Assembly (NCBI RefSeq): GCF_000703045.1 | Contig: NZ_JNLJ01000005.1 | Span: 473,023-537,022 of the forward strand | Reading direction: 5' to 3' | Length of the DNA stretch: 64,000 bases | Origin: Persephonella sp. IF05-L8 | Lineage (GTDB): Bacteria > Aquificota > Aquificia > Aquificales > Hydrogenothermaceae | Shown: in pieces, positions 1-64,000 of the stretch | Layout of the letters: the number at the start of each line of letters is the position of its first letter | Numbering within the stretch: position 1 is the first letter of the stretch | The notes under the pieces: model-generated | Database searches by the model: none | Seen by the model: the letters and a program-made list of their open reading frames with translations, nothing else | Told to the model about the DNA's origin: nothing | Translations under genes and position numbers: made by a program

Positions 1-292
1 CTGTTTTTTTTATCACAGAAAGGCCTATTTCACCTACAACCTCTTCTGAGTATTCCTGCTCCTGATGAAAGTTTATTGCATAACCTGCAACTGAATACAG
101 ATAAAAACCAAGATAATGTTTTTTGTTCAGAGAGCCGTCCTCTGCTGCTGTTGTTCTAAATACCGGAGATGGTTCATAAGAATTCCATTTTGAAAAAACT
201 TCTTCTTTTGTTATTTCATCAGAAAGTGTTATTGCAAGCTGGGATAATTCCTGTTTTAAACGGTAAGTTTTATTTAAAAGTTCGGGTCTCAA
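1..292 (-). CDS. nurA: NurA-like 5'-3' nuclease, N-terminal part (gene runs off the left edge)
   Basis: About 97 codons of a minus-strand gene are present; the rest lies beyond base 1. The start is a TTG at 292-290, chosen because an AGAGGGG ribosome-binding site lies 6 bases upstream and an in-frame TAA lies just above it. The peptide contains AAEDGS at about residues 49-54 followed by a hydrophobic strand (LGFYLYSVAGYAI). This matches the acidic DGS start of the NurA nuclease fold, where the aspartate binds metal. NurA works with the HerA hexameric ATPase in DNA end resection in archaea and some bacteria, and a HerA-type ATPase lies four genes upstream in the same direction. The assignment rests on one motif plus context, so it is moderate. 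Confidence 0.55.
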   Translation of the reverse strand, partial: MRPELLNKTYRLKQELSQLAITLSDEITKEEVFSKWNSYEPSPVFRTTAAEDGSLNKKHYLGFYLYSVAGYAINFHQEQEYSEEVVGEIGLSVIKKT

Positions 293-316
293 GTGTATCC
301 CCTCTTTTTGAGGATA

Positions 317-760
317 TTATACATCAATCGGGTCATCTCTGTGAGGAACCCAGACCTCACGGAAAAACTTTTGTTCGTTTTTTAGATAATCCTCAGGGAC
401 TTTTTTGATTATATTTTCTGCCCATTGTTCTATTTTTTTGCCTCCTTCTTCTCCAAAACGCCAAAAAATATTCTTTTTGTATTCTTCAGGGGTTTCCACT
501 TTTCCTGCCACATAAGGCCAGCCGTTATAGGCAGCAAGTTTAAATGTTTTAAATGTTTCCCAGTCCAGCTGTTCCTCTTTTTTCTTCCTTTTTTCTTCTT
601 CTTCGTGGTATCTCCTTTCTGAATGGGCAAGTCTTTTGAATATGGCATATTTCAGGGCTTCTGCTATTCCTATGGCTTCTGCAAGGTCTTCAGGGTATCC
701 AAGTCTTAATGCTCGGTATTTTTGTAGGGCAGCCATTTTAGGAAATCTGTTCACCAGCAT
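317..760 (-). CDS. conserved-looking hypothetical protein, 147 aa
   Basis: I do not recognise this family. The protein is soluble, helical and rich in Lys/Glu, with an extremely charged run (EEEEKRKKKEE) near residues 53-63 and an aromatic C-terminal half. No signal peptide, membrane span or catalytic motif is evident. It starts directly at the end of the preceding membrane-anchored gene, and the nurA-like gene begins 24 bases after its stop, so it is almost certainly co-transcribed with obgE and the NurA-like gene. The co-directional operon is the only functional hint. Confidence 0.75.
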   Translation of the reverse strand: MLVNRFPKMAALQKYRALRLGYPEDLAEAIGIAEALKYAIFKRLAHSERRYHEEEEKRKKKEEQLDWETFKTFKLAAYNGWPYVAGKVETPEEYKKNIFWRFGEEGGKKIEQWAENIIKKVPEDYLKNEQKFFREVWVPHRDDPIDV

Positions 761-1672
761 TTATCTCTCCTGATATTTGACTTTTATATCAAAGAATTTA
801 CCTAAATAGCTGAATAAGTCATCAGGTTTATTAGCTACCATCATAAGCACCATCATATCCTGAAATGCCACATCATTTTTTGCTTTTATGTTTATGGTTA
901 TTTTACCTTTTCCATTTTTTATTATGAAAATAAATCCTTTTATCAGCTCTTTTTCCACAGGATTTGTGGCTTTAGCAAGCTCTTTTTGTAGGTCAGAAAG
1001 GATTTTTGATTTTATTTCCTCAGGGGATTTATGCTCCCTTTTTGCCATATCCTCAATCAGCTGTTGTGTAGCCCCTCTGTCTACATACTCAATACTCAAA
1101 AACTGAGGCTTTATCTGGAGTAATTTGCTAAAAAGCATCATATAATCTGCAGGATTTGACTGTTTATCATAATCATAGTTAAAGATAATCGGGTCAACAT
1201 CTTTTAGGCTGAATGAAAATTTCAGATGGAACTTGTCGTTGTAAATTTCAGTATATTTCAGGTGGTAGATTTTTTTATCAGATTGATAAATATAGGATTG
1301 TTTCAGGTTAAGATTTATATGAAAATCCTTTGAACTGGCCTCAAAATCTTTAACCTCTGCAGTCAGTTTTATTGGGAATTTAAAATCTTTGTTCTCTCCA
1401 AAATCATAAACTTTTATCTCTTTTATCTTTCCTGTGTATCCCTTTTCAGGATAATCCTTTATGGTGATATTTTTTAAAATGGCTGTGTTTGTTATCGGCT
1501 CAAAATCGTATTCACCTATTGTTATTTTTTCTTTCAGTTCATCCTGTGAAAGTATTTTATCAACCGTTTCTTTAACCTTTTGAACCCCTGTCCATTTTGC
1601 ATAAAGATATGTTCCGGATATTCCCAGTAGGATTAAAACAACTGCTCCGATTGCTATCAGTTTTTTGTTCAT
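761..1672 (-). CDS. membrane-anchored hypothetical protein, 303 aa
   Basis: Residues 4-26 form one strongly hydrophobic helix after a two-lysine N-terminus, so the protein is probably anchored in the inner membrane with its remaining ~275 residues outside. The exported part alternates short beta-like stretches (KITIGEYDFEPITNTAILKNITI) with charged helices, a pattern seen in DUF945 or AsmA-like periplasmic proteins, but I cannot place it in either. Its ATG overlaps the obgE stop codon by four bases, which indicates translational coupling. No lipobox cysteine is present. Function unknown. Confidence 0.7.
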   Translation of the reverse strand: MNKKLIAIGAVVLILLGISGTYLYAKWTGVQKVKETVDKILSQDELKEKITIGEYDFEPITNTAILKNITIKDYPEKGYTGKIKEIKVYDFGENKDFKFPIKLTAEVKDFEASSKDFHINLNLKQSYIYQSDKKIYHLKYTEIYNDKFHLKFSFSLKDVDPIIFNYDYDKQSNPADYMMLFSKLLQIKPQFLSIEYVDRGATQQLIEDMAKREHKSPEEIKSKILSDLQKELAKATNPVEKELIKGFIFIIKNGKGKITINIKAKNDVAFQDMMVLMMVANKPDDLFSYLGKFFDIKVKYQER

Positions 1673-2685
1673 CCCCTCTCTCCCGTAATTTTTTCATAAA
1701 GTTTTGAGATTTCTTCTTTTAGTTTATCAACTCCTTCAAGGGTTGCAAGGGAAACAGGAACAAATGTGTACCCTTTTTCTTCAAAATATCTTTTTAGCCT
1801 GTCTATTTCTGTTTTGTCTGACAGGATATCTATTTTGTTTCCTACAACAATCTGTGGTTTTTCAAGTAGCTGTGGGGAGAACTTTTCCATTTCTTTGTTT
1901 ATTACTTCAAAAGCCTCTTCAGGCTCCCTTTCCCTGTAATCTGATATATCAATCATATGAATTAGAGCCTTTGTCCTTTCTATATGTCTTAAAAACTCAT
2001 GTCCAAGACCGTGTCCTTCTGCTGCTCCTTCTATAAGTCCGGGGATATCGGCTATAACAACATTCTTTCCATAATCCAGTTTTAAAACACCTAAGACTGG
2101 AGCAAGGGTTGTAAATGGATAATCTGCTATCTTTGGTCTTGCATTGGATAAAACAGATATAAGGGTTGATTTTCCAGCATTTGGAAATCCTACTATACCA
2201 ATATCAGCAATCAGCTTAAGCTCAAGCTCTATCCATTTTTCCTCCCCAGGCTGCCCTTCTTCTGCGTAATCAGGGGACTGGTTTGTTGAGGTTTTAAATG
2301 CGGCATTTCCTTTACCACCTTTTCCTCCTTTTGCTACGACAACTGTCTGACCATTTTTTGTAAGGTCTGCTATTATCTCTCCTGTTTCTGCATCTTTTAC
2401 AACTGTTCCGACAGGAACTTTTATTATAAGGTCTTCCCCATTTTTTCCATGTTTATTACTTCCTGAACCGTGTTGCCCCTTTTGTGCTTTGTAATGCCTT
2501 TTATGTTTAAAATCCAGTAGTGTTGTCAGTCTATCATCAGCCTGTAGTATCACATCTCCACCTTTTCCGCCATTACCACCTGCAGGGCCCCCTAAAGGAA
2601 CAAACTTCTCCCTGCGGAAAGCAACACAGCCATTTCCACCATCTCCACCTTTTACATAAATCTTGGCTTTATCTACAAACTTCAT
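1669..2685 (-). CDS. obgE: GTPase Obg/CgtA, ribosome assembly
   Basis: Obg is an essential GTPase that associates with the 50S subunit and couples ribosome maturation to nucleotide status. Residues 1-157 form the glycine-rich Obg domain (GGDGGNGC, GGPAGGNGGKGG). The G domain follows with GFPNAGKS (G1, about residue 165), DIPGLIEGA (G3) and VGNKID (G4). The 338 residues match the family minus its optional C-terminal extension. GAGGGAG upstream supports the ATG start. It is preceded on the same strand by the HerA-like gene and rpmB; pairing of a ribosomal protein gene with obg is common in bacteria, where L21/L27 are the usual neighbours rather than L28. Confidence 0.97.
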   Translation of the reverse strand: MKFVDKAKIYVKGGDGGNGCVAFRREKFVPLGGPAGGNGGKGGDVILQADDRLTTLLDFKHKRHYKAQKGQHGSGSNKHGKNGEDLIIKVPVGTVVKDAETGEIIADLTKNGQTVVVAKGGKGGKGNAAFKTSTNQSPDYAEEGQPGEEKWIELELKLIADIGIVGFPNAGKSTLISVLSNARPKIADYPFTTLAPVLGVLKLDYGKNVVIADIPGLIEGAAEGHGLGHEFLRHIERTKALIHMIDISDYREREPEEAFEVINKEMEKFSPQLLEKPQIVVGNKIDILSDKTEIDRLKRYFEEKGYTFVPVSLATLEGVDKLKEEISKLYEKITGERG

Positions 2686-2742
2686 ACTTCTCCCTCTGTC
2701 TTTTTTTGGGAATAATTTATTCCTGCAGCAATTTTTTGCTAA

Positions 2743-4686
2743 TTATCCTAATTTTATCTCGGTTAGAATACCAAAAGGAACGGCAAGCCCTGTGATAAAT
2801 CCTGTTCCCGGTTTTAAAAATGGTAGGATATTAAAAATATCCTCTTTTGAATATTCAAAAAATACAGATACAGCCTCAAGGTCATTTCTGTTAATCAGCT
2901 TGAAAACTGCCTGTGTGTTTAGCTGTGAAAGGACATACTTGCTTATGTTTGCAGGTCTCTGGGTTATTGCAATAAGGCCAAGGTCAAACTTTCTTCCCTC
3001 TGTAGCGATTTTCCTTGCCATTACATAAGAAATATTTGAAGAGCCTGCCTGAATTTCCCCAAATCCTTTTTCTGGGGCAAAGTTCTGGGCTTCTTCCAGA
3101 ATAACAACACGCTTTTTATCGTCTGATTTTGCCTTTCTGAATATCTCTTTCATCACAAGACCGGCTATATTTACCCTTGTTGTAGGATTTTCTATTTTTT
3201 CAAAATCAAAGATAATAAAGTTTTTATTGCTGTTAATTGCTTCAAATAATTCCTGTGTAAGATTTGTATGGTATCTAAGGGCTTCTTCAGGGTAATCTCT
3301 CTTTAGCATATCCAGAAAAGTCAAAAGCTCAGACCTGAGTTCTCCTTTTAGCTCTGTCATGTCTACTGCATTTAGTATCGCATCCTCAAGGGAAATTTCT
3401 CTAAAACCAATTATCTGGAGGTCAGGCTTAAGGAGTTTTCTGAAATATGCAGCTACCTTTTTTTCTTCATAAGATTTTTCCTGAAAGTTTATTCCGTATT
3501 CTTTAAACAGATTTTTTATATCATCAAAATTAACAGGATAAAGTATATCCGGAATTTCTAAGATATGGGGATTTTTAACTGATTTTTTATATTCACCGTA
3601 TAGGTCTATTATAAATGTCTGGATATCTGAGTATTCCATATTTTCCAGCACCCTCCGAACAAATGTTGTTTTTCCTGAACCTGTAGTTCCCAGCACAGCC
3701 ATATGCATGGTGTATATCTTTTCCATATCAATAAAGGCATTAAGGGATGTATTAAACAGTTTTCCAAATTTTACAGGCTTGCCCATCTGGTATCCTGCAT
3801 GGTTTATCTGCATAATGTCTTCTATCTCTTTTTCATCATGAAGGGTGTAAATCAATGAACCGGCCTGGGGCGGTGTCATAGGGGTTTTTAAAATACTTTC
3901 TTTCTCTCTGATTTTTTCAGGATTAAATTCTGCAAGTATCTCTATCTGGGCTATGCGTAGGTTTTGATTTTTCTCATTTAAATAGGCAAACAGCAGAGCT
4001 TTTCTGAAAAGTTCATCCTTCTGTTCCAAAACAGCTTCTATTTTCTGGGTTTCTGACAGCATTGAACGGGATGCAAAATTATAAAATGTTGAGAACAAAG
4101 AACTGTTTAATTCTTTGATAACAGCTATTCTTCCCAGTAAAAAAGCTGTTTCGGAGGTTGGGATTTTTATGTATGTTTGCTGGGGAAGTTCCTCAAACAA
4201 AAATGCTTCAACATTTATTGAACTAAGGCTGTTAAGAACAATGCCGGCTATATTCTCAAACAGGTTTATGGATTTTTTCTTAATTTCTTCAAACTGCTGA
4301 AGTAATTCTTTTATCTCCTGTTTACTTTCAATTAAAACTGCCGTCTCTATATTTCCATCTTCATAAAGACCTGATTTTGTGATATTTGCAGAGCCTATAA
4401 CGGCTTTTTGATTATCTATAATTACAAATTTTGAGTGTATGTCTGGATTTAAATAAACTTTGCCGCCGATAGATTTCATCTTTTTAAGAATATCTATATC
4501 TGTTATTGCAAAATCCTCAAGTTCAGAACCTCGGATTATCAGTTGAATATCTATATTTTTATCATCTAAAAGTGTTGTTAAAACTTCGGATTTTATCCAG
4601 GGTGATGATATTTTTACCTCTTTCTGCGCTGAGGAAAAAAGCTGCTTTAAAACAGGATATATCTCTTCTTTTTTTAGTATTTTCAT
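2743..4686 (-). CDS. PLD nuclease-HerA ATPase fusion protein
   Basis: A 647-residue two-part protein. Residues 1-115 are a phospholipase-D-type nuclease domain with one HxK motif (H84, K86, D91, then GSAN 98-101). Residues ~170-300 resemble the HAS-barrel and linker of HerA (LLGRIAVIKEL, TPPQAGSLIY). The ATPase has a Walker A GTTGSGKT at 333-340, a Walker B VVILEEAQ near 515 and a conserved polar stretch ITQRPANIS. HerA forms a hexameric DNA translocase that drives the NurA nuclease. Here the nuclease is fused, and a NurA-like gene also lies downstream. A single HKD motif per chain implies active-site formation by pairing of subunits. Role (repair or defence) is inference; its place between rpmB and obgE argues for housekeeping. 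Confidence 0.88.
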   Translation of the reverse strand: MKILKKEEIYPVLKQLFSSAQKEVKISSPWIKSEVLTTLLDDKNIDIQLIIRGSELEDFAITDIDILKKMKSIGGKVYLNPDIHSKFVIIDNQKAVIGSANITKSGLYEDGNIETAVLIESKQEIKELLQQFEEIKKKSINLFENIAGIVLNSLSSINVEAFLFEELPQQTYIKIPTSETAFLLGRIAVIKELNSSLFSTFYNFASRSMLSETQKIEAVLEQKDELFRKALLFAYLNEKNQNLRIAQIEILAEFNPEKIREKESILKTPMTPPQAGSLIYTLHDEKEIEDIMQINHAGYQMGKPVKFGKLFNTSLNAFIDMEKIYTMHMAVLGTTGSGKTTFVRRVLENMEYSDIQTFIIDLYGEYKKSVKNPHILEIPDILYPVNFDDIKNLFKEYGINFQEKSYEEKKVAAYFRKLLKPDLQIIGFREISLEDAILNAVDMTELKGELRSELLTFLDMLKRDYPEEALRYHTNLTQELFEAINSNKNFIIFDFEKIENPTTRVNIAGLVMKEIFRKAKSDDKKRVVILEEAQNFAPEKGFGEIQAGSSNISYVMARKIATEGRKFDLGLIAITQRPANISKYVLSQLNTQAVFKLINRNDLEAVSVFFEYSKEDIFNILPFLKPGTGFITGLAVPFGILTEIKLG

Positions 4687-4716
4687 ATTATTCCTGAATG
4701 GTTTTTAAGATAAATA

Positions 4717-4750
4717 TGAAGGGAAAGGGGGAGAAAGGCAAGGAGAGAAA
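4717..4750. other. polypurine tract
   Basis: The plus strand here is a 34-base run of purines broken by a single C, lying between the herA start and the rpmB terminator. It could form a triplex or simply be the pyrimidine tail after the rpmB hairpin on the transcribed strand. No gene is present. Confidence 0.5.
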
Positions 4751-4777
4751 GGTCAGACAGGAAGACCTTATCTGACC
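4751..4777 (-). terminator. hairpin overlapping the rpmB stop codon
   Basis: GGTCAGA (4751-4757) pairs with TCTGACC (4771-4777), enclosing the rpmB stop in the loop. On the transcribed strand it is followed by pyrimidine-rich sequence (TTTCTCTCC) rather than a clean T-run, so it may attenuate rather than stop transcription into the herA-obgE operon. Confidence 0.5.
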
Positions 4778-4962
4778 GCTTTTTTAACTTTGCCTGCTTT
4801 CAGGCATTTTGCACATACATATATTCTTTTTGTAGAACCGTCTGGCATAACAGCTCTAACTCTTTGAAGATTAGGTCTCCATACTCTTTTAGACGTTGTT
4901 GCAGAGTGTGCAACTCTGTTTCCATGTGCAGTTTTCTTTCCGCATATTTGACAGACTGCCAT
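4768..4962 (-). CDS. rpmB: 50S ribosomal protein L28
   Basis: 64 residues with the L28 signature GNRVAHSATTSKRVWRPNLQ at about residues 15-34 and a basic C-terminus. Two CxxC pairs (CQIC near residue 4, CAKC near residue 52) make this a zinc-binding (C+) version. It sits in the large ribosomal subunit near the E site. GGAGGAAG upstream supports the ATG. A TGCTAAAAT extended -10-like element lies at about 4997-5005 on the minus strand, so it may have its own promoter inside the 49-base gap after the FAD-oxidase gene. Confidence 0.97.
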   Translation of the reverse strand: MAVCQICGKKTAHGNRVAHSATTSKRVWRPNLQRVRAVMPDGSTKRIYVCAKCLKAGKVKKAVR

Positions 4963-5011
4963 TTTCTTCCTCCACAGGTTAATTAACGAAAAAGATATTT
5001 TAGCATATTTA

Positions 5012-6418
5012 TTAATCTATATCCATTTTTCCTGGATTAATTAAATCTTTAGGGTCAAATACTTTTTTAATTCCTCTCATTATTTCAAGCTCTTTGGGTC
5101 TAAACTGCTTTTTCATAAATGGGGCTTTAGTTATGCCTACCCCGTGTTCACCTGTTATTGAACCACCATAGGAAAGTGCCAGTTCAAAAACTTCTTCCAC
5201 TGCTTTTTCTGTTCTTTTAAGCTCATCTTCATCTCTTCCATCTATCATAAAGTTTGCATGGACGTTTCCATCTCCGATATGTCCAAAGTTAACCATTTTC
5301 AGATTATATTTTTTACCTATTTCCCTCAGTCTTGGCAGGGCTTCTGGCAGATAGCTTCTTGGAAATACTATATCTTCATTAATTTTAACTCTTCCCAGTT
5401 TTGAGACTGCAGGGGATAGTGCTCTCCTTGCTTCCCATAGCTTTTCTGCCTCTTTTGCTGTCTTTGCAATCTGGACTTTTGCTCCGTTTTGCTCACATAT
5501 TCTTGCAACCTCAACAATCTGGTCATCTATAGCTTTTGGATGTCCATCAACTTCAATCAGAAGCAGCACTTCCGCATCCCTTGGGAGACCAAAATGGCCA
5601 AAATCCTCAACAGCATTTATTGCCAGTTTATCCATAAATTCCAGTGCAGAAGGCTGTATTCCTGCTTTGAATATATCTTTTACTGTTTTTCCCACAGCAG
5701 CTATATCTGAGAATATTGCCATCACCGTTTTTGCCGCCTGTGGTTTTGGTATAAGTTTAACTGTGATTTCTGTAAATAATCCCAGTGTTCCTTCGCTACC
5801 TATAAAAAGTCTTGTTATGTCATATCCTGCAACATCTTTGAGTGTTGGCCTGCCTGTATGGATAATCTCTCCTGTATGAATAACAGTATTAAGCTCCATT
5901 ATATATTCTCTGGTCACTCCGTATTTTACACATCTGGGACCACCTGCGTTTTCAGCTACATTTCCACCGAGGGTGCAGTATTTGTAACTTGCAGGGTCTG
6001 GTGGATAGAATAAGCCGACCTTTTCAACAGCTTTCTGGAGCCTGTATGTTATAACCCCCGGCTGAACCCGTGCTATAGCGTTATCTTCATCTATTTCCAG
6101 AATTTTATCCATTTTTTCAAATGAAACCACAACGCCACCTTTCACCGGTAGTGCTCCACCTGTATATCCTGAACCGGCTCCCCTTGGAGTAACAGGAATA
6201 CCTTCCTCATAGCATATCTGGACTATTTTCTGAACCTGTTCCTGATTTTCCGGAATTGCAACAAGGTCAGGAAGCATTTTTATTCTGGTTGCATCATAAG
6301 AATACAGCAGTCTGTCCATATCATCATCAAGACAGTTTTCAGCTCCTAAAATCTCTCTAAGCGCTTTTTTAACTCTATCTGGAACTTTTATTACTTCCCT
6401 TTGTTTTGCTTCAAACAT
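5012..6418 (-). CDS. glcD: FAD-binding oxidase/dehydrogenase, GlcD family (glycolate/D-lactate type)
   Basis: 468 residues of the vanillyl-alcohol-oxidase flavoprotein fold. The PCMH-type FAD domain carries VTPRGAGSGYTGGALP near residues 75-90 and GGNVAENAGGPRCVKYG near 150. The C-terminal half has the family motif NFGHIGDGNVHANFM and SGGSITGEHGVG near residue 420. Members oxidise 2-hydroxyacids (glycolate, D-lactate, D-2-hydroxyglutarate) and pass electrons to a partner. The usual partners glcE and the iron-sulfur glcF are not adjacent, so substrate and acceptor are unclear. AGGAG lies 7 bases upstream of the ATG. Confidence 0.88.
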   Translation of the reverse strand: MFEAKQREVIKVPDRVKKALREILGAENCLDDDMDRLLYSYDATRIKMLPDLVAIPENQEQVQKIVQICYEEGIPVTPRGAGSGYTGGALPVKGGVVVSFEKMDKILEIDEDNAIARVQPGVITYRLQKAVEKVGLFYPPDPASYKYCTLGGNVAENAGGPRCVKYGVTREYIMELNTVIHTGEIIHTGRPTLKDVAGYDITRLFIGSEGTLGLFTEITVKLIPKPQAAKTVMAIFSDIAAVGKTVKDIFKAGIQPSALEFMDKLAINAVEDFGHFGLPRDAEVLLLIEVDGHPKAIDDQIVEVARICEQNGAKVQIAKTAKEAEKLWEARRALSPAVSKLGRVKINEDIVFPRSYLPEALPRLREIGKKYNLKMVNFGHIGDGNVHANFMIDGRDEDELKRTEKAVEEVFELALSYGGSITGEHGVGITKAPFMKKQFRPKELEIMRGIKKVFDPKDLINPGKMDID

Positions 6419-6575
6419 TTTTCACTCCTGTTTAAAAAAATTTGTTAATAAATATTATCAATTTAAGCTATTTCTGGAAATGACAATCATCACAGGTAGA
6501 TTTATGTCATAAAAATATCTGTACATATTGATATTATATTATTTAAATAAGTAAAAACATTTAGGAGGAAAAAAG

Positions 6576-6926
6576 TTGTTTTTAGACAGAGACACATACC
6601 AAAAAATTCATATCTCAGTGCAGGAGCTTAAAGAAAAAATTGATAAGGGAGAGGATTTTATTCTACTTGATGTGAGGGAACCTCAGGAGTATAACTTTTC
6701 CAGAATTAAAGAAAAAGAAGCTATGCTTGTTCCTTTAATGAAATTACCTTCTGTTATAAATCAGCTTCCTAAAGACAAGCCTATTTATGTTTTATGCAGA
6801 AGTGGTAATAGAAGCCTTCAGGCTACTTTATGGCTTATGGAACATGGATTTGATAATGTAAAAAACGTTGAAGGTGGAATTCTTGCCTGGAGTGATTATA
6901 TAGACCCAACAGTTAGAAAATATTAA
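6576..6926 (+). CDS. single-domain rhodanese (sulfurtransferase)
   Basis: 116 residues with one rhodanese domain: LLDVREPQEY at about 30-39 and the active loop CRSGNRS with catalytic Cys74, ending in GGILAWSDYI. Such proteins carry a persulfide and transfer sulfane sulfur, fitting a sulfur-metabolising chemolithotroph. The start is a TTG at 6576, supported by a strong AGGAGG at 6563-6568. The gene is monocistronic: nothing on the same strand lies within 3 kb downstream, and a strong hairpin follows the stop. No signal peptide, so cytoplasmic. The exact sulfur donor and acceptor cannot be told from sequence. Confidence 0.92.
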   Translation: MFLDRDTYQKIHISVQELKEKIDKGEDFILLDVREPQEYNFSRIKEKEAMLVPLMKLPSVINQLPKDKPIYVLCRSGNRSLQATLWLMEHGFDNVKNVEGGILAWSDYIDPTVRKY

Positions 6927-6933
6927 AAGGAAA

Positions 6934-6956
6934 GCCTCCTTTAAGGAGGCTTTTTT
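6934..6956. terminator. bidirectional intrinsic terminator between the rhodanese gene and nadA
   Basis: GCCTCCT (6934-6940) pairs with AGGAGGC (6944-6950) around a 3-base loop, flanked by TTTTTT on one side and AAAA on the other, so it can serve both converging genes. Confidence 0.85.
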
Positions 6957-7899
6957 ACACTATTGAAAGCATTCGCTCAAGTGGTTTTCTGGCTTTTTCT
7001 ATAATATCTGGTGGTAAGACAATTTCATTAGTTTCGTTTTCTAAGACATCAGCAATTTTATCCAGTGTATTTTTTTTCATATCACAGCAGTGGACTGTTC
7101 CACAGTAGTCTGCATTAACAGGGAATATATAATTCTTATTTGGATTTACCTTTTCAAGCCAGTGTTTCAGTCCTACCTCTGTTCCGATAATAACATTCTG
7201 GGCATCGCAGGTTGTTGCAAATTCAATTATCTGAGATGTGCTACCTACGAAATCAGCAATTTTTACTGTTTCAGTATTACATTCAGGGTGGACTGCTATT
7301 TTTGCATCTGGGTATTTTTCTTTTAAGGCAAGTAGCTGGTCTGGTGTAAGGTTAAAGTGTGGAGGACAGAAACCTTTCCACAGGATAAATTCTTTTTCTG
7401 GAACCTGTTGGGCTATGAAAGAACCTAAAAACTGGTCAGGAACAAATATAATTTTTTTGGTATCTAATTTTTTGACAACTTTGACAGCATTTCTGGAGGT
7501 AACTATCACATCTGCCAGTGTTTTAACATCTGCGTTTGTGTTTACATAGGCAACAACCATAGCATCTGGATGCTCTTCTTTCAGTTTTTTGACACCTTCA
7601 TAAGTTGCCATATCTGCCATCGGACAGCCGCTTTCAGGGTTAGGGTGAAGGACTTTTTTCTCTGGGTTCAGGATTTTTGCAGTTTCAGCCATAAATTTAA
7701 CACCGGCAAAAACTATAATATCTGCATCTGTTTCCTGTGCTCTTCTTGCCAGTTCCAGAGAATCGCCAACTATATCGGCTATATCCTGGATTTCTCCTCT
7801 CTGGTAGTAGTGGGCAAGTATTATCGCATTTTTCTCTTTTCTGAGCCTGTTTATTTTTTCTATTAACTGCTCCTGTCTGTTTTCTACTGCTGCTGCCAT
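6955..7899 (-). CDS. nadA: quinolinate synthase A
   Basis: NadA condenses iminoaspartate with dihydroxyacetone phosphate to quinolinate, the first committed ring of de novo NAD synthesis, using an oxygen-sensitive [4Fe-4S] cluster. The 314-residue protein has AIILAHYYQRGEIQDIAD near residue 25, FAGVKFMAETAKIL near 65, NPESGCPMAD (first cluster Cys), the GFCPPH segment and CGTVHCCDMKKNTL near the C-terminus. AAGGAGGAG precedes the ATG. A perfect 21-bp palindrome touches the ribosome-binding site and is a likely control site. nadB and nadC are not in the window. Confidence 0.96.
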   Translation of the reverse strand: MAAAVENRQEQLIEKINRLRKEKNAIILAHYYQRGEIQDIADIVGDSLELARRAQETDADIIVFAGVKFMAETAKILNPEKKVLHPNPESGCPMADMATYEGVKKLKEEHPDAMVVAYVNTNADVKTLADVIVTSRNAVKVVKKLDTKKIIFVPDQFLGSFIAQQVPEKEFILWKGFCPPHFNLTPDQLLALKEKYPDAKIAVHPECNTETVKIADFVGSTSQIIEFATTCDAQNVIIGTEVGLKHWLEKVNPNKNYIFPVNADYCGTVHCCDMKKNTLDKIADVLENETNEIVLPPDIIEKARKPLERMLSIV

Positions 7900-7911
7900 T
7901 GCTCCTCCTTC

Positions 7912-7932
7912 AAATCAAACATTGTTTGATTT
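7912..7932 (-). promoter_or_regulatory. perfect 21-bp palindrome in the nadA leader
   Basis: AAATCAAACA and TGTTTGATTT are exact complements around one central base. The site starts 12 bases upstream of the nadA start and abuts its Shine-Dalgarno sequence. It may be an operator for an NAD-responsive repressor or, as RNA, a hairpin beside the ribosome-binding site. I recognise no named motif. Confidence 0.6.
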
Positions 7933-8085
7933 TATTAAATGGTAATAAAATATATACAATATGTTTTTATTTTTCAATGAGGGAGGAAAAGATTTGATAT
8001 TTTTTAGAAGAAAAAAATAATAAAATAAATAAAAATATTGTTTTCCACTATTTTTAGAAGAATGCGAGAATATTCAAGGACTTTC

Positions 8086-8322
8086 TCAGAGATTTACACT
8101 TAAATCTTCAAATTCTTTGATTTCTTTTAGATAGTTTTTATCTTTACTTAGCTGTCTTGCAAGTTTTTCCATTTTTTGATGAATTTTTTCTCTTTTTATC
8201 TTTTCTCCATACTCAATAACAGCCTCTCTAATAATCTGAGATTTTGGTTTACCTAATTTTTTGCTAAGGTTTTCTAAATATTCAAAAAACTCTTCTCCTG
8301 TTTTTAAAGTAATTGTTTTCAT
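8086..8322 (-). CDS. ribbon-helix-helix (CopG-type) protein, antitoxin-like
   Basis: 78 residues beginning with a short beta strand (KTITLKTGEEF), then helix-turn-helix LGKPKSQIIREAVIEYG at about 22-38, the classic RHH pattern of CopG/ParD-like DNA-binding proteins and antitoxins. The C-terminal 40 residues are a charged helix, as in toxin-binding tails. No toxin gene lies on either side: 163 bases follow without an ORF and the upstream gene is an unrelated 289-residue protein. It is therefore either a stand-alone regulator or an orphan antitoxin. Confidence 0.75.
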   Translation of the reverse strand: MKTITLKTGEEFFEYLENLSKKLGKPKSQIIREAVIEYGEKIKREKIHQKMEKLARQLSKDKNYLKEIKEFEDLSVNL

Positions 8323-8390
8323 CTTTTTCCTTAAAATTTTAAGTAATTTATTGATTAATATAAACCTTTATGTTTGCCAATGCAAGTTTA

Positions 8391-9260
8391 TCAAAATATT
8401 CCTGCTTTTTTTAGGAGTTTGTATCTTGTTGATTTTAGAGTTTTAAGGAGAATTTTGGTTTTTATTTTATCTCTATCAGAATTTAGCAAATAAAGGAGAT
8501 TTTCTTTTTCTTCTTTGGATAGTTCCCTTAGCATTCTTAGGTAAAAAATTATTCTTCTTTTATCCAGTCCCCATAGGTCATAAAAATATGAAAGTTGCCT
8601 TAAATCCTGAAATAAAAGGGACATTGCTTTTTTTATATCAGATTTTGAGGGTGTATTTTCCAATGCAAGCTTTACAGTTAGATATTCCTGAACGGTTTCT
8701 TTTAGATACTCTTTTAATCTTTTTATATTGTGCTGTTTTTGGTTTTCACAATCAATTTGAGGTTTTTCTTGAAGCAAATTTTCAAGCTGTTTAAGGCCTT
8801 TTTGATAAACTTCTTTTTGGAAAATAAAAATAGGAAAATTTTTGTATTCTCCTTCCCTATGATAATTATTGAAATCAAACCAGATTACATTCTTATTTCC
8901 AAAATAAACCATAAATTCAAAATCCCAGCAGCCAAAAACCTGACATGTGCAGGTTAATCCCTCTCCTATATGTTTTAATTTTTCGCCACAGTGGTTGTTA
9001 AGTTCTAAAAAATAGTATTCTGCATAGTTTGGCAAAAATTCATCATAAGGGGTTGGAAAGGTTTCCCTGTCTAAAATGTTATTCTCCATATCATACTCAT
9101 GGACATACTCTATTAGCTTTTTTCCGTTTAGATAAATATCAACCAGTCTTTGGAGTTCTTCTTCCGTAAACTCTCCTCTATCTATAACATCTGGAGAAAT
9201 ATACTTAAACTGAAAATCCTGAACATAGATTTTAGGTTTTTGATTTAAAATTTCCCACAT
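8391..9260 (-). CDS. hypothetical protein with Cys-rich core, 289 aa
   Basis: I do not recognise a named family. The ATG at 9260 is preferred over an upstream in-frame start at 9350 because the longer version would run 80 bases into hisC; the chosen start is five bases after the hisC stop, suggesting an operon. The central region contains CTCQVFGCWDF, then a W-F-D-F-N-N-Y-H-R-E-G-E-Y stretch and FIFQKEVY, which look like a conserved ligand- or metal-binding core. The C-terminal 120 residues are helical and very basic (KIKTKILLKTLKSTRYKLLKK). No signal peptide. Confidence 0.7.
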   Translation of the reverse strand: MWEILNQKPKIYVQDFQFKYISPDVIDRGEFTEEELQRLVDIYLNGKKLIEYVHEYDMENNILDRETFPTPYDEFLPNYAEYYFLELNNHCGEKLKHIGEGLTCTCQVFGCWDFEFMVYFGNKNVIWFDFNNYHREGEYKNFPIFIFQKEVYQKGLKQLENLLQEKPQIDCENQKQHNIKRLKEYLKETVQEYLTVKLALENTPSKSDIKKAMSLLFQDLRQLSYFYDLWGLDKRRIIFYLRMLRELSKEEKENLLYLLNSDRDKIKTKILLKTLKSTRYKLLKKAGIF

Positions 9261-9265
9261 TTTTT

Positions 9266-10318
9266 TTATTTTATCCTTTCCATAACCAGTCTTAATTTTT
9301 CTATAAATATCTGGTTTTCCTCTGGTTTTCCTATTGAAACCCTTAAGCAATCTTCCATATAAGGCAGGTGTGACATATTTCTAACAAGGACACCTTCCTG
9401 AATTAACATTGAATGAACGAGATTTCCATCAGGAACTTTTATTAAGAAAAAGTTTGCATCTGAAGGGTAAACTTTGATATTTTCTATTTTGGATATCTCT
9501 TTCATTAATTTTTCTCTTTCCTGCTTTATTATTTGAATTTGCTCTTTTATGACCTCTCTACCTTCTCTTAAAACTATTTTTCCTATTACCTGTGTAGGAT
9601 ATGTAATATTAAAAGGTGGTCTTACCCTGTCCAGTAATGAAGCAATTTCCTCATTTGCAATTAAAACCCCTAATCTTATACCCGCCAGACCTATTTTTGA
9701 CATTGTTCTAAGAACAACAATATTCTCAGAAGATAGAGCTTCTTTCACAAAATCCTCTTTATCAGAAAAATCTATATAAGCCTCATCTACAGCAGTAAAA
9801 ACATTTTGTTTAGCAACATATTTAATAAGCTCTTTATCAAAACTATTTCCTGTTGGATTATTAGGAGAAGCAAAAAAGGCAAGCACTGGAGAGTAAGACA
9901 ACCCCTTGTCTATATTTTCTTTTTCAAGCTGGAAATTATCATCAAGGGGAAACTCAACTTTAGGCCTTGTTAATATATCGGCCGATACCTGATACATAGG
10001 AAATGTTGGAACAGGGTACATAACAGGCTGTTTAATATCCCCAACCACAGTAACAAGCAGATGAATTAATTCATCTGAACCATTTCCAAGGACAAGATTT
10101 TCAGGTTTCACCCCATAAAAATCGGCCATTACTTCCTTTAATTCCTGTGAAGTTGGGTCAGGATATCTATTGAAAGGAATTTTTTTGACTTCACCACCTA
10201 TTTTTTCTTTAAGCCATTCTGGAAGTTCAAACGGCATTTCATTTGAAGAAAGTTTTATTTTACACGGCGTTGTTTCTGTTTTGTAACTTTTGAAATTTTT
10301 TAGTCTGTCTAAAAACAT
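9266..10318 (-). CDS. hisC: histidinol-phosphate aminotransferase
   Basis: HisC is a PLP enzyme converting imidazole-acetol phosphate and glutamate to histidinol phosphate. The sequence shows KLSSNEMPF near residue 22, NRYPDPTSQELK near 50, GNGSDELIH near 80, FASPNNPTG near 150 and the PLP-lysine segment RTMSKIGLAGIRLG near 210. The start at 10318 (350 aa) is chosen because GGAGG lies five bases before it; the frame stays open to 10372 but that extension has no ribosome-binding site. No other his genes are nearby, so histidine genes are scattered, as is usual in Aquificota. Confidence 0.95.
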   Translation of the reverse strand: MFLDRLKNFKSYKTETTPCKIKLSSNEMPFELPEWLKEKIGGEVKKIPFNRYPDPTSQELKEVMADFYGVKPENLVLGNGSDELIHLLVTVVGDIKQPVMYPVPTFPMYQVSADILTRPKVEFPLDDNFQLEKENIDKGLSYSPVLAFFASPNNPTGNSFDKELIKYVAKQNVFTAVDEAYIDFSDKEDFVKEALSSENIVVLRTMSKIGLAGIRLGVLIANEEIASLLDRVRPPFNITYPTQVIGKIVLREGREVIKEQIQIIKQEREKLMKEISKIENIKVYPSDANFFLIKVPDGNLVHSMLIQEGVLVRNMSHLPYMEDCLRVSIGKPEENQIFIEKLRLVMERIK

Positions 10319-10418
10319 CCTGTCCTCCATTATAAACTCATTCAGATATATTATAATCATTGAGATTTGCAAATAATATGTTTTAGAATTGAAGAAGACT
10401 TATTGGAGGAGGTTTGCC

Positions 10419-11654
10419 ATGAAAAAGATATCATTAGCAATGGCAGGGCTTTTAATCAGTTATACAGCTTTTGGTGCTGCATATAAAATTCCTGAACAGT
10501 CAACAAGAGCTATGGCTACTGCAGCAGCCTATTTTGCAAGTGCAAACCATGCAGACGCTGCATATTACAATCCTGCAGCAATGAGCTGGCTTGAAAATAA
10601 AACCTTAACAGAACTGGGAATAAAATATATCTATTTGCCCAGAATAAATTTTGAAGGATATGCAAGAGACCAGATAACAAATGTCTTTTTTATATCTAAT
10701 GCTAAAACTGTAAAAGAAGAATTTGTTATTCCATATTTTCACATGGTAATACCTTCTACAAACAACCTGAGATTTGGATTTTCTTTTACAACTCCATTTG
10801 GATTATCAAAAAGATGGTCTTCAGACTTACAAAAACAAACAGCAGAAGAATTTACACTAAAAGTATTTGAATTTGATACAACCGCGGCATATAAAGTAAA
10901 TCATGCTCTTTCTCTGGGAGCAGGTTTAAGAACAGTTTATGCTTCTGGAAAGATAAAAGCTGTTAGAGAACCTGGTTATCGCCTTCGCCTTAGTGGAGAA
11001 AGTGGACTTACATTCGGATATCTGATATCTGCTGCACTTAACTTTGAAAAAGTAAAAATTGCAACTATTTATAAATCTGAAATAAAGCCTAAAATAGATG
11101 GTCAGGCTACAGGGAATGTTTTAATCCCAGAGCCTATTCCAACGGTATATCCTATTTCCTCTGAAGGTAGCGTAAAAGTTGTACTACCTGCAGAATGGAG
11201 ACTTGGAATTTCTTATACTCCAATACCATCAACAACATTTGACCTTACATATGAAATAACCTTCTGGGGAAGATATAAAAAATTAGATTTTAATTTTGAT
11301 GACCCTGTTGCAGAAGCGACTTTAGGTCAACCTAAAGATAAATACTGGCATGATAGCAAAACAATAAGATTAGGTGTTCAGCATAAATTTAACGAGAAAT
11401 TCACAGGAATGGCAGGTATAGCTTATGATGAAACACCCATCCCTCAAAAAACATTAGGTTTTGAGCTACCTGATGCAAACGGTTGGATATTCTCTCTGGG
11501 TGGTTTATGGACACCAACAAATAATCTTGAGGTAGGACTGGCATATCTTTATGTAACGAAGATTGATAGAAACGTCTATAACGAAAACATAGAAGGAAAA
11601 TTCTCTGATATGACTGCCCATCTGGTAAATTTATCAATAGGATATAAATTTTAG
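10419..11654 (+). CDS. fadL: outer-membrane FadL/TodX-type hydrophobic-compound channel
   Basis: 411 residues with a signal peptide (KKISLAMAGLLISYTAFG, cleavage near residue 19). The N-terminus of the mature protein has the FadL hatch motif SANHADAAYYNPAAMSWL, in which the NPA turn is diagnostic. The rest alternates as amphipathic beta strands and ends in an aromatic residue (NLSIGYKF), as outer-membrane barrels do. FadL proteins admit long-chain fatty acids or other hydrophobic molecules. The ATG at 10419 has GGAGGAGG upstream. Nine bases after its stop comes an acyl-CoA synthetase gene, giving a coherent uptake-and-activation pair. Confidence 0.9.
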   Translation: MKKISLAMAGLLISYTAFGAAYKIPEQSTRAMATAAAYFASANHADAAYYNPAAMSWLENKTLTELGIKYIYLPRINFEGYARDQITNVFFISNAKTVKEEFVIPYFHMVIPSTNNLRFGFSFTTPFGLSKRWSSDLQKQTAEEFTLKVFEFDTTAAYKVNHALSLGAGLRTVYASGKIKAVREPGYRLRLSGESGLTFGYLISAALNFEKVKIATIYKSEIKPKIDGQATGNVLIPEPIPTVYPISSEGSVKVVLPAEWRLGISYTPIPSTTFDLTYEITFWGRYKKLDFNFDDPVAEATLGQPKDKYWHDSKTIRLGVQHKFNEKFTGMAGIAYDETPIPQKTLGFELPDANGWIFSLGGLWTPTNNLEVGLAYLYVTKIDRNVYNENIEGKFSDMTAHLVNLSIGYKF

Positions 11655-11663
11655 GAGTTAGAG

Positions 11664-13223
11664 ATGGAGAGAACATATCCCTTTCAGAACTTCTATCAGC
11701 TAATAGAAAAAAATGCAAAAAAATATGGAAAAAAGCCTGCCATATTTGAGGACAACCTGAAAATCACTCATTCACAGCTTAAGCATTATGTTGATTCATT
11801 TGCCAGATATCTGGAATTATCCGCCGGTATTCAAAAAGGCGACCATGTTGCAATATTAATGCAAAACTCAAAGGAGTTTATAATTGCTTTACTTGCTATT
11901 ACCAAATTAGGTGCGGTTGCAATACCGGTAAATACATTTCTAAAAAAGAATGAAATTGAATACATACTTGACCATAGCGACTCAAAACTGCTGATAACAC
12001 AGGAGAAATTCCAGAAAGAGCTGACAGATATCTTCCAGAATACTAAAGTTCAAAAAATAATCTGGGCAGGAGAGTACAAAAATTTTGACCAGAAAAATCT
12101 TCCCTTTGATGAAGGACTTTCAATGGAAGATTATGAGCATATACAGCCACAGGGAAATCTTGATGATGTCGCCATAATGGTTTATACCTCAGGAACAACA
12201 GGGAAGCCAAAAGGTGTAATGCTAACCTACAAAAATATATTTTCAAACCTTATAAATGTAGAAGAGCTCTTTAAACTCTCCCATAAAGACAGATTTATAG
12301 TCTATCTTCCTATGTTCCACACCTTCACATTGACAGCAACTGTTTTGCTGCCGCTTTATGTTGGGTCAGCTATCGTCGTTATAAAATCCATACTTCCATT
12401 TTCAAATATTTTGAAGCAAACTCTCCTGAAGAGAGTTACCATTTTTATGGGGGTTCCAGAAGTTTATAACGCTTTATCAAAGGCCAAACTCCCATGGTAT
12501 TTCATGTGGTTTAATAAGCTCAGAGTTTTCGTATCAGGAGCAGCTCCATTACCTGAAGCAACTCTGAAAAGAATGAGAGAAAAGTTCCCTAAAGTCCCAT
12601 TATTAGAAGGATATGGCCTCTCAGAAGCTTCACCGGTAGTATCAATAAACAGACTGGAAAAACAAAAACCCCTTTCTGTAGGACCTCCGCTGCCTGATTA
12701 TCAGGTGAAGATTGTAGATGACGAACTTATGGAGCTTCCTGTAGGAGAGATAGGAGAAATCATAGTAAAAGGCGACAATGTAATGAAAGGGTATTATAAA
12801 GACCTTACAGCCACAGAAGAAACAGTGATAAACGGCTGGTTACTCACAGGAGACTTAGGTTATGTAGATGAAGAAGGATATATATATATTGTTGATAGGA
12901 AAAAAGACCTGATAATTTCAAAAGGTATCAATATTTATCCCCGTGAAATAGAAGAAGCCCTAATGTCCCACCCTGAGATTGAGGAAGCCGCCGTAGTAGG
13001 CAAAAAAGACGAAACACAGGGTGAAATTCCTGTTGCATTTATTAAATTAGTAGAAGGTTCAAATCTCACAGAAAAAGAAATCAGGAACTACCTGAAAGAT
13101 AAGTTAGCCAATTATAAAATCCCAAAACTGTTTTACTTTGTGGAAGATATGCCAAGAAATGCCACAGGTAAAATACTCAAAAGAGTTCTGAGGGAAAAAG
13201 TAAATAAAGGCGAATTCGATTAA
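11664..13223 (+). CDS. fadD: long-chain acyl-CoA synthetase (AMP-binding)
   Basis: 519-residue adenylate-forming enzyme: A3 motif YTSGTTGKPKGV near residue 172, GYGLSEASPV near 317, TGDLGYVDEEGYI near 395, and the C-terminal lysine motif PRNATGKILKRVL at the end. It activates a carboxylic acid, most likely a fatty acid, to its CoA thioester at the inner membrane face. Nine bases separate it from fadL. No beta-oxidation genes follow in the window, so the product may feed phospholipid synthesis or membrane remodelling instead of catabolism. Substrate chain length cannot be read from sequence. Confidence 0.9.
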   Translation: MERTYPFQNFYQLIEKNAKKYGKKPAIFEDNLKITHSQLKHYVDSFARYLELSAGIQKGDHVAILMQNSKEFIIALLAITKLGAVAIPVNTFLKKNEIEYILDHSDSKLLITQEKFQKELTDIFQNTKVQKIIWAGEYKNFDQKNLPFDEGLSMEDYEHIQPQGNLDDVAIMVYTSGTTGKPKGVMLTYKNIFSNLINVEELFKLSHKDRFIVYLPMFHTFTLTATVLLPLYVGSAIVVIKSILPFSNILKQTLLKRVTIFMGVPEVYNALSKAKLPWYFMWFNKLRVFVSGAAPLPEATLKRMREKFPKVPLLEGYGLSEASPVVSINRLEKQKPLSVGPPLPDYQVKIVDDELMELPVGEIGEIIVKGDNVMKGYYKDLTATEETVINGWLLTGDLGYVDEEGYIYIVDRKKDLIISKGINIYPREIEEALMSHPEIEEAAVVGKKDETQGEIPVAFIKLVEGSNLTEKEIRNYLKDKLANYKIPKLFYFVEDMPRNATGKILKRVLREKVNKGEFD

Positions 13224-13278
13224 TTTTTCCCTCTAAATAATACGAAAAAGTAAAAAATAACTGTTTCAGGGTATAAAA

Positions 13279-16200
13279 ATGTCAGGAGCTTATATTGATA
13301 GGATAAATGTTTATGGATTTAAATCCTATGGAAACCGCAGGCTATCTATTCCTGTAGGTAATGGCTTTGTTGGAATAGTTGGGCCCAACGGTTCAGGTAA
13401 AAGTAATATAGGAGATGCCATTGTTTTTGCCCTTGGTCTTGCTACTGCAAAATCAATGAGAGCCCTGAAACTATCTGACCTGATTTTTTCATCAAGAGGA
13501 AAATCAGCCGAATATGCAGAAGTTGAAGTGATTTTCAAAAATGAAGGAGCATTCCCTTTAAATGATGAAGAAGTATCAATTTACAGAAAAGTAGAACACA
13601 ACGGAAAATCAACATATAAAATAAATGGCAGACCTGCCAAACAATACGAAGTAGAGGAGCTCCTCTCCTATGCCGGAATACCAAAGCAGGGCTACAACAT
13701 TGTTACTCAGGGAGATATATTCAAATTTATCAAAATGACCCCTTCAGAAAGAAGAGACCTCCTTAGCGAGATAGCAGGTATCACAGAATACGAAGAAAGA
13801 AAAGAAAAAGCCCTGAAAGACCTTGAAGAAACAGAAGAAAAAATCTCATCTGCAAAACTTATTTTAAAAGAAGTCAAATCAAACCTTAAAAGACTTGAAG
13901 AAGAGAGGGAAAACGCACTTCTTGCTTCTCAGTTAGAGGAAAAAATCAAAGAGATACAGGAAAAAATAAAAGGAGTAAAGCTATATTTTCTCTTAACAGA
14001 GCAGGAGAAGGCTCTACAGGAGTTAGAAAAAGTAGAAAATAGAATAAACCAGTTATATCTGGATAAAGAAAGCTCCATAGAAAAACAAAAAGAAAAGATA
14101 TCCCAGATTAAAGAACTGGAAAATAAACTAAATGAATTACAAAAATCCCTTTTACCGGTTAAAGAAAAAGAAGGAGCAATTACATCACAAATAAGACACC
14201 TTAACGAAAAGAAATCAGAGATAGAAGAGCAACTTCAGGAGCTTCAGGAACTTCTAAAAGAACTGGCCAAGGAAAAGGAAGAAAAAGTAAAAGAAGTAAT
14301 CCAGCTTGAAGAAGAAATAAAAAATCTAAAAAGAAAACTCCCAGAAATAAAAAGAGAACTTGAGGAAGCAGAAAAAGAGTTAGAAGAAAAAAATAAAAAA
14401 CTAAAAGAGATTGAGATAGGTGGTTCAAAAGCAAAACTTGACCTTGGACAGATAGAAAAGGAAGAAAAAGAGCTTAAAGAAAAACAGGGATATCTCCACA
14501 AAGAAAAACTCCATCTTGAAATGGAATTAACAAGACTACAGGAAAAAATAGAAAGTTACAGACAGGAAATAGAACAACTTACAGAGGAATTAGAAGGCCT
14601 GAGAAAATCAAAAGGAAATATAAAAAACTTTGTGGATACACAGGAAAGAAAAATAAGAGGTCTGCAAAGTGAACTCCAGAGATTAAAAATCAGAAAAGAA
14701 ACCCTTACAAAAAAACTAAAAGAAAACAGGGAAAAAATAGAACAAAACTTCCAGAGGCTTGCCCAGATTTTAGCCCAGCTTTCCCAGATTAGAGAAGATA
14801 AAGTAATGACACTAATCAGAGATGTAAAAGGTGTTTACGGACAGGTTGCAGACCTGATAGGGGTAAAAGACCCAGAGCTAACAACAGCTATAGAAGCGGC
14901 AGCCGGTGGAAGATTAAAAAATATTGTTGTTGAAGATGACAAGGTTGCAGAAGAATGCATAAGAATACTAAAGCAAAACAAAGCAGGAAAAGCAACATTT
15001 ATACCCTTAAATAGAATTAGAGTTCAGCAAGCTACAAAGCCACCATTAATGAGAGGTGTTATCGGACTTGCAGCAGATTTTGTTGAGTATAGCAAAGATA
15101 TAGAAAAAGCTATTAAATACGTTTTTGGTGAAACAGTCATAGTAGAAAACTTTGATGCTGCCAGAACACTGGGAATTGGAACATTCAGAATGGTAACCCT
15201 TGAAGGTGATATTTTTGAAAAAAGCGGAACAATTACAGGTGGAGCAGACAAACACAAAGGAGCTTCTCTGGGTAGAGGAACACTGGAACAGGAAAAAATC
15301 AGGCTGGAAAAAGAAGACGACAGACTGAAAAAAGAAGAAGAAATGATGGAAGAGGAGTTGAAAAAAATAGACCAGAAAATAGCTTTAACAGAAAAAGAGT
15401 TATACCAGCTCCAGACAGAAAGCCAGAATGTTCTTGAAAGAAACAGAGAAATAGAAGAAAAAATCCAGCAAAATGTTTCCAGAATAAATATCCTTGAAGA
15501 AGAAATAATGAACTTGAAGAAAAAACAGCTTGATATAGAAAATAAATTAGATGTTGCCAACAGGCATCTTACAGAGGTAGAAAGACAAATTCAGGCTGTT
15601 GAAGGAAGAAAAAAAGAAATCTTAGAAAAAATGGAAAGTGAAGGACTTCATAAACTTAGAAAAGAATGGGAAGAAGCTACACAAAAGGTTTATTCACTCA
15701 GGGAAAAGAAAAATGAACTTGAAAACCAGATTGAAAAATTAACAGACAGACTGGAAAACAGTCTGAAGGTAAGAATATTCCAGATTGAAAATGAGAAACT
15801 CAAAACAGAGGACAGCATAAAACTAAAACAAAAACAGATTGAAGAGATAAAATCCCAGATTGAACAGCTTAGTAATGAGCTGTCTAATCTGTGGAAAGGC
15901 CTGAAAGAAAAAGAAAAAGAAAGGGATACTCTCCTTGAGAAGATAGAAACCTTCAAAGAAGAGCTTAAAATCCTCAGATATGAGGAAGAAAATATAAACA
16001 AAGAAATCACATATCTGCTGGAAGACAAAGGAAAATATGAACAAAAGGTTGAAGACCTAAAAGAAGAATTAATGCTCCTGAAAGAAGAGTATGACGGAGA
16101 AGCAATAGAAGGAGATTTAAAACAACTGGAAAAAGAGCTTAGAGAGTATCAGGAAAAGAGACAACAGATTGGTGCAGTCAACCAGAAAGCACTGGAAGAT

Positions 16201-16767
16201 TACGAAGAAATAAAAGAAAGATACGAAGACCTTAGCCAGAAATTAAAAGTTCTTATAGACGAGAAAAAATCAATAGAAGAACTTATTGAAAACCTTGAGC
16301 AAAAGAAAATACAGGCATTTATGGAAGTATATGAAGCAGTTAACAAAAATCTTGGAAAAATATTCAAAAGATTATCCCCTGGTGGAAAGGCTTACCTTGA
16401 AATAGAAAATGAAGAAGACCCACTTTCAGGTGGGATACTCCTGAAAGCAAGACCAAGAGGAAAAGATGTCAAAAGACTGGAAATCATGTCAGGTGGGGAA
16501 AAAACATTAACAGCACTTGCATTCCTGTTTGCAGTTCAGCAGTATAGACCTGCCCCATTTTATTACTTTGATGAGGTTGATGCCCACCTTGATGATGCAA
16601 ATGCCAGAAAAATAGCAGAACTGATGAAAGAACTATCCCAGGAAGCCCAGTTTATAGTGGTTACCCTCAGAGATACAATGGCATCTTATGCAGATAGATT
16701 ACTTGGAGTATCTGCAAGAGAAGGAATATCAAATGTATACAGCCTTGAACTTGCAGAAGTATTATAA
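13279..16767 (+). CDS. smc: chromosome segregation protein SMC
   Basis: 1162 residues with all SMC parts: Walker A GPNGSGKS at 35-42, two long coiled coils (about 170-500 and 670-1020), the hinge between them (KGVYGQVADLIGV to FEKSGTITGGADKH), the ABC signature IMSGGEKTLTALAF and Walker B FYYFDEVDAHLDD near residue 1095. SMC dimers with ScpA/ScpB extrude DNA loops and separate sister chromosomes. scpA/scpB are not adjacent. The ribosome-binding site is weak (CAGGG, 10 bases upstream). A small GTPase follows after 15 bases. Confidence 0.97.
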   Translation: MSGAYIDRINVYGFKSYGNRRLSIPVGNGFVGIVGPNGSGKSNIGDAIVFALGLATAKSMRALKLSDLIFSSRGKSAEYAEVEVIFKNEGAFPLNDEEVSIYRKVEHNGKSTYKINGRPAKQYEVEELLSYAGIPKQGYNIVTQGDIFKFIKMTPSERRDLLSEIAGITEYEERKEKALKDLEETEEKISSAKLILKEVKSNLKRLEEERENALLASQLEEKIKEIQEKIKGVKLYFLLTEQEKALQELEKVENRINQLYLDKESSIEKQKEKISQIKELENKLNELQKSLLPVKEKEGAITSQIRHLNEKKSEIEEQLQELQELLKELAKEKEEKVKEVIQLEEEIKNLKRKLPEIKRELEEAEKELEEKNKKLKEIEIGGSKAKLDLGQIEKEEKELKEKQGYLHKEKLHLEMELTRLQEKIESYRQEIEQLTEELEGLRKSKGNIKNFVDTQERKIRGLQSELQRLKIRKETLTKKLKENREKIEQNFQRLAQILAQLSQIREDKVMTLIRDVKGVYGQVADLIGVKDPELTTAIEAAAGGRLKNIVVEDDKVAEECIRILKQNKAGKATFIPLNRIRVQQATKPPLMRGVIGLAADFVEYSKDIEKAIKYVFGETVIVENFDAARTLGIGTFRMVTLEGDIFEKSGTITGGADKHKGASLGRGTLEQEKIRLEKEDDRLKKEEEMMEEELKKIDQKIALTEKELYQLQTESQNVLERNREIEEKIQQNVSRINILEEEIMNLKKKQLDIENKLDVANRHLTEVERQIQAVEGRKKEILEKMESEGLHKLRKEWEEATQKVYSLREKKNELENQIEKLTDRLENSLKVRIFQIENEKLKTEDSIKLKQKQIEEIKSQIEQLSNELSNLWKGLKEKEKERDTLLEKIETFKEELKILRYEEENINKEITYLLEDKGKYEQKVEDLKEELMLLKEEYDGEAIEGDLKQLEKELREYQEKRQQIGAVNQKALEDYEEIKERYEDLSQKLKVLIDEKKSIEELIENLEQKKIQAFMEVYEAVNKNLGKIFKRLSPGGKAYLEIENEEDPLSGGILLKARPRGKDVKRLEIMSGGEKTLTALAFLFAVQQYRPAPFYYFDEVDAHLDDANARKIAELMKELSQEAQFIVVTLRDTMASYADRLLGVSAREGISNVYSLELAEVL

Positions 16768-16782
16768 GAAAGGGAGGGAATT

Positions 16783-17304
16783 ATGGAGCTAAAAATTTTG
16801 GTTACCGGTGCATTTGCCGCAGGAAAAACACAATTTATAAATACGATTACTGGTGATGCTGTTAAAACAGAAGTCCAGCTATCCCAGAAAACAGAAAAAC
16901 TGCAGAAAGATAAAACCACCGTTGCAATGGATTACGGAAAAATTGAGATAAACGGCACAAAAATACATCTTTTTGGAACACCTGGACAGGATAGATTTGA
17001 TTTTATGCTTGAGATTTTAAGCCAGCATAAAGACGGTGCTGTAATTATTTTAGATAGCACCAATCCTGAAAGTATTCTTCAAACAAGAAAATTTATTGAT
17101 TTTATCAAAAAGACAGGAAAACCTTTTATAGTTGCATGCAATAAGCAAGACTTAGAAAACAGCCTATCCACAGAAAAAATAGCACAAATACTTGGATTAC
17201 CACCAGGTATTGTTAAGCCTTTAGTTGCAAAGGATAAAAATAGTTGCCTTAAGCTATTAACAGAATTCTATGGTCTCTTGAGTTATAACAAAAAAGTGGC
17301 ATAG
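16783..17304 (+). CDS. MglA-like small Ras-superfamily GTPase
   Basis: 173 residues: P-loop GAFAAGKT at 9-16, a conserved Thr in DKTTVAMDYG (switch I), GTPGQDRF (G3) near residue 66 and NKQD (G4) near 122. This matches the bacterial COG2229 group related to MglA/Arf GTPases, where switch 3 has TPGQ instead of DTAG. These proteins often act with roadblock/LC7 proteins in polarity or motility, but no roadblock gene is adjacent. Its place 15 bases after smc, with a GGGAGGG ribosome-binding site, suggests co-expression with SMC. Function is not established. Confidence 0.88.
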   Translation: MELKILVTGAFAAGKTQFINTITGDAVKTEVQLSQKTEKLQKDKTTVAMDYGKIEINGTKIHLFGTPGQDRFDFMLEILSQHKDGAVIILDSTNPESILQTRKFIDFIKKTGKPFIVACNKQDLENSLSTEKIAQILGLPPGIVKPLVAKDKNSCLKLLTEFYGLLSYNKKVA

Positions 17305-17309
17305 GAATA

Positions 17310-17334
17310 TTCTTATTTGAGTAAAAAATAAGAA
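17310..17334. terminator. AT-rich hairpin between convergent genes
   Basis: TTCTTATTT (17310-17318) pairs with AAATAAGAA (17326-17334). It lies at the convergence of the GTPase gene and the lipid-kinase-like gene and includes the latter's stop. The stem is almost GC-free, so at high growth temperature its function is doubtful. Confidence 0.35.
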
Positions 17335-17897
17335 CATACTCCTGATAATACTGGTATAAGGAGATTATCATCCAGAAACCATTTATTTGAATTTGAAAAG
17401 TTTTCCACCAGAGCTATAAAAATAGAGATTATAACTGCGTAATTTATGGGAATAATTAAAGTTAAAGCCATAGCATTTAATACCACTCCACCCAGTGTTC
17501 CTTCCAGACTTTTACCCCACGGGAATTTATGTTTTCCAAAAAGCAGACCAAAAATTGTGGCAAAACCATCATAAACAGCAGTGGAGATAATACTTATCTG
17601 GAGTATTTTTTCATCAAAAATCAGTGAAGATATCAGCATACCAATTGCCAGAGAAAAAGCTTGTCTGGCAGGCATTTTCAGGTTTTTATCCCTTTCAACC
17701 CATTCGATTATCTGCCAGAACCAGAGGGTAAATCTGTTTTTTATTTTGAAATAAGAAATAGGGAAAATCACCACAAGCATCAAAGCCATTAAAATAGTAA
17801 TAGAATACCTTCCCCACAGATAAAGGGGAACAAGCAAAAACAGTATTGATACTACATGAAATATTTTTCTACTGATTTCCAGTCTTAAATTTCTCAT
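17313..17897 (-). CDS. membrane CTP-dependent lipid kinase-like protein (dolichol/phytol kinase family)
   Basis: 194 residues with about six hydrophobic spans. It opens with LEISRKIFHV and contains YDGFATIFGLLFGKHKFPWGKSLEGTLGG near residues 108-136, both typical of the family containing yeast Dgk1/Sec59 and plant phytol kinase, which use CTP to phosphorylate prenols or diacylglycerol in the membrane. Substrate in bacteria is unproven; automated annotation often calls such proteins phosphatidate cytidylyltransferase. It is divergent from rpe and convergent with the GTPase gene. Confidence 0.8.
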   Translation of the reverse strand: MRNLRLEISRKIFHVVSILFLLVPLYLWGRYSITILMALMLVVIFPISYFKIKNRFTLWFWQIIEWVERDKNLKMPARQAFSLAIGMLISSLIFDEKILQISIISTAVYDGFATIFGLLFGKHKFPWGKSLEGTLGGVVLNAMALTLIIPINYAVIISIFIALVENFSNSNKWFLDDNLLIPVLSGVCSYFLLK

Positions 17898-17956
17898 ATT
17901 TTTCCCCTGAATATATATGCTAATATTTTTATGGAATTTTTTTAAGGAGGACAGAC

Positions 17957-18634
17957 TTGGAAGGTATAAAACTGATTGCTCCTTCTATTTTGTCTGCAGA
18001 TTTTGCGAGGCTCGGAGAAGAAATAAAAACCGTTGAGCAGGCAGGGGCAGACATCATTCATCTGGATATAATGGATGGTAGATACGTTCCTAATATAACA
18101 ATCGGTATTCCGGTAGTTGAAAGTTTGAGACCTTTAACTGACCTTCCTTTTGATGCCCATCTTATGATTGTTGAACCGGAAAAATATGTTCCTGATTTTA
18201 TAAAAGCCGGCTGTAATATGATTTCTTTCCATATGGATGCCTGCATACATTCCCATAGGCTTGTTGATTACATAAAATCGCAGGGAGTTAAGGCAGGCGT
18301 TGTTCTTAACCCTGCAACCCCTGTAAATACGCTGGAAGAGATTATCCATTTTGTAGATTATGTCTTAGTTATGTCAGTTAACCCTGGGTTTGGAGGGCAG
18401 AGATTTATCCCTGAAACACTCCACAAAATTAGGAAACTGAGAAGATTGATGGAAGAAACAGGAAGAACGGATATATTAATTGAGATAGATGGTGGAATTA
18501 AAGAAAGTAATATCTCCCAGGTTTCTGCAGAAGGTGTTAATATCTTTGTTGCAGGCAGCTCTATATTTAAAGCCGAAGACCCTGTACAGGCAGTCAAGAA
18601 CCTGAAACAAAAAGCAATTTCTGTTGAGGTTTAA
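17957..18634 (+). CDS. rpe: ribulose-phosphate 3-epimerase
   Basis: Interconverts ribulose-5-phosphate and xylulose-5-phosphate in the pentose phosphate pathway. 225 residues of TIM barrel: APSILSADFARLGEE near residue 8, HLDIMDGRYVPNIT near 33, FDAHLMI near 66, VNPGFGGQRF near 140 and EIDGGI near 175, giving the metal-binding His and Asp set. Start is a TTG with AAGGAGG at 17944-17950. A TGCTAATAT extended -10 at 17918-17926 is a likely promoter. It heads the rpe-def-lgt-folC cluster. Confidence 0.96.
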   Translation: MEGIKLIAPSILSADFARLGEEIKTVEQAGADIIHLDIMDGRYVPNITIGIPVVESLRPLTDLPFDAHLMIVEPEKYVPDFIKAGCNMISFHMDACIHSHRLVDYIKSQGVKAGVVLNPATPVNTLEEIIHFVDYVLVMSVNPGFGGQRFIPETLHKIRKLRRLMEETGRTDILIEIDGGIKESNISQVSAEGVNIFVAGSSIFKAEDPVQAVKNLKQKAISVEV

Positions 18635-18636
18635 AA

Positions 18637-19179
18637 ATGTATGAGATAAGAACATGGCCAGACAAGATACTTAAACAAAAGATGAAAGAAGTTGATTTTT
18701 TTGGCTCCGAGAAGCTGAAAGAGTATATTGATGTAATGTTCCAAAAAATGTATGAACATGAAGGTGTTGGCCTTGCAGCAAACCAGATAGGTATTCCATA
18801 TCAAATCATAGTTCTGGATACCACACCACGAGAAGAAAACGGAGAAGAAAATGAAGAAAAGAGAGAGGGAATAAAACTTGCCCTTATAAATCCCAAAATA
18901 GTCCATAAAGAAGGTGAAATTGAATCAACAGAAGGGTGTCTTAGCTTCCCAGGAGTACAAATCACTATTCCAAGAGCACAAAAAGTAGTTGTTGAAGCAA
19001 AAGATATGGAAGGAAAAGATATTCAGATAGATGCAGAGGATTTTCTTGCCGTAGTTTTACAACATGAGATTGACCATATAAATGGAATTCCTTTTATAAA
19101 GTATCTTTCACCTGTAAAAAGAAAATTAACACTTGAAAAATATATGAAAAAGAAAAAAGAACTTGCCAAATCAAAATAA
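18637..19179 (+). CDS. def: peptide deformylase
   Basis: Removes the N-terminal formyl group from nascent proteins. All three motifs are present in 180 residues: GVGLAANQIG at 43-52, EGCLS near 106 (metal-binding Cys) and QHEIDHING near 145 (metal-binding His pair with catalytic Glu). An acidic insert (REENGEENEEKREG) between strands at about 65-78 is longer than in most type 1 enzymes. Only two bases separate it from rpe, so the two are probably translationally linked. Confidence 0.97.
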   Translation: MYEIRTWPDKILKQKMKEVDFFGSEKLKEYIDVMFQKMYEHEGVGLAANQIGIPYQIIVLDTTPREENGEENEEKREGIKLALINPKIVHKEGEIESTEGCLSFPGVQITIPRAQKVVVEAKDMEGKDIQIDAEDFLAVVLQHEIDHINGIPFIKYLSPVKRKLTLEKYMKKKKELAKSK

Positions 19180-19209
19180 GACAACAGACTGTCTTAGAAA
19201 GGAGAAGAA

Positions 19210-19992
19210 ATGTTTCCTGATTTAATAAAAATAGGCGATTTCACAATTCATACCTATGGTGTAATGGTTGCCATAGGTCTTATAGTTTCTTATTTCACAG
19301 CCATTCATTTTGGCAAAAAAGAAGGAATTGAAGCCAAAAAAATAGAAAATCTCTTTATATACACTGTATTAGGTGGAATAGTTGGTGCAAGAATTGCATA
19401 TATCATTGAACACCATGACCAGTTTCACTCCTTTATGGATTACATTGCTGTCTGGAAAGGTGGGATAGATTGGTTTGGTGGTTTTATAGGTGGTGCAATT
19501 GTTCTTTTATTTTTACTAAAAAAATATAATGTTCCTATCCTAAAAATAGCTGATGTTGCTGGAATATCCATCATAATCGGTCATGCCTTTGGCAGAATAG
19601 GTTGCACATGTGCAGGATGCTGTTATGGAAAGCCAGTTCCAGAAAACTCTCCATTCAAAGACTTTGCTATTACATTTCCACATCATCCTGATAGTTCTGC
19701 TCCTGCAGGAATACCTCTATATCCTACCCAACCGGCTGAGGCTATCGGGAATTTTATTATTTTTGGTCTCTTATTTTTTGCTTATAGGAAAAAAATATTT
19801 GATGGGGAAATTTTCGGACTTTATCTAATTTTATATGGATTTGAAAGATTTTTACTGGAATTCTGGAGAGGCGTTACTCCACCACTGCCTATTGGTTTAA
19901 CATGGAACCAGGTTGTTGCTCTTGGTATGGTAACTGTAGGAATAATAATCCTTGGTTATGGTTTTTTAAAAAGAAAAAATGAAGCTGTATAA
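19210..19992 (+). CDS. lgt: prolipoprotein diacylglyceryl transferase
   Basis: Transfers diacylglycerol from phosphatidylglycerol to the lipobox cysteine of prolipoproteins in the inner membrane. 260 residues with about seven spans; IHTYGVMVAIGLIVSY near the N-terminus, GGIVGARIAYII with the conserved Arg near residue 62, HAFGRIGCTCAGCCYG near 128 and YGFERFLLEFWRG near 213. The segment after HAFGRIG is cysteine-rich in place of the GNFIN seen in E. coli, a variant known elsewhere. GGAGAAG precedes the ATG. The 3' end overlaps folC by 14 bases. Confidence 0.95.
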   Translation: MFPDLIKIGDFTIHTYGVMVAIGLIVSYFTAIHFGKKEGIEAKKIENLFIYTVLGGIVGARIAYIIEHHDQFHSFMDYIAVWKGGIDWFGGFIGGAIVLLFLLKKYNVPILKIADVAGISIIIGHAFGRIGCTCAGCCYGKPVPENSPFKDFAITFPHHPDSSAPAGIPLYPTQPAEAIGNFIIFGLLFFAYRKKIFDGEIFGLYLILYGFERFLLEFWRGVTPPLPIGLTWNQVVALGMVTVGIIILGYGFLKRKNEAV

Positions 19993-21199
19993 ATTATTCA
20001 ATAAAAAAGTTTTTAATATAGAGCCAGGGCTGGAAAGAATAAAGGCAGCCCTTGAAGAAATTGGAAATCCCCATCAGGACTATCCGTCTATCTTAATCTC
20101 AGGAACAAACGGAAAAGGTTCAACAGCAGCATTTTTGGAAAGTATATTAAGACATCACAGCTTAAAAACAGGAATGTTTACCTCTCCACATCTTGTTGAA
20201 GAAAATGAAAGATGGCAGATAAATCGGCATAATATATCGGATGATAGGCTTGAGAAGTATATAAGACAGCTAAATCCTGTTATTGAAAAACACAATCTTA
20301 CATATTTTGAGGCGTCCACATTACTGGCCTTCAAATATTTTTCAGATGAAAAAATTGATATTGCTGTTCTGGAAGTTGGTCTGGGAGGTAGATGGGATGC
20401 AACCAATGTGGTATATCCAGAAGTATCTGTTATAACAAATGTATCTTTAGACCACACACATCTACTTGGGGATACCATATCAAAAATAGCTTCAGAGAAG
20501 CTTGGAATTGCCCGTAAAGACAGACCCCTTATAATAGGCACTGAGCAGCTGGATTTAATTACTCAGGCTATTATGAAGGGAATTAGAGAAATCTATCACT
20601 ACCCTATGGGATATACATTTAAGGACAAAGGAAATAGCATTGATTATATGTTTCAGGATATTGTCATTAAGGATATTAAGCCTTCACTCCTTGGAAAAAG
20701 GCAATTTTTTAATCTTTCTGCTGCTATAACTGCATTTATACTTTTTGCCAGAAGAAATAGTATAAAGATTGATACTGATTTAATTAGGGAAGCTGCAGAA
20801 AATACATATCTACCTGGCAGAATGCAAATTATATCAGAAAATCCAGTAATAATTCTTGATGGTGCCCATAATGAAGAAGCTATTGTGGAAACATTTAGGG
20901 AAGTTTCTCAGTTGTTCCCAGATAAAAAAATTATTACTATTTACAGCGGAATGAAAGATAAAGAATGGAAAAAAATCCTGAATTTAATCAGATATAAATC
21001 TGCTGAAACTATTGTTACCAAAATTCCAGTATCACGGAGTATAACCCAAAAAGAAATCAAGGACATAGAAGGGGTTCGGTTTTATCCTGAAATAGACAAA
21101 GCCATAGAAAAAGTTAGAAATACTGCAGACAAGAACTCTATAATCCTTATCACAGGCTCTCTTTACCTTGTAGGGGAAGTGTTAAAGAAATTTAAATAA
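19979..21199 (+). CDS. folC: folylpolyglutamate synthase/dihydrofolate synthase
   Basis: 406-residue Mur-ligase-family enzyme that adds glutamate to dihydropteroate and folates. P-loop SGTNGKGSTAAF near residue 41, FTSPHLVEENERWQ near 72, LEVGLGGRWDATNV near 130 and LPGRMQI / LDGAHNEEA near 275-300 define the family. It starts inside lgt (14-base overlap) without a strong Shine-Dalgarno, so translation may depend on ribosomes finishing lgt. It ends the rpe-def-lgt-folC unit. Confidence 0.94.
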   Translation: MKLYKLFNKKVFNIEPGLERIKAALEEIGNPHQDYPSILISGTNGKGSTAAFLESILRHHSLKTGMFTSPHLVEENERWQINRHNISDDRLEKYIRQLNPVIEKHNLTYFEASTLLAFKYFSDEKIDIAVLEVGLGGRWDATNVVYPEVSVITNVSLDHTHLLGDTISKIASEKLGIARKDRPLIIGTEQLDLITQAIMKGIREIYHYPMGYTFKDKGNSIDYMFQDIVIKDIKPSLLGKRQFFNLSAAITAFILFARRNSIKIDTDLIREAAENTYLPGRMQIISENPVIILDGAHNEEAIVETFREVSQLFPDKKIITIYSGMKDKEWKKILNLIRYKSAETIVTKIPVSRSITQKEIKDIEGVRFYPEIDKAIEKVRNTADKNSIILITGSLYLVGEVLKKFK

Positions 21200-21203
21200 G
21201 TTA

Positions 21204-21230
21204 TTGACAAAAAATATGAAATCCTATAGT
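21204..21230 (+). promoter_or_regulatory. promoter of the toxin-antitoxin-like pair
   Basis: TTGACA at 21204-21209 and TATAGT at 21225-21230 with a 15-base spacer, directly before the two-gene unit at 21253. Confidence 0.6.
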
Positions 21231-21252
21231 TTTTACCTAAGGAGGTTTTTAT

Positions 21253-21624
21253 ATGAGTATTTTATCTAATGATTTATCTTCAGAAGTATATAGTTTAATT
21301 GAAAAAGTAAAAGAGGCTATATATAAACTTCACAGCTTTTATGAAAAAGATAAAGATGAGGACTTATTAGAAGTAAGGATTTTAGAAATATTCAATAGAT
21401 TGCCTCGAGCTAAAAATATACTTAAAACTATAATGATAGAAGCTATAGAAGACACAGATATTCCAGAAAGAAACAAACATATACTAAAAGAAATAATAGA
21501 AGAGGCCTATCTTACTTCAAAAATCCAAGAAAAGCTTAGAAACAATACAGAAATTGGGGAGTTAATGGAGGGGATTATAGATAAATGCAAGTCTACGAAT
21601 GTAAAAAATTCACCACAGATTTAA
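21253..21624 (+). CDS. putative antitoxin partner, 123 aa, unrecognised family
   Basis: A soluble, acidic, helical protein of 123 residues with AAGGAGG upstream of the ATG. I see none of the usual antitoxin DNA-binding folds (RHH, HTH, AbrB, Phd). The assignment as antitoxin rests on gene order: the next gene overlaps it by 40 bases and encodes a RelE-like toxin. Much of it is predicted helix (EVYSLIEKVKEAIYKLHSF; NKHILKEIIEEAYLTSKIQ). It could wrap the toxin without binding DNA itself. Confidence 0.6.
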   Translation: MSILSNDLSSEVYSLIEKVKEAIYKLHSFYEKDKDEDLLEVRILEIFNRLPRAKNILKTIMIEAIEDTDIPERNKHILKEIIEEAYLTSKIQEKLRNNTEIGELMEGIIDKCKSTNVKNSPQI

Positions 21625-21929
21625 AACATTTGCAGAAAAAATGTAAGAATCAAAATCTTAGAGAAAAAATAAAAAGTGAAATTAAAGATATACTAAAAAC
21701 TCAAAAAGTTGAAAACATAAAACCTATTCTTTATAGATACAAAGACCTGATTATATTTAAAACAAGGATTGAGGGTTGTTATAAAGGAAAACGAGGAGGA
21801 TATAGATTAATTTGGGCTTTTTCTTCCATGAGAGATACGGTTCTATTAATTCGGATTTATGCGAAATCAGAAATATCAAATATTTTAAACGAACAACTTT
21901 GGGATGATTTGATAGATTGTTTAGATTAA
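21585..21929 (+). CDS. RelE/YafQ-like mRNA interferase toxin
   Basis: 114 residues with the RelE pattern: an N-terminal helix pair rich in Lys (KKFTTDLKHLQKKC, LREKIKSEIKDILK), then strands with LYRYKDLIIFKTRIEG, KGKRGGYRLIWAF and DTVLLIRIYAKSE. The R-GGYRLIW strand and the following I-R-I-Y-A-K-S-E strand correspond to the RelE core that cuts mRNA in the ribosomal A site. The ATG lies 40 bases inside the upstream gene with GGAGGGG 13 bases before it. It converges on dnaA with 12 bases between stops. Confidence 0.75.
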   Translation: MQVYECKKFTTDLKHLQKKCKNQNLREKIKSEIKDILKTQKVENIKPILYRYKDLIIFKTRIEGCYKGKRGGYRLIWAFSSMRDTVLLIRIYAKSEISNILNEQLWDDLIDCLD

Positions 21930-21941
21930 AAAAATATTTAC

Positions 21942-23261
21942 CTATGACGTAAGAATTTTATCCCTTAAAAACTCAACTGTTAATTTAAATTTTCTATCTT
22001 TTTCCATTGTTTTCTCAACTTTATCAATCGCGTTTATTACTGTGGTGTGGTCTTTTTTCTTGAAGGCTTTGGAAATTTCGTTTAGCGACTTATCTGTAAG
22101 ATATCTTGACAGATACATTGCTATCTGACGTGCCATTGCAACCTTCTTTTTACGGGAATTGCCTAAAATCTCGTTTATATTTACCCCAAAGTAATTGGCA
22201 ACTTCCTGCTGTATTTTCTGAATTGAAAGGGAAACTTCCATCTCTTTTATCTCAAATAAGTCTTTTAGAACTTCCCTTGCCATATCCAGTGTTATTGTCC
22301 TTCCCATCAGGTCGCTATAGGCTTTCAGTTTGTTCAGTGAACCTTCCAGCTCCCTAACATTTGAATTTATTGTTTTTGCTATCAACAGAGATACATCCGA
22401 AGGTAAATAAATTCCCATTTCCTTAGATTTTTTTCTCAGGATAGATAGCTTTGTTTGCAGGTCAGGGGCTTTTACCTCAACGACCAGACCGCTGGCAAAT
22501 CTGCTTCTTAGCCTTTCCTGTAATCCTTTTAGATTTTTAGGTGGAGTATCAGAGGATAAAATAACCTGTTTTCCTATAAGATGAAGGGCATTAAATATAT
22601 GGTATAACTCTATCTGTGTCCTTTCTTTTCCCTGTAAAAACTGAACATCATCAATCAACAGAAGGTCAACATCTTTGTATCTTTTTCTAAACTCAAGGAT
22701 TGAACCGTTTCTAAGGTAATAGATAAGTTCAGACATAAATGTGTCTGCTGTTGTATAAATGATATTTGCTTTTGGATTTTTTGATAAAACCTGATGGGCT
22801 GTTGCGTGTAAAAGGTGAGTTTTACCAAGTCCTACACCACCGTATATAAATAAAGGATTATAAAGACTTCCAAGATTTTCTGCTACAGCAATGCAGGCCT
22901 GATATGCAATTTTATTGCAGTTTCCTATAATTAGATTTGAGAATGTGAATTTAGGATTGAGATTTGTCAGTCGGTAGGGAGTTTTTCTTTCCTGTTTTAC
23001 TATTTCAACTTCTTTTTCTATTTCTTCTTCATCTTCTGATATCACATGAACTTCCAGATTTTCTCCCAGAAGGTCTATTGCATACTCTTTAATCTGGGTC
23101 AGGAAATTACTCTCAAGCCATTCTTTATAAACAATATCTGGGGTTGAGATATATAAATGTCCGTTTTTATATTCTGCTTTCTCTACACCTTTAAGCAGAC
23201 TGAGGGTGGAACGGTCAACCTGCTTAGACATAGAAGAAAGAATGCTACCCCAGACGTCCAA
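21942..23261 (-). CDS. dnaA: chromosomal replication initiator DnaA
   Basis: 439 residues. Domain I starts with a W (MDVWGSILSSM), domain III has Walker A YGGVGLGKTHLLHA near residue 140, Walker B LLLIDDVQFLQGKERTQ near 200 and the sensor 2 arginine segment NVREL; domain IV ends with the DNA-binding signature KKDHTTVINAIDKV near residue 410. The start is TTG at 23261 with GAGGGGG upstream. Its start codon and ribosome-binding site lie inside an inverted repeat that also reaches a TATAAT element, pointing to autoregulation. It is divergent from dnaG. Confidence 0.98.
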   Translation of the reverse strand: MDVWGSILSSMSKQVDRSTLSLLKGVEKAEYKNGHLYISTPDIVYKEWLESNFLTQIKEYAIDLLGENLEVHVISEDEEEIEKEVEIVKQERKTPYRLTNLNPKFTFSNLIIGNCNKIAYQACIAVAENLGSLYNPLFIYGGVGLGKTHLLHATAHQVLSKNPKANIIYTTADTFMSELIYYLRNGSILEFRKRYKDVDLLLIDDVQFLQGKERTQIELYHIFNALHLIGKQVILSSDTPPKNLKGLQERLRSRFASGLVVEVKAPDLQTKLSILRKKSKEMGIYLPSDVSLLIAKTINSNVRELEGSLNKLKAYSDLMGRTITLDMAREVLKDLFEIKEMEVSLSIQKIQQEVANYFGVNINEILGNSRKKKVAMARQIAMYLSRYLTDKSLNEISKAFKKKDHTTVINAIDKVEKTMEKDRKFKLTVEFLRDKILTS

Positions 23262-23295
23262 TAGATACCCCCTCTAATACTTGTGGGTATCTATT
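23260..23295 (-). promoter_or_regulatory. inverted repeat spanning dnaA start, ribosome-binding site and -10
   Basis: AATAGATACCC (23260-23270) and GGGTATCTATT (23285-23295) are perfect 11-base complements with a 14-base spacer. The first arm includes the TTG start, the spacer edge contains the GAGGGGG site, and the second arm overlaps a minus-strand TATAAT at 23293-23298. It may be an operator or an mRNA hairpin that hides the start. Confidence 0.65.
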
Positions 23296-23607
23296 ATAGA
23301 AAGATTTTTGGTGAAAATATAAATAAAAAATTTTTTTGAAAAATTTAAAATTTGTGATAAAATCCTGTGTATTTAAGGTGTCTATAAAGCCTATATTAAG
23401 CTGCTTTTATTACTACTAAGAAAAAATTTTTCTACTAATTTCAACTCCTTACATTTTTCATTTTGTATTTTTTCGTCATGAGTTATCAACTTCTTAAACT
23501 GTAATTTAAATCATAAAAAAACTTTTAATTCAGCATATAAAATTGCTTTTAAAAAATTTTTATTTAAATTTATCTGAGGATTAATTTCCTATAATTTAGA
23601 GGGATAG
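23296..23607. other. AT-rich dnaA-dnaG intergenic region, candidate oriC
   Basis: No gene is seen in the 346 bases between the divergent dnaA and dnaG starts. The sequence is extremely AT-rich with long A/T runs, as expected of an unwinding region. On the minus strand TAG-TAG-TAA-TAA triplets at about 23408-23419 resemble the DnaA-trio element, and a second TTAGTAG lies 19 bases away (23432-23438). Good TTATCCACA boxes are absent; the nearest are TTATCAACT in the middle and ATACCCACA at the dnaA end. Confidence 0.4.
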
Positions 23608-25248
23608 ATGGCAATAAGCCAGGAAACTGTTGAAGAAGTTCTTAGAGTAGCCAATGTATATGATGTGATATCAGAATATATACCACTTGAAAAAGCAGGT
23701 TCATCTTATAAAGCATTATGTCCTTTTCATACAGAAAAAACACCATCCTTTATGGTTTCACCCCAGAAAAATATATTTAAATGCTTTGGTTGTGGAAAAA
23801 GTGGTTCAGCAATAACATTTTTAATGGAGTATGAGGGAATATCCTTCGGTGAAGCAGTTATAAAACTGGCAGAAAAGTATAATATTCCTGTTAAGTTTAC
23901 AAAAGAGGACAAATCATTTCAGGAAAAAAATAAACTTTTTCAGATAACACAGAAAATAGTAGAGTTTTATCAAGAACAGCTTAAAAAAAGTTCAGAAGCT
24001 AAAAACTATCTAAAAAAAAGAGGCCTTTTACCTTCCACAATAGAAGCCTTTGAAATAGGTTTTTCTCCGTTTGAAAGCAATGCATTAAAGCAGTTTATAC
24101 AGAAGGAAAATATATCTATTGAGGAGCTTCAGAGAATAGGGCTAATTACTATAAAAGAAAATGGGGATTTTAGTGATAAATTTGCAGGAAGGATAATTTT
24201 CCCGATAAAAGACCATAGAGGAAGAACTGTAGCTTTCGGTGGCAGGGCAATATCAGATAATAAATCCCCAAAATACATAAACTCCCCTGAAACAGAAATC
24301 TATTCAAAAAGCAAAGTTTTATACGGTCTTTATCAGGCAAAAGATGCTCTAAGGGAGAAAAAAGAGGCAATTATTGTTGAGGGTTATTTAGACCTGATTT
24401 CACTGTATCAGGTGGGAATTAAAAATGTTGTTGCCACACTTGGAACAGCAATGACACCGGAACATGGGAAACTGTTGTCTAAGTTTGTAAACAGGGCGAT
24501 ACTAATGTTTGATGCTGATACTGCAGGAAAAAAAGCTGCCATAAGGGCTGCAAAGGTATTACTTCCATACAGAATAGAGGTTTATTACTGCCCTATAGAA
24601 AAAGGAAAAGACCCTGATGAACTGGCAAAAGAAGGAAGTCAGGCGGTAATAAATCAACTCCGAAAATCTCAGGATTTTCTGTTATTTTTACTTGACAGGC
24701 TTCAGACACAAAAAGATTTGAAAAAAAGAAAAGAAATCATAGATTTATATCTGGATATTTTATCCTATATACCAGATAAACATATTCAGGGAATATATCT
24801 AAAGGAGCTTTCTGCAGTAGCAGGTATTCCTGTGGAACTACTTGAAGTTAAAGAAAGGGAACTTAATATTAAAGAGGAAGAAATTAATAGCTTTCAGGAT
24901 TTACCTTTAAATGAAAAGTTGATACTAAAAGGTTTATTGCTATTCCGAGATGATATATTGAGAGAGTTCAATCAGTTTGATAAAATAAATGGTTCTGCAT
25001 ACTTTATGTATCTTATTAATGAATTTATAAATGGTGGAGAATTAGAGGAGTTGGAAGAAATTAAAAATTTTGACATACCTGTTTCACCAAAAGATACTAT
25101 AGAGGCTTTAAATCTCCTCCACAAAAACTGGCTTAAACAACAGGCAGAAATTGATGCCACATTTCTTTCAAATCTTGATGATGCAGTTCTTCAAAAAATA
25201 TTAGAGACAAAAAAATCCTTATATACAGGAGGAAGAAAGCAAAAATGA
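23608..25248 (+). CDS. dnaG: DNA primase
   Basis: 546 residues. The N-terminal zinc-binding domain has Cys38, His41, Cys59 and Cys62 in the pattern CPFH-x17-CFGC. The catalytic core has GFSPFES, GRIIFPI and the TOPRIM motifs IVEGYLDLI near residue 255 and [10 protein letters not shown] near 300. The C-terminal DnaB-binding region is comparatively short. DnaG makes the RNA primers for replication. AGAGGGA precedes the ATG. It overlaps rpoD by four bases, reproducing the dnaG-rpoD part of the classic macromolecular synthesis operon. Confidence 0.97.
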
Positions 25249-26978
25249 TGATGCATGAAAGAGATGATGTCCAAAAACTCATCATCCTTGCAAAAGAAAA
25301 AGGCTACATCACCTATCAGGAACTCTCTGAAACAATTGACGAAGACCTCCTGATGTCAGAAGATGAACTGGAGCAGCTTATTGAGTATCTTAATGAGCTT
25401 AATATTGATGTTGTAGAAGAAGGAAAACCTGAAGAATTTTCTGGAGAGTCAGACCACCTTGGTATTAATCTTTCTGATGACGCATGGTCAAAAACCGATG
25501 ACCCTGTAAAACTTTATCTTAAAGAAATGGGTAAAATCCCCCTTCTGACAAGACAAGAAGAAATAATGCTCGCTAAAGAGATTGAAAGAGGTAGAAAAAA
25601 GGTTTTCAGGGGACTGCTTAGAACATCGTTCCTTGCAGAAAGACTTCTTGATGAATGGGCAAAAATAGCTGAAGGAAAAATGAAAGTAAAAGACCTGATA
25701 AACATAGAAACAAATAATGATATGGAAGAGGATACAGAAGAAGCTGAAGTGATGGATGCAATCACACAGGAGTTTATTGCAAAAGGTCTAAAACTTGCTG
25801 AGATGTACAGGGAACTTAGAGACCTTGAGAAAGCAATCATAGAAGACCCTGATAATGAAGAACTGAAAAAGGAATTTATCAAAAAACATGCAAAGGTAAA
25901 CAGATTTATCAAAAGTCTGAATATCAAGTTCACAAAATTAGACAAGATAGCTGATGAGCTTAAAGAGCTGTATATGAAACTCAAAAGGAAGGAAAAAGAC
26001 CTTAACAAAAGAATTAGAAAACTCCAGAAGATAGACCCTGATGTTGAAAAGCTCCTAAAAGGTGATTATAACGACCCTGAAATACTGAAAAAGATAGAAG
26101 AAAATGGACTTTCATTTGGTAGATTTGAAATTCTCAGAACAGAAACCCTCAGACTTCAGGAAGAAATAGAAGAGCTTAGAGAAAAGATAGGAACCGTTCC
26201 AACAGAGTTTGAACATGTTATAAATATCATACAGGAAGGAAGGAAAGAGGTTAACGAAACAAAACAAAAGATTGTTCAGTCCAACCTGAGACTTGTTGTT
26301 TCTATTGCTAAAAAATACACAAACAGAGGTCTTCAATTCCTTGATTTAATTCAGGAAGGAAATATTGGACTTATGAAAGCTGTTGATAAATTTGATTACA
26401 AAAAAGGATATAAATTCTCCACTTATGCAACATGGTGGATTAGACAGGCAATAACAAGGGCAATTGCAGACCAGGCAAGAACAATAAGAATACCTGTTCA
26501 TATGATAGAAACAATTAACAAGCTGGTGAGAGTATCACGTTCTATGGTTCAGGAGCTTGGTAGAGAGCCAACTCCAGAAGAAATCGCTAAAAAAGTTGGA
26601 ATGCCTGCTGAAAAGGTGAGAAAAATCCTCAGAACATCTCAGGAGCCTATCTCACTTGAAACTCCAATTGGTGATGATGACGAATCACATCTGGGAGACT
26701 TTATTGAAGACAAAACCGTTCTCTCCCCAGAACAACATGTTCTCAGACAGGCTCTCAGACAGCAGCTTGAAGAAGTTCTTTCTACACTTTCAGAAAGGGA
26801 AGAACAGGTTCTCAGATACAGATTTGGTCTTGAAGATGATACAGAATACACATTAGAGCAGGTTGGTAAAAAATTCGGTGTAACAAGAGAAAGAATTAGA
26901 CAGATAGAAGCAAAAGCTTTAAGAAAACTCAGACATCCACACAGAGCAAAATATCTCAGACCTTTCTGTGAAGATTAA
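25245..26978 (+). CDS. rpoD: RNA polymerase primary sigma factor (sigma-70)
   Basis: 577 residues. Region 1.1 covers about 1-70, region 1.2 starts at [17 protein letters not shown] near 85, followed by a long charged non-conserved helical insert (about 140-340). Regions 2.1-2.4 include [15 protein letters not shown] near residue 387 and region 4.2 is the helix-turn-helix [20 protein letters not shown] near residue 541. It directs RNA polymerase to -35/-10 promoters, consistent with the TTGACA/TATAAT-like elements seen in the window. The start overlaps the dnaG stop. Three ATG codons in a row leave the exact first residue open. Confidence 0.97.
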
Positions 26979-26988
26979 AAGGTGATAC

Positions 26989-27954
26989 ATGGCTAAAACA
27001 GGCGTTGTTTTAATGAACATGGGTGGCCCCGATAGTCTGGAGGCCATCCAGCCTTTTTTGTATAACCTTTTTTCTGACCATGACATAATAAGAATTCCTC
27101 GGCTTATTCAAAAACCAGTTGCCTATCTAATCTCCAAAATCAGAGCAGAAAAAACAAAAGAGTATTACATCCACATGGGAGGAAAATCTCCCCAGAAGGA
27201 GCAAACATTAAAGCAGGCAGAAGAATTACAAAAAGTCCTTGGAGATGATTATGTTGTAACTGTTGCTATGAGATACTGGCATCCTTTTACAGAAGAGGCT
27301 GTAGAAACACTCATAAAAAATAATGTCCAGCAAATTATTCTTCTTCCACTTTATCCCCATTACAGCAAAACCACAACCGGTTCTTCATTTAAAGAGTTTT
27401 ACAGGGTCTATAACAAAAAAGGTTTGAAAATTCCTGTAAAGGAAATAAAGTCCTACCATAATCACCCTCTTTTTATTCAGGCATGGGTGGAGAAAATCAA
27501 AGCTCAGCTTGGTGAGGAATATAGAGATTACTTTTTACTATTTTCAGCCCATTCCTTGCCTGAGAAAATAATAAAAGAGGGAGACCCGTATAAATCACAA
27601 ATAGAAGAAAGTGTAAGGCTGATTATGGAGCATTTTCCAGAAAATAAATATGCACTTGCATACCAATCAAAAGTCAGTCCTGTAAAATGGCTGCAGCCTT
27701 TTACAGATGAGAAAATTGTTGAGCTTGCAGAAAAAGGTATAAAAAAACTTGCAGTTATCCCTATATCCTTTGTTTCAGAGCATTCAGAAACCCTTTATGA
27801 ACTTGATATTGCATACAAAAAACTTGCAAATGATAAAGGAATAACATATTATAAAAGAATAGAGACCTTAAAAAACAGTCCTGTATATATAACATTACTC
27901 AAAGAGTTAGTATCATTAGGGGGAAATTTTGAAGGGAGAGTTCTACAGACTTAA
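26989..27954 (+). CDS. hemH: ferrochelatase
   Basis: Inserts Fe2+ into a porphyrin (protoporphyrin or coproporphyrin) in heme synthesis. 321 residues: GVVLMNMGGPDSLEAIQPFLYNLF at the N-terminus, the catalytic-His segment LFSAHSLPEKII near residue 185, AYQSKVSPVKWLQP near 223 and FVSEHSETLYELDI near 262 with the conserved Glu. Only 10 bases follow the rpoD stop, so it may be read with the dnaG-rpoD unit. Its end overlaps the next gene by 26 bases. Confidence 0.96.
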   Translation: MAKTGVVLMNMGGPDSLEAIQPFLYNLFSDHDIIRIPRLIQKPVAYLISKIRAEKTKEYYIHMGGKSPQKEQTLKQAEELQKVLGDDYVVTVAMRYWHPFTEEAVETLIKNNVQQIILLPLYPHYSKTTTGSSFKEFYRVYNKKGLKIPVKEIKSYHNHPLFIQAWVEKIKAQLGEEYRDYFLLFSAHSLPEKIIKEGDPYKSQIEESVRLIMEHFPENKYALAYQSKVSPVKWLQPFTDEKIVELAEKGIKKLAVIPISFVSEHSETLYELDIAYKKLANDKGITYYKRIETLKNSPVYITLLKELVSLGGNFEGRVLQT

Positions 27955-28606
27955 TACATTAGTAGCATTTCTTTGTGTCTTTATTACATCTGTTTTTGCT
28001 CAAAACTCATATATAGAAAAAGAATACATTAACCTAAAAAAATCTCAACAATCTTTAAAAGACTTTGTATCAATGTATAATTCAGAGATAGATAAGATAT
28101 ATAGAGAGATTTCAAAACTTAACAACAAAGAAATATCGCCTGAGTATCTAAAAGATACCGAAAGTATACAAGAACTTATAAACCAATATTCTAAATTAAA
28201 ACAAGAATTAAAAAGAGCAAAACAAAACTTAATTGAGGCTTATACAACATTTAGAATAAAAATATTCAAAGTTCTTGAAGAAGCACCAATATCGCAGGAA
28301 TTAAGAGATTATTACTATAAACATATGATAGATAACCAGCATTTACTTGAAGAAGCATTTGATTTACTAATCACTTATACAAAGAAAAAACAAGAGGGGC
28401 TTCTTTTTCTTAAATCCTTAAACACAAAAAAAAGATATATTATCAAAGATAATAAACTATCTTTTCTGGATAAAAATAACCTGGACAAATTTAATGCTTA
28501 TCAAGAAGAAGCAAAAACCATATTAAATAAAGCTTTAGAAAAATTAGAAGAATTCACTTTCCAGCATAGAAACCTTATTAAAGAGATAAATGAGCGCTTC
28601 CGATAA
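27929..28606 (+). CDS. exported coiled-coil hypothetical protein, 225 aa
   Basis: Start is a TTG with AGGGGG six bases upstream, inside the hemH end. Residues ~9-24 are hydrophobic with a VFAQ cleavage site near residue 24, so the protein is probably exported to the periplasm. The mature part is almost wholly helical and Lys/Glu-rich with heptad-like repeats, suggesting an extended coiled coil. No cysteine for lipid attachment and no family I recognise. It overlaps the DUF523 gene by 17 bases. Confidence 0.7.
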   Translation: MKGEFYRLNTLVAFLCVFITSVFAQNSYIEKEYINLKKSQQSLKDFVSMYNSEIDKIYREISKLNNKEISPEYLKDTESIQELINQYSKLKQELKRAKQNLIEAYTTFRIKIFKVLEEAPISQELRDYYYKHMIDNQHLLEEAFDLLITYTKKKQEGLLFLKSLNTKKRYIIKDNKLSFLDKNNLDKFNAYQEEAKTILNKALEKLEEFTFQHRNLIKEINERFR

Positions 28607-29339
28607 ACCTGTAATTGTACTTAGTAGATGTCTTGCCGGTGAAAATGTTAGATATGATGGTAGTAATGCCTATGACCCTTTTGTTGAAAAGCTTTTGAAA
28701 TATGTTGATATTATTCCTGTATGTCCAGAAGTTGAGATAGGCCTTCCTGTTCCAAGACCAAAAATCATAGTTGTGAAAGAAAACGGATATAAAGTATATC
28801 AACCTGAAACCCATAAAGATTTAACACAACCTTTAAAGGATTTTTCTTATAAATTTTTAAGCAACCTTCCTCAAACAGATGGGTTTTTACTTAAAAGCAA
28901 ATCCCCCAGCTGTGGATTTTCAGGAACTAAAACATATAAAACACCTGAAGGTAAAGGATATATAGGACGAAGAAAGGGGCTCTTTGCTATGGCAGTTAAA
29001 GAAAAATTTCCTTACCATCCTGCTGCAGATGAGCTTATGTTAAAGGATTTTTATAAAAAATATATATTTTTGACAAAGCTTTATCTGTTTTTCTATTACA
29101 GAATAATGGAAACAGAGCAGTTTATAAGAGAATTTGAGGATATTCTAATTCTCTTTAGCAAAAAAGGAACACAAGAATTTAAAAAAAATCCAACATACCA
29201 GAACTTTTTACGGATATTTTCCAGAAATATTAGTGAAAAATGGCTGAATAACAAAATTCCAGATTTCAAGGGAAAAATATTAACCAGTTCGGAACATAAA
29301 AAATATATTATCTTTCCTGAAGAGCTTATTAAAGAATAA
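28590..29339 (+). CDS. DUF523-domain protein
   Basis: 249 residues. Residues 8-145 are DUF523: SRCLAGENVRYDGSNAYDP, IIPVCPEVEIGLPVPRP and LLKSKSPSCGFSGTKTY, with three conserved cysteines that may hold a metal or act as thiols. In related proteins DUF523 can be fused to DUF1722; the C-terminal ~95 residues here are helical and could be a reduced version. Related proteins from E. coli (YbgA) appear in light/repair contexts, and a DUF523 protein in Pseudomonas desulfurates thiouracil, but no specific activity can be assigned. It ends 11 bases inside truD on the opposite strand. Confidence 0.75.
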   Translation: MSASDKPVIVLSRCLAGENVRYDGSNAYDPFVEKLLKYVDIIPVCPEVEIGLPVPRPKIIVVKENGYKVYQPETHKDLTQPLKDFSYKFLSNLPQTDGFLLKSKSPSCGFSGTKTYKTPEGKGYIGRRKGLFAMAVKEKFPYHPAADELMLKDFYKKYIFLTKLYLFFYYRIMETEQFIREFEDILILFSKKGTQEFKKNPTYQNFLRIFSRNISEKWLNNKIPDFKGKILTSSEHKKYIIFPEELIKE

Positions 29340-30225
29340 GCTCCTGATTTTTCAGGAACATTGTTGCATAAGCTCCTTTAGATAGGAAAAAATTAATTCT
29401 GTCTCCTTTTATATAAACATCTTCAGCTTTTAGAAATGTTTTCCTATAATCACCTTTTATTCTCAGCTGGGATAATTTTTCCATAAGCTCGTCAAAGGGA
29501 ATTTCCTTTTTTGAAATTTCCCTGTAGATGTTTTCTTCTTCAGGAGATAGTTTTACTTTGTACCCCAGAATTGGAAAAAACTTATAAAAATTAGACATTA
29601 GCTCATTATAATCTGCAAAAGGGATAAAATATTTTATCCCTTTTTCTACAACTATAAATCCATCATATTTTTGCTTTAGTGTATACATAACGGCTTTATT
29701 CCATAGATGAGAAAGATAAGCATCTATATAAAAATTTTCCCTCCACTTAAGATGTTTCCATTTAATTCCGGTTTTCAGTTCTTTTAATAGTCTTTTTCCT
29801 CTTTCTCTGTTTCTTGTTATTCTCTGAAGGTCATAATAATTAATAAACCAATCTTTCAGTTTTAGTCTGTGTCCTTTTAGTCTTATGGAAAATTTATTTC
29901 CCTTAAGCTGCCCTATTTTGAGTTTTCTCCTTACCTTTCCCTGATAGATAAGTGCAAAAAAGCTACTTTGATTTTTTTCAAAGATTGTATCCCCCAGAAA
30001 CTCTTGTGAGGTAACATACTGAAAAGTTATAGCATTTTTATCCTTTAGACCTGCATAACTCAGTTTAAACCTGTCTGTTATATCTTTTGTGTTCATATTT
30101 TTTTTTATCAGCAGATAAAGGTAGAACTGTCCGTTTTCGTCTTTTTCAAGCTCTGATATCTCTTTTACTAAAAAATCTGATGGGCTTTCCTTTATATTCC
30201 AGTCAAAATTAATTATTTCTCCCAT
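29329..30225 (-). CDS. truD: tRNA pseudouridine synthase D-like (TruD)
   Basis: TruD makes pseudouridine 13 in tRNA-Glu. The motif LSYAGLKDKNAITFQYV near residues 49-65 contains the catalytic Asp in the KxxxxKDxxAxTxQ pattern, and LKGNKFSIRLKG near 104 follows as in TruD. At 298 residues it is shorter than the E. coli enzyme (about 350), with a reduced TruD-specific insertion. The C-terminal GDRINFFLSKGAYATMFLKN matches the family end. It is convergent with, and overlaps, the DUF523 gene. Confidence 0.82.
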   Translation of the reverse strand: MGEIINFDWNIKESPSDFLVKEISELEKDENGQFYLYLLIKKNMNTKDITDRFKLSYAGLKDKNAITFQYVTSQEFLGDTIFEKNQSSFFALIYQGKVRRKLKIGQLKGNKFSIRLKGHRLKLKDWFINYYDLQRITRNRERGKRLLKELKTGIKWKHLKWRENFYIDAYLSHLWNKAVMYTLKQKYDGFIVVEKGIKYFIPFADYNELMSNFYKFFPILGYKVKLSPEEENIYREISKKEIPFDELMEKLSQLRIKGDYRKTFLKAEDVYIKGDRINFFLSKGAYATMFLKNQELIL

Positions 30226-30238
30226 TTTTACCCTGATT

Positions 30239-30266
30239 TTGAAAAAGATTTAAAGTGTAATATAAT
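30239..30266 (+). promoter_or_regulatory. sigma-70-type promoter of the DUF507-galT unit
   Basis: TTGAAA at 30239-30244 and TATAAT at 30261-30266 separated by 16 bases; the start codon of the next gene lies 33 bases downstream. Confidence 0.7.
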
Positions 30267-30298
30267 AACACTCTGAATATTATTTGAGGAGGACTTTA

Positions 30299-30847
30299 AT
30301 GAAAATACCAGCCAGGCTGGTAGAGAGAATTGTAAACAATATAGAAAAAGAACTAATAGAAAAACATTATATAGAAGCAGAAAATGAAGAAGAGTTCAGA
30401 AATAAATTATTTGAAATAATAAACACTGCAATTCAGGAAGAAAAAGAGATAGAAGAAGAAGCAGAAAGACTTGTAGAACAGCATATGCACCTTATAGAAG
30501 AGGAAGACATCAGGTATAGAACAGCTGTTATAAAAGTAAAAGAAAAACTGGCAGAAGAGAGAAATATACATCTTGACCCTGAAGAAAGAATGAACCAGAT
30601 AGCCCATAGAATAAAGAAATATATTGAAACAGATGATAGCATAGAGATTTTCGAGCATCCTAACAAGATAAGAAGAAAAGTTTTTGAAATGCTAAAACAA
30701 CTTGTAAAAGAAGAAAAAGAGATAGACAGAGAAGTAAGACAAAGAATTAAGTCTTATTCTAAAAAAATTATAGAAGGAACTCCTGAATGGAGAATACTAT
30801 ATAATAGAATATACGAGGACGCCCTTAAAAGAAGAGGACTTTTATAA
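30299..30847 (+). CDS. DUF507 family protein
   Basis: 182 residues, entirely helical and charged, with two repeats of a DUF507 unit: KIPARLVERIVNNIEKEL... at the N-terminus and RIKKYIETDDSIEIFEHPNKIRRKVFEMLKQLV in the second half, each about 90 residues. DUF507 is a family seen in Aquificota and Deltaproteobacteria without a known role. The ATG at 30299 is chosen for its GAGGAGG with a six-base spacer. It is followed by galT after 24 bases. Confidence 0.85.
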   Translation: MKIPARLVERIVNNIEKELIEKHYIEAENEEEFRNKLFEIINTAIQEEKEIEEEAERLVEQHMHLIEEEDIRYRTAVIKVKEKLAEERNIHLDPEERMNQIAHRIKKYIETDDSIEIFEHPNKIRRKVFEMLKQLVKEEKEIDREVRQRIKSYSKKIIEGTPEWRILYNRIYEDALKRRGLL

Positions 30848-30871
30848 TCTCCCTCCTTACAGGAGTTTTCT

Positions 30872-31903
30872 ATGCCAGAGCTTCGCTACAATAGACTAAA
30901 CAATACGTGGACTATTATATCTAAAGAAAGAGCAAAAAGACCTCATGATTATCCAATTGGATGGAGTAAAGAAAGAGGGGATATAAACAAATGTCCTTTT
31001 GAACCAGGGAAAGAACATTTAACCCCATCTGAAGTTTATGCCATTAGAGAACCTGGAACCCCTCCAAATACACCGGGATGGAAAGTCCGTGTAATTCCAA
31101 ATAAATTTCCTGCAGTAAAACCAGAAGAGGATTTTTTTCGTAACTCAGAAGATATATATGACAGAATGGGAGGATTTGGATACCACGAAGTCATTATAGA
31201 CACTCCAGACCATTACAAACAACTACAGGATTTTTCTGTAGGTGAGATTTTTCTTATGCTCCTCGCTTATAGAGAAAGAATGAAACAGCTTTACAAAGAT
31301 AAAAATATTTACTATGTTCAGATTTTTAAAAATCATGGAAAAGAAGCAGGGAAAAGCCTGTACCACTCTCATTCACAACTTATTGCACTACCGAGAATTC
31401 CAAAGAGAATAGATACCCAGATAAATCAAACTCGGAAATACTATATAGAAAAAGAAAGATGTTTATTATGTGATGAGATTAAATACGAAAGAAAACATGT
31501 AGAAAGAATTATTGAAGAAAATAACAGGTTTTTAATTTACGCTCCTTATGCATCTGCGTTTCCCTTTGAAATGAGAATTCTTCCTACCTTCCATTCTCAT
31601 GATTTTTCCAGTGTAACAGATGAAGATTTAGAAGATTTAGCAAAAACTTTACAGCTTGCTGTAAGGAAACTTGCACAGATATTTGACAATCCACCTTTCA
31701 ATCTTATTTTACACACTGCTCCACCTTTAAGGAATATCCCTGGTAAACCAGATTATTTTTACGATATAGATAAATTCTTCCACTGGTATATAGAAATTCT
31801 TCCACGGATAGCCATACATGCAGGATTTGAATTAGGAACAGAATATTTTATAAATCCTACACCTCCTGAGGAGGCCGCAAGGTACCTCAGGGAAAAAAAT
31901 TAA
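30872..31903 (+). CDS. galT: galactose-1-phosphate uridylyltransferase family protein
   Basis: 343 residues of two HIT-like domains. LRYNRLNNTWTIISKERAKRPHD at the start and SLYHSHSQLIALP near residue 167, where the second His of HSHSQ is the nucleophile, are family marks. The zinc site near residue 48 (KCPFEPG) and CLLC near 202 replace the usual CxxC arrangement. GalT interconverts UDP-glucose/galactose-1-phosphate; in autotrophs such proteins may act as general sugar-phosphate nucleotidyltransferases. galK and galE are not nearby. Confidence 0.88.
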   Translation: MPELRYNRLNNTWTIISKERAKRPHDYPIGWSKERGDINKCPFEPGKEHLTPSEVYAIREPGTPPNTPGWKVRVIPNKFPAVKPEEDFFRNSEDIYDRMGGFGYHEVIIDTPDHYKQLQDFSVGEIFLMLLAYRERMKQLYKDKNIYYVQIFKNHGKEAGKSLYHSHSQLIALPRIPKRIDTQINQTRKYYIEKERCLLCDEIKYERKHVERIIEENNRFLIYAPYASAFPFEMRILPTFHSHDFSSVTDEDLEDLAKTLQLAVRKLAQIFDNPPFNLILHTAPPLRNIPGKPDYFYDIDKFFHWYIEILPRIAIHAGFELGTEYFINPTPPEEAARYLREKN

Positions 31904-31916
31904 GAGGAGGGTTAAG

Positions 31917-32660
31917 ATGAAGAAGAAACTTTTGTCTGTCAGCATTGCTTCAGCAGTTTTTAGTTTTGCTTTTGCAGGGGGGAATGGTGATTGGAGCTAC
32001 CATGGTTCTACAGGTCCCGAACATTGGGGAGACCTGAAAGAAGAGTATATTATGTGTAAAATCGGTAAGAACCAATCTCCTGTAGACATTAACAGAATTG
32101 TTGAAGCAGAACTTGAAGAAATTAAAATCAGTTACAAACCTGGAGCTTCTTCCCTGGTTAACAATGGTCATACTATTAAAGTTTCTTACGAAGGTGGAAG
32201 TTATATAGTAATTGATGGTATTAAGTTTGAACTTAAACAATTCCATTTCCATGCCCCAAGCGAGCACAAAATTAAAGGAAAACTTTACCCGTTTGAAGCT
32301 CATTTTGTACATGCTGATAAAGATGGTAATCTGGCTGTAATAGGAGTTGTTTTTAAGGAAGGGAAGAAAAATCCAGTTATTGAAAAACTATGGAAAAATC
32401 TTCCTTCAAAAGTAGGTGAAGAAGTTAAACTCTCCGAAAAAATAAATGCATATGACCTTCTCCCAAAAAAGAAAAAATACTTTAGATACTCTGGTTCTCT
32501 TACAACTCCACCATGCTCTGAAGGAGTAAGATGGATAGTTATGACCAAAGAGATGGAACTCTCTAAAGAGCAGATAGAAAAATTTAGAAAGCTTATGGGT
32601 GGAGATACCAATAGACCTGTTCAACCTCTAAATGCAAGGATGATAATGATAGAAGACTAA
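31917..32660 (+). CDS. cah: alpha-type carbonic anhydrase, secreted
   Basis: Hydrates CO2 in the periplasm. 247 residues with a signal peptide cut after AFA20. WSYHGSTGPEHWG opens the domain, zinc ligands are His110, His112 and His129 (FHFHAPSEH and EAHFVH), and Cys47 can pair with the Cys in SGSLTTPPCSEGV as in bacterial alpha enzymes. NRPVQPLNAR closes it. The sequence resembles, from memory, the very heat-stable enzymes of Persephonella and Sulfurihydrogenibium. It probably supplies bicarbonate for the reductive TCA cycle. A strong terminator follows. Confidence 0.96.
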   Translation: MKKKLLSVSIASAVFSFAFAGGNGDWSYHGSTGPEHWGDLKEEYIMCKIGKNQSPVDINRIVEAELEEIKISYKPGASSLVNNGHTIKVSYEGGSYIVIDGIKFELKQFHFHAPSEHKIKGKLYPFEAHFVHADKDGNLAVIGVVFKEGKKNPVIEKLWKNLPSKVGEEVKLSEKINAYDLLPKKKKYFRYSGSLTTPPCSEGVRWIVMTKEMELSKEQIEKFRKLMGGDTNRPVQPLNARMIMIED

Positions 32661-32666
32661 TAAACT

Positions 32667-32688
32667 AAAGCCCCCCTGTGGGGCTTTT
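32667..32688 (+). terminator. intrinsic terminator after the carbonic anhydrase gene
   Basis: AAAGCCCC (32667-32674) pairs with GGGGCTTT (32680-32687) around a short loop, with T residues at the 3' side. Confidence 0.85.
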
Positions 32689-32727
32689 ATAATATCTGGT
32701 TTAATTACTATAAGGGCAGGTAATATA

Positions 32728-33408
32728 ATGAAAGAAAATCTTATAGAAATGTTCCAACTTCAAGAAGAACTTAATAGAAAAATAAGCAATGATTGGCGAA
32801 AAATAAGGTCTAAGGAAGATTTTGCCCGTGCCACATGGATAGAATGTGCAGAACTTGTAGATAGTCTGCCGTGGAAATGGTGGAAAAAACAAACACCTGA
32901 TATGGATAATGTCCAGATAGAAGTCGTAGATATCTGGCATTTTATAATGTCTTATATCCTTATAGATTATGAAAAACCTGAAGAAGCTATTGAAAGTGAT
33001 GCTGTCCAGACATTTTTAAAGGGACTTAGCGAGGATTTTACCAACATTAATATTGATGGAAGTTTAATCAATCATTACCTTGGGGAAACAGATAGATACA
33101 AAAAAATTATATTTCTTGCAGAAAGAGTTGCCGAAGGATTTTTAAGACAGGACTTAAATTTTGGTATATTCTTTTTTGGAGTTTTAGTAAGGAATACCAT
33201 ATCTTTTGAAAAGCTATATCTTTTATATATAGGAAAAAATATACTTAATCATATTAGACAGGAAAAAGGCTACAATACAGGAGAATACAAAAAGACAATC
33301 AATGGAATGGAAGATAATCAGTATTTATTTGAGATTATAAAATCCATTAAAACAAGAGATGAACTGGAGCAAAGAATAAGAGAAGCTTTTGAAAAAATTC
33401 ATAGTTAG
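32728..33408 (+). CDS. dimeric all-alpha dUTPase-like pyrophosphatase
   Basis: 226 residues of the dUTPase_2/MazG-type fold: ARATWIECAELVDSLPWKWWKK at about residues 34-55 and DNVQIEVVDIWHFIMSYIL at about 60-78 supply the ExxE and ExxD metal-binding pairs typical of Campylobacter/trypanosomatid dimeric dUTPases. It would hydrolyse dUTP (and perhaps dUDP) to dUMP, keeping uracil out of DNA. It is followed after nine bases by a membrane protease gene. Confidence 0.85.
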   Translation: MKENLIEMFQLQEELNRKISNDWRKIRSKEDFARATWIECAELVDSLPWKWWKKQTPDMDNVQIEVVDIWHFIMSYILIDYEKPEEAIESDAVQTFLKGLSEDFTNINIDGSLINHYLGETDRYKKIIFLAERVAEGFLRQDLNFGIFFFGVLVRNTISFEKLYLLYIGKNILNHIRQEKGYNTGEYKKTINGMEDNQYLFEIIKSIKTRDELEQRIREAFEKIHS

Positions 33409-33417
33409 GAGGAAATA

Positions 33418-34287
33418 ATGGACCCCACAGGAGCTGTATGGATAAACCAGCTGTTCTGGTTAATTTTTATTTTTCTTCTGATATTCCCTATGTTAAAAGC
33501 TCAGACTTTAGAGTGGAGTAGAGAAAGACTTATCAGAGCGATAGAAGAAAAAAGAAAATCCCGTGTGATTACTATGATACACAGACAAGAAACCCGTTCA
33601 TTTTTAGGGTTCTTTATGATGAGATTTATTACCATTGAGGATTCGGAGCAGGTTTTAAGAGCTATCAGAATGACCCCGAAGGATTTACCTATTGATTTTA
33701 TTATTCATACTCCAGGTGGTCTTGCTCTTGCTGCAACGCAGATTGCACAGGCACTTGCAGACCATGAGGCACCTGTTAGGGTTATAGTTCCTCATTATGC
33801 TATGTCAGGAGGGACGCTTATAGCACTTGCGGCAGATGAAATCATTATGGATAAACATGCTGTTTTAGGTCCTGTAGACCCACAGCTTGGTCAGGAACCA
33901 GCAGCATCTATTGTGAAAATTAAAGAATTAAAAAAACCTGATGAGATTGATGATGCCACATGGATAAAAATAGATGTAAGTGAGAAAGCCCTTAAACAGA
34001 TGTTTGAAAATGTAAAAAGTTTATTGCTTAAAAAGGGCTATAGCGAAGAAGTAGCCGAAAAAGTGGCAGAAGAGTTATCAACAGGAAAATACACCCATGA
34101 CTATCCTCTGACTGTAGAGCATATCCAGGCTTTAGGCCTCCGAGTTTCCACCGATGTTCCAGAAGAGGTTTATGCATTAATGGATTTATATCCACAGCCT
34201 GCAGGAACTCCATCAGTTCAATACATACCGGTTCCTTATCAAAGACCAGGTAATAACGGAGCCCCAACAGGAAACAAAAGTGAGTGA
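33418..34287 (+). CDS. membrane ClpP-class serine protease (SDH_sah / DUF114 family)
   Basis: 289 residues. One N-terminal span (about 9-26) anchors a ClpP-fold domain: HTPGGLALAATQIAQAL near residue 99, PHYAMSGGTLIALAADEI near 121 with the nucleophile Ser, and AVLGPVDPQLG with the following Lys region. The proline-rich tail (QPAGTPSVQYIPVPYQRPG) is typical. These proteases resemble SppA and are thought to degrade membrane or signal-peptide fragments. GGAGG precedes the ATG. The next gene starts eight bases before its end. Confidence 0.88.
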   Translation: MDPTGAVWINQLFWLIFIFLLIFPMLKAQTLEWSRERLIRAIEEKRKSRVITMIHRQETRSFLGFFMMRFITIEDSEQVLRAIRMTPKDLPIDFIIHTPGGLALAATQIAQALADHEAPVRVIVPHYAMSGGTLIALAADEIIMDKHAVLGPVDPQLGQEPAASIVKIKELKKPDEIDDATWIKIDVSEKALKQMFENVKSLLLKKGYSEEVAEKVAEELSTGKYTHDYPLTVEHIQALGLRVSTDVPEEVYALMDLYPQPAGTPSVQYIPVPYQRPGNNGAPTGNKSE

Positions 34288-34894
34288 TTACAGAAAAAAG
34301 GTTTTAATTGTCAGGCTAAGGGATATATTTTTAACCGGTTTATTTGTTTTTATTCCTATTGCCATAACAGTATGGATTGTTGTCTGGCTACTTGCTTTTG
34401 TAAATAATCTGGTTTTACCTATTCTTAGATATATAATGCCAATACCTAATATTCCAGGTATTGGTCTCCTTATTACACTTATTCTTATTTTCATTATTGG
34501 TTTGATTGCTCAAAATTATTTTGGTAAGAAAGTAATATCTCTCTGGGATAGTATCATAAACCGAATTCCGATAGTCCGCTCAATTTATCTGGCTGTAAAA
34601 CAACTAATGGAAAATCTTTTTAACCAGAAGGGTAAAGGGAAGTTTAAAGAAACTGTGCTGGTGGAATTTCCCAGAAAAGGAATGTATTCAATAGGCTTTA
34701 TAGCAAACAAAACAGAAGTTGATGGGGAAATTTATTATCTGGTTTATGTGCCTACAGCCCCAAATCCAACTTCAGGATATACAGTTTTTGTAAAAGAGAA
34801 TGATGTAATCCATACAGATATGTCTGTTGAAGACGCTACCAAAATAATACTCTCTGGTGGCATAGTTTCCCGAGATAGCATCAAATCTGAGTAA
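34280..34894 (+). CDS. DUF502 family membrane protein
   Basis: 204 residues with two strong spans near 16-45 and 60-80 joined by the family pattern PIPNIPGIGLLITLILIF, then IPIVRSIYLAVKQLMENLF and a soluble C-terminal domain (VEFPRKGMYSIGFI, VPTAPNPTSGYTVFV). DUF502 proteins are widespread and uncharacterised. Start is GTG within the protease gene, so the two are translationally coupled and may work together at the membrane. The end overlaps folD on the other strand by 14 bases. Confidence 0.9.
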   Translation: MSDYRKKVLIVRLRDIFLTGLFVFIPIAITVWIVVWLLAFVNNLVLPILRYIMPIPNIPGIGLLITLILIFIIGLIAQNYFGKKVISLWDSIINRIPIVRSIYLAVKQLMENLFNQKGKGKFKETVLVEFPRKGMYSIGFIANKTEVDGEIYYLVYVPTAPNPTSGYTVFVKENDVIHTDMSVEDATKIILSGGIVSRDSIKSE

Positions 34895-35768
34895 GCGGGT
34901 GAGGGGCAAAACCAAGTTTTTTCCTGTAAATATTAACCGTATTTAGCAGCAGGGAAGCCACTGTCATTGGTCCAACACCACCAGGAACCGGTGTAATAGC
35001 ATATACTTTATCTTTTAAGGCCTCAAAATCTGTATCTCCTACCAGAGAGCCATCTTCCAGTCTATTTATACCAACATCTATCACAACAGCATCTTCTTTA
35101 ACCATATCTGCAGTAATTAGTCCAGGTTTTCCAACGGCAACAATAAGTATCTCTGCCCTTCTTGTATAGGATTTTAAATCTCTTGTGTTTATATGGCAGA
35201 TGGAAACAGGAGCTTCTTCATTTTTCAGGAACAAAAGTCCCATTGGTTTTCCTACTATATTACTTGCTCCTACTATTACCACATCTTTTTTAAAAGTAGG
35301 AATTTTATAATGCTTCAGCATTATCCAGATACCAAGAGGTGTGCAGGGAATTACTCCATCATCTTTACCGGTAGCTAACTTACCCATATTTTCCGGGTGA
35401 AATCCGTCTACATCTTTATGGGGATTAATTGCCTCAATTATCTCCTGGGTGTTAATATGTGATGGAAGAGGAAGTTGAACCAGAATTCCGTCTATATCCT
35501 CATCTCCGTTGAATTTTCCTATCAGCTCAAGGAGTTCTGTCTGGGTAGTATTTTCAGGAAGTTTAAAAACCATTGAGTTTATACCAACTTCCTTGCAGGC
35601 TTTTCTTTTGTTTTCTACATATACCTGGCTTGCAGGGTCTTCTCCAACAAGTATTACAACCAGATTTGGATTTCTTAGACCTTTTTGAATATAACCATCT
35701 ATCTCTTTTTTGAGCTCCTCTCTTATTTGCTTCGCAAGAGATTTTCCATCTAAAATAACAGCTGCCAT
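34881..35768 (-). CDS. folD: bifunctional methylene-THF dehydrogenase/methenyl-THF cyclohydrolase
   Basis: 295 residues with YVENKRKACKEVGI near 50 (catalytic Tyr and Lys), VQLPLPSHI near 98, HPENMGKLATG near 128, the NADP loop GASNIVGKPMG near 168 and PVPGGVGPMTVA near the C-terminus. FolD interconverts 5,10-methylene- and 10-formyl-THF for purine and formyl-Met-tRNA synthesis. GGAGAG lies upstream of the ATG. A small unknown gene precedes it by eight bases. Confidence 0.97.
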   Translation of the reverse strand: MAAVILDGKSLAKQIREELKKEIDGYIQKGLRNPNLVVILVGEDPASQVYVENKRKACKEVGINSMVFKLPENTTQTELLELIGKFNGDEDIDGILVQLPLPSHINTQEIIEAINPHKDVDGFHPENMGKLATGKDDGVIPCTPLGIWIMLKHYKIPTFKKDVVIVGASNIVGKPMGLLFLKNEEAPVSICHINTRDLKSYTRRAEILIVAVGKPGLITADMVKEDAVVIDVGINRLEDGSLVGDTDFEALKDKVYAITPVPGGVGPMTVASLLLNTVNIYRKKLGFAPHPLTQI

Positions 35769-35776
35769 TTTCTCTC

Positions 35777-36040
35777 CTATATCATATATTTTTCTTTATA
35801 TTTTAAAGCATCTGAAGGTTCTAATATTTTTAATATTTTGCCTATAATGAGGCCGTTATCTTCTTTTATTTTTGGTACATAGAAAGGAAGTTTATTAATT
35901 GCTACGATATATTGTGGGTTTGTTATTTCTATCTCTTCTTTTTCTTTCAGATTTTTTAAAATATCCAGATTTAAATTTTCAGATATTATAAAAAATTCCA
36001 GCTCAACTTCTATATTGCCATCCAAAATACCACTTTCCAA
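35777..36040 (-). CDS. hypothetical protein, 87 aa
   Basis: A small soluble protein alternating acidic and hydrophobic residues, with beta-rich segments (IEVELEFFII, PQYIVAINKLPFYVP, GLIIGKILKIL). The start is taken as TTG at 36040 because GTGGAG lies six bases before it; a GTG at 36052 in the same frame has no Shine-Dalgarno. It is eight bases upstream of folD. I do not recognise the family. Confidence 0.6.
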   Translation of the reverse strand: MESGILDGNIEVELEFFIISENLNLDILKNLKEKEEIEITNPQYIVAINKLPFYVPKIKEDNGLIIGKILKILEPSDALKYKEKYMI

Positions 36041-36208
36041 GTGTTTCTCCACATAAAGATATTAAAAAAATTATACCAGAAAGGAAATATATTAAGGAAA
36101 ATTTTTGTCCTTTGGTAGTCTTTAAATTTATTTATTTTTACTATTGTTGGTTTTATTGTAAAACTATTTATCTGACATAATTTTTTTATAAAAAAAGGAG
36201 AAAAAGAG

Positions 36209-36589
36209 ATGGAAAAGATTATTATTGGCAATATAAAGTTTAAAAAACCTGTGGTGGAAAAATTAGTGGATATTCATTATGTAGTGGAGAAGGAAGGGAA
36301 AGAGGTTTTAAAACATAAATATTTCATACTTACCTATGATGAATTTGATAAATCTAATGATGAATTAATTAATTCTCTCGGAGAAAAAGATATAAAGCTA
36401 CTTGTAATTGATGAAACAGTAGCTATAGATTTTGGAGATGAAGAGATACAGAAGCATCTTGATACAACCATAGTATACGATAAACAGTGGATAAAATCTA
36501 AATCACCTAATAAAGAAAATTTTGAAAAATGGCTTGTTGAATTTGTAGACCAGCTTATTTTTACAGATAAAGGTAAATGTTCTGTTTAA
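36209..36589 (+). CDS. hypothetical protein, 126 aa
   Basis: Soluble, acidic protein with GGAGAAAAAGAG before the ATG. It seems to be alternating alpha/beta (KLLVIDETVAIDFG in the middle), without a motif I can name. Its stop codon touches the stop of the recombinase gene on the other strand, so it may belong to the same acquired or unstable segment. A 156-base AT-rich gap precedes it and holds nothing else I can identify. Confidence 0.65.
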   Translation: MEKIIIGNIKFKKPVVEKLVDIHYVVEKEGKEVLKHKYFILTYDEFDKSNDELINSLGEKDIKLLVIDETVAIDFGDEEIQKHLDTTIVYDKQWIKSKSPNKENFEKWLVEFVDQLIFTDKGKCSV

Positions 36590-37579
36590 TCATGCCACAT
36601 CTGAGAAATCAAACATATCAGGAATTTTATAAAACTTCATATTTTCTATATAAAAACTATATCTTTGCTGAAGATGTGATTTTTTAACTCCAAGAATATC
36701 TGCAATATGATTGAGGCATAACCCTTTTTCTATCATATGGACTACAAATGTATCCCTCAATATTGAAAATGTATATCTGGAAGGAAGTCCAGCCTTTCTC
36801 AGCGAGTTTTTGAACATTATTTCAACACTTCTATGGGATATAGGAGTGCTGGAGTATTTTGACTGGAAAAGAAACTCAGTGGGATTTTCTTGTTTAAGAA
36901 ATATTTTCAATTCCTCTATAATAGTTTGTGGAACAGATATTTTTCTGGAATGATTACCCCTTATATTAATAACCCCTTCATTAAGGTCTATATCGCTTAT
37001 TTTAAGGGAAAGAATTTCATTCAATTTCATTCCACAACAATATCCAAGTCCGACAATAAGCCTGTGCCGAGGATTTTTTATACTGGAGATTAATTTTTTA
37101 ATTTCTTTTCTGGTTAAAATTTCAGGAATATTTTCATTAAGTTGAGGAAGATTTATATCTGAAAAATCAACTACATTAAGTAGTTTCTCATAAAAAAGTC
37201 TTAGTGCCATATAGGATGTTTTGATGGTGCTTGGTTTTTTGTTCTCATTTCTTAAGTAGTTTAGATATGCCTGAATATCTTTTGGTCTAACGCTCTGTGG
37301 TTTCTTCCTAACGAAATCTAAGAAATTCTTATTAATCTGGAAATATAATTGTTTGGTTTTCTCTGAAATATTTTTATTGGCAATAATAGGGAAAAGATAA
37401 CAAGAAGGGTCTATATCTTTTTCGTCAAATAAAAACAGGATTTTGTTAAATACTTTTGTTATTCCAGGAAGGACAAAATATTCCCCTTCTTTAGATGAGA
37501 ACTCCTTAAAGTGTTCATTAAGGAGTTCTCTATGTTTACTGTGAACCAGAAAGTTGCCTTTATAAGATAACTTAACCAT
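36590..37579 (-). CDS. tyrosine recombinase (phage-integrase family), degenerate active site
   Basis: 329 residues: a SAM-like core-binding domain at about 80-150 (FLDFVRKKPQSVRPKDIQAYLNYLR) and a catalytic domain at about 158-320. Alignment by eye to XerD gives GMKLNEIL where GLRxxE is expected (Arg to Lys), SILRDTFVVH where HxLRHSFxxH is expected (first His to Ser, His to Asp, Arg kept), and a Tyr in QQRYSFYI. Three of the canonical catalytic positions are therefore changed. It may be an inactive or divergent recombinase. No attachment sites were found next to it. Confidence 0.82.
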   Translation of the reverse strand: MVKLSYKGNFLVHSKHRELLNEHFKEFSSKEGEYFVLPGITKVFNKILFLFDEKDIDPSCYLFPIIANKNISEKTKQLYFQINKNFLDFVRKKPQSVRPKDIQAYLNYLRNENKKPSTIKTSYMALRLFYEKLLNVVDFSDINLPQLNENIPEILTRKEIKKLISSIKNPRHRLIVGLGYCCGMKLNEILSLKISDIDLNEGVINIRGNHSRKISVPQTIIEELKIFLKQENPTEFLFQSKYSSTPISHRSVEIMFKNSLRKAGLPSRYTFSILRDTFVVHMIEKGLCLNHIADILGVKKSHLQQRYSFYIENMKFYKIPDMFDFSDVA

Positions 37580-37621
37580 TAAAAGTATAATATTATAAAA
37601 ACAGGAGAAAAGGAAGAGATG

Positions 37622-37629
37622 GAAAAAAA
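37622..37629. repeat. 8-bp target-site duplication, left copy
   Basis: GAAAAAAA, repeated at 38368-38375 on the other side of the insertion sequence; it is codons 2-4 of the interrupted dehydrogenase gene. The A-rich sequence makes chance partly possible, but restoration of the frame supports it. Confidence 0.8.
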
Positions 37630-37669
37630 GGTATTCAGTTCAATGAAACATGAGTTAAAATAGATAACT

Positions 37670-37939
37670 ATGAGGTGCAAATATTGTAATTCAGAAAAGG
37701 TGGTAAAAAAAGGATTTAATCCAAACAGGAAACAAAGATATTTGTGTAAGAGTTGTAACAGAACCTTTGTAGAAAATGCAGAGAGAAATTACTATCCCCA
37801 TAACTACAAAGAATTAGCAGTCAGAATGTTTTGTGAAGGAATGACTATGATGGCAATAGCCAGAGTTTTAAAGGTTCCATACCAAACAGTAAGGACGTGG
37901 ATAAGAAGGGAAGGAGAAAAAGCTTTAAAAAAAATATGA
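37670..37939 (+). CDS. IS1-like transposase, N-terminal ORF (InsA-like)
   Basis: 89 residues. A four-cysteine zinc ribbon (CKYC at 3-6, CKSC at 27-30) is followed by a helix-turn-helix with MFCEGMTMMAIARVLKVP and TVRTWIRREG. This is the DNA-binding half of IS1 transposases. It ends at a TGA just after an eight-A run (37927-37934); the DDE half continues in a different frame right after this run. Confidence 0.88.
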   Translation: MRCKYCNSEKVVKKGFNPNRKQRYLCKSCNRTFVENAERNYYPHNYKELAVRMFCEGMTMMAIARVLKVPYQTVRTWIRREGEKALKKI

Positions 37940-38357
37940 AGGTAGATTAAAAGCTTTTAAAAAGAAACAAGTAAATAATTTAGCTATAGATGAGATGCGT
38001 AGTTATATAGGGAATAAGAATAATGATTTTTGGCTATGGACAGTAGTAGCTGATAGGAGAATAAAGTTTTTTGAGATAGGTAAACGAACAGAAGAAACGT
38101 TTTACGTTTTAGAGCAAAAGCTACCAAAATACAAACAGGTTCATACAGATGGATATCATATTTACGAAAACCTCAGGAATAGGAAAAAGAAGAAGTTTGG
38201 TTTAACAAATTGGAATGAAGGGTTGCATTCTGTTATAAGGGACAAACTGGCAATGTTTAGGAGAAAAACAAAAGCCTATGCAAAGACTGTTAATTCAATG
38301 AAAAGAGCTTTAGCTTTATTGTTTATTTATTGGAATTTTTTACCTATGGACTTATGA
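37932..38357 (+). CDS. IS1-like transposase, catalytic DDE part (InsB-like), no own good start
   Basis: The frame opens directly at the A-run (stop at 37926) and reads KKYEGRLKAFKKKQVNNLAIDEMRSYIG, so the catalytic domain starts upstream of the first ATG at 37995. The DDE residues are Asp in LAIDE, Asp in HTDGY and Glu in NWNEGLHS, followed by RDKLAMFRRKT as in IS1. To join the InsA-like ORF, a one-base net skip (+1) within the A-run is needed, unlike the -1 shift of IS1 itself. Either slippage on A8 makes the fusion protein or this copy is frameshifted. Confidence 0.8.
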   Translation, partial: KYEGRLKAFKKKQVNNLAIDEMRSYIGNKNNDFWLWTVVADRRIKFFEIGKRTEETFYVLEQKLPKYKQVHTDGYHIYENLRNRKKKKFGLTNWNEGLHSVIRDKLAMFRRKTKAYAKTVNSMKRALALLFIYWNFLPMDL

Positions 38358-39136
38358 ACTAACTACCGAAAAAAAAGCTGTATTTATAACAGGTATAGGT
38401 TCAGGCTTAGGTTATGCTTTTGTTGAATATTTCTTAAAACAGGAATATGAAGTTTACGCTTTAAGCAGACATCTTAAGGACGAGTTTAAAGGAAAAATTC
38501 ATTTCCAACACTGTGATTTGCTTGCTATTGAAACAGTGTATCCTTCAACACAAAAGCTCCTTCAAAATGTTAAAAAACTTGATGTTGTGATATTAAATGC
38601 AGGTCTTCTAACTCCTCTAAAAGATATCCACGACACACCCATATATGAAATGGAACAGATGATGGATGTTAATGTGTGGGCAAATAAAATAATACTTGAC
38701 TGTATTATAGATATGAAAATAGAAGTTCCAGAGATTATAGCAATCTCATCAGGAGCTTCTGTAAACGGAAATAGAGGCTGGCATGGATATTCAATCTCAA
38801 AAGCAGCATTAAATATGCTTGTGAAACTTTATTCACGGGAAATGAAGAATACCCATATAATAGCCCTTGCACCTGGTTTGATAATAACTCCAATGCTTGA
38901 GCAGTTTGTTTTATCTGCAGATGAAAACAAGTTTCCATCTGTCCAGAGAATAAAAAATGCCCCTAAAATGACACCTGAAGAAGCTGTTCAGAATATTATG
39001 AATAAAATGAATAAACTTAAGAATATTCCTTCTGGCAGTTATGTGGATATTCGGAATTTATGATATTTATCTTTTGTTTTTTGAAAATAGCGTATTAATT
39101 TATAATTTACAGACAACGTAAAACAGGAGGGCATAA

Positions 39137-39622
39137 ATGATAAAGGTCAAGCCAGAAACACTGGAAAAAATGAAAAAATTTGCAGAAACCTTTGCAGAAA
39201 AATCTGGAACAGTGGTAAATCCAAATAAAGAGGCTGCAGAGGCTGTTATACAGGGACTTGCAGCCCATGTAGATGAACTGGGAAAACCACTCTGTCCTTG
39301 TAATTTTTATCCGGATAAACAGGAAGAAGTTAAAAAAAGAAGATGGATTTGTGCATGTAATGAGATGCAAATTTTCAAATACTGCCACTGTTTGCTTTTT
39401 ACCACAGAAGAAGGGCTGCCAATCACAGAATATCTTCCAGAGTGGCATGAAGGCAGACAGATTTATGGTCTTGTAAAAGACCCTACTCCAGATAAAGGAA
39501 GAGCTCTTTCAAAGCCTGAAAAAATATATGAGGCATTAAAAGAGTATGTTGAAGAGCATGGTCTGGATATTCCAGATGAAGAATTAAGAAAATTTGCTGA
39601 AGAAACTGCAAAGAAAAAATGA
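39137..39622 (+). CDS. ftrB: ferredoxin-thioredoxin reductase catalytic subunit-like protein
   Basis: 161 residues. Cysteines CPC (53, 55), CAC (72, 74) and CHC (83, 85) in the segment WICACNEMQIFKYCHCLLF match the catalytic subunit of ferredoxin-thioredoxin reductase, which uses a [4Fe-4S] cluster next to a redox disulfide to reduce thioredoxin with ferredoxin electrons. A C-terminal ~60-residue helical extension is additional to the plant protein. The variable subunit gene is absent here. GGAGGG lies before the ATG. It overlaps the next gene by four bases. Confidence 0.9.
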   Translation: MIKVKPETLEKMKKFAETFAEKSGTVVNPNKEAAEAVIQGLAAHVDELGKPLCPCNFYPDKQEEVKKRRWICACNEMQIFKYCHCLLFTTEEGLPITEYLPEWHEGRQIYGLVKDPTPDKGRALSKPEKIYEALKEYVEEHGLDIPDEELRKFAEETAKKK

Positions 39623-39873
39623 AAAGATTGGCACTGGGTTTTTTCTTTCTCATCCTCGGGATACTTGGAATTTTTCTTCCTGTTATCCCGGGAGTTCCTT
39701 TTCTTTTAGTTTCAGCTTTCCTTTTTGGAATTATTCCCCATAGTTTTGTCCTTAAAGCTCTAAAAAAAATGAAAACAGAAAATAAAAACTCAAGATTTAA
39801 CAAACTGATTAACTATGTCTTAATTAAATACGTTCATGAAAGGGAGCCTATAGAGATAAATGCCAAAAACTGA
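39619..39873 (+). CDS. DUF454/YbaN-like small membrane protein
   Basis: 84 residues. Two hydrophobic stretches with the diagnostic GILGIFLPVIPGVPFLLVSAFLFG at about 16-39, then a basic helical tail. DUF454 proteins are small inner-membrane proteins without known function. ATGA overlap with ftrB and a 14-base overlap with the methyltransferase gene suggest tight co-translation of the three genes. Confidence 0.85.
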   Translation: MKRLALGFFFLILGILGIFLPVIPGVPFLLVSAFLFGIIPHSFVLKALKKMKTENKNSRFNKLINYVLIKYVHEREPIEINAKN

Positions 39874-40495
39874 ACCATTTGAGTATTTTTACCAGAGATA
39901 TGAACACTGGTTTGAAAAACACTATTCCGCTTATTTATCAGAGATAGATGCCCTTAAAAAAGTTATTCCTGATGGAAAAGGTATAGAAATTGGTACAGGA
40001 ACAGGTAGATTTTCTGTTCCCTTTGGAATTAAATACGGAATAGAGCCCTCTTTAAAAATGGCTCAGATTGCAAAAAGTAGAGGTATCCAGATAGTCAGGG
40101 GAATAGCTGAGAAACTGCCTGTAAAAAATAATCAGTTTGATTTTGTCCTTATGGTAACAACAATATGTTTTGTGGATGATTTGAAAAAATCCTTTGAAGA
40201 AGCTGCAAGAATTTTAAAAAAGGATGGTTATATAGTTCTTGGGTATATAGATAAGAATTCTCCTCTGGGTCAGTTTTATCTGGAACATAAAGAGGAAAAT
40301 CCCTTTTATAAGTATGCAACATTCTACTCAACAGAAGAGGTTGTTTCTTTGCTGAAAGAAACAGGGTTCGGTGATTTTGTTTTTTATCAAACTATTTTTA
40401 GAATGCTTGACCAGATAAAAGAACCTGAACCTGTAATAGAAGGTTATGGAAAAGGTTCTTTCGCTGCACTCAGGGCAAAGAAATTATCTGGATAA
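39860..40495 (+). CDS. class I SAM-dependent methyltransferase
   Basis: 211 residues. Motif I GIEIGTGTGRFSVPFG near residues 37-52, GIEPSLKMAQIAKSRGI (motif II) and FDFVLMVTTICFV (motif IV) mark a Methyltransf_11-type domain like UbiE/BioC relatives. Substrate is unknown; small-molecule methylation is more likely than protein or RNA. It begins inside the DUF454 gene and overlaps rluD on the opposite strand by 12 bases. Confidence 0.88.
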   Translation: MPKTEPFEYFYQRYEHWFEKHYSAYLSEIDALKKVIPDGKGIEIGTGTGRFSVPFGIKYGIEPSLKMAQIAKSRGIQIVRGIAEKLPVKNNQFDFVLMVTTICFVDDLKKSFEEAARILKKDGYIVLGYIDKNSPLGQFYLEHKEENPFYKYATFYSTEEVVSLLKETGFGDFVFYQTIFRMLDQIKEPEPVIEGYGKGSFAALRAKKLSG

Positions 40496-41464
40496 AAGCT
40501 CTAATATTTCTGGTAAAGGCTCTGGCAAAGATTTCAACTGAAATTCCTTCCATTCTCCTGTTCTTGGATGTTTAAATCCCAGTTTATACGCCACAAGAGC
40601 ATGATAATCAAGTATATCTGATGCTTTTTGTGCTTCTGGTGTTGGCAGTCTGCTTTTTTTAAAACCGTAGATTTTATCATTCAGGAGTGGATGTCCTATG
40701 GCAGAAAAATGAACTCTTATCTGATGTGTTCTGCCTGTATGAAGTTTTATATCAACCATTGTTAGATTATGTTTTTCCCATATCTGTTTAACCCAGTATT
40801 CTGTAAGAGCATCCCTCAGATTTGTTGCCACAGTTCCCATTTTTTGTCTGTTATAGATTGACCTGCCTATTGGGATATCAATTAGTCCGTAAGATTTTTC
40901 AGGAATACCGGTTATTATTGCTATATACCTTTTATCCACTTCTCTGTTCTGAAACTGCTTTTGAAGTTCCTTATGGGCAAATTCTGATTTGGCAATAACC
41001 ATTAATCCTGCAGTGTCCTTGTCAAGTCTGTGGACTATTCCTGCCCTTTCCCTGCCTCCAAATTCAGATACATTTTCAAAATGATAAAGCAACGCATTTA
41101 CCAGTGTTCCGGATGTATGCCCTGGGGATGGATGAACAACCATGTGAGGCGGTTTATATATGACGGCTATGTCTTTGTCTTCATAGTATATGTCAAGGGG
41201 GATATTTTCAGGTTCTATTTCAAGCTTTTCTGGGGGAGGTATTATCAGCCTGATTTCCTGACCTTCTTTTATTTTGGTTGAAGGTTTTTTTATCGGTTTT
41301 TCATTTATATAGACCAGCCCATCTTTAATTAGCTTCTGGTAGTAAGACCTTGAGAATTCCGGATATGCAGAGGCTAAGAACTGGTCTAATCTTTTTCCGC
41401 TTTCTTCTGTTTTGAATGTTAAAACTTCCTGTTCCATCACTTTATCAAATTTTATCATAGTCAA
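40484..41464 (-). CDS. rluD: RluD-type ribosomal large-subunit pseudouridine synthase
   Basis: 326 residues. An S4 RNA-binding domain (RLDQFLASAYPEFSRSYYQKLIKDG, about 20-45) precedes a RluA-family catalytic domain with HRLDKDTAGLMVIAK, where the Asp is the nucleophile. GRTHQIRVHFSAIGHPLLND near residue 240 is the family's second signature. It probably modifies helix 69 of 23S rRNA. The exact start is uncertain: several in-frame starts lie close together without a strong Shine-Dalgarno (an alternative is 41437 or nearby). Confidence 0.92.
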   Translation of the reverse strand: MTMIKFDKVMEQEVLTFKTEESGKRLDQFLASAYPEFSRSYYQKLIKDGLVYINEKPIKKPSTKIKEGQEIRLIIPPPEKLEIEPENIPLDIYYEDKDIAVIYKPPHMVVHPSPGHTSGTLVNALLYHFENVSEFGGRERAGIVHRLDKDTAGLMVIAKSEFAHKELQKQFQNREVDKRYIAIITGIPEKSYGLIDIPIGRSIYNRQKMGTVATNLRDALTEYWVKQIWEKHNLTMVDIKLHTGRTHQIRVHFSAIGHPLLNDKIYGFKKSRLPTPEAQKASDILDYHALVAYKLGFKHPRTGEWKEFQLKSLPEPLPEILELLSR

Positions 41465-41519
41465 AAGTTTAAAAGCCTTTAAAATGTATAATGTATCCTC
41501 TTAAATTCAAGGTGTTGAT

Positions 41520-42413
41520 ATGGAAAATAAAAATAAGCTTTTTGTGGCAATTGCCCTTAATATTTTGATTGTAATAGCCCAGATTGTTGCAGGACTTTAT
41601 TCTGGTTCACTGGCTCTTATTACAGATGCTGTTCATAATTTTCAGGATGTTGTTTCTCTGATAATTGCTTATATTGCTATTATTTTTATGGCAAAAAAGC
41701 CAACCAGAAGGATGACCTTTGGATATCTTCGTTCTGAGGTAATGGCAGGTTTTATAAATTCTGCGTTTTTACTTGGTGCTATTTTTCTAATTATCCTTAA
41801 CTCGATAGAAAGGCTATTCAAATCTGAAGAAGTTCAAAGTATATATCTGATAGTTATTGGTGGAATAGCCTTTATAATTAATGCTTTTTCTGCATGGCTT
41901 CTTGGATTTCATCATCACCATCATGGAGAGGAAGAACATCATCACCATGAGGATTTGAATATAAGGGCTGCATATCTGCATCTACTCAGTGATGCCGGTA
42001 TTTCTCTTGGTGTGGTTATTGGTGGAATTATTATGTATTTTTATGGAATTTACTGGGTTGACCCTTTGATTTCAATACTTTTTAGTTTGTATATTCTGAA
42101 AGAAACAATTCCTGTTCTCAAAAAGAGTTATATGATTTTGATGGAAGCCACCCCTTCCAATCTAAATATTGCAGATATCAAAAAGGAAATTCTCTCTATT
42201 CCTCAGATAAAGGATGTTCATGATGTTCATGTGTGGGCTTTGTCCAGTAAAGACATATACCTGTCTGCCCATGTATCACTTGAAGGGCAGACAACAATTG
42301 AGGATTTTAATAAAATTCTGGAAGAGCTAAAAGAAAGGCTTGGTAGATATGGAATAAACCATATTACCGTTCAGCCAGAGATTAAGGATTTTAAATGTGA
42401 ATATACCTACTGA
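41520..42413 (+). CDS. cation diffusion facilitator (zinc-type metal exporter)
   Basis: 297 residues with six predicted spans. Metal-site residues lie in LALITDAVHNFQDVV (about residue 30) and YLHLLSDAGISLGVV (about 152). Between spans 4 and 5 is a His-rich loop (HHHHHGEEEHHHHE, about 130-143), typical of Zn2+/Cd2+/Co2+ exporters of the ZitB/CzcD group. The C-terminal domain (KEILSIPQIKDVHDVHVWAL) is the ferredoxin-like cytosolic metal sensor. A TATAAT at 41487-41492 may be its -10. It converges on the ZnuA-like gene with a 7-base overlap. Confidence 0.93.
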   Translation: MENKNKLFVAIALNILIVIAQIVAGLYSGSLALITDAVHNFQDVVSLIIAYIAIIFMAKKPTRRMTFGYLRSEVMAGFINSAFLLGAIFLIILNSIERLFKSEEVQSIYLIVIGGIAFIINAFSAWLLGFHHHHHGEEEHHHHEDLNIRAAYLHLLSDAGISLGVVIGGIIMYFYGIYWVDPLISILFSLYILKETIPVLKKSYMILMEATPSNLNIADIKKEILSIPQIKDVHDVHVWALSSKDIYLSAHVSLEGQTTIEDFNKILEELKERLGRYGINHITVQPEIKDFKCEYTY

Positions 42414-43234
42414 GTTTTTGCCCTGTATATCTGGTCAATATTAAATCTAAGCATCTGTATGTAGTCTTTGTTTATTCCAAATGGGTCTAAGAATACTACT
42501 TTTACACCTGTCTGGTCAGTAATCAGTCTGGTATATCTTGGGTTATAAAACTGTTTTGCTGCAAATATGGCAGATATTTTGTATTTTTTTATCAGTTTTA
42601 TTATCTTTAAAAGATGTTGGGGGGTTGGCTCTCTGCCGTGTCCCATTTCTATAACAGCTACATACTCAAGTCCAAATGCTTTTGTAAAGTAAGGCCATGC
42701 GTAATGGTAAGAGATAAATTTTTTGTCAGGTAGGTTGTTGAATTTGTTTTCCCCATATTCTTGGACTTCTTCTACCTGTTTTAAAAATTTTTGTAGATTT
42801 TGTTGATAAATCTCTTTATTGGCTGGGTCTATTTCAGATAATTTTTTTGTTATGTATTCTGCTATTATTTTTGCATTATCAGGGTCAAGCCATAATGCAG
42901 GATGTATCTCTCCATCCTCTTCTTTTAAAAGTTTTAAGTTCGGAATATCAATTATTCTTATCTTTTTATTTTCTGGAATACTTTCCAGTAGTCCAGTAAG
43001 CTTTGGTTCTCCTGTCCCCAGAAAAACAAAAAGGTCTGCTTTGTAAGCCTGTTTTAGCTGGGATATTCTTAATTCATAAACGTGGGGTGATACTCCCGGA
43101 GGGATAAGATATTCCACTTTTTCTCCTTCTACTGGAGAAATTATATCTGCTACAGGTTTTATAGTTGTTACGATTAAAGGCTTACCATAAGAAACAGCTA
43201 TTAAAAGCAAAAACAAAGCAAGTATTTTTTTCAT
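42407..43234 (-). CDS. znuA: ZnuA-like metal ABC transporter substrate-binding protein
   Basis: 275 residues with a signal peptide (about 1-17, ISYG region). Metal-binding His positions appear in PGVSPHVYELRISQL (about 52), HPALWLDP (about 118) and YHYAWPYF (about 172), with a later Asp in VVFLDPFG. The flexible His-rich loop of ZnuA is short. The protein would capture Zn2+ or Mn2+ in the periplasm for an ABC importer, but the ATPase and permease genes are not next to it. It overlaps pncB by four bases. Confidence 0.9.
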   Translation of the reverse strand: MKKILALFLLLIAVSYGKPLIVTTIKPVADIISPVEGEKVEYLIPPGVSPHVYELRISQLKQAYKADLFVFLGTGEPKLTGLLESIPENKKIRIIDIPNLKLLKEEDGEIHPALWLDPDNAKIIAEYITKKLSEIDPANKEIYQQNLQKFLKQVEEVQEYGENKFNNLPDKKFISYHYAWPYFTKAFGLEYVAVIEMGHGREPTPQHLLKIIKLIKKYKISAIFAAKQFYNPRYTRLITDQTGVKVVFLDPFGINKDYIQMLRFNIDQIYRAKTQ

Positions 43235-44586
43235 TTTTCTTCACCTAAATATTTTTTCTCAAGTTCCTTCATAGTTTTTTCTATTTGTGGGCTAATCTTA
43301 GGTAATATATGAACTGTTTTTTCAATATTTTTTAGCTCTTCAGGAAGTCTGTTTAGATTATTTATAGCTTTATCTCTTATTTCTTCAAGGGAAGGTAGGT
43401 TTTTTATAAGTTTTCCATCTTTTATATATTGCTTTAATATAGGTTCTCCACCTTCTATTTTTTCATCAAATTTTGCAATCAGGTCTTTGTGGAATAAGCC
43501 GTCTTTGTAAAATCTGTATATCTGTTTCTTGTATGGAAGTGTTTTTTTGTGTTTGCTGAATTTCATGACAGGTTTTCCGTCATACTCAACAAGTTTGTAT
43601 GCACAATCAAGGTAAGGCAGGTCAGCAGAAACCACAAGCTCTGTTCCAACTCCCCATCCATCAATCGGAGCTCCTGCATCTAAAAGCTGTTTTATTTTAT
43701 ATTCATTTATTCCTCCGCTGGCGATTATAATTGCATCTTTAAATCCTTCTTTATTTAGAATTTGTCTTGCCTGTTTTGAAAGGCTTAATAAATCCCCACT
43801 ATCCAGTCTTATTCCTTTAAACCATTTTAGCCCCATCTCTTTTATTGCTTTTATTGCGTTGTAAACACCCTGTATGGTGTTATAAGTATCTACCAGTAAA
43901 ATTGAGTTTTCTGGGTAAACAGAAACAAAATCTTTAAATGCCTCCACTTCATCTTTATGGGCGAGGATAAATGAGTGAGCCATTGTCCCAACAATCGGAA
44001 TACCGTATTCCTTACCTGCCAGAACATTGGAAGTCCCTGCAAATCCACCGATATAGGAAGCTCTTGCAGCCTTCATCCCTGCGTCTGTTCCGTGGGCTCT
44101 TCTGAGACCAAAATCCACAAGAATGGTTCCCCTTGCAACGGAATAGCATCTCATTGCCTTTGTGGCAACAAGGATAGGATGCTGAAGGGTGTTTATAAGA
44201 AAGGTTTCTATTATCTGGGCTTCAATAATAGGGGCTTCTACCTGAACTACAGGCTCGTTGGGAAAAATTATCTCACCTTCATCAATTGCATATAAATTTC
44301 CAGTAAAACGGAAATTTTTCAGGTATTCAAGGAAATCTTCCTGAAAAAATCCTGTTGAACGGAGATAATCTATATCTTCATCTGTAAATCTAATATTTTC
44401 AAGATAATAAATCAGTTGTTCTAATCCTGCATTTATCAGATAAGACCTGTTTTCTACAGGTCTTGTGTAAAAATCAAAAATGGCAGTTTTGTTCATTCCT
44501 TTTTTAAAATATACCTGAGCCATTGTAAGCTCATAAAGGTCTGTCAATAAAGACATATTTTTTTTATTGACAAAACCAAATCTCAT
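43231..44586 (-). CDS. pncB: nicotinate phosphoribosyltransferase
   Basis: 451 residues; salvages nicotinate into NaMN for NAD. LTDLYELTMAQVYFKKGM near residue 15, FDFYTRPVENRSYLI near 40, DFGLRRAHGTDAGMKAARASYIGGFAGTSN near 155 and GIRLDSGDLLSLSKQAR near 262 are family signatures. Together with nadA in this window it gives both de novo and salvage routes. The start overlaps the murC stop (ATGA), so murC-pncB-znuA are probably co-transcribed. Confidence 0.95.
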   Translation of the reverse strand: MRFGFVNKKNMSLLTDLYELTMAQVYFKKGMNKTAIFDFYTRPVENRSYLINAGLEQLIYYLENIRFTDEDIDYLRSTGFFQEDFLEYLKNFRFTGNLYAIDEGEIIFPNEPVVQVEAPIIEAQIIETFLINTLQHPILVATKAMRCYSVARGTILVDFGLRRAHGTDAGMKAARASYIGGFAGTSNVLAGKEYGIPIVGTMAHSFILAHKDEVEAFKDFVSVYPENSILLVDTYNTIQGVYNAIKAIKEMGLKWFKGIRLDSGDLLSLSKQARQILNKEGFKDAIIIASGGINEYKIKQLLDAGAPIDGWGVGTELVVSADLPYLDCAYKLVEYDGKPVMKFSKHKKTLPYKKQIYRFYKDGLFHKDLIAKFDEKIEGGEPILKQYIKDGKLIKNLPSLEEIRDKAINNLNRLPEELKNIEKTVHILPKISPQIEKTMKELEKKYLGEEK

Positions 44587-45956
44587 TTTTCTACCCTGCT
44601 TTTTAATTTTTCAGAAAGCATATCAGCAAGTTTTGTTATACTGCCTGCTCCCATTATTAAAACTACGTCATCCTTTCTAATAAGAGAGCTTAAAAGGTTT
44701 GCTGTTTTTTGTAAATCCCCACTGTAATAAACATTTTTACCTGTTTTATTTCTTATATCCTGCGCAAGTTTTTCTCCGCTGACACTGTCTATTGGATTTT
44801 CTCCTGCTGGATATATATCCGTAATAACAGTTATATCTGGAATATCAAATGCTTCAACAAACTGGTCATAAAGGGAAAAAACACGGGTGTATCTGTGGGG
44901 CTGGAATACAGCTATTAATCTTTTATCTGGAAACATCTCTTTGGCAGCCTCTAAAGTAGCTTGTATCTCAGTTGGATGATGGGCATAATCATCTATTATT
45001 GTTATGTCGTCTGTATGCTTGACTTCAAATCTTCTGTTGGCATTTTTGAAGTTCTCAAGGGATTCCTTGACAACACAGAAAGGAACACCCAGTTCGTATG
45101 CAATAGAGATTGCTGACAAGGCATTATAAACATTATGTTTTCCTGGAATAGAGAGATGTATTTCTCCAAAGTCATTTACTTTAAATTTGTATCTGCCATC
45201 TACAACCCTAAGGTCATATCCCTTTATATCAGCCTCATCAGATAGACCAAACTTAATAACCTTTTTTTCTATCTGGGGGAGTATATCTCTTATGTTTGGG
45301 TCGTCTATATTAACAGCAACAGCACCATAAAAAGGAACTTTGTTGGCAAACTGGATAAATGCCTGTTTTATATCATCAAGATTTTTATAAAATCCAAGAT
45401 GTTCCACGTCTATGTTGTTTATAGAAACAATTGTGGGAGTAAGTCTTAAAAAAGAGCCATCACTTTCGTCTGATTCGGTAACAATAAATTCGCCTCTACC
45501 TAATTTAGCATTGCTGCCGTAAGCCTCAAGTTTTCCACCAATAACAACAGTTGGGTCATATCCGGTTTTTCCCAGTATAAAGCCGACCATTGAGGTCGTT
45601 GTTGTTTTTCCGTGGCTGCCTGCTATTGCTATGCCATACTTAAATCTCATTAGTTCAGCAAGCATCTCTCCCCGTGGTATAGTAGGAATGCCAAGTTCCT
45701 TTGCTCTAACCAGCTCAGGATTATCCGGTTTTACAGCTGAGGAATAAACTACAACATCGGCACCCTCTACATTTTTGGGGTCATGGCCTATAAAAACTTT
45801 TGCACCCATTTCTTTCAATGATATTACTGTCTGGCTTTCTTTAAGGTCTGAGCCTGTAACGGTAAATCCCTGATTTAATAAAACCTGAGCAATTCCATTC
45901 ATACCAGAGCCGCCTATACCTATAAAATGTATCCTTCTGACCTTACCTCTGAACAT
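44583..45956 (-). CDS. murC: UDP-N-acetylmuramate--L-alanine ligase
   Basis: 457 residues; adds L-Ala to UDP-MurNAc, the first peptide step of peptidoglycan precursor synthesis. GIGGSGMNGIAQVLLN near residue 13 binds the UDP part, GSHGKTTTTSMVG near 112 is the ATP loop, ESDESDGSFLRLTP near 165 and DDYAHHPTEIQATL near 338 complete the Mur-ligase set. It heads the murC-pncB-znuA unit. No other mur genes are adjacent. Confidence 0.97.
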   Translation of the reverse strand: MFRGKVRRIHFIGIGGSGMNGIAQVLLNQGFTVTGSDLKESQTVISLKEMGAKVFIGHDPKNVEGADVVVYSSAVKPDNPELVRAKELGIPTIPRGEMLAELMRFKYGIAIAGSHGKTTTTSMVGFILGKTGYDPTVVIGGKLEAYGSNAKLGRGEFIVTESDESDGSFLRLTPTIVSINNIDVEHLGFYKNLDDIKQAFIQFANKVPFYGAVAVNIDDPNIRDILPQIEKKVIKFGLSDEADIKGYDLRVVDGRYKFKVNDFGEIHLSIPGKHNVYNALSAISIAYELGVPFCVVKESLENFKNANRRFEVKHTDDITIIDDYAHHPTEIQATLEAAKEMFPDKRLIAVFQPHRYTRVFSLYDQFVEAFDIPDITVITDIYPAGENPIDSVSGEKLAQDIRNKTGKNVYYSGDLQKTANLLSSLIRKDDVVLIMGAGSITKLADMLSEKLKSRVEK

Positions 45957-46029
45957 TTAGCACTCCAAAAGCTGATTATGATTTAAATAATTTTATAATG
46001 TTTTGAAAATTTTATATACTTAAGAGGTT

Positions 46030-46941
46030 ATGGATAGGATTGATAATCTTTACAGAAAATTAAGAATTTTTTATAAACGGCTTACAGGAAGGGAAAAAAC
46101 AACTATTTTTTTCGTTTCTTTTCTTTTTTTTATTGTGTTTTTGAAGGCTATACATGATGTTAGAACCTACCGTATTATCAAAAAAGAAGAGATAGAAAAA
46201 GCCTTTAAATTTAAGAAAGTTATTGTATTGTATAGGGAAATAAATAGATATACAGATATAGTCCCTATAAATTGTTCTGCAGTAGTCCCTGTAACTTATA
46301 CAAAAGTAATTTCTCTTCGTGGACTACCTATCCCTGAAAGAAAGAAAAAATTTATAGATATGGTTCTGCCTTCTATACTGATTGTTAATTTTTATATAGA
46401 ACAGGATAGAAATTTTATTAAGTACATCAAGAATAAAATAAAAAATGGCAAATTCCTATTACCTGAAGAGGAAGAAAAAGTTAAGGAATTACTGGAAAGA
46501 TACAAAGCTGAAACTCTCAATGAGCTTCTGGAAAAAATGAATGTTAATCCTGTTAGTATTGTTCTTGCACAGGCGGCAATAGAAAGTGGATGGGGAACAT
46601 CAAGATTTTTTGTTGAAGCTAATAATATTTTTGGAGTTTGGACTTTTAATAAAAAATATGCTTCAAAGATAAAAGCCCGTAAGTCAAATGTTTATCTAAA
46701 AGCATACCCAAGCTTACTGAACTCGGTAAAAGATTATTACTACAGCATAAACATGAGCTGGGCTTATAAAAAGTTCAGGCTTGTAAGACTGAGAACAGAT
46801 GACCCTTTTTTACTTTCCAATTATCTGGAAAAATACTCAATACTAAGGGAGAGGTATGTTGAAAAGATTAAAATTGTTATCAAAACTAACAATCTTACTA
46901 AATACGATAACTGCAGCCTTTCTCCTGCTTATATCCATTAA
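46030..46941 (+). CDS. membrane-anchored N-acetylglucosaminidase (Bax/FlgJ type)
   Basis: 303 residues. One N-terminal span (about 25-41) and a C-terminal glucosaminidase domain (about 165-290) with SIVLAQAAIESGWGTSRFFVEANNIFGVW containing the catalytic Glu. Similar to E. coli Bax, a peptidoglycan hydrolase-like protein. AGAGG lies just upstream of the ATG. It overlaps the following deacetylase gene by 86 bases, an unusually long overlap which makes the downstream start worth checking. Confidence 0.85.
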   Translation: MDRIDNLYRKLRIFYKRLTGREKTTIFFVSFLFFIVFLKAIHDVRTYRIIKKEEIEKAFKFKKVIVLYREINRYTDIVPINCSAVVPVTYTKVISLRGLPIPERKKKFIDMVLPSILIVNFYIEQDRNFIKYIKNKIKNGKFLLPEEEEKVKELLERYKAETLNELLEKMNVNPVSIVLAQAAIESGWGTSRFFVEANNIFGVWTFNKKYASKIKARKSNVYLKAYPSLLNSVKDYYYSINMSWAYKKFRLVRLRTDDPFLLSNYLEKYSILRERYVEKIKIVIKTNNLTKYDNCSLSPAYIH

Positions 46942-47911
46942 GGCTTATGCAGGATACGCAACAGTTTTAATCTATCACAGATTTGACGAGGATAAATATC
47001 CTACAACCTCTGTATCAACAGAAATTTTTGAAAAACAGATGAGATATCTCAAAGAAAATGGTTATAAGGTAATTCCATTAAAACAGCTTATCTACTATCT
47101 GGAAAATAAAAAAGAAATTCCCCCAAAAACCGTTGTGATAACAATAGATGATGGTTATCGCTCAACTATGAAGGCATACAGAATACTAAAAAAATACGGT
47201 TTCCCGTTTACTGTTTTTCTGGGAATGGAAGGAATTGATAGATACCCTGCATTTCTGACAAAAGAGGAGCTGGAAATACTAAAAAAAGATAAACTTGTTT
47301 CATTTGGTAATCATTCATACTCCCATGCCAGATTTGCCAGAGTAATAACAAAAATGTCCCCTGAAGAATATGAAGAATTTATTAGAAAGGATACAAAAAA
47401 GGCAGAAAAAAAGCTTAAGAAACTGCTGGGATATATTCCTAAAGTATATGCATACCCGTATGGAGAATATACAAAGCCATATATAAAAGTTCTGAAATCT
47501 ATGGGATATAAAGCAATGCTTTCTCAAGACCCTCAAAATGTGGACAAAAACACTCCCCTATATTTGATACAGAGACAGGCTATTGTTGGCAGCTGGGCAA
47601 ACATGAAACATTTTAAAATTGTTTTAAATACAGAGGTTTTGCCTGTTATAAGCCATCAGCCTCACATTGGATACCTTACTGAAAATCCACCTGAGATTAT
47701 TCAGGTTAAGATAAAAAATCCCCAGATGTACAAAAACTGCCAGATTTATCTAACGGAGATTGGCTGGAAAAGGGCAGAAAGAAGAGAGGATATTCTTTAT
47801 ATAGACGGAATTAAAAAACTAAAAAAATGGAAAAATAGAATAGGTGTAAAATGTTTTAACAGCAAAACAGGGAAAAGAGCAACATTCTTCTGGAGTGTTT
47901 ATACAAGATGA
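46856..47911 (+). CDS. polysaccharide deacetylase (NodB-homology domain), exported
   Basis: 351 residues with a signal sequence (about 12-32, ending KAYA). NodB motifs are TIDDGYRST (motif 1, the second Asp binds metal), HSYSHARF (motif 2) and YAYPYGEY (motif 3). The C-terminal ~90 residues form a beta-rich tail. Such enzymes remove acetyl groups from chitin-like polymers or peptidoglycan. The ATG has GGGAGAGG upstream, which supports this start in spite of the overlap with the glucosaminidase gene. Both gene products probably act on the cell wall. Confidence 0.87.
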   Translation: MLKRLKLLSKLTILLNTITAAFLLLISIKAYAGYATVLIYHRFDEDKYPTTSVSTEIFEKQMRYLKENGYKVIPLKQLIYYLENKKEIPPKTVVITIDDGYRSTMKAYRILKKYGFPFTVFLGMEGIDRYPAFLTKEELEILKKDKLVSFGNHSYSHARFARVITKMSPEEYEEFIRKDTKKAEKKLKKLLGYIPKVYAYPYGEYTKPYIKVLKSMGYKAMLSQDPQNVDKNTPLYLIQRQAIVGSWANMKHFKIVLNTEVLPVISHQPHIGYLTENPPEIIQVKIKNPQMYKNCQIYLTEIGWKRAERREDILYIDGIKKLKKWKNRIGVKCFNSKTGKRATFFWSVYTR

Positions 47912-48459
47912 ATATAATAGAAGAAATCATATTTACAGGAAAGGTTCTATATAAAGAAGGTCTCGTTAATTCCCATGCAGGTAATATCAGTGTCAGAGAT
48001 GGGAATACTATTTATATCACAAGAACAGGTGCAATGCTTGGATATCTGACGGAAAATGATATTGTCAAAGTTCCTGTGGATAAGACTTCGGATTTAGATA
48101 AGATAGCTTCCTCGGAGCTTATAGTTCACAGAGCTGTTTATCAGAAGACTGACTACAAGGCTATCATTCACGCCCATCCTGTTAATGCAGTAGCTTTGAG
48201 TTTCAAACTTAAAGAAAAATTTGTTCCTGTTGATAATGAGGGGAAGCTATTTTTAAAGGAAGTTCCTATATTACCTGAATATCCCAGTGCCTCTCCTGAA
48301 CTATCTGAAGCTGTTTCAAATTTTTTTGCTGATAGTTCACATAACATTATTATCGTAAAAACCCACGGCAGTTTTGCTGCACATAATTTTCTCAATTATG
48401 CTTTAAAGCTAACTTCTGACCTTGAGTTCTGTGCAAAGATTTTCAACCTCATAAAATAA
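47908..48459 (+). CDS. class II aldolase/adducin-family protein
   Basis: 183 residues. SHAGNISVRD near residue 24, IIHAHPVNAVALS near 92 (two zinc-binding His) and KTHGSFAAH near 152 (third His) mark the L-fuculose-phosphate aldolase fold. The usual catalytic Glu region is ASSELIVHRAVY near 73. Substrate is unknown; members cleave sugar-1-phosphates or dehydrate methylthioribulose-1-phosphate. ATGA overlap with the deacetylase gene ties it to the cell-wall operon. Confidence 0.87.
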   Translation: MNIIEEIIFTGKVLYKEGLVNSHAGNISVRDGNTIYITRTGAMLGYLTENDIVKVPVDKTSDLDKIASSELIVHRAVYQKTDYKAIIHAHPVNAVALSFKLKEKFVPVDNEGKLFLKEVPILPEYPSASPELSEAVSNFFADSSHNIIIVKTHGSFAAHNFLNYALKLTSDLEFCAKIFNLIK

Positions 48460-48491
48460 TCAATCTTTGATTTTTATCAATCTTTGATTTT
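48459..48491 (+). promoter_or_regulatory. FNR/CRP-type operator and 17-bp direct repeat upstream of the cytochrome c gene
   Basis: TTGAT (48467-48471), four T, ATCAA (48476-48480) is an exact match to the FNR consensus TTGAT-N4-ATCAA. It lies inside two copies of ATCAATCTTTGATTTT (48459-48474 and 48476-48491). A TATAAT at 48538-48543 places the box near -76 relative to the expected transcription start. Confidence 0.65.
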
Positions 48492-48562
48492 GATTAGTGC
48501 TAACTAACTGATAATTCTTTAATTTTAAAGATATCAGTATAATCTCAAATGGAGGGTTTATT

Positions 48563-48955
48563 ATGAAAAAATTAATAGCAGGGCTCGTTAGTATTTGTGT
48601 CGTAAGTTCTCTGGCATTGGCTGAAAACCAAAAAGAGATTGAAAAGAAAATTCTCCAGATTGCTGGTAAATATGGATGTACAACATGTCATGATATTGAT
48701 AAACCTAAAAACTCTGTCCCTTTCAGAGTAATAGCAAAAGAATATCAGGGACAACCAGATGCTGTAGAAAAATTATTTAAAAGTGTAAAATTTGCAAGCT
48801 TTGGAAAATGGCAAAAAATTGGTCCTGAAAAATATGGTATGAAACCAAGAGCTATTTATATGCCAAGACAAAGGTCTATTCCTGAAGATGAGCTAAGGGA
48901 ACTATTAAAACTTATCCTGTCTTTAGATACAAGCAGTGTAAAAGTTAAAAAATAG
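48563..48955 (+). CDS. small periplasmic cytochrome c
   Basis: 130 residues with a signal peptide cut after ALA20. The heme site is CTTCH (Cys39, Cys42, His43), and a Met in YGMKPRAIYMP near residue 93-101 can be the sixth ligand. A basic domain of about 80 residues follows. It is a class I monoheme cytochrome, likely carrying electrons between a periplasmic oxidation (sulfur or hydrogen) and the terminal oxidase. GGAGGG precedes the ATG. An FNR-type box upstream suggests control by oxygen or nitrogen oxide. Confidence 0.9.
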   Translation: MKKLIAGLVSICVVSSLALAENQKEIEKKILQIAGKYGCTTCHDIDKPKNSVPFRVIAKEYQGQPDAVEKLFKSVKFASFGKWQKIGPEKYGMKPRAIYMPRQRSIPEDELRELLKLILSLDTSSVKVKK

Positions 48956-50704
48956 CTATGGTTTTATATAAACATACTCGTCTTTATACCAGCCCCAGAC
49001 TGTAGGAAATACATTTTTAAGTTTGTTTTTAACAGCAAGAAGTTCTTCAGGAGCAGCTATAAATATCATAGGCTGCTCCTCTCCTATTATTTTGAAAGCC
49101 TTTTTGTAAAGCATATCCCTTTTTTTAGGGTCAAGTTCAACAGCAGCCTGCTGGAATAACCTGTCTATTTCTGCCTCCCATTTTGTTGCAGGTTTTTTCT
49201 GGGCAGGATACCACATGTGCAGATGTCCAGACGAAAGCCATACATTCTGACCAAAATAAGGGTCTATACTACCGGTTAATCCAATTATTACTGCTTCCCA
49301 GTCATAGTTAGACATAAGCCTGCTTACAAGGTTATTAAAATCTATAGCCTGAAAGTTTACTTCAATGCCTATTCTTTTCAGGTCGTCCTTCAGGATATTT
49401 CCGATTATTTCCCTTTCTTTATTTCCTGAGTTTGTTATAAGTGTAAACTGTAATTTGTGCCCTTCAGCATCATACAGATACCCATCTTTCCCCTCATGAA
49501 AGCCTGCTTCTATTAAAAGTTGTTTTGCTTTTTTCAGATTAAATGGGTATTTAGGGTAGTAGTTTTCATCATAAAGTCTTCTATTTGCAGGTGTAACGCC
49601 GGTATAAATCGGATATGCAAGACCGTTGTAAGCTATGTTTATAATTCCCCTTCTATCAACGGCGTATGAAATTGCCTGTCTGAATTTTTTATTCTGGAAC
49701 CATTTTAGTTTGTATTCTGGAATAGGAGCTTTGGGATTTTGATTAAAAACTATAAAAGTTGTGGATGGTGTAGGACCCAGATTATAAATTGTAAAGTTTT
49801 TTTCTTTAGCCTTTGGTAATAGCTCCGGAAGGTCAGAGGGGCGAACTCCGTAATAATCAATTTCTCCAGAAATAAATTTTATTAATCTAACATCAGGGTC
49901 ACCTATTATCTGGGCTTTTATTTTTGTAATGTAAGGAAGTTTCTGTCCCTTCTGGTCTTTTCCCCAGTAGTAAGGATTTCTTTCATATATAGCATACTGG
50001 CCTATCACATACTCTACAAGTTTATAGGGACCTGTGCCTATAATCTTTTTTGGGTCTGTGTTTACTCCCCATGTTGATGTAAAGGTCTTATTTTTTACAC
50101 TTTCTTCTAAGATATGTTTAGGTAATATTGAGGCTCCAACAGCCTGTAAAAAAGGAGCAAACGGCTTTGGAATTTTAAATCTAACTGTGTGTTCGTCAAT
50201 CTTTTCAACAATAAATTTTTTCCCTTCTATATAAAGCATATCCTTAACTGAACTGGGGATATCAGGATTGTAATATATCTGGTTATAGGTAAATACAACA
50301 TCATCAGCAGTAACAGGTTTTCCATCAAACCATTTTGCATCTTTTCTTAGGTGAAATATCCAGACTGTTCCTGTTTTATCCCTTTCCCAGCTTTCTGCAA
50401 GGTCAGGTTCAGGTAGTAGCGTTTTTACATTGGTTTTGGTCAGACCGTTAAACAGCATTCCTATCATTGCTGTTGAGGTTGTTTCCTGTGCCATTACAGG
50501 ATTGAGGGTTTTTGCATCTCCTGCAAGGGCTCTTTTCAGCGTTCCCCCTTCAATTCCTATTTCAACATAAAACTGGTCTGGGTTTATCTTTTGAATGCTG
50601 TATTCAGAGTTCTGCTCCTGGGATGGAGTAATAAGATATACAGGCAGAAAAAGAATAATAATAAGCAAAATAGCCTTTAAAAAGGCCAGAACATTATCCT
50701 TCAT
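48956..50704 (-). CDS. OppA/DppA-like peptide ABC transporter substrate-binding protein, membrane-anchored
   Basis: 582 residues of the SBP_bac_5 family: TLNPVMAQETTSTAMIGMLFNGL near residue 64, LAESWERDKTGTVWIFHLRKDAKWFDGKPVTADDV near 102 and NYDWEAVIIGLTGSIDPYFG near 470. The N-terminus has a hydrophobic span (about 8-26) but no lipobox cysteine, so it is probably held by the uncleaved helix. Permease and ATPase genes are not adjacent. It starts within the Trm112-like gene (11-base overlap). Ligand may be a peptide or another solute. Confidence 0.88.
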   Translation of the reverse strand: MKDNVLAFLKAILLIIILFLPVYLITPSQEQNSEYSIQKINPDQFYVEIGIEGGTLKRALAGDAKTLNPVMAQETTSTAMIGMLFNGLTKTNVKTLLPEPDLAESWERDKTGTVWIFHLRKDAKWFDGKPVTADDVVFTYNQIYYNPDIPSSVKDMLYIEGKKFIVEKIDEHTVRFKIPKPFAPFLQAVGASILPKHILEESVKNKTFTSTWGVNTDPKKIIGTGPYKLVEYVIGQYAIYERNPYYWGKDQKGQKLPYITKIKAQIIGDPDVRLIKFISGEIDYYGVRPSDLPELLPKAKEKNFTIYNLGPTPSTTFIVFNQNPKAPIPEYKLKWFQNKKFRQAISYAVDRRGIINIAYNGLAYPIYTGVTPANRRLYDENYYPKYPFNLKKAKQLLIEAGFHEGKDGYLYDAEGHKLQFTLITNSGNKEREIIGNILKDDLKRIGIEVNFQAIDFNNLVSRLMSNYDWEAVIIGLTGSIDPYFGQNVWLSSGHLHMWYPAQKKPATKWEAEIDRLFQQAAVELDPKKRDMLYKKAFKIIGEEQPMIFIAAPEELLAVKNKLKNVFPTVWGWYKDEYVYIKP

Positions 50705-50888
50705 TTTTCAGTTTTTCAAGCTCTTCCTGTGTTATTTTTTTGGCATCATCTGGAAGGAAATCAGGAATATCATCTATAATCTCAAACTTAAGCATACAGT
50801 TTTCACATACAAAAGTATCTTTCAGGTATAAAAGCTCTCCTTTGCACTCAGGACAGGCAAGTATCTTGATAAGTTCTTCAGGTATCAT
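50694..50888 (-). CDS. Trm112/YcaR-like small zinc protein
   Basis: 64 residues. CPEC at about 12-15 and CENC at about 28-31 form a zinc-ribbon-like site, followed by FEIIDDIPDFLPDDA, the standard ending of the UPF0434/Trm112 family. Eukaryotic and archaeal Trm112 activates methyltransferases; bacterial YcaR has no agreed role. It overlaps the OppA-like gene and is divergent from the 32-residue membrane peptide gene. Confidence 0.85.
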   Translation of the reverse strand: MIPEELIKILACPECKGELLYLKDTFVCENCMLKFEIIDDIPDFLPDDAKKITQEELEKLKNEG

Positions 50889-50947
50889 AGATTTACTCCA
50901 AGGTTTTATTTTAAAATATTATACAGCACTAATTTCGGAGGATAATC

Positions 50948-51046
50948 ATGGATCCAGGTTTCTGGTTTCCAGCAATAATCATAGGTATGGTGATATTTGC
51001 TGTGGCTGTTTTTGGTCTTGTAGTTTATTTAGATAAAGGTGAGTAA
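50948..51046 (+). CDS. 32-aa single-span membrane peptide
   Basis: ATG at 50948 with GGAGG eight bases upstream, ending with a TAA that shares one base with the thiE ATG. The peptide starts MDPGFWFPAIIIG, runs through one hydrophobic helix (about 6-28) and ends YLDKGE. Layout recalls tiny accessory subunits of respiratory complexes (CydX, CcoQ), but no oxidase gene is adjacent. Translation is supported only by the ribosome-binding site and the coupled start. Confidence 0.6.
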   Translation: MDPGFWFPAIIIGMVIFAVAVFGLVVYLDKGE

Positions 51047-51606
51047 TGCAGGCATTTTTAAAAAAATATTATGCAATAACTGACAGAAAGCAGTTCAGAT
51101 ATGATTTTGAAATCCAGATAAAAAGGATGCTTGATGCAGGCATCCGAATGTTTCAATTGAGGGAAAAGGATTTATCCTCTGACCAACTTTTTGACTTTGC
51201 ACAGAAATTATCAAATCTTTTGAAGGGATATGATGCCTCATTTTTTATTAATGATAGGGTTGATATAGCCGTCTTGGCAGGTGCTAATGGTGTTCATCTG
51301 CCTTCAAAGTCTGTTCCAATTGAAGTAATAAAGCATAAATTCCCAGAGCTGATTGTTGGTAAATCATGCCATTCTGTTGAGGAGGCAATAAAAGCAGAAA
51401 AAGAAGGTGCAGATTATATAACATTTTCCCCGATATTTGAAACTCCTGGAAAGGGGGAGCCAAAAGGATTAAAAGCCTTAAAGGAAGTAGTCCAGAAGGT
51501 TAATATCCCTGTTTACGCCCTTGGAGGTATTACAGAAGATAAAATTCCTGAGATTTTAAAAACAGGTGCCTACGGCATCGCAGGCATAAGAATTTTTATC
51601 AAATAG
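51046..51606 (+). CDS. thiE: thiamine-phosphate synthase
   Basis: 186 residues of TIM barrel; joins HMP-PP and thiazole phosphate to thiamine phosphate. FQLREKDLSSDQL near residue 37, FFINDRVDIAVLAGANGVHLPSKS near 67, GKSCHS near 105, YITFSPIFETPGK near 125 and ALGGITEDKI near 163 match ThiE. TenI, a closely related protein without this activity, is the alternative; the pyrophosphate-binding residues favour ThiE. Its ATG overlaps the stop of the small membrane peptide gene. Confidence 0.9.
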   Translation: MQAFLKKYYAITDRKQFRYDFEIQIKRMLDAGIRMFQLREKDLSSDQLFDFAQKLSNLLKGYDASFFINDRVDIAVLAGANGVHLPSKSVPIEVIKHKFPELIVGKSCHSVEEAIKAEKEGADYITFSPIFETPGKGEPKGLKALKEVVQKVNIPVYALGGITEDKIPEILKTGAYGIAGIRIFIK

Positions 51607-51615
51607 GAGGAGTTT

Positions 51616-53205
51616 ATGAAAAAAGGAAAGGTAATTATATTAGGTAGCGGTCCTAACAGAATAGGACAGGGTATAGAGTTTGATTATGCCTGTGTTCATT
51701 GTGTATGGGCATTGAAAGAAGAAGGCTACGAAGCAATAATGGTAAACTGCAACCCTGAAACCGTTTCAACAGACTACGACACATCAGACAAGCTATTCTT
51801 TGAGCCTATAGTTTATGAAGATGTTGTAAATATCATAGAAAGCGAGCAACCAGTAGGAGTTGTTGTCCAGTTTGGAGGACAGACCCCTTTAAAGCTGGCT
51901 GTTCCATTGCAAAATGCAGGTATAAATATTCTTGGAACTTCTCCTGAAAGTATTGATATTGCAGAAGACAGGGAAAGATTTAGAGAGCTTATTATAAAAC
52001 TTGGTCTAAAACAGCCTGAAAGTGGTATAGCAAGGTCAAAGGAAGAAGCAATTCTAACAGCAGAAAAAATAGGCTATCCAGTGCTTGTTAGACCTTCTTA
52101 TGTTCTTGGTGGAAGAGCTATGAGGCTTGTTTATGATACAGCCGAACTACTGGAATATATAGAAGAAGCTGTTTATGTATCAGAAGATAAACCCCTTCTG
52201 ATAGATAGATTTCTGGAAGATGCTGTTGAGCTTGATGTTGATGCAGTAGCTGATGGGGAAGATGTACTGGTTGGAGCTGTTATGGAGCATATAGAAGAAG
52301 CAGGAATTCACTCAGGGGATAGTGCAACCTGTATTCCACCTTATACACTACCAGATGAAATCATATACGAAGTCAAAAGACAGACCAGAGAACTGGCAAA
52401 AGCCCTTGATGTTAGAGGTCTTATGAATGTCCAGTATGCAGTAAAGGATAATGAGATTTATGTGATAGAAGTTAATCCGAGGGCTTCACGAACAGTTCCA
52501 TTTGTAAGTAAAGCAATAGGTTATCCACTGGCAAAAATCGCCTCAAAAATCATAATAGGTAAAAAGCTTAGGGAAATAATTCCAGAAGTATTTGAGATAA
52601 AAGAGCCCCATCCAGCCTCAGATTTCAGGGATAAAAACTTCAAAAGATATTCAATTAAAGAAGTGGTATTTCCATGGAACAGATTTCCGGAAGTTGACCC
52701 ATTACTTGGTCCCGAGATGAAATCCACAGGTGAGGTAATGGGAATAGATGAGGATTTTGGAATGGCATTCTGGAAAGCTCAGGCAGCAGCAGGCTCAATA
52801 TTACCAACAGAGGGAATTGTATTTATATCAGTGGCAGACAAGGACAAACCATATGTGGTAGAAATAGCAAAGAAGCTTGTAGATATGGGCTTTACAATAT
52901 ATGCAACAGAAGGAACTCATAAATATTTAAGTGAGAAAGGAATTCCATCAACAAGAGTAAGTAAGCTTTCAGAAGAAAGACCAAATGTGGTAGATAGAAT
53001 TAGAAATGGAGAAATTAAAATTGTAATAAACACCCCTTCTGGTAAACGGGAAAGGTCTGATGCATACTTTATAAGAAGGGCTGCAGTAGAACATAAAGTT
53101 CCATACTTTACAACAATAAGGGCTGCAAAAGCTGCTGTTGAAGCAATAAATTCTTATAAAAATAAACAGTTTACAGTTAATCCTTTACAGGATATATTTG
53201 GATAA
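51616..53205 (+). CDS. carB: carbamoyl-phosphate synthase large subunit, C-terminal half (split gene)
   Basis: 529 residues that correspond to the second synthetase domain and the allosteric end of Car[25 protein letters not shown] at the start, [13 protein letters not shown] near 46, an ATP-grasp core ([15 protein letters not shown], about 155) and [17 protein letters not shown] near 292. The last ~120 residues are the MGS-like regulatory domain. This half phosphorylates carbamate. The N-terminal half is not in the window, so the gene is split, as known in Aquifex and some methanogens. AGGAGG precedes the ATG; a strong terminator follows. Confidence 0.95.
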
Positions 53206-53239
53206 GGCAAAAAAGATTTATAGTGATTTTTTTATTTGG

Positions 53240-53264
53240 AAAGGGGCGTTAAGCCCCTTTTTTT
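53240..53264. terminator. bidirectional terminator between carB and tpx
   Basis: AAAGGGGC (53240-53247) pairs with GCCCCTTT (53253-53260), followed by TTTT on the plus side and preceded by a T/A-rich stretch that serves tpx on the other strand. Confidence 0.85.
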
Positions 53265-53266
53265 AT

Positions 53267-53770
53267 TTATAAAGATTTTACGCAAGCCAAAACGTCGTCG
53301 TAGTTAGGCTCTTCTGTGATTTCAGGAACAAGCTGCTTGTAAACAACTTTTCCTTCTGCATCAACAACAAAAACAGCTCTTGCTAAAATTCCTTTAAGTG
53401 CTCCTTCTGCAATCAGAACCCCGTATTTTTCCATATCTCTGTATCTGAAGTCAGAAGCAACTGTTACATTTCCAATGTTGTAAGACTCACAAAATCTCTT
53501 TTCTGCAAACGGTAAGTCCATAGAAACAACTGTAACATCAATATCAAGACCTGCAACAAGTTCATTGAATTTTTTAGTTTCTGTTTCACATACAGGTGTG
53601 TCAAGTGATGGAACTGTAATAATAAGTTGTGGTTTTCCTTTTGCACCACCAATTGTTTTTTCTGAAAGGTCAGAAGCTACAACAACTGCCTCTGGGGCTC
53701 TGTCTCCAACATTGATTTCAGGCCCTGCTAAAGCAACTGGATTTCCTTTTAAGTTAACTGTTACTGCCAT
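53267..53770 (-). CDS. tpx: thiol peroxidase (atypical 2-Cys peroxiredoxin)
   Basis: 167 residues. Peroxidatic Cys61 in SLDTPVCETETKKF and resolving Cys in EKRFCESYNI near residue 95, with ASDFRYRDMEKYGVLI following, are typical of Tpx, which reduces organic peroxides with thioredoxin. The start at 53770 has AGGAGG at the right distance; the frame remains open further upstream but without a ribosome-binding site. The 231-base gap to the next divergent gene is AT-rich and should hold both promoters; a plus-strand TTGACA lies at 53932-53937 without a clear -10. Confidence 0.95.
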   Translation of the reverse strand: MAVTVNLKGNPVALAGPEINVGDRAPEAVVVASDLSEKTIGGAKGKPQLIITVPSLDTPVCETETKKFNELVAGLDIDVTVVSMDLPFAEKRFCESYNIGNVTVASDFRYRDMEKYGVLIAEGALKGILARAVFVVDAEGKVVYKQLVPEITEEPNYDDVLACVKSL

Positions 53771-54001
53771 AATGTTACCTCCTATCTTTTTATTTGAGTT
53801 TTGAAACATTCTACACAACCTAACTTTCAATTTTTATGATTTTTATCTTAATTTTAAAAACCGTCTAACTATTGATTTTCAAGCTTATGAGCCATATCAG
53901 TATAAATTTTAGCTTTTTATACTAAAAAAACTTGACAATATTATTATTAGAAATAAATTGTAATTATATACATAAAAAATTAAAAAAATAGGAGAGGCCA
54001 G

Positions 54002-54694
54002 ATGAATATTGTAGAACTGAGGGAATTACAGGCGATTAATACCCTTGTATTTGAGACGCTGGGACAACCAGAAAAGGAAAGGGAGTTTAAACTAAAAGCT
54101 CTCAAAAGATGGGGTTTTGACCTTTTATTTGGTAAAAAAGGGGGAGAAACCACATATTTCACAGCAGAAACAGGAAAAAGAGAAGTAGGGGACAAATACA
54201 CAGAGGAAGATGTCCACTATGAAGTGGAAGAAATCATCCATGAGCTTCCTAAAAACAAAAAGATATTTGCCCATATTGAGATGATGCACGGAAGGGCATA
54301 TCTGGTAGGGGAGTTGAGGGAAGGAGAAGAAAATATAGAAATCTTAAGAGTTCCAGCAGGTAGCATTCTCCTTGCCTATTTTAAGAAACATAAACTTCAT
54401 AATCTTATTGAGGCATTAAAAAATGTTGGAACAGCCCTGGAACTTGTTAAACAAAGAGGTCAGGAAGGAAAACCTGTTCCCTATGAGCAGCTTCCCAATG
54501 TGGCAAGGAGATTTTTAAGGGGAGCAAAAGACCTTGAAAAAGACGCAGGATTTGGAAGGGTAGCTCTCTCCTACTGGGGAGAGAACAAGGATGGGGATGC
54601 AAGATTTAGAGTGTCATGGTTATTGCCAACTATAGCCCTGTTTGACATCGACATAGCAGAAAAAGCAGACAAACTACTGGCAGCATTTAAGTAG
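54002..54694 (+). CDS. unrecognised cytoplasmic protein, 230 aa, first gene of the RAMP-prefoldin operon
   Basis: I do not recognise this family. The protein lacks cysteine, signal peptide and membrane span. The first half is mixed ([41 protein letters not shown]), the second mostly helical ([28 protein letters not shown]), ending with a strand-like [33 protein letters not shown] lies before the ATG. Fourteen bases separate it from the RAMP-like gene, so the two are probably made together. Large or small subunits of CRISPR effector complexes are not obviously matched. Confidence 0.8.
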
Positions 54695-54708
54695 AGGGGA
54701 AGGGAGTT

Positions 54709-55431
54709 ATGGAACTTATATGCTGGACACCTGTTGTATTCAACCGTCATGGATTTCCAAGGGATGAGGAAGGTAGACCCTTCCTCCCAAGAAATCTTTT
54801 TACAGAAGCCCTAACTTCAGCAGTTATTTTCTATTACGTAAAAAAAGATAAAGAGATAGAAAATAAAGTCAAAAAGTATCTTTTAGGCTCAGATATCAAA
54901 TTTGAGGAGGTTTCTGATAAGGTTAAAGAAATAGTCCTGAGCAAATATCCTGTTTTAGACCAGTTAGATATCCCTGAAAAAACATATCTTCCAGAAAAGG
55001 ACATACAGGAAAAGTATATAGAAGTCTTTGACCTTAAAAGGTGGGAGGATATAAAAGGCTTTAAAACAGAAGTCTTCAAAGGCATTATTCCCCTTGAGAT
55101 TAAAAGTCCACATCTTGAAAAACTCAAAGCAGCGGCACACTCCTATGCCGAAGCCCTTGCAAAAATAGAACATAGCTTTTTAAAAGACCATCCCCTTGCT
55201 TCAATTTTCTACGAACCACTGATTAACGACCTGAAAAAATGGGACATTCCACTTCGTATAGGTATGTGGACAGAGGTTTCATTTAAAGGGGATTTGCTAT
55301 TTTTCTGGAGAATTAAGGAAGTCAGGGAAAAACTATTAAAAGAATTAAAGGTAGATATAAGACCCCGTTATGTCCTTTATCTACCACAGGAAAAACAAAC
55401 AACAGGTTGGGCTGAAATAAAAATCAAATAA
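54709..55431 (+). CDS. solitary RAMP-like (Csm5-like) protein
   Basis: 240 residues. Two segments point to the RAMP (ferredoxin-like RNA-binding) superfamily. The N-terminus, WTPVVFN at 6-12 followed by EEGRPFLPRNLFTEALTSAV at 20-39, parallels the TP-x-h-G and GxPYIPGSSLKGALR segments of Csm/Cmr RAMPs. The C-terminus, LRIGMWTEVSFKGDLLFFW from 182 and TTGWAEIKI at 231-239, parallels the LRxGxGSGF and PLGWxxLE ending of Csm5. No Cas10, other Cas gene or CRISPR array is in the window. The next gene encodes prefoldin alpha. The RAMP assignment comes from motif reading and is unproven. Confidence 0.5.
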   Translation: MELICWTPVVFNRHGFPRDEEGRPFLPRNLFTEALTSAVIFYYVKKDKEIENKVKKYLLGSDIKFEEVSDKVKEIVLSKYPVLDQLDIPEKTYLPEKDIQEKYIEVFDLKRWEDIKGFKTEVFKGIIPLEIKSPHLEKLKAAAHSYAEALAKIEHSFLKDHPLASIFYEPLINDLKKWDIPLRIGMWTEVSFKGDLLFFWRIKEVREKLLKELKVDIRPRYVLYLPQEKQTTGWAEIKIK

Positions 55432-55446
55432 AAGGAGGTGATAGCC

Positions 55447-55890
55447 ATGGCAAAAAAAGAGGTAAAAAAACAACCTACAACAGAGGAACTCAGCAGAGAG
55501 CTCAGAGGATACATAGCTCAAATTGAGGCTCTCAGAGCTGAAATTGCAGTTATTGATGAAAATATAGCAACTTACAGAACTGCAATTAAAACAATAAACA
55601 ACCTGAGGGACTTAGGTAAGGGTAAAAATATTCTCATCCCAATCGGAGCAGGAGCTCAGATTGAGGCAAAAATTGAAAACCCAGACAGAATAGTAGTCAG
55701 CATAGGTTCTGGAATATCTGCAGAGCTTAATGCAGAAGAGGCTTTAACACAGATAGCCAAAGAAATAGCCTCTCTGCAAGCACTTAGAAGAACACTTGAG
55801 GAAGCGATAGCTGAGGCTTATGCAAAAACAGAAGAACTACTCCAGAAAACAAGAGAAATAGGACAGGAAGAGGGTAAATCCTCAAAATAA
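55447..55890 (+). CDS. pfdA: prefoldin alpha-subunit-like protein
   Basis: 147 residues. A heptad coiled coil (about 12-55), a beta-hairpin core with GKNILIPIGAGAQIEAKI and IVVSIGSGISAELN (58-95) and a second coiled coil (97-138) are the exact layout of archaeal prefoldin alpha. Prefoldin is a hexamer (two alpha, four beta) that holds unfolded proteins between coiled-coil arms; it is universal in archaea and eukaryotes and rare in bacteria. The ATG at 55447 is chosen for AAGGAGGTGA six bases upstream, overlapping the RAMP gene's end region. A truncated beta-like gene follows after 12 bases. Confidence 0.85.
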   Translation: MAKKEVKKQPTTEELSRELRGYIAQIEALRAEIAVIDENIATYRTAIKTINNLRDLGKGKNILIPIGAGAQIEAKIENPDRIVVSIGSGISAELNAEEALTQIAKEIASLQALRRTLEEAIAEAYAKTEELLQKTREIGQEEGKSSK

Positions 55891-55902
55891 GAGAGGATAA
55901 TC

Positions 55903-56079
55903 ATGGAAGAAAAAGAACTATTAGAAAAACAGCTTAAGAAAAGTTTAGAACTACTTCAGCAACTGCCAGAAGATAGGAGGTTTTTTATCAACACCGGCGT
56001 TTTAATGGTGGAAGTCAGTAAAAAAGAAGCAGAGGAATACCTAAAAAAAGAGTTAGAAGGCCTGAGAGGAAACACATAA
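55903..56079 (+). CDS. minimal prefoldin beta-subunit-like protein, 58 aa
   Basis: ATG at 55903 with GAGAGG upstream. The segment LLQQLPEDRRFFINTG at 17-32 followed by VLMVEVSKKEAEEYLKKEL matches the beta-subunit core of archaeal prefoldin (leucine, proline, acidic pair, aromatic strand, V-G-x-L-h-V, K-E-x-x-x-x-L). Only about 16 residues of helix precede and 15 follow the core, so the long coiled-coil arms are missing. It could cap the alpha subunits or form the hexamer's base. The gene ends just before a strong terminator. Confidence 0.7.
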   Translation: MEEKELLEKQLKKSLELLQQLPEDRRFFINTGVLMVEVSKKEAEEYLKKELEGLRGNT

Positions 56080-56082
56080 AAC

Positions 56083-56112
56083 AAAAGGGCTGCGTGCCCT
56101 TTTATTTTTTTT
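56083..56112 (+). terminator. intrinsic terminator closing the RAMP-prefoldin operon
   Basis: AAAAGGGC (56083-56090) pairs with GCCCTTTT (56096-56103) around TGCGT, followed by a T-rich run. Confidence 0.9.
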
Positions 56113-56135
56113 ATTAAAAACAAAGGAGGTGAGCC

Positions 56136-57044
56136 ATGAGAAAACTATTAGGTGCTGTTTTATCAGCGGCAGTTATAGTTTCTCCTGTTTTTGCAAAAGA
56201 AGAAAACAAGAAAACAAATATACAGCAAAAACAGGAAACAGCAAGTTCTCTTATTGAAAGCTCTGGAAAAAGAAGCACACAAAAAGTAAGAGAGCAGGAA
56301 CTTCAAAAAATTATAAAAGAAGCAGCAAGCATTTATGCAGAAGGAAACAGAATTTTATTTTTGCTTACCCACGACAAGATAGAGGAAGCCAAAAAAGCTC
56401 TGAAAGCCCTTAAAGAAAGAGTAGATAAGTTAGAAAAACAGTATCAGGGTAAAATGGTCAGACTGCCTATAGACGTTATTGTTAATGAAGTGGTAGGAAT
56501 AACAGATATAGAACAGGCCAAAAAACTTGCAGAAGAAGTTAAAAAGGCAGTTAAAAACAATGATTTTGTAAAAGCAAGAATTTTACTGAATGCATTAAGG
56601 TCAGAAATAGTTATAGAAACTGTATATCTGCCTATTGGACTTTATAAACAGGCTATAGACCTTGCATATAAATTCCTTGAAGAAGGCAAGGTCAAAAATG
56701 CTATTTCTCAACTTCAAGTTGCTATGAATACTATAGAAATTGATACAACCATAATCCCAGAGCCAATTGCTATAGCATCACTTCTTGTTGAAGATGCCTC
56801 TAAACGCTTTAAAGATAATCCAGAGCAGGCTCTAAAACTTCTTGAGGAAGCTAAAAAACAGATTAAACTGGCTAAAGTCCTTGGTTATGTAAGAAATGAT
56901 AAGGATATAGAACCTCTCATAAAACAGATAGAAAAACTGGAAAAAGAGGTTAAAGCAAAAACAGGAACAAAAGAGAAGTTTAAATCTCTCTTTGAAAGCA
57001 TAGAGAAGTTCAAAGAAAGTTCTACACAAACAAGCACCAAATAA
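56136..57044 (+). CDS. YfdX family exported protein
   Basis: 302 residues. Signal peptide (about 1-20, ending VFA). The mature part is helical with two similar halves: the LPIDVIVNEVVGITDIEQAKKLAEEVKKAV segment and the YLPIGLYKQAIDLAYKFLEEGKVKNAI segment are the diagnostic LPI/LPL-plus-helix pattern of YfdX. E. coli YfdX is a periplasmic protein with reported chaperone-like behaviour under acid and other stress. AAGGAGGTGA lies before the ATG. It is a single-gene unit with its own terminator, directly after the prefoldin operon. Confidence 0.85.
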   Translation: MRKLLGAVLSAAVIVSPVFAKEENKKTNIQQKQETASSLIESSGKRSTQKVREQELQKIIKEAASIYAEGNRILFLLTHDKIEEAKKALKALKERVDKLEKQYQGKMVRLPIDVIVNEVVGITDIEQAKKLAEEVKKAVKNNDFVKARILLNALRSEIVIETVYLPIGLYKQAIDLAYKFLEEGKVKNAISQLQVAMNTIEIDTTIIPEPIAIASLLVEDASKRFKDNPEQALKLLEEAKKQIKLAKVLGYVRNDKDIEPLIKQIEKLEKEVKAKTGTKEKFKSLFESIEKFKESSTQTSTK

Positions 57045-57055
57045 ACTTCTCTATA

Positions 57056-57082
57056 AGCAGGCCTGAGGCCTGCTCATTTTTT
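57056..57082 (+). terminator. intrinsic terminator after the yfdX-like gene
   Basis: AGCAGGCC (57056-57063) pairs with GGCCTGCT (57067-57074) around TGA, followed by CATTTTTTC. Confidence 0.9.
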
Positions 57083-57115
57083 CTAAAAATTAATTAAATA
57101 AAAGGAGGATAAATT

Positions 57116-57583
57116 ATGAACAGAGTAGTATTGTTTTTTGTCAGTTCTATTATCGCAATTATGCTTGGATGGGGAATAGGTAGTTATATTACCTATAACA
57201 ATACCATTGAAGCAGTTGGGAAAATCCCCGGTTCTCCTATTGTTATAGGAGCTGTTTATGATAAGCCTACTCACTCTGTAGTTCTATCTATCATGAACCC
57301 TGGAACACTGCCTTTGACGGTAAAAGAGGAAGCATTTACATTTAAACCAGGTAAACAGTCTTCCCAGCAGGCTTATACAGTTGAGCATATTCCTGTAAAT
57401 ATTCCATTAATTCCTATGGGAATTACAACAGTTGCCATAAAACTCAAAAAAGGAACTCCAGAATTAAAAACAGGGGATATTGTCAAAACCACTTTGAAAT
57501 ATGTCCATCCTTTATCTAAAGATGAGTATTTTGTTAAACATGGCTATGAATATGGAGTTTCAGCCAAAAAGGAGGGTAAATAA
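57116..57583 (+). CDS. membrane-anchored protein with periplasmic beta domain, 155 aa
   Basis: One N-terminal span (about 4-25, with small-residue pattern GWGIGS) and a ~125-residue exported domain made of beta-like strands (SVVLSIMNPGTLPLTVKEEAFTF; TTVAIKLKKG). The N-P-G and L-P-L-T-V arrangement recalls immunoglobulin-like sandwich domains in periplasmic proteins, but I recognise no family. It overlaps the next gene by one base. AGGAGG lies upstream of the ATG. Confidence 0.75.
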   Translation: MNRVVLFFVSSIIAIMLGWGIGSYITYNNTIEAVGKIPGSPIVIGAVYDKPTHSVVLSIMNPGTLPLTVKEEAFTFKPGKQSSQQAYTVEHIPVNIPLIPMGITTVAIKLKKGTPELKTGDIVKTTLKYVHPLSKDEYFVKHGYEYGVSAKKEGK

Positions 57584-58149
57584 TGAATTATGAAAAAATT
57601 GCCTGGTTTATATTCTGGCTGACGTTTGGTTTTTTAATCTTAATGCTGTTTTATGGATTTTCTGTGCTGGTTTTAACAGCAACATCTGTTGAATTTGCAT
57701 ATCTGCTTGGTTTAGTATCCTTTTTGATACTGGGAAATAGACTTTTATTTGGATATGGCTGGATAGCAAACCTACTTGATAATGTTATCTCCTTCAAGCA
57801 AATTACTTCAGAGTATAGACAGAAACTTGAGGAAAAACTACAAGACAAACAACCTGAAGAGATGATAAGGGAATTTTCCTTTAAGGCTCTGCTTATTCTG
57901 GCATTTAAGGATTTGGATTATTACAGATATGCTTATTATGGTATTTTCCTTTTACTTGTATTGATAACTTTAATGGCAAAATTTAATTTATTAGGTGAGA
58001 TGGTTATTGGTAAATATATAGAAGGTGTCTTTTGGGGTTCCGCAACAGCTGTATTTTTTGTATGGGGGCTGGAACAATTAGCTAAAGTTTCGTTTGTAGA
58101 GTATAATCTTCTGGACTTAGAAGAAAAAAATAAAAACGGAGGTCAGTAA
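57583..58149 (+). CDS. integral membrane protein, 188 aa, about four spans
   Basis: Hydrophobic segments at about 7-31, 37-54, 121-138 and 148-168 with a soluble cytoplasmic helix between the second and third pair (QITSEYRQKLEEKLQDKQPEEMIREF). No transporter or enzyme motif is visible. It starts on the last base of the preceding gene's stop and is followed after one base by the histone-fold gene, so all three are made from one message. Family unknown. Confidence 0.75.
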   Translation: MNYEKIAWFIFWLTFGFLILMLFYGFSVLVLTATSVEFAYLLGLVSFLILGNRLLFGYGWIANLLDNVISFKQITSEYRQKLEEKLQDKQPEEMIREFSFKALLILAFKDLDYYRYAYYGIFLLLVLITLMAKFNLLGEMVIGKYIEGVFWGSATAVFFVWGLEQLAKVSFVEYNLLDLEEKNKNGGQ

Positions 58150-58150
58150 A

Positions 58151-58600
58151 ATGGCAGTAGTTGGGGCAGCCAAACTGGAAGCACTTATGAGAAAAGCGGC
58201 AAGCCTTGATATTGACAAAAACAAGGCAAAGGAAATCACCGATATTGTTGAAAAAAAACTTTATGACTTGCTTTTAATTGGTGAAAGAAATGCAAGTTAT
58301 AATGCCAGAGAAGTTATCTGGGAAGCAGATGTGCCTCTTACAAAAGGGTTCTTAGAGTCAATGCAAAAATTTAGAAAGCTTGAGGAAGAAATAGCTGTTG
58401 AGGATGTTTTAAATTTCCTTGCCACAATGCCACCTTTAAAATATCCACTGGAAGCAGAACTGGAAAAAAGACTTCCAGAAATAGTAGGAACTCTTATATA
58501 CATCCTTGCTCAGCTTATTAAAGAAATAGCTCCAGAAAGCAGAAAACCATCTTCAGAAGATATAGAAAAAGCAGGAAAAATATTAGATTTAACTATGTAA
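58151..58600 (+). CDS. DUF1931 histone-fold protein (aq_328 type)
   Basis: 149 residues. The sequence KLEALMRKAASLDIDKNKAKEITDIVEKKLYDLLL opens a first histone-fold-like half, and LTKGFLESMQKFRKLEEEIAVEDVLNFLATMP a second; this is the pattern of DUF1931, known from the Aquifex aeolicus protein aq_328, whose structure shows two histone folds in one chain. It is short of surface lysines compared with archaeal histones, so DNA binding is not certain. Its tight coupling to two membrane-protein genes is unexpected for a nucleoid protein. A hairpin follows the stop. Confidence 0.85.
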   Translation: MAVVGAAKLEALMRKAASLDIDKNKAKEITDIVEKKLYDLLLIGERNASYNAREVIWEADVPLTKGFLESMQKFRKLEEEIAVEDVLNFLATMPPLKYPLEAELEKRLPEIVGTLIYILAQLIKEIAPESRKPSSEDIEKAGKILDLTM

Positions 58601-58610
58601 TTTATCTCAT

Positions 58611-58628
58611 AGGGGCTTTTCGCCCCCT
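58611..58628 (+). terminator. hairpin after the histone-fold gene
   Basis: GGGGC (58612-58616) pairs with GCCCC (58622-58626). The T-run after it is poor (CTTATATAAAATATAAT), and the same sequence holds a TATAAT that could start the yqhA-like unit. Confidence 0.55.
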
Positions 58629-58674
58629 TATATAAAATATAATACAGAAGATTATCAGATTGGGAGGAGTAATA

Positions 58675-59211
58675 TTGTTTAAGATATTGGAAACCATTAT
58701 TGAGAGGATTTTATGGGAAAGTAGGTTTATGATTTTTCTTGCTGTGGTATCCAGCGTTCTTGCTGCTTTTGTTTTAGTTATGATAGGAACGTATGATATA
58801 TTCATAGTCATTAAAGATGCAACTCATATGTTCTCTTCCAAAGAGTATTTCAAAGAATTTCATAAAGAGGCAATTAAAAATATAGTTTCTGCAGTTGATG
58901 TTTATCTAATAGCTACAGTTCTACTTATATTTGGCTTAGGTTTATATGAGCTTTTTATATCCAAAATAGACCCTATGGAAAAAGATACTAAATCATCCAA
59001 AATCCTTGTAGTTCATACCTTAGACCAGTTAAAAGAAAAACTTGCAAAAGTAATCCTTATGGTTTTAATTGTTACATTTTTCAAATATGCCATTGAGTTT
59101 AAATATGAAGATATTAAAAATCTTCTATTCCTCAGTGTAGGTGTCTTCCTGATAGCCCTATCTATCTACTTTATGCATAAAGGACACAGCGAGGAACACA
59201 ACGAGCATTAA
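58675..59211 (+). CDS. YqhA/UPF0114 family membrane protein
   Basis: 178 residues with about four spans. IIERILWESRFMIFLAVVSSVLAAF at the start, then ISAVDVYLIATVLLIFGLGLYELFISKIDP near 85-115, which is the UPF0114 signature, and a His-rich end (HKGHSEEHNEH). Function unknown; recent family annotation is as small inner-membrane proteins. The start is TTG at 58675, since GGAGGAG lies six bases before it. A terminator follows directly. Confidence 0.87.
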   Translation: MFKILETIIERILWESRFMIFLAVVSSVLAAFVLVMIGTYDIFIVIKDATHMFSSKEYFKEFHKEAIKNIVSAVDVYLIATVLLIFGLGLYELFISKIDPMEKDTKSSKILVVHTLDQLKEKLAKVILMVLIVTFFKYAIEFKYEDIKNLLFLSVGVFLIALSIYFMHKGHSEEHNEH

Positions 59212-59230
59212 AGGGCTTTTTTGCCCTTCC
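59211..59230 (+). terminator. hairpin after the yqhA-like gene
   Basis: AAGGGC (59211-59216) pairs with GCCCTT (59223-59228) around six T, followed by CCTTTT. Confidence 0.65.
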
Positions 59231-59406
59231 TTTTAATCAACAGAAGGATAAATAATCTCAAAAGCCTATATTTCCCAAAACATTTAACAGTATAAGTTAT
59301 AATAAAATAAAAACTCTCCAAGACAAAAAATGGCAGTTGGACATAACCCGAAGAAACATAATTCAGGAAATACCACCTAAATTCATTTAAATTTATATAG
59401 ACCTAA

Positions 59407-59574
59407 ATTAATGGAGGAGTTGAAAAAGAAGGAAAAGAACATGCCACTGATGAAAAGCATCCACTTTATAAAGATAGTATTGAGAAAGGCAAATTAGAAG
59501 CTAAAAAAGAAGATATTTTAAGTCTATACAATGAACTAAAATTGGAACCTGAGAATATAGCAAAAATTTTATAA
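59407..59574 (+). pseudogene. C-terminal remnant of an Rpn-like (YhgA-type nuclease) family protein
   Basis: The frame has a stop at 59404 and no start with a ribosome-binding site. It reads ...HPLYKDSIEKGKLEAKKEDILSLYNELKLEPENIAKIL, resembling the E-x-G-K-x-E-G/A-K-K-E-D-I-L-x-L tail common to Rpn/DUF4351-type proteins of bacteria. The upstream nuclease part is missing. Assignment is weak but the codon pattern is protein-like. Confidence 0.4.
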
Positions 59575-59708
59575 AGTTCCTTTAAGTTTTGTGAACGAAG
59601 TTTTAGACAAAAGTAAATAAATAAGTGCAAAATCTTAATCTTAAAAATCTCTGATTAAATTCTATTTTTTATTTTAAGTTTACAGTTTAAAATTATTTTG
59701 GTTAATAA

Positions 59709-59724
59709 CTGTTTTTAAAAACAG
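59709..59724 (+). promoter_or_regulatory. 16-bp perfect palindrome before recN, SOS-box pattern
   Basis: CTGTTTTTAAAAACAG is an exact palindrome and fits CTGT-N8-ACAG, the E. coli LexA operator pattern. It ends eight bases before the recN ATG and adjoins its GAGG ribosome-binding site. Confidence 0.5.
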
Positions 59725-59732
59725 AGGTTTGT

Positions 59733-61325
59733 ATGCTTTCAAAAATCAAAATCGGAAAGTTTTTATACATAAAGGATATAGAGCTTGAGCTTACAGATGG
59801 CCTTAATGTGTTTACAGGAGAAACGGGAGTAGGTAAATCTCTAATAGTTGATGCTATATCGTTTGTTTTGGGAAAAAAAGGCAAATACTCTGAAGGGGAT
59901 TATGTGGAGCTAAGTTTTGAAAATATAGATAACCAGTTTGCAGAAGATGGATTACTATTCTTAGCCAGAGAAGTAAAAAATGGCAAAAGCTATTATTATG
60001 TAAATGGCAAAAGGGCAACCCTATCCACATTAAAAGAAGCTTCCGAAGGTATTATTGCAATCCATGGCCAGCATCATCAACAGGCTTTATTTAACCGTAA
60101 AGAACATATCAAAATGCTGGACAAATATGCTCAAATAGACAATTTACTTGAAAAATATAGAAAGCTTTACAGAGAGTATAAATCCCTTGAAAAAGAAGAA
60201 CAGGAACTTATCCAGCAACAATCAAATCGTTTAAGGGAACTGGACATACTTAAATATCAGCTTCAAGAACTGGAAGAAGCAGACCTGAAAGAAGGTGAAA
60301 AACAGCAACTTGAAGAAAAATATAACTATTTATCAAATATTTTAAAAATAAAAGAAGCAGTTTATAATGCCAGCTGGAATTTATCTGAGGATGAAAACTC
60401 TGTAATAGAAAAACTATCAGAAATTATAAAAGAGCTGCAAAAAGTATCCGAATTTTCAAAGGAAATACAGAACGCCCTGAACACTTTAGAAGAAGCAAAG
60501 GCAATTTTAGAAGATGCAGGATTTTCCCTATCAAAAATAGACCTTGATTATGACCAGTCTTCCCTTGAAGAGATAGAAAACAGACTAAATCTAATAAACA
60601 GACTGGAAATAAAATACAACACAGATGAAAAAGGTCTTATTGCGCTAAAAGAAGAATTTAAAAACAGGATTGAACAGCTTGAAAACCTTGAGTTTAAACT
60701 ACCTCAAATTCAAAAACAAAAGAAGAAAATACTCCAACAAGTAAAATCCCTTGCAGAAGAGATATCACACAAAAGAAAAGCCGCAGCTGAAAACTTTAGC
60801 AAAGAAATAACAAAGCACCTCAAAGACCTTGCAATGAAAGAAGCTGTTTTTACCGTTGAAATCACAGAAAAACCCCTTGATATAGATGGAAAAGACAGCG
60901 TAATATTCAAATTCTCTGCAAACAAAGGCTTCCAGCCTGAACCGATAGATGAGGTTGCCTCAGGTGGAGAGATTTCCCGTTTATCCCTTGCAATCAAGCT
61001 GATAGCCGGTAGTGATGTCAGTTGTATGATATTTGATGAGATAGACACAGGAATAGGTGGAAAAACAGCACTTTACATGGCAGAAAAACTGAAAAAACTC
61101 TCCGAAAGATATCAGGTAATACTGATAACCCATTTACCACAGATAGCCGTTTATGGAGACAAACATTTCTATGTGGAAAAACTCCATAAGGAAGATTATA
61201 CTGTTGCTTCCATTAAAGAGCTTGACCAGAAAGAAAGAATTGAGGAAATAGCAAGAATGCTTAGTGGTAAAAAAGATACAAAAAGTCTTCAACTGGCACA
61301 GGAGCTACTGAGCAGTGTCAGATAA
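59733..61325 (+). CDS. recN: DNA repair protein RecN
   Basis: 530 residues of SMC-like ATPase acting in double-strand-break repair. Walker A GETGVGKS at about 29-36, HGQHHQQALFNRKEH near 114, a coiled-coil middle (about 145-330), signature EVASGGEISRLSLAIK near 410 and Walker B CMIFDEIDTGIGG near 431; LITHLPQIA is the H-loop region. GAGG precedes the ATG at 59733. In many bacteria recN is damage-induced, and a palindrome of LexA-operator pattern lies just upstream. truA begins 11 bases before its end. Confidence 0.96.
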   Translation: MLSKIKIGKFLYIKDIELELTDGLNVFTGETGVGKSLIVDAISFVLGKKGKYSEGDYVELSFENIDNQFAEDGLLFLAREVKNGKSYYYVNGKRATLSTLKEASEGIIAIHGQHHQQALFNRKEHIKMLDKYAQIDNLLEKYRKLYREYKSLEKEEQELIQQQSNRLRELDILKYQLQELEEADLKEGEKQQLEEKYNYLSNILKIKEAVYNASWNLSEDENSVIEKLSEIIKELQKVSEFSKEIQNALNTLEEAKAILEDAGFSLSKIDLDYDQSSLEEIENRLNLINRLEIKYNTDEKGLIALKEEFKNRIEQLENLEFKLPQIQKQKKKILQQVKSLAEEISHKRKAAAENFSKEITKHLKDLAMKEAVFTVEITEKPLDIDGKDSVIFKFSANKGFQPEPIDEVASGGEISRLSLAIKLIAGSDVSCMIFDEIDTGIGGKTALYMAEKLKKLSERYQVILITHLPQIAVYGDKHFYVEKLHKEDYTVASIKELDQKERIEEIARMLSGKKDTKSLQLAQELLSSVR

Positions 61326-62055
61326 GAAAAAGCATAACTACAAACTTACAATCAGATATATCGGAACAAAATATCACGGCTGGCAAAGACAACCTAATCA
61401 TATTACAGTGCAACAGGTGATAGAGGACAATCTACGCCAGCTTTTTAAAGAAAAAATCACCCTTATTGCTTCAGGTAGAACAGATGCAGGGGTTCATGCT
61501 CTTGGTCAGGTTGCAAATTTTAAAACATTCTCTTACAGAGAGCCAAAAGAAATATACAAATATCTAAATGCAACCCTACCCCGTGATATAGGAATAGTTT
61601 CCTGTGAGGAAGTCCCTTTATCTTTTAATGCCAGATTTAGTGCAAAGGGGAAAACTTATTTTTACCGTATATATACAAAACCTGACCCGTTTTTGTATGG
61701 ATTTGGCTGGTATGTATCCAAAAGACTTAATATTCTCAAAATGCAGGAAGCTCTATCTCTAATATCAAAATACAGAAATTTAAAGAGTATGGCTAAAAAA
61801 GGAGAGTATCTGAGGGAAGAGGTTGATATAAGAGAATTATTTTTAAAATATGACGGAACAATTATTGAAATCCATATCACAGCCTCCCATTTTTTAAGAT
61901 ATATGGTCAGAAAAATTGTGGGACATGTAGTTCGGGTGGGGACTGGTTCGTTATCTATAGATGAACTAAAAGAAATATTAGATGCAGCTGACCCAAATAG
62001 AGGTATCTATATAGCCCCACCTGAAGGGTTATTTCTGAAAGAAGTTTATTACTAA
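61315..62055 (+). CDS. truA: tRNA pseudouridine synthase A
   Basis: 246 residues; makes pseudouridine at tRNA positions 38-40. YIGTKYHGWQRQPN near residue 16, SGRTDAGVHALGQVANF near 54 with the catalytic Asp, and ASHFLRYMVRKIVGHVVRVG near 190 match TruA. The start lies within recN with an 11-base overlap, so they form an operon. It ends 60 bases before era. Confidence 0.96.
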   Translation: MSDKKKHNYKLTIRYIGTKYHGWQRQPNHITVQQVIEDNLRQLFKEKITLIASGRTDAGVHALGQVANFKTFSYREPKEIYKYLNATLPRDIGIVSCEEVPLSFNARFSAKGKTYFYRIYTKPDPFLYGFGWYVSKRLNILKMQEALSLISKYRNLKSMAKKGEYLREEVDIRELFLKYDGTIIEIHITASHFLRYMVRKIVGHVVRVGTGSLSIDELKEILDAADPNRGIYIAPPEGLFLKEVYY

Positions 62056-62115
62056 TTGCAAAAAAACCAATACTGTCAGAAAATATAAAAAAATAAATAC
62101 TCAAAAGGGAAAATC

Positions 62116-63024
62116 ATGGAAGAAAACAAAAATTTCAAAGCTGGCTTTGTGGCTTTAATAGGTAGGCCAAATGTTGGAAAATCAACAATTATGAATAATA
62201 TACTGGGAACAAAGCTGTCTATTGTTAGCCCAAAGCCCCAGACAACAAGAATGAGAATACTTGGGGTAAAACATGACAAAGACGCCCAGATTATTTTCTT
62301 GGACACTCCCGGCGTCCAAAAGGGGAAAGACCTGCTTACAAAGGTAGTTATGGAATCTGCTGTTGGTAGCATGGAAGAGGCTGACGTGCTGGTAATGATA
62401 ATAGAAGCTGACAAAGGCTGGACTAAAGAAGATGAACTGATACTAAATAACTACATCAAAAAATTAAACAAACCCACAGTTCTGGTTATAAACAAAATAG
62501 ACAAAATGCAGGACAAAAGACTTCTCCTTCCTCTTATAGAAGAAAGCAGCAAAAAACACGATTTTGTAGAAATTATACCAATGTCTGCAATAAAAGGAGA
62601 AAACCTTGATAGATTTGTGGAAACTCTGAAGAAATATCTACCTACATCTCCGCCACTATTTCCAGAAGACCAGATTACAGACCTGCCCCTGAGATTTTAT
62701 ATAGCTGAAATTATCAGAGAAAAAATATTCCATAACACAAGACAGGAACTTCCTTATTCTGCTGCTGTTGAAGTAGAAAGCATTGAAGAAAAAGGAAATC
62801 TTGTTGTAATCAATGCCACGATATATGTAGAAAAAGAAAATCATAAAGGAATTATCATAGGCAAAAAAGGACAGATGCTTAAGAAAATAGGACAGCAGGC
62901 AAGACAGGAGTTAGAAGCCTTACTGGGTAAAAAAGTCCATCTTAATTTATGGGTAAAAGTAAAACCAAGATGGAAGGAAGATATAAGACTTCTTAAAATG
63001 CTTGGATACCAGTACATTTCCTAA
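62116..63024 (+). CDS. era: GTPase Era
   Basis: 302 residues. GRPNVGKST (G1) at about 16-24, LDTPGVQKGKDLL (G3) near 62, VINKIDKM (G4) near 125, then a KH domain HKGIIIGKKGQMLKKIGQQARQELEALL near 240-268 that binds the 3' end of 16S rRNA. Era takes part in 30S maturation and cell-cycle control. The start has AAAGGGAAAATC upstream, a modest ribosome-binding site. mgtE begins eight bases after its stop. Confidence 0.97.
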   Translation: MEENKNFKAGFVALIGRPNVGKSTIMNNILGTKLSIVSPKPQTTRMRILGVKHDKDAQIIFLDTPGVQKGKDLLTKVVMESAVGSMEEADVLVMIIEADKGWTKEDELILNNYIKKLNKPTVLVINKIDKMQDKRLLLPLIEESSKKHDFVEIIPMSAIKGENLDRFVETLKKYLPTSPPLFPEDQITDLPLRFYIAEIIREKIFHNTRQELPYSAAVEVESIEEKGNLVVINATIYVEKENHKGIIIGKKGQMLKKIGQQARQELEALLGKKVHLNLWVKVKPRWKEDIRLLKMLGYQYIS

Positions 63025-63032
63025 GGTGATGT

Positions 63033-64000
63033 ATGCTAACACCCACATTAAATGTTTTAAAGGAAACTTTTAAGAGGCTTTTATATAAGGGAAATTACAA
63101 AGCATTAGAACGTATATTGCAAAAAACCCACAAAGGTGACCTTGTTGCAATATTCCGTTATCTTTCCCATCAGGAAAGGGTAAAAATATTCCAGATACTT
63201 ATGAATGTTGATATAGAAAAAGCCTCTGACCTGCTTTATGACCTTGATGAAGATATTCAGCTTGAGATACTGAGAGCACTTCCTACAAAGGAAGCTGTCA
63301 GAATTCTTATTACATTCTCCACTGGAGAAATTGCGAAAATTATAGACAAACTCCCTGTTGACCTCCAAAATGCACTTCTCCAGAAACTTGCCACAGAAGA
63401 AAGGGAAGAACTGGAAAAATTCATATCTTACGGAGAAGACAGCGTAGCTCCACTGATAAGCGAGGAATACATTGCTGTTGAAGAGGAAAAAACTATTGAA
63501 GAGGTTCTAAATGTTATCAGAAGTGCACCTGAAGATGTTGAGGTAATTTATATATATGTTGTTGACAAAAAAGAAAGGCTTATTGGTGTTGCATCAATTA
63601 AAGAAATTTTAACAGCCCCTTCCAACGCTCAGATTAAAGATATAATGACCACTGATGTTATAGCAATTAAAGAAAATGCAACAAAATCTGAGGCTATAGA
63701 TATATTCCAGAGATATGACCTGCTTGTTATACCTGTAGTTGATGAGGAAAATGAGCTAATAGGAGTTATTTACATAGATGATATTCTTGATGCCATAACA
63801 GAAAAAACCACAGAAGATTTCTTCAAAATGGCAGGAGCTCAGGAAGAAGAGCTTTTTTATACAAATCAGATATTAAAAACAGCAAAATTAAGACTTCCGT
63901 GGCTTCTGGTTGTTGTATTCGGTGAGCTTGTTTCTGCATTTATTATCAGTGCTTTCGATTTTACGATAAAGCAGTTTTTACCAGTCATATTCTTTTTACC
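63033..64000 (+). CDS. mgtE: magnesium transporter MgtE, N-terminal ~322 codons (gene runs off the right edge)
   Basis: The frame starts at ATG 63033 with AAGGTG upstream and remains open to the window end. An N-terminal superhelical domain (LQKTHKGDLVAIFRYLSHQERVKIFQIL, about 29-56) is followed by two CBS domains (about 140-260, with AIKENATKSEAIDIFQRYDLLVIPVVDEE) and the first membrane spans (LPWLLVVVFGELVSAFII, near 290). In MgtE the first two regions sense Mg2+ and close the pore. The C-terminal channel part lies outside the window. Confidence 0.93.
   Translation, partial: MLTPTLNVLKETFKRLLYKGNYKALERILQKTHKGDLVAIFRYLSHQERVKIFQILMNVDIEKASDLLYDLDEDIQLEILRALPTKEAVRILITFSTGEIAKIIDKLPVDLQNALLQKLATEEREELEKFISYGEDSVAPLISEEYIAVEEEKTIEEVLNVIRSAPEDVEVIYIYVVDKKERLIGVASIKEILTAPSNAQIKDIMTTDVIAIKENATKSEAIDIFQRYDLLVIPVVDEENELIGVIYIDDILDAITEKTTEDFFKMAGAQEEELFYTNQILKTAKLRLPWLLVVVFGELVSAFIISAFDFTIKQFLPVIFFL

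Follow-up and report, generated by a model that had tools for sequence, protein, structure and literature searches.

A short one-hairpin prefoldin of the beta class, co-inherited with a gamma-prefoldin orthologue in Aquificota, as a candidate filament cap or assembly partner

The bacterium Persephonella sp. IF05-L8 carries a real and functional gene for a 58-residue protein of the prefoldin beta class, here named mini-beta, that directly follows the gene for an orthologue of gPFD, the filament-forming gamma-prefoldin of M. jannaschii. Within this bacterial phylum, the Aquificota, gamma-prefoldin is co-inherited with a dedicated one-hairpin beta and with two further genes, encoding a UPF0128 protein and a Csm5-like protein (orf240). 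We propose that mini-beta is an end cap or length regulator of gamma-prefoldin filaments, a role to which we give about an even chance. All coordinates (Table 1) refer to the window, i.e., the whole 64,000-nucleotide stretch that was analysed (contig NZ_JNLJ01000005.1, positions 473,023 to 537,022); the window's own family is termed f1, f3 and f5 are other Aquificota families, and g18 is a genus of the Aquificaceae (f2).

Table 1. Features of the gamma-prefoldin operon and of the mini-beta product
Feature	Coordinates	Strand	Details
Promoter-like site TTGACA-16-TAAATT, upstream of operon	53932..53959	+	such sites no commoner than in shuffled sequence
UPF0128 / TIGR00703 protein	54002..54694	+	same operon as mini-beta
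orf240, stand-alone Csm5-like RAMP protein	54709..55431	+	Foldseek, profiles
Strong ribosome-binding site AGGAGGTGAT of gamma-prefoldin	55433..55442	+	-17.3 kcal/mol
Gamma-prefoldin orthologue, 147 aa, two beta-hairpins, full arms (the "alpha" of the first-pass annotation)	55447..55890	+	
Weak ribosome-binding site GAGAGGA of mini-beta	55891..55897	+	-8.4 kcal/mol with anti-SD
Mini-beta, 58-aa beta-class prefoldin with short helices	55903..56079	+	ATG 55903, stop 56079
N-terminal helix of mini-beta, residues ~1-20	55903..55962	+	AF2 H148-172
Single beta-hairpin of mini-beta, residues 27-30 and 35-38, expected docking element	55981..56016	+	AF2
C-terminal helix of mini-beta, residues 40-55	56020..56067	+	AF2
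Intrinsic terminator, 8-bp stem then T run	56083..56103	+	begins 3 bases past the mini-beta stop

Several lines of evidence show that mini-beta is under selection. Its reading frame (product MEEKELLEKQLKKSLELLQQLPEDRRFFINTGVLMVEVSKKEAEEYLKKELEGLRGNT) has exactly the coordinates given in the first-pass annotation, and because an in-frame stop sits four codons upstream of the ATG, the protein cannot be longer and has no hidden N-terminus. In the relatives search, gamma and mini-beta homologues occupied exactly the same 25 of 61 genomes, and f5, which belongs to the same class, has mini-beta homologues as well. Pairwise dN/dS values, taken only from pairs with unsaturated dS, were 0.05-0.19, and five residues (L21, R25, G32, E37 and E42) are invariant among 24 sequences of the family, with R25, G32 and E37 lying in or beside the hairpin. 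The beta-like proteins are short in f5 (49-55 aa) and f1 (50-71 aa) and longer in f3 (86-92 aa) and g18 (93-99 aa). Judged by the identity of the gene beside mini-beta, the organism resembles Persephonella, its nearest named relative being a Persephonella MAG at 100%.

Membership of mini-beta in the broad prefoldin beta class (PF01920) was confirmed by homology above chance. Pfam Prefoldin_2 matched it at E=3.5e-5 (24.2 bits, missing the curated cutoff of 27.6 by 3.4 bits), and the gathering score of this model was exceeded by a match in 12 of the 61 genomes; TIGR02338 (gimC_beta) matched at 2.3e-4 and 21.1 bits, short of its equivalog cutoff of 73. A phmmer search of the PDB reached P. horikoshii beta at 4e-4, and a profile of 24 family members retrieved P. 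horikoshii beta (1.8e-6), Thermococcus beta2 (7e-5) and human PFD2 (5e-4), all of its PDB matches below 0.01 being prefoldin beta or PFD2 chains. Mini-beta is nevertheless not a canonical GimC beta, either by equivalog score or by possession of long coiled-coil arms. The first reading of the sequence, a beta core without coiled-coil arms, was right that the protein keeps the core and is much shortened, but the arms are short rather than absent. They have roughly one third to one half of the usual length, with 24 residues ahead of the core Arg and 16 beyond the core Glu (f1 medians, 24 and 20), compared with 52 and 47 in P. horikoshii beta (2zdi), where both positions were placed from the phmmer alignment.

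The gamma and mini-beta genes share one frame with a single TAA between them, and by reading this TAA as Gly we obtained a read-through chain for AF2 (alignment of 48 rows), whose model (pLDDT 84, pTM 0.55, no inter-domain confidence) settles neither docking nor its absence. The mini-beta part was predicted as one hairpin between two helices of ~20 and 16 residues (H148-172, E179-182, E187-190, H192-207), and the gamma part as two hairpins (strands E61-66, E70-75, E81-87 and E90-95) between helices 12-56 and 96-141. The case of mini-beta shows the extent to which arms can be lost from a prefoldin subunit that stays under selection.

The partner had been taken for a full-length alpha, and a full-length prefoldin of class I (alpha-like) does adjoin mini-beta, but on the comparisons that follow it is an orthologue of gamma-prefoldin and not a canonical alpha. 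For the read-through chain, Foldseek ranked the M. jannaschii filamentous prefoldin (6vy1) first, with 52% identity; canonical alphas reached 22-26%. These alignments set mainly the gamma part against single chains and are therefore silent on docking. Likewise, phmmer with the window gamma scored gPFD at 1e-32 and canonical alpha at 1.5e-10, and the gamma family profile scored them at 2.3e-51 and 2.6e-14. In a maximum-likelihood tree, in which the canonical rows sit on long branches so that only the gamma/canonical split and the gPFD nesting were used, the bacterial gammas grouped with M. jannaschii gPFD (100/99) to the exclusion of canonical alpha and PFD5, and gPFD was nested inside the bacterial clade, beside f3 bacteria (99/99; L023, L024, L027). 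An f3 gamma and gPFD share 83% identity over the beta-sheet region, and the gene next to that f3 gamma is a beta. The nesting beside f3 Aquificota suggests transfer between vent bacteria and methanogens. M. jannaschii gPFD self-assembles into filaments and is induced 26-fold by lethal heat shock (PMC11117396), and by homology we would expect the bacterial gamma-prefoldin to form filaments as well.

In the window, the operon runs UPF0128 - orf240 - gamma - mini-beta and is closed by a terminator just after mini-beta. The same gene order occurs in f1 and f5 loci, but gamma and beta stand alone in f3, with orf240 elsewhere, and the order in g18 is gamma - UPF0128 - orf240 - beta, with a gap after gamma present or absent. 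In the stretch read of a Thermodesulfobacteriota MAG, gamma and beta lie together and UPF0128 and orf240 are not beside them. The beta-like genes of g18 (L131-L134, L153, L187) encode ~98 aa, including a 60-residue N-terminal extension, and overlap the Csm5-like gene. The terminator was found in only 8 of 28 loci and was rejected as a conserved feature. As in the window, the ribosome-binding site of beta is weaker than that of gamma in 33 of 35 related loci (means of -9.3 and -15.2 kcal/mol), which, the loci being related, are not 33 independent cases, and translational coupling may offset the difference, as the gamma and beta genes overlap in f5. In most f1 loci the operon is followed by a gene for a YfdX-like protein with a signal-peptide-like N-terminus (56136-57044 in the window); in f3 (L186) such a gene adjoins orf240, and the protein may therefore belong to the same stress programme. 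Farther downstream, in an otherwise bacterial region, are genes for a DUF1931 protein (58151-58600), from what we take to be a histone-fold family, and a UPF0114 membrane protein (58660-59211).

Models of orf240 (pLDDT 94.5, pTM 0.90) have a predicted RAMP fold like that of Csm5: The top Foldseek matches in the PDB were nearly all Csm5 (E 3e-7), the PADLOC Csm5 models matched one member of the orf240 family (3e-6), Pfam RAMPs matched two (best 0.0013), and a sequence profile of orf240 reached Csm5 in the PDB at 0.12. The protein has no Pfam family of its own and is encoded outside any type III CRISPR effector operon, next to UPF0128, gamma-prefoldin and mini-beta, and the stretches read show no cas genes beside it. 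One genome (G024, locus L018, 799-996) retains only a 66-aa fragment of orf240, perhaps through real loss or an assembly error, with UPF0128, gamma and beta intact. UPF0128 was detected in one of 14 control genomes, that of M. jannaschii, the gPFD organism, and had no match in the PDB; with no profile match to orf240 either, its kinship with RAMP proteins was rejected.

The four genes are inherited together. Gamma-prefoldin is present in 47 of 136 Aquificota genomes, every one of which also carries a beta-like gene, and the other 89 have neither. Totals for the 136 genomes were 47 for gamma, 46 for mini-beta, 48 for orf240 and 47 for UPF0128, where the mini-beta count required a profile match and a plausible small ORF and chance matches in large frames were set aside (a second match in G011, to a 302-aa low-complexity frame, and matches to 513-520-aa frames in g14 genomes). 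Among the 47 gamma genomes, mini-beta, orf240 and UPF0128 numbered 46, 46 and 45, and among the other 89 they numbered 0, 2 and 2 (Fisher p near 1e-30, kinship ignored). In G113, the sole gamma genome without a mini-beta profile match, gamma is followed directly by a divergent beta-like ORF of 99 aa. Those complete genomes of the window's family or genus that lack one module gene lack all four (G009, G014, G016 and others). MAG assignments beyond Aquificota (WOR-3, Thermodesulfobacteriota, Thermaceae) are possibly mis-binned and were not relied on; in the Thermaceae MAG (L173), a ~110-aa beta-like protein with a different C-terminal extension follows gamma. Searches for gPFD in viral contigs and plasmids found nothing, and the viral structure library gave no significant match.

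A Prefoldin_2 search of the 100%-complete genome revealed no full-length beta elsewhere, in keeping with the earlier expectation that the short gene would be conserved and would have no longer counterpart. The sole other weak match, a 291-aa frame that presumably encodes a YicC-like protein, was rejected as a second beta. The genome has one Cpn60, which by sequence is GroEL and has a GroES gene beside it; a group II chaperonin (thermosome) is absent, so the usual hand-over from prefoldin to a group II chaperonin is unavailable.

How mini-beta might act follows from the hairpins that each protein is predicted to offer. Mini-beta would work with the gamma-prefoldin encoded just upstream, which would polymerise through its two docking hairpins, as M. 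jannaschii gPFD does. With one hairpin in the AF2 model, mini-beta has the single docking surface of an end cap, and this hairpin, with its arm stubs, would take up a free hairpin site on gamma while providing neither another site for docking nor more substrate-binding tentacles. Since gamma would be bivalent and mini-beta monovalent, the monovalent part should stop growth, few copies giving capped filaments and many copies small closed oligomers: When scarcer than gamma, mini-beta would set filament length or keep gamma as short soluble oligomers, and in excess it would yield a gamma2-beta4 particle with two long arms. The weaker beta ribosome site fits few copies and a minority component, and is mildly at odds with a 2:1 excess of beta over gamma. 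One point against capping is that M. jannaschii gPFD reportedly binds neither canonical alpha nor beta (PMC11117396). In f3 and g18 (86-99 aa) the beta arms are longer, so the role does not depend on short ones.

Two mini-beta-centred alternatives have to be weighed against capping, which is favoured over both by the monovalent form of mini-beta together with its weak ribosome site. The first, a fixed hexamer of two gammas and four mini-betas, would resemble a jellyfish that has two long arms beside four stubs and would serve as a holdase, possibly with GroEL; we regard it as doubtful, though it would use the same docking chemistry as canonical prefoldin and would suit both the adjacency of gamma and beta in nearly all genomes and the lack of any other beta. 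The partner, however, falls in a filament-forming subclass, the beta ribosome site is the weaker one even though the hexamer calls for twice as many betas as gammas, and without a group II chaperonin the classical client pathway of prefoldin is missing. The first-pass annotation had predicted a similar particle, two of whose arms would be long and as many as four missing, but the arms of mini-beta have roughly one third to one half of their usual length, and the alpha2beta4 stoichiometry of that particle was an assumption. The second alternative, that mini-beta does no capping and instead serves the Csm5-like/UPF0128 part, for example as a link between gamma (its filament or its hairpin) and an RNA-binding protein of the RAMP type, draws on the co-inheritance of all four genes, on the Csm5-like fold of orf240, and on g18, where beta directly follows and overlaps the Csm5-like gene with gamma upstream, so that the real partner of beta could be another module member. 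We nonetheless judge it unlikely: f3 and the Thermodesulfobacteriota MAG stretch have gamma and beta without the other two genes beside them, and the conserved part of mini-beta is the hairpin core, which matches prefoldin docking elements. That mini-beta is a decaying relic of a full-length beta, left behind after gamma became self-sufficient, would accord with lengths varying from 49 to 99 aa and with scores below family cutoffs, but is exceedingly improbable given the low dN/dS, the residues invariant across families and the retention of beta in every gamma-bearing genome.

A wider and decidedly speculative reading, which we think rather improbable, would join UPF0128, the Csm5-like RAMP protein, gamma and mini-beta in one conserved assembly of vent bacteria that also reached Methanocaldococcus by transfer: a chaperone filament with ends set by mini-beta that carries or assembles a RAMP-type RNA-binding complex. 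If true, the module would be an unrecognised ribonucleoprotein or stress machine and not a prefoldin co-chaperone. Should mini-beta act as the proposed cap, it would answer how natural gPFD filaments are limited and provide a natural cap for materials scientists; as a cap or as an assembly partner, it could explain cellular control of gPFD-type filaments, and the module partners would make gPFD function testable. Recent reviews and papers treat prefoldin as archaeal and eukaryotic (PMC10893143, PMC6121465). The literature searched, which mostly excluded subscription papers, yielded nothing for "bacterial prefoldin", bacterial gPFD, "filamentous prefoldin" or a natural gPFD partner.

Among known systems, canonical GimC beta (M. 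thermautotrophicus 1fxk, P. horikoshii 2zdi, Thermococcus beta2 3aei) has the same order of helix, single hairpin and helix and shares the core sequence LPxxR..Y..G.lmVE..KeEA with mini-beta, which is nearest in its residues to beta2 and human PFD2 (Arg and VE motif in common). Mini-beta differs from canonical beta in that its core is flanked by about half as many residues on the N-terminal side and one third as many on the C-terminal side, and in having a gamma-type partner in bacteria with GroEL only. The window gamma is the orthologue of M. jannaschii gPFD (6vy1), and UPF0128 occurs in both organisms; whereas the literature searched gives gPFD no natural small partner, Aquificota gammas always have one. 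gPFD has been described as unique to M. jannaschii, with its cellular role and partners unclear (PMC11117396), yet here it nests in a bacterial clade. Csm5, a RAMP protein of type III-A CRISPR systems, resembles orf240 in fold (Foldseek) and in a glycine-containing PFLPG..kEAi segment, but has roughly 320-400 aa, compared with ~240 for orf240, which is stand-alone and encoded in a prefoldin operon and not a cas operon. The closest precedent for capping is TERM, a gPFD with one inactivated hairpin that caps filaments, their length being set by the ratio of the two (PMC4895442): Like TERM, mini-beta has one functional docking hairpin and is predicted to end filament growth and to set length by ratio, but TERM is a man-made gPFD mutant with full arms, whereas mini-beta, whose capping is a prediction, does not derive from gamma: It occurs naturally, belongs to the beta class and has short arms.
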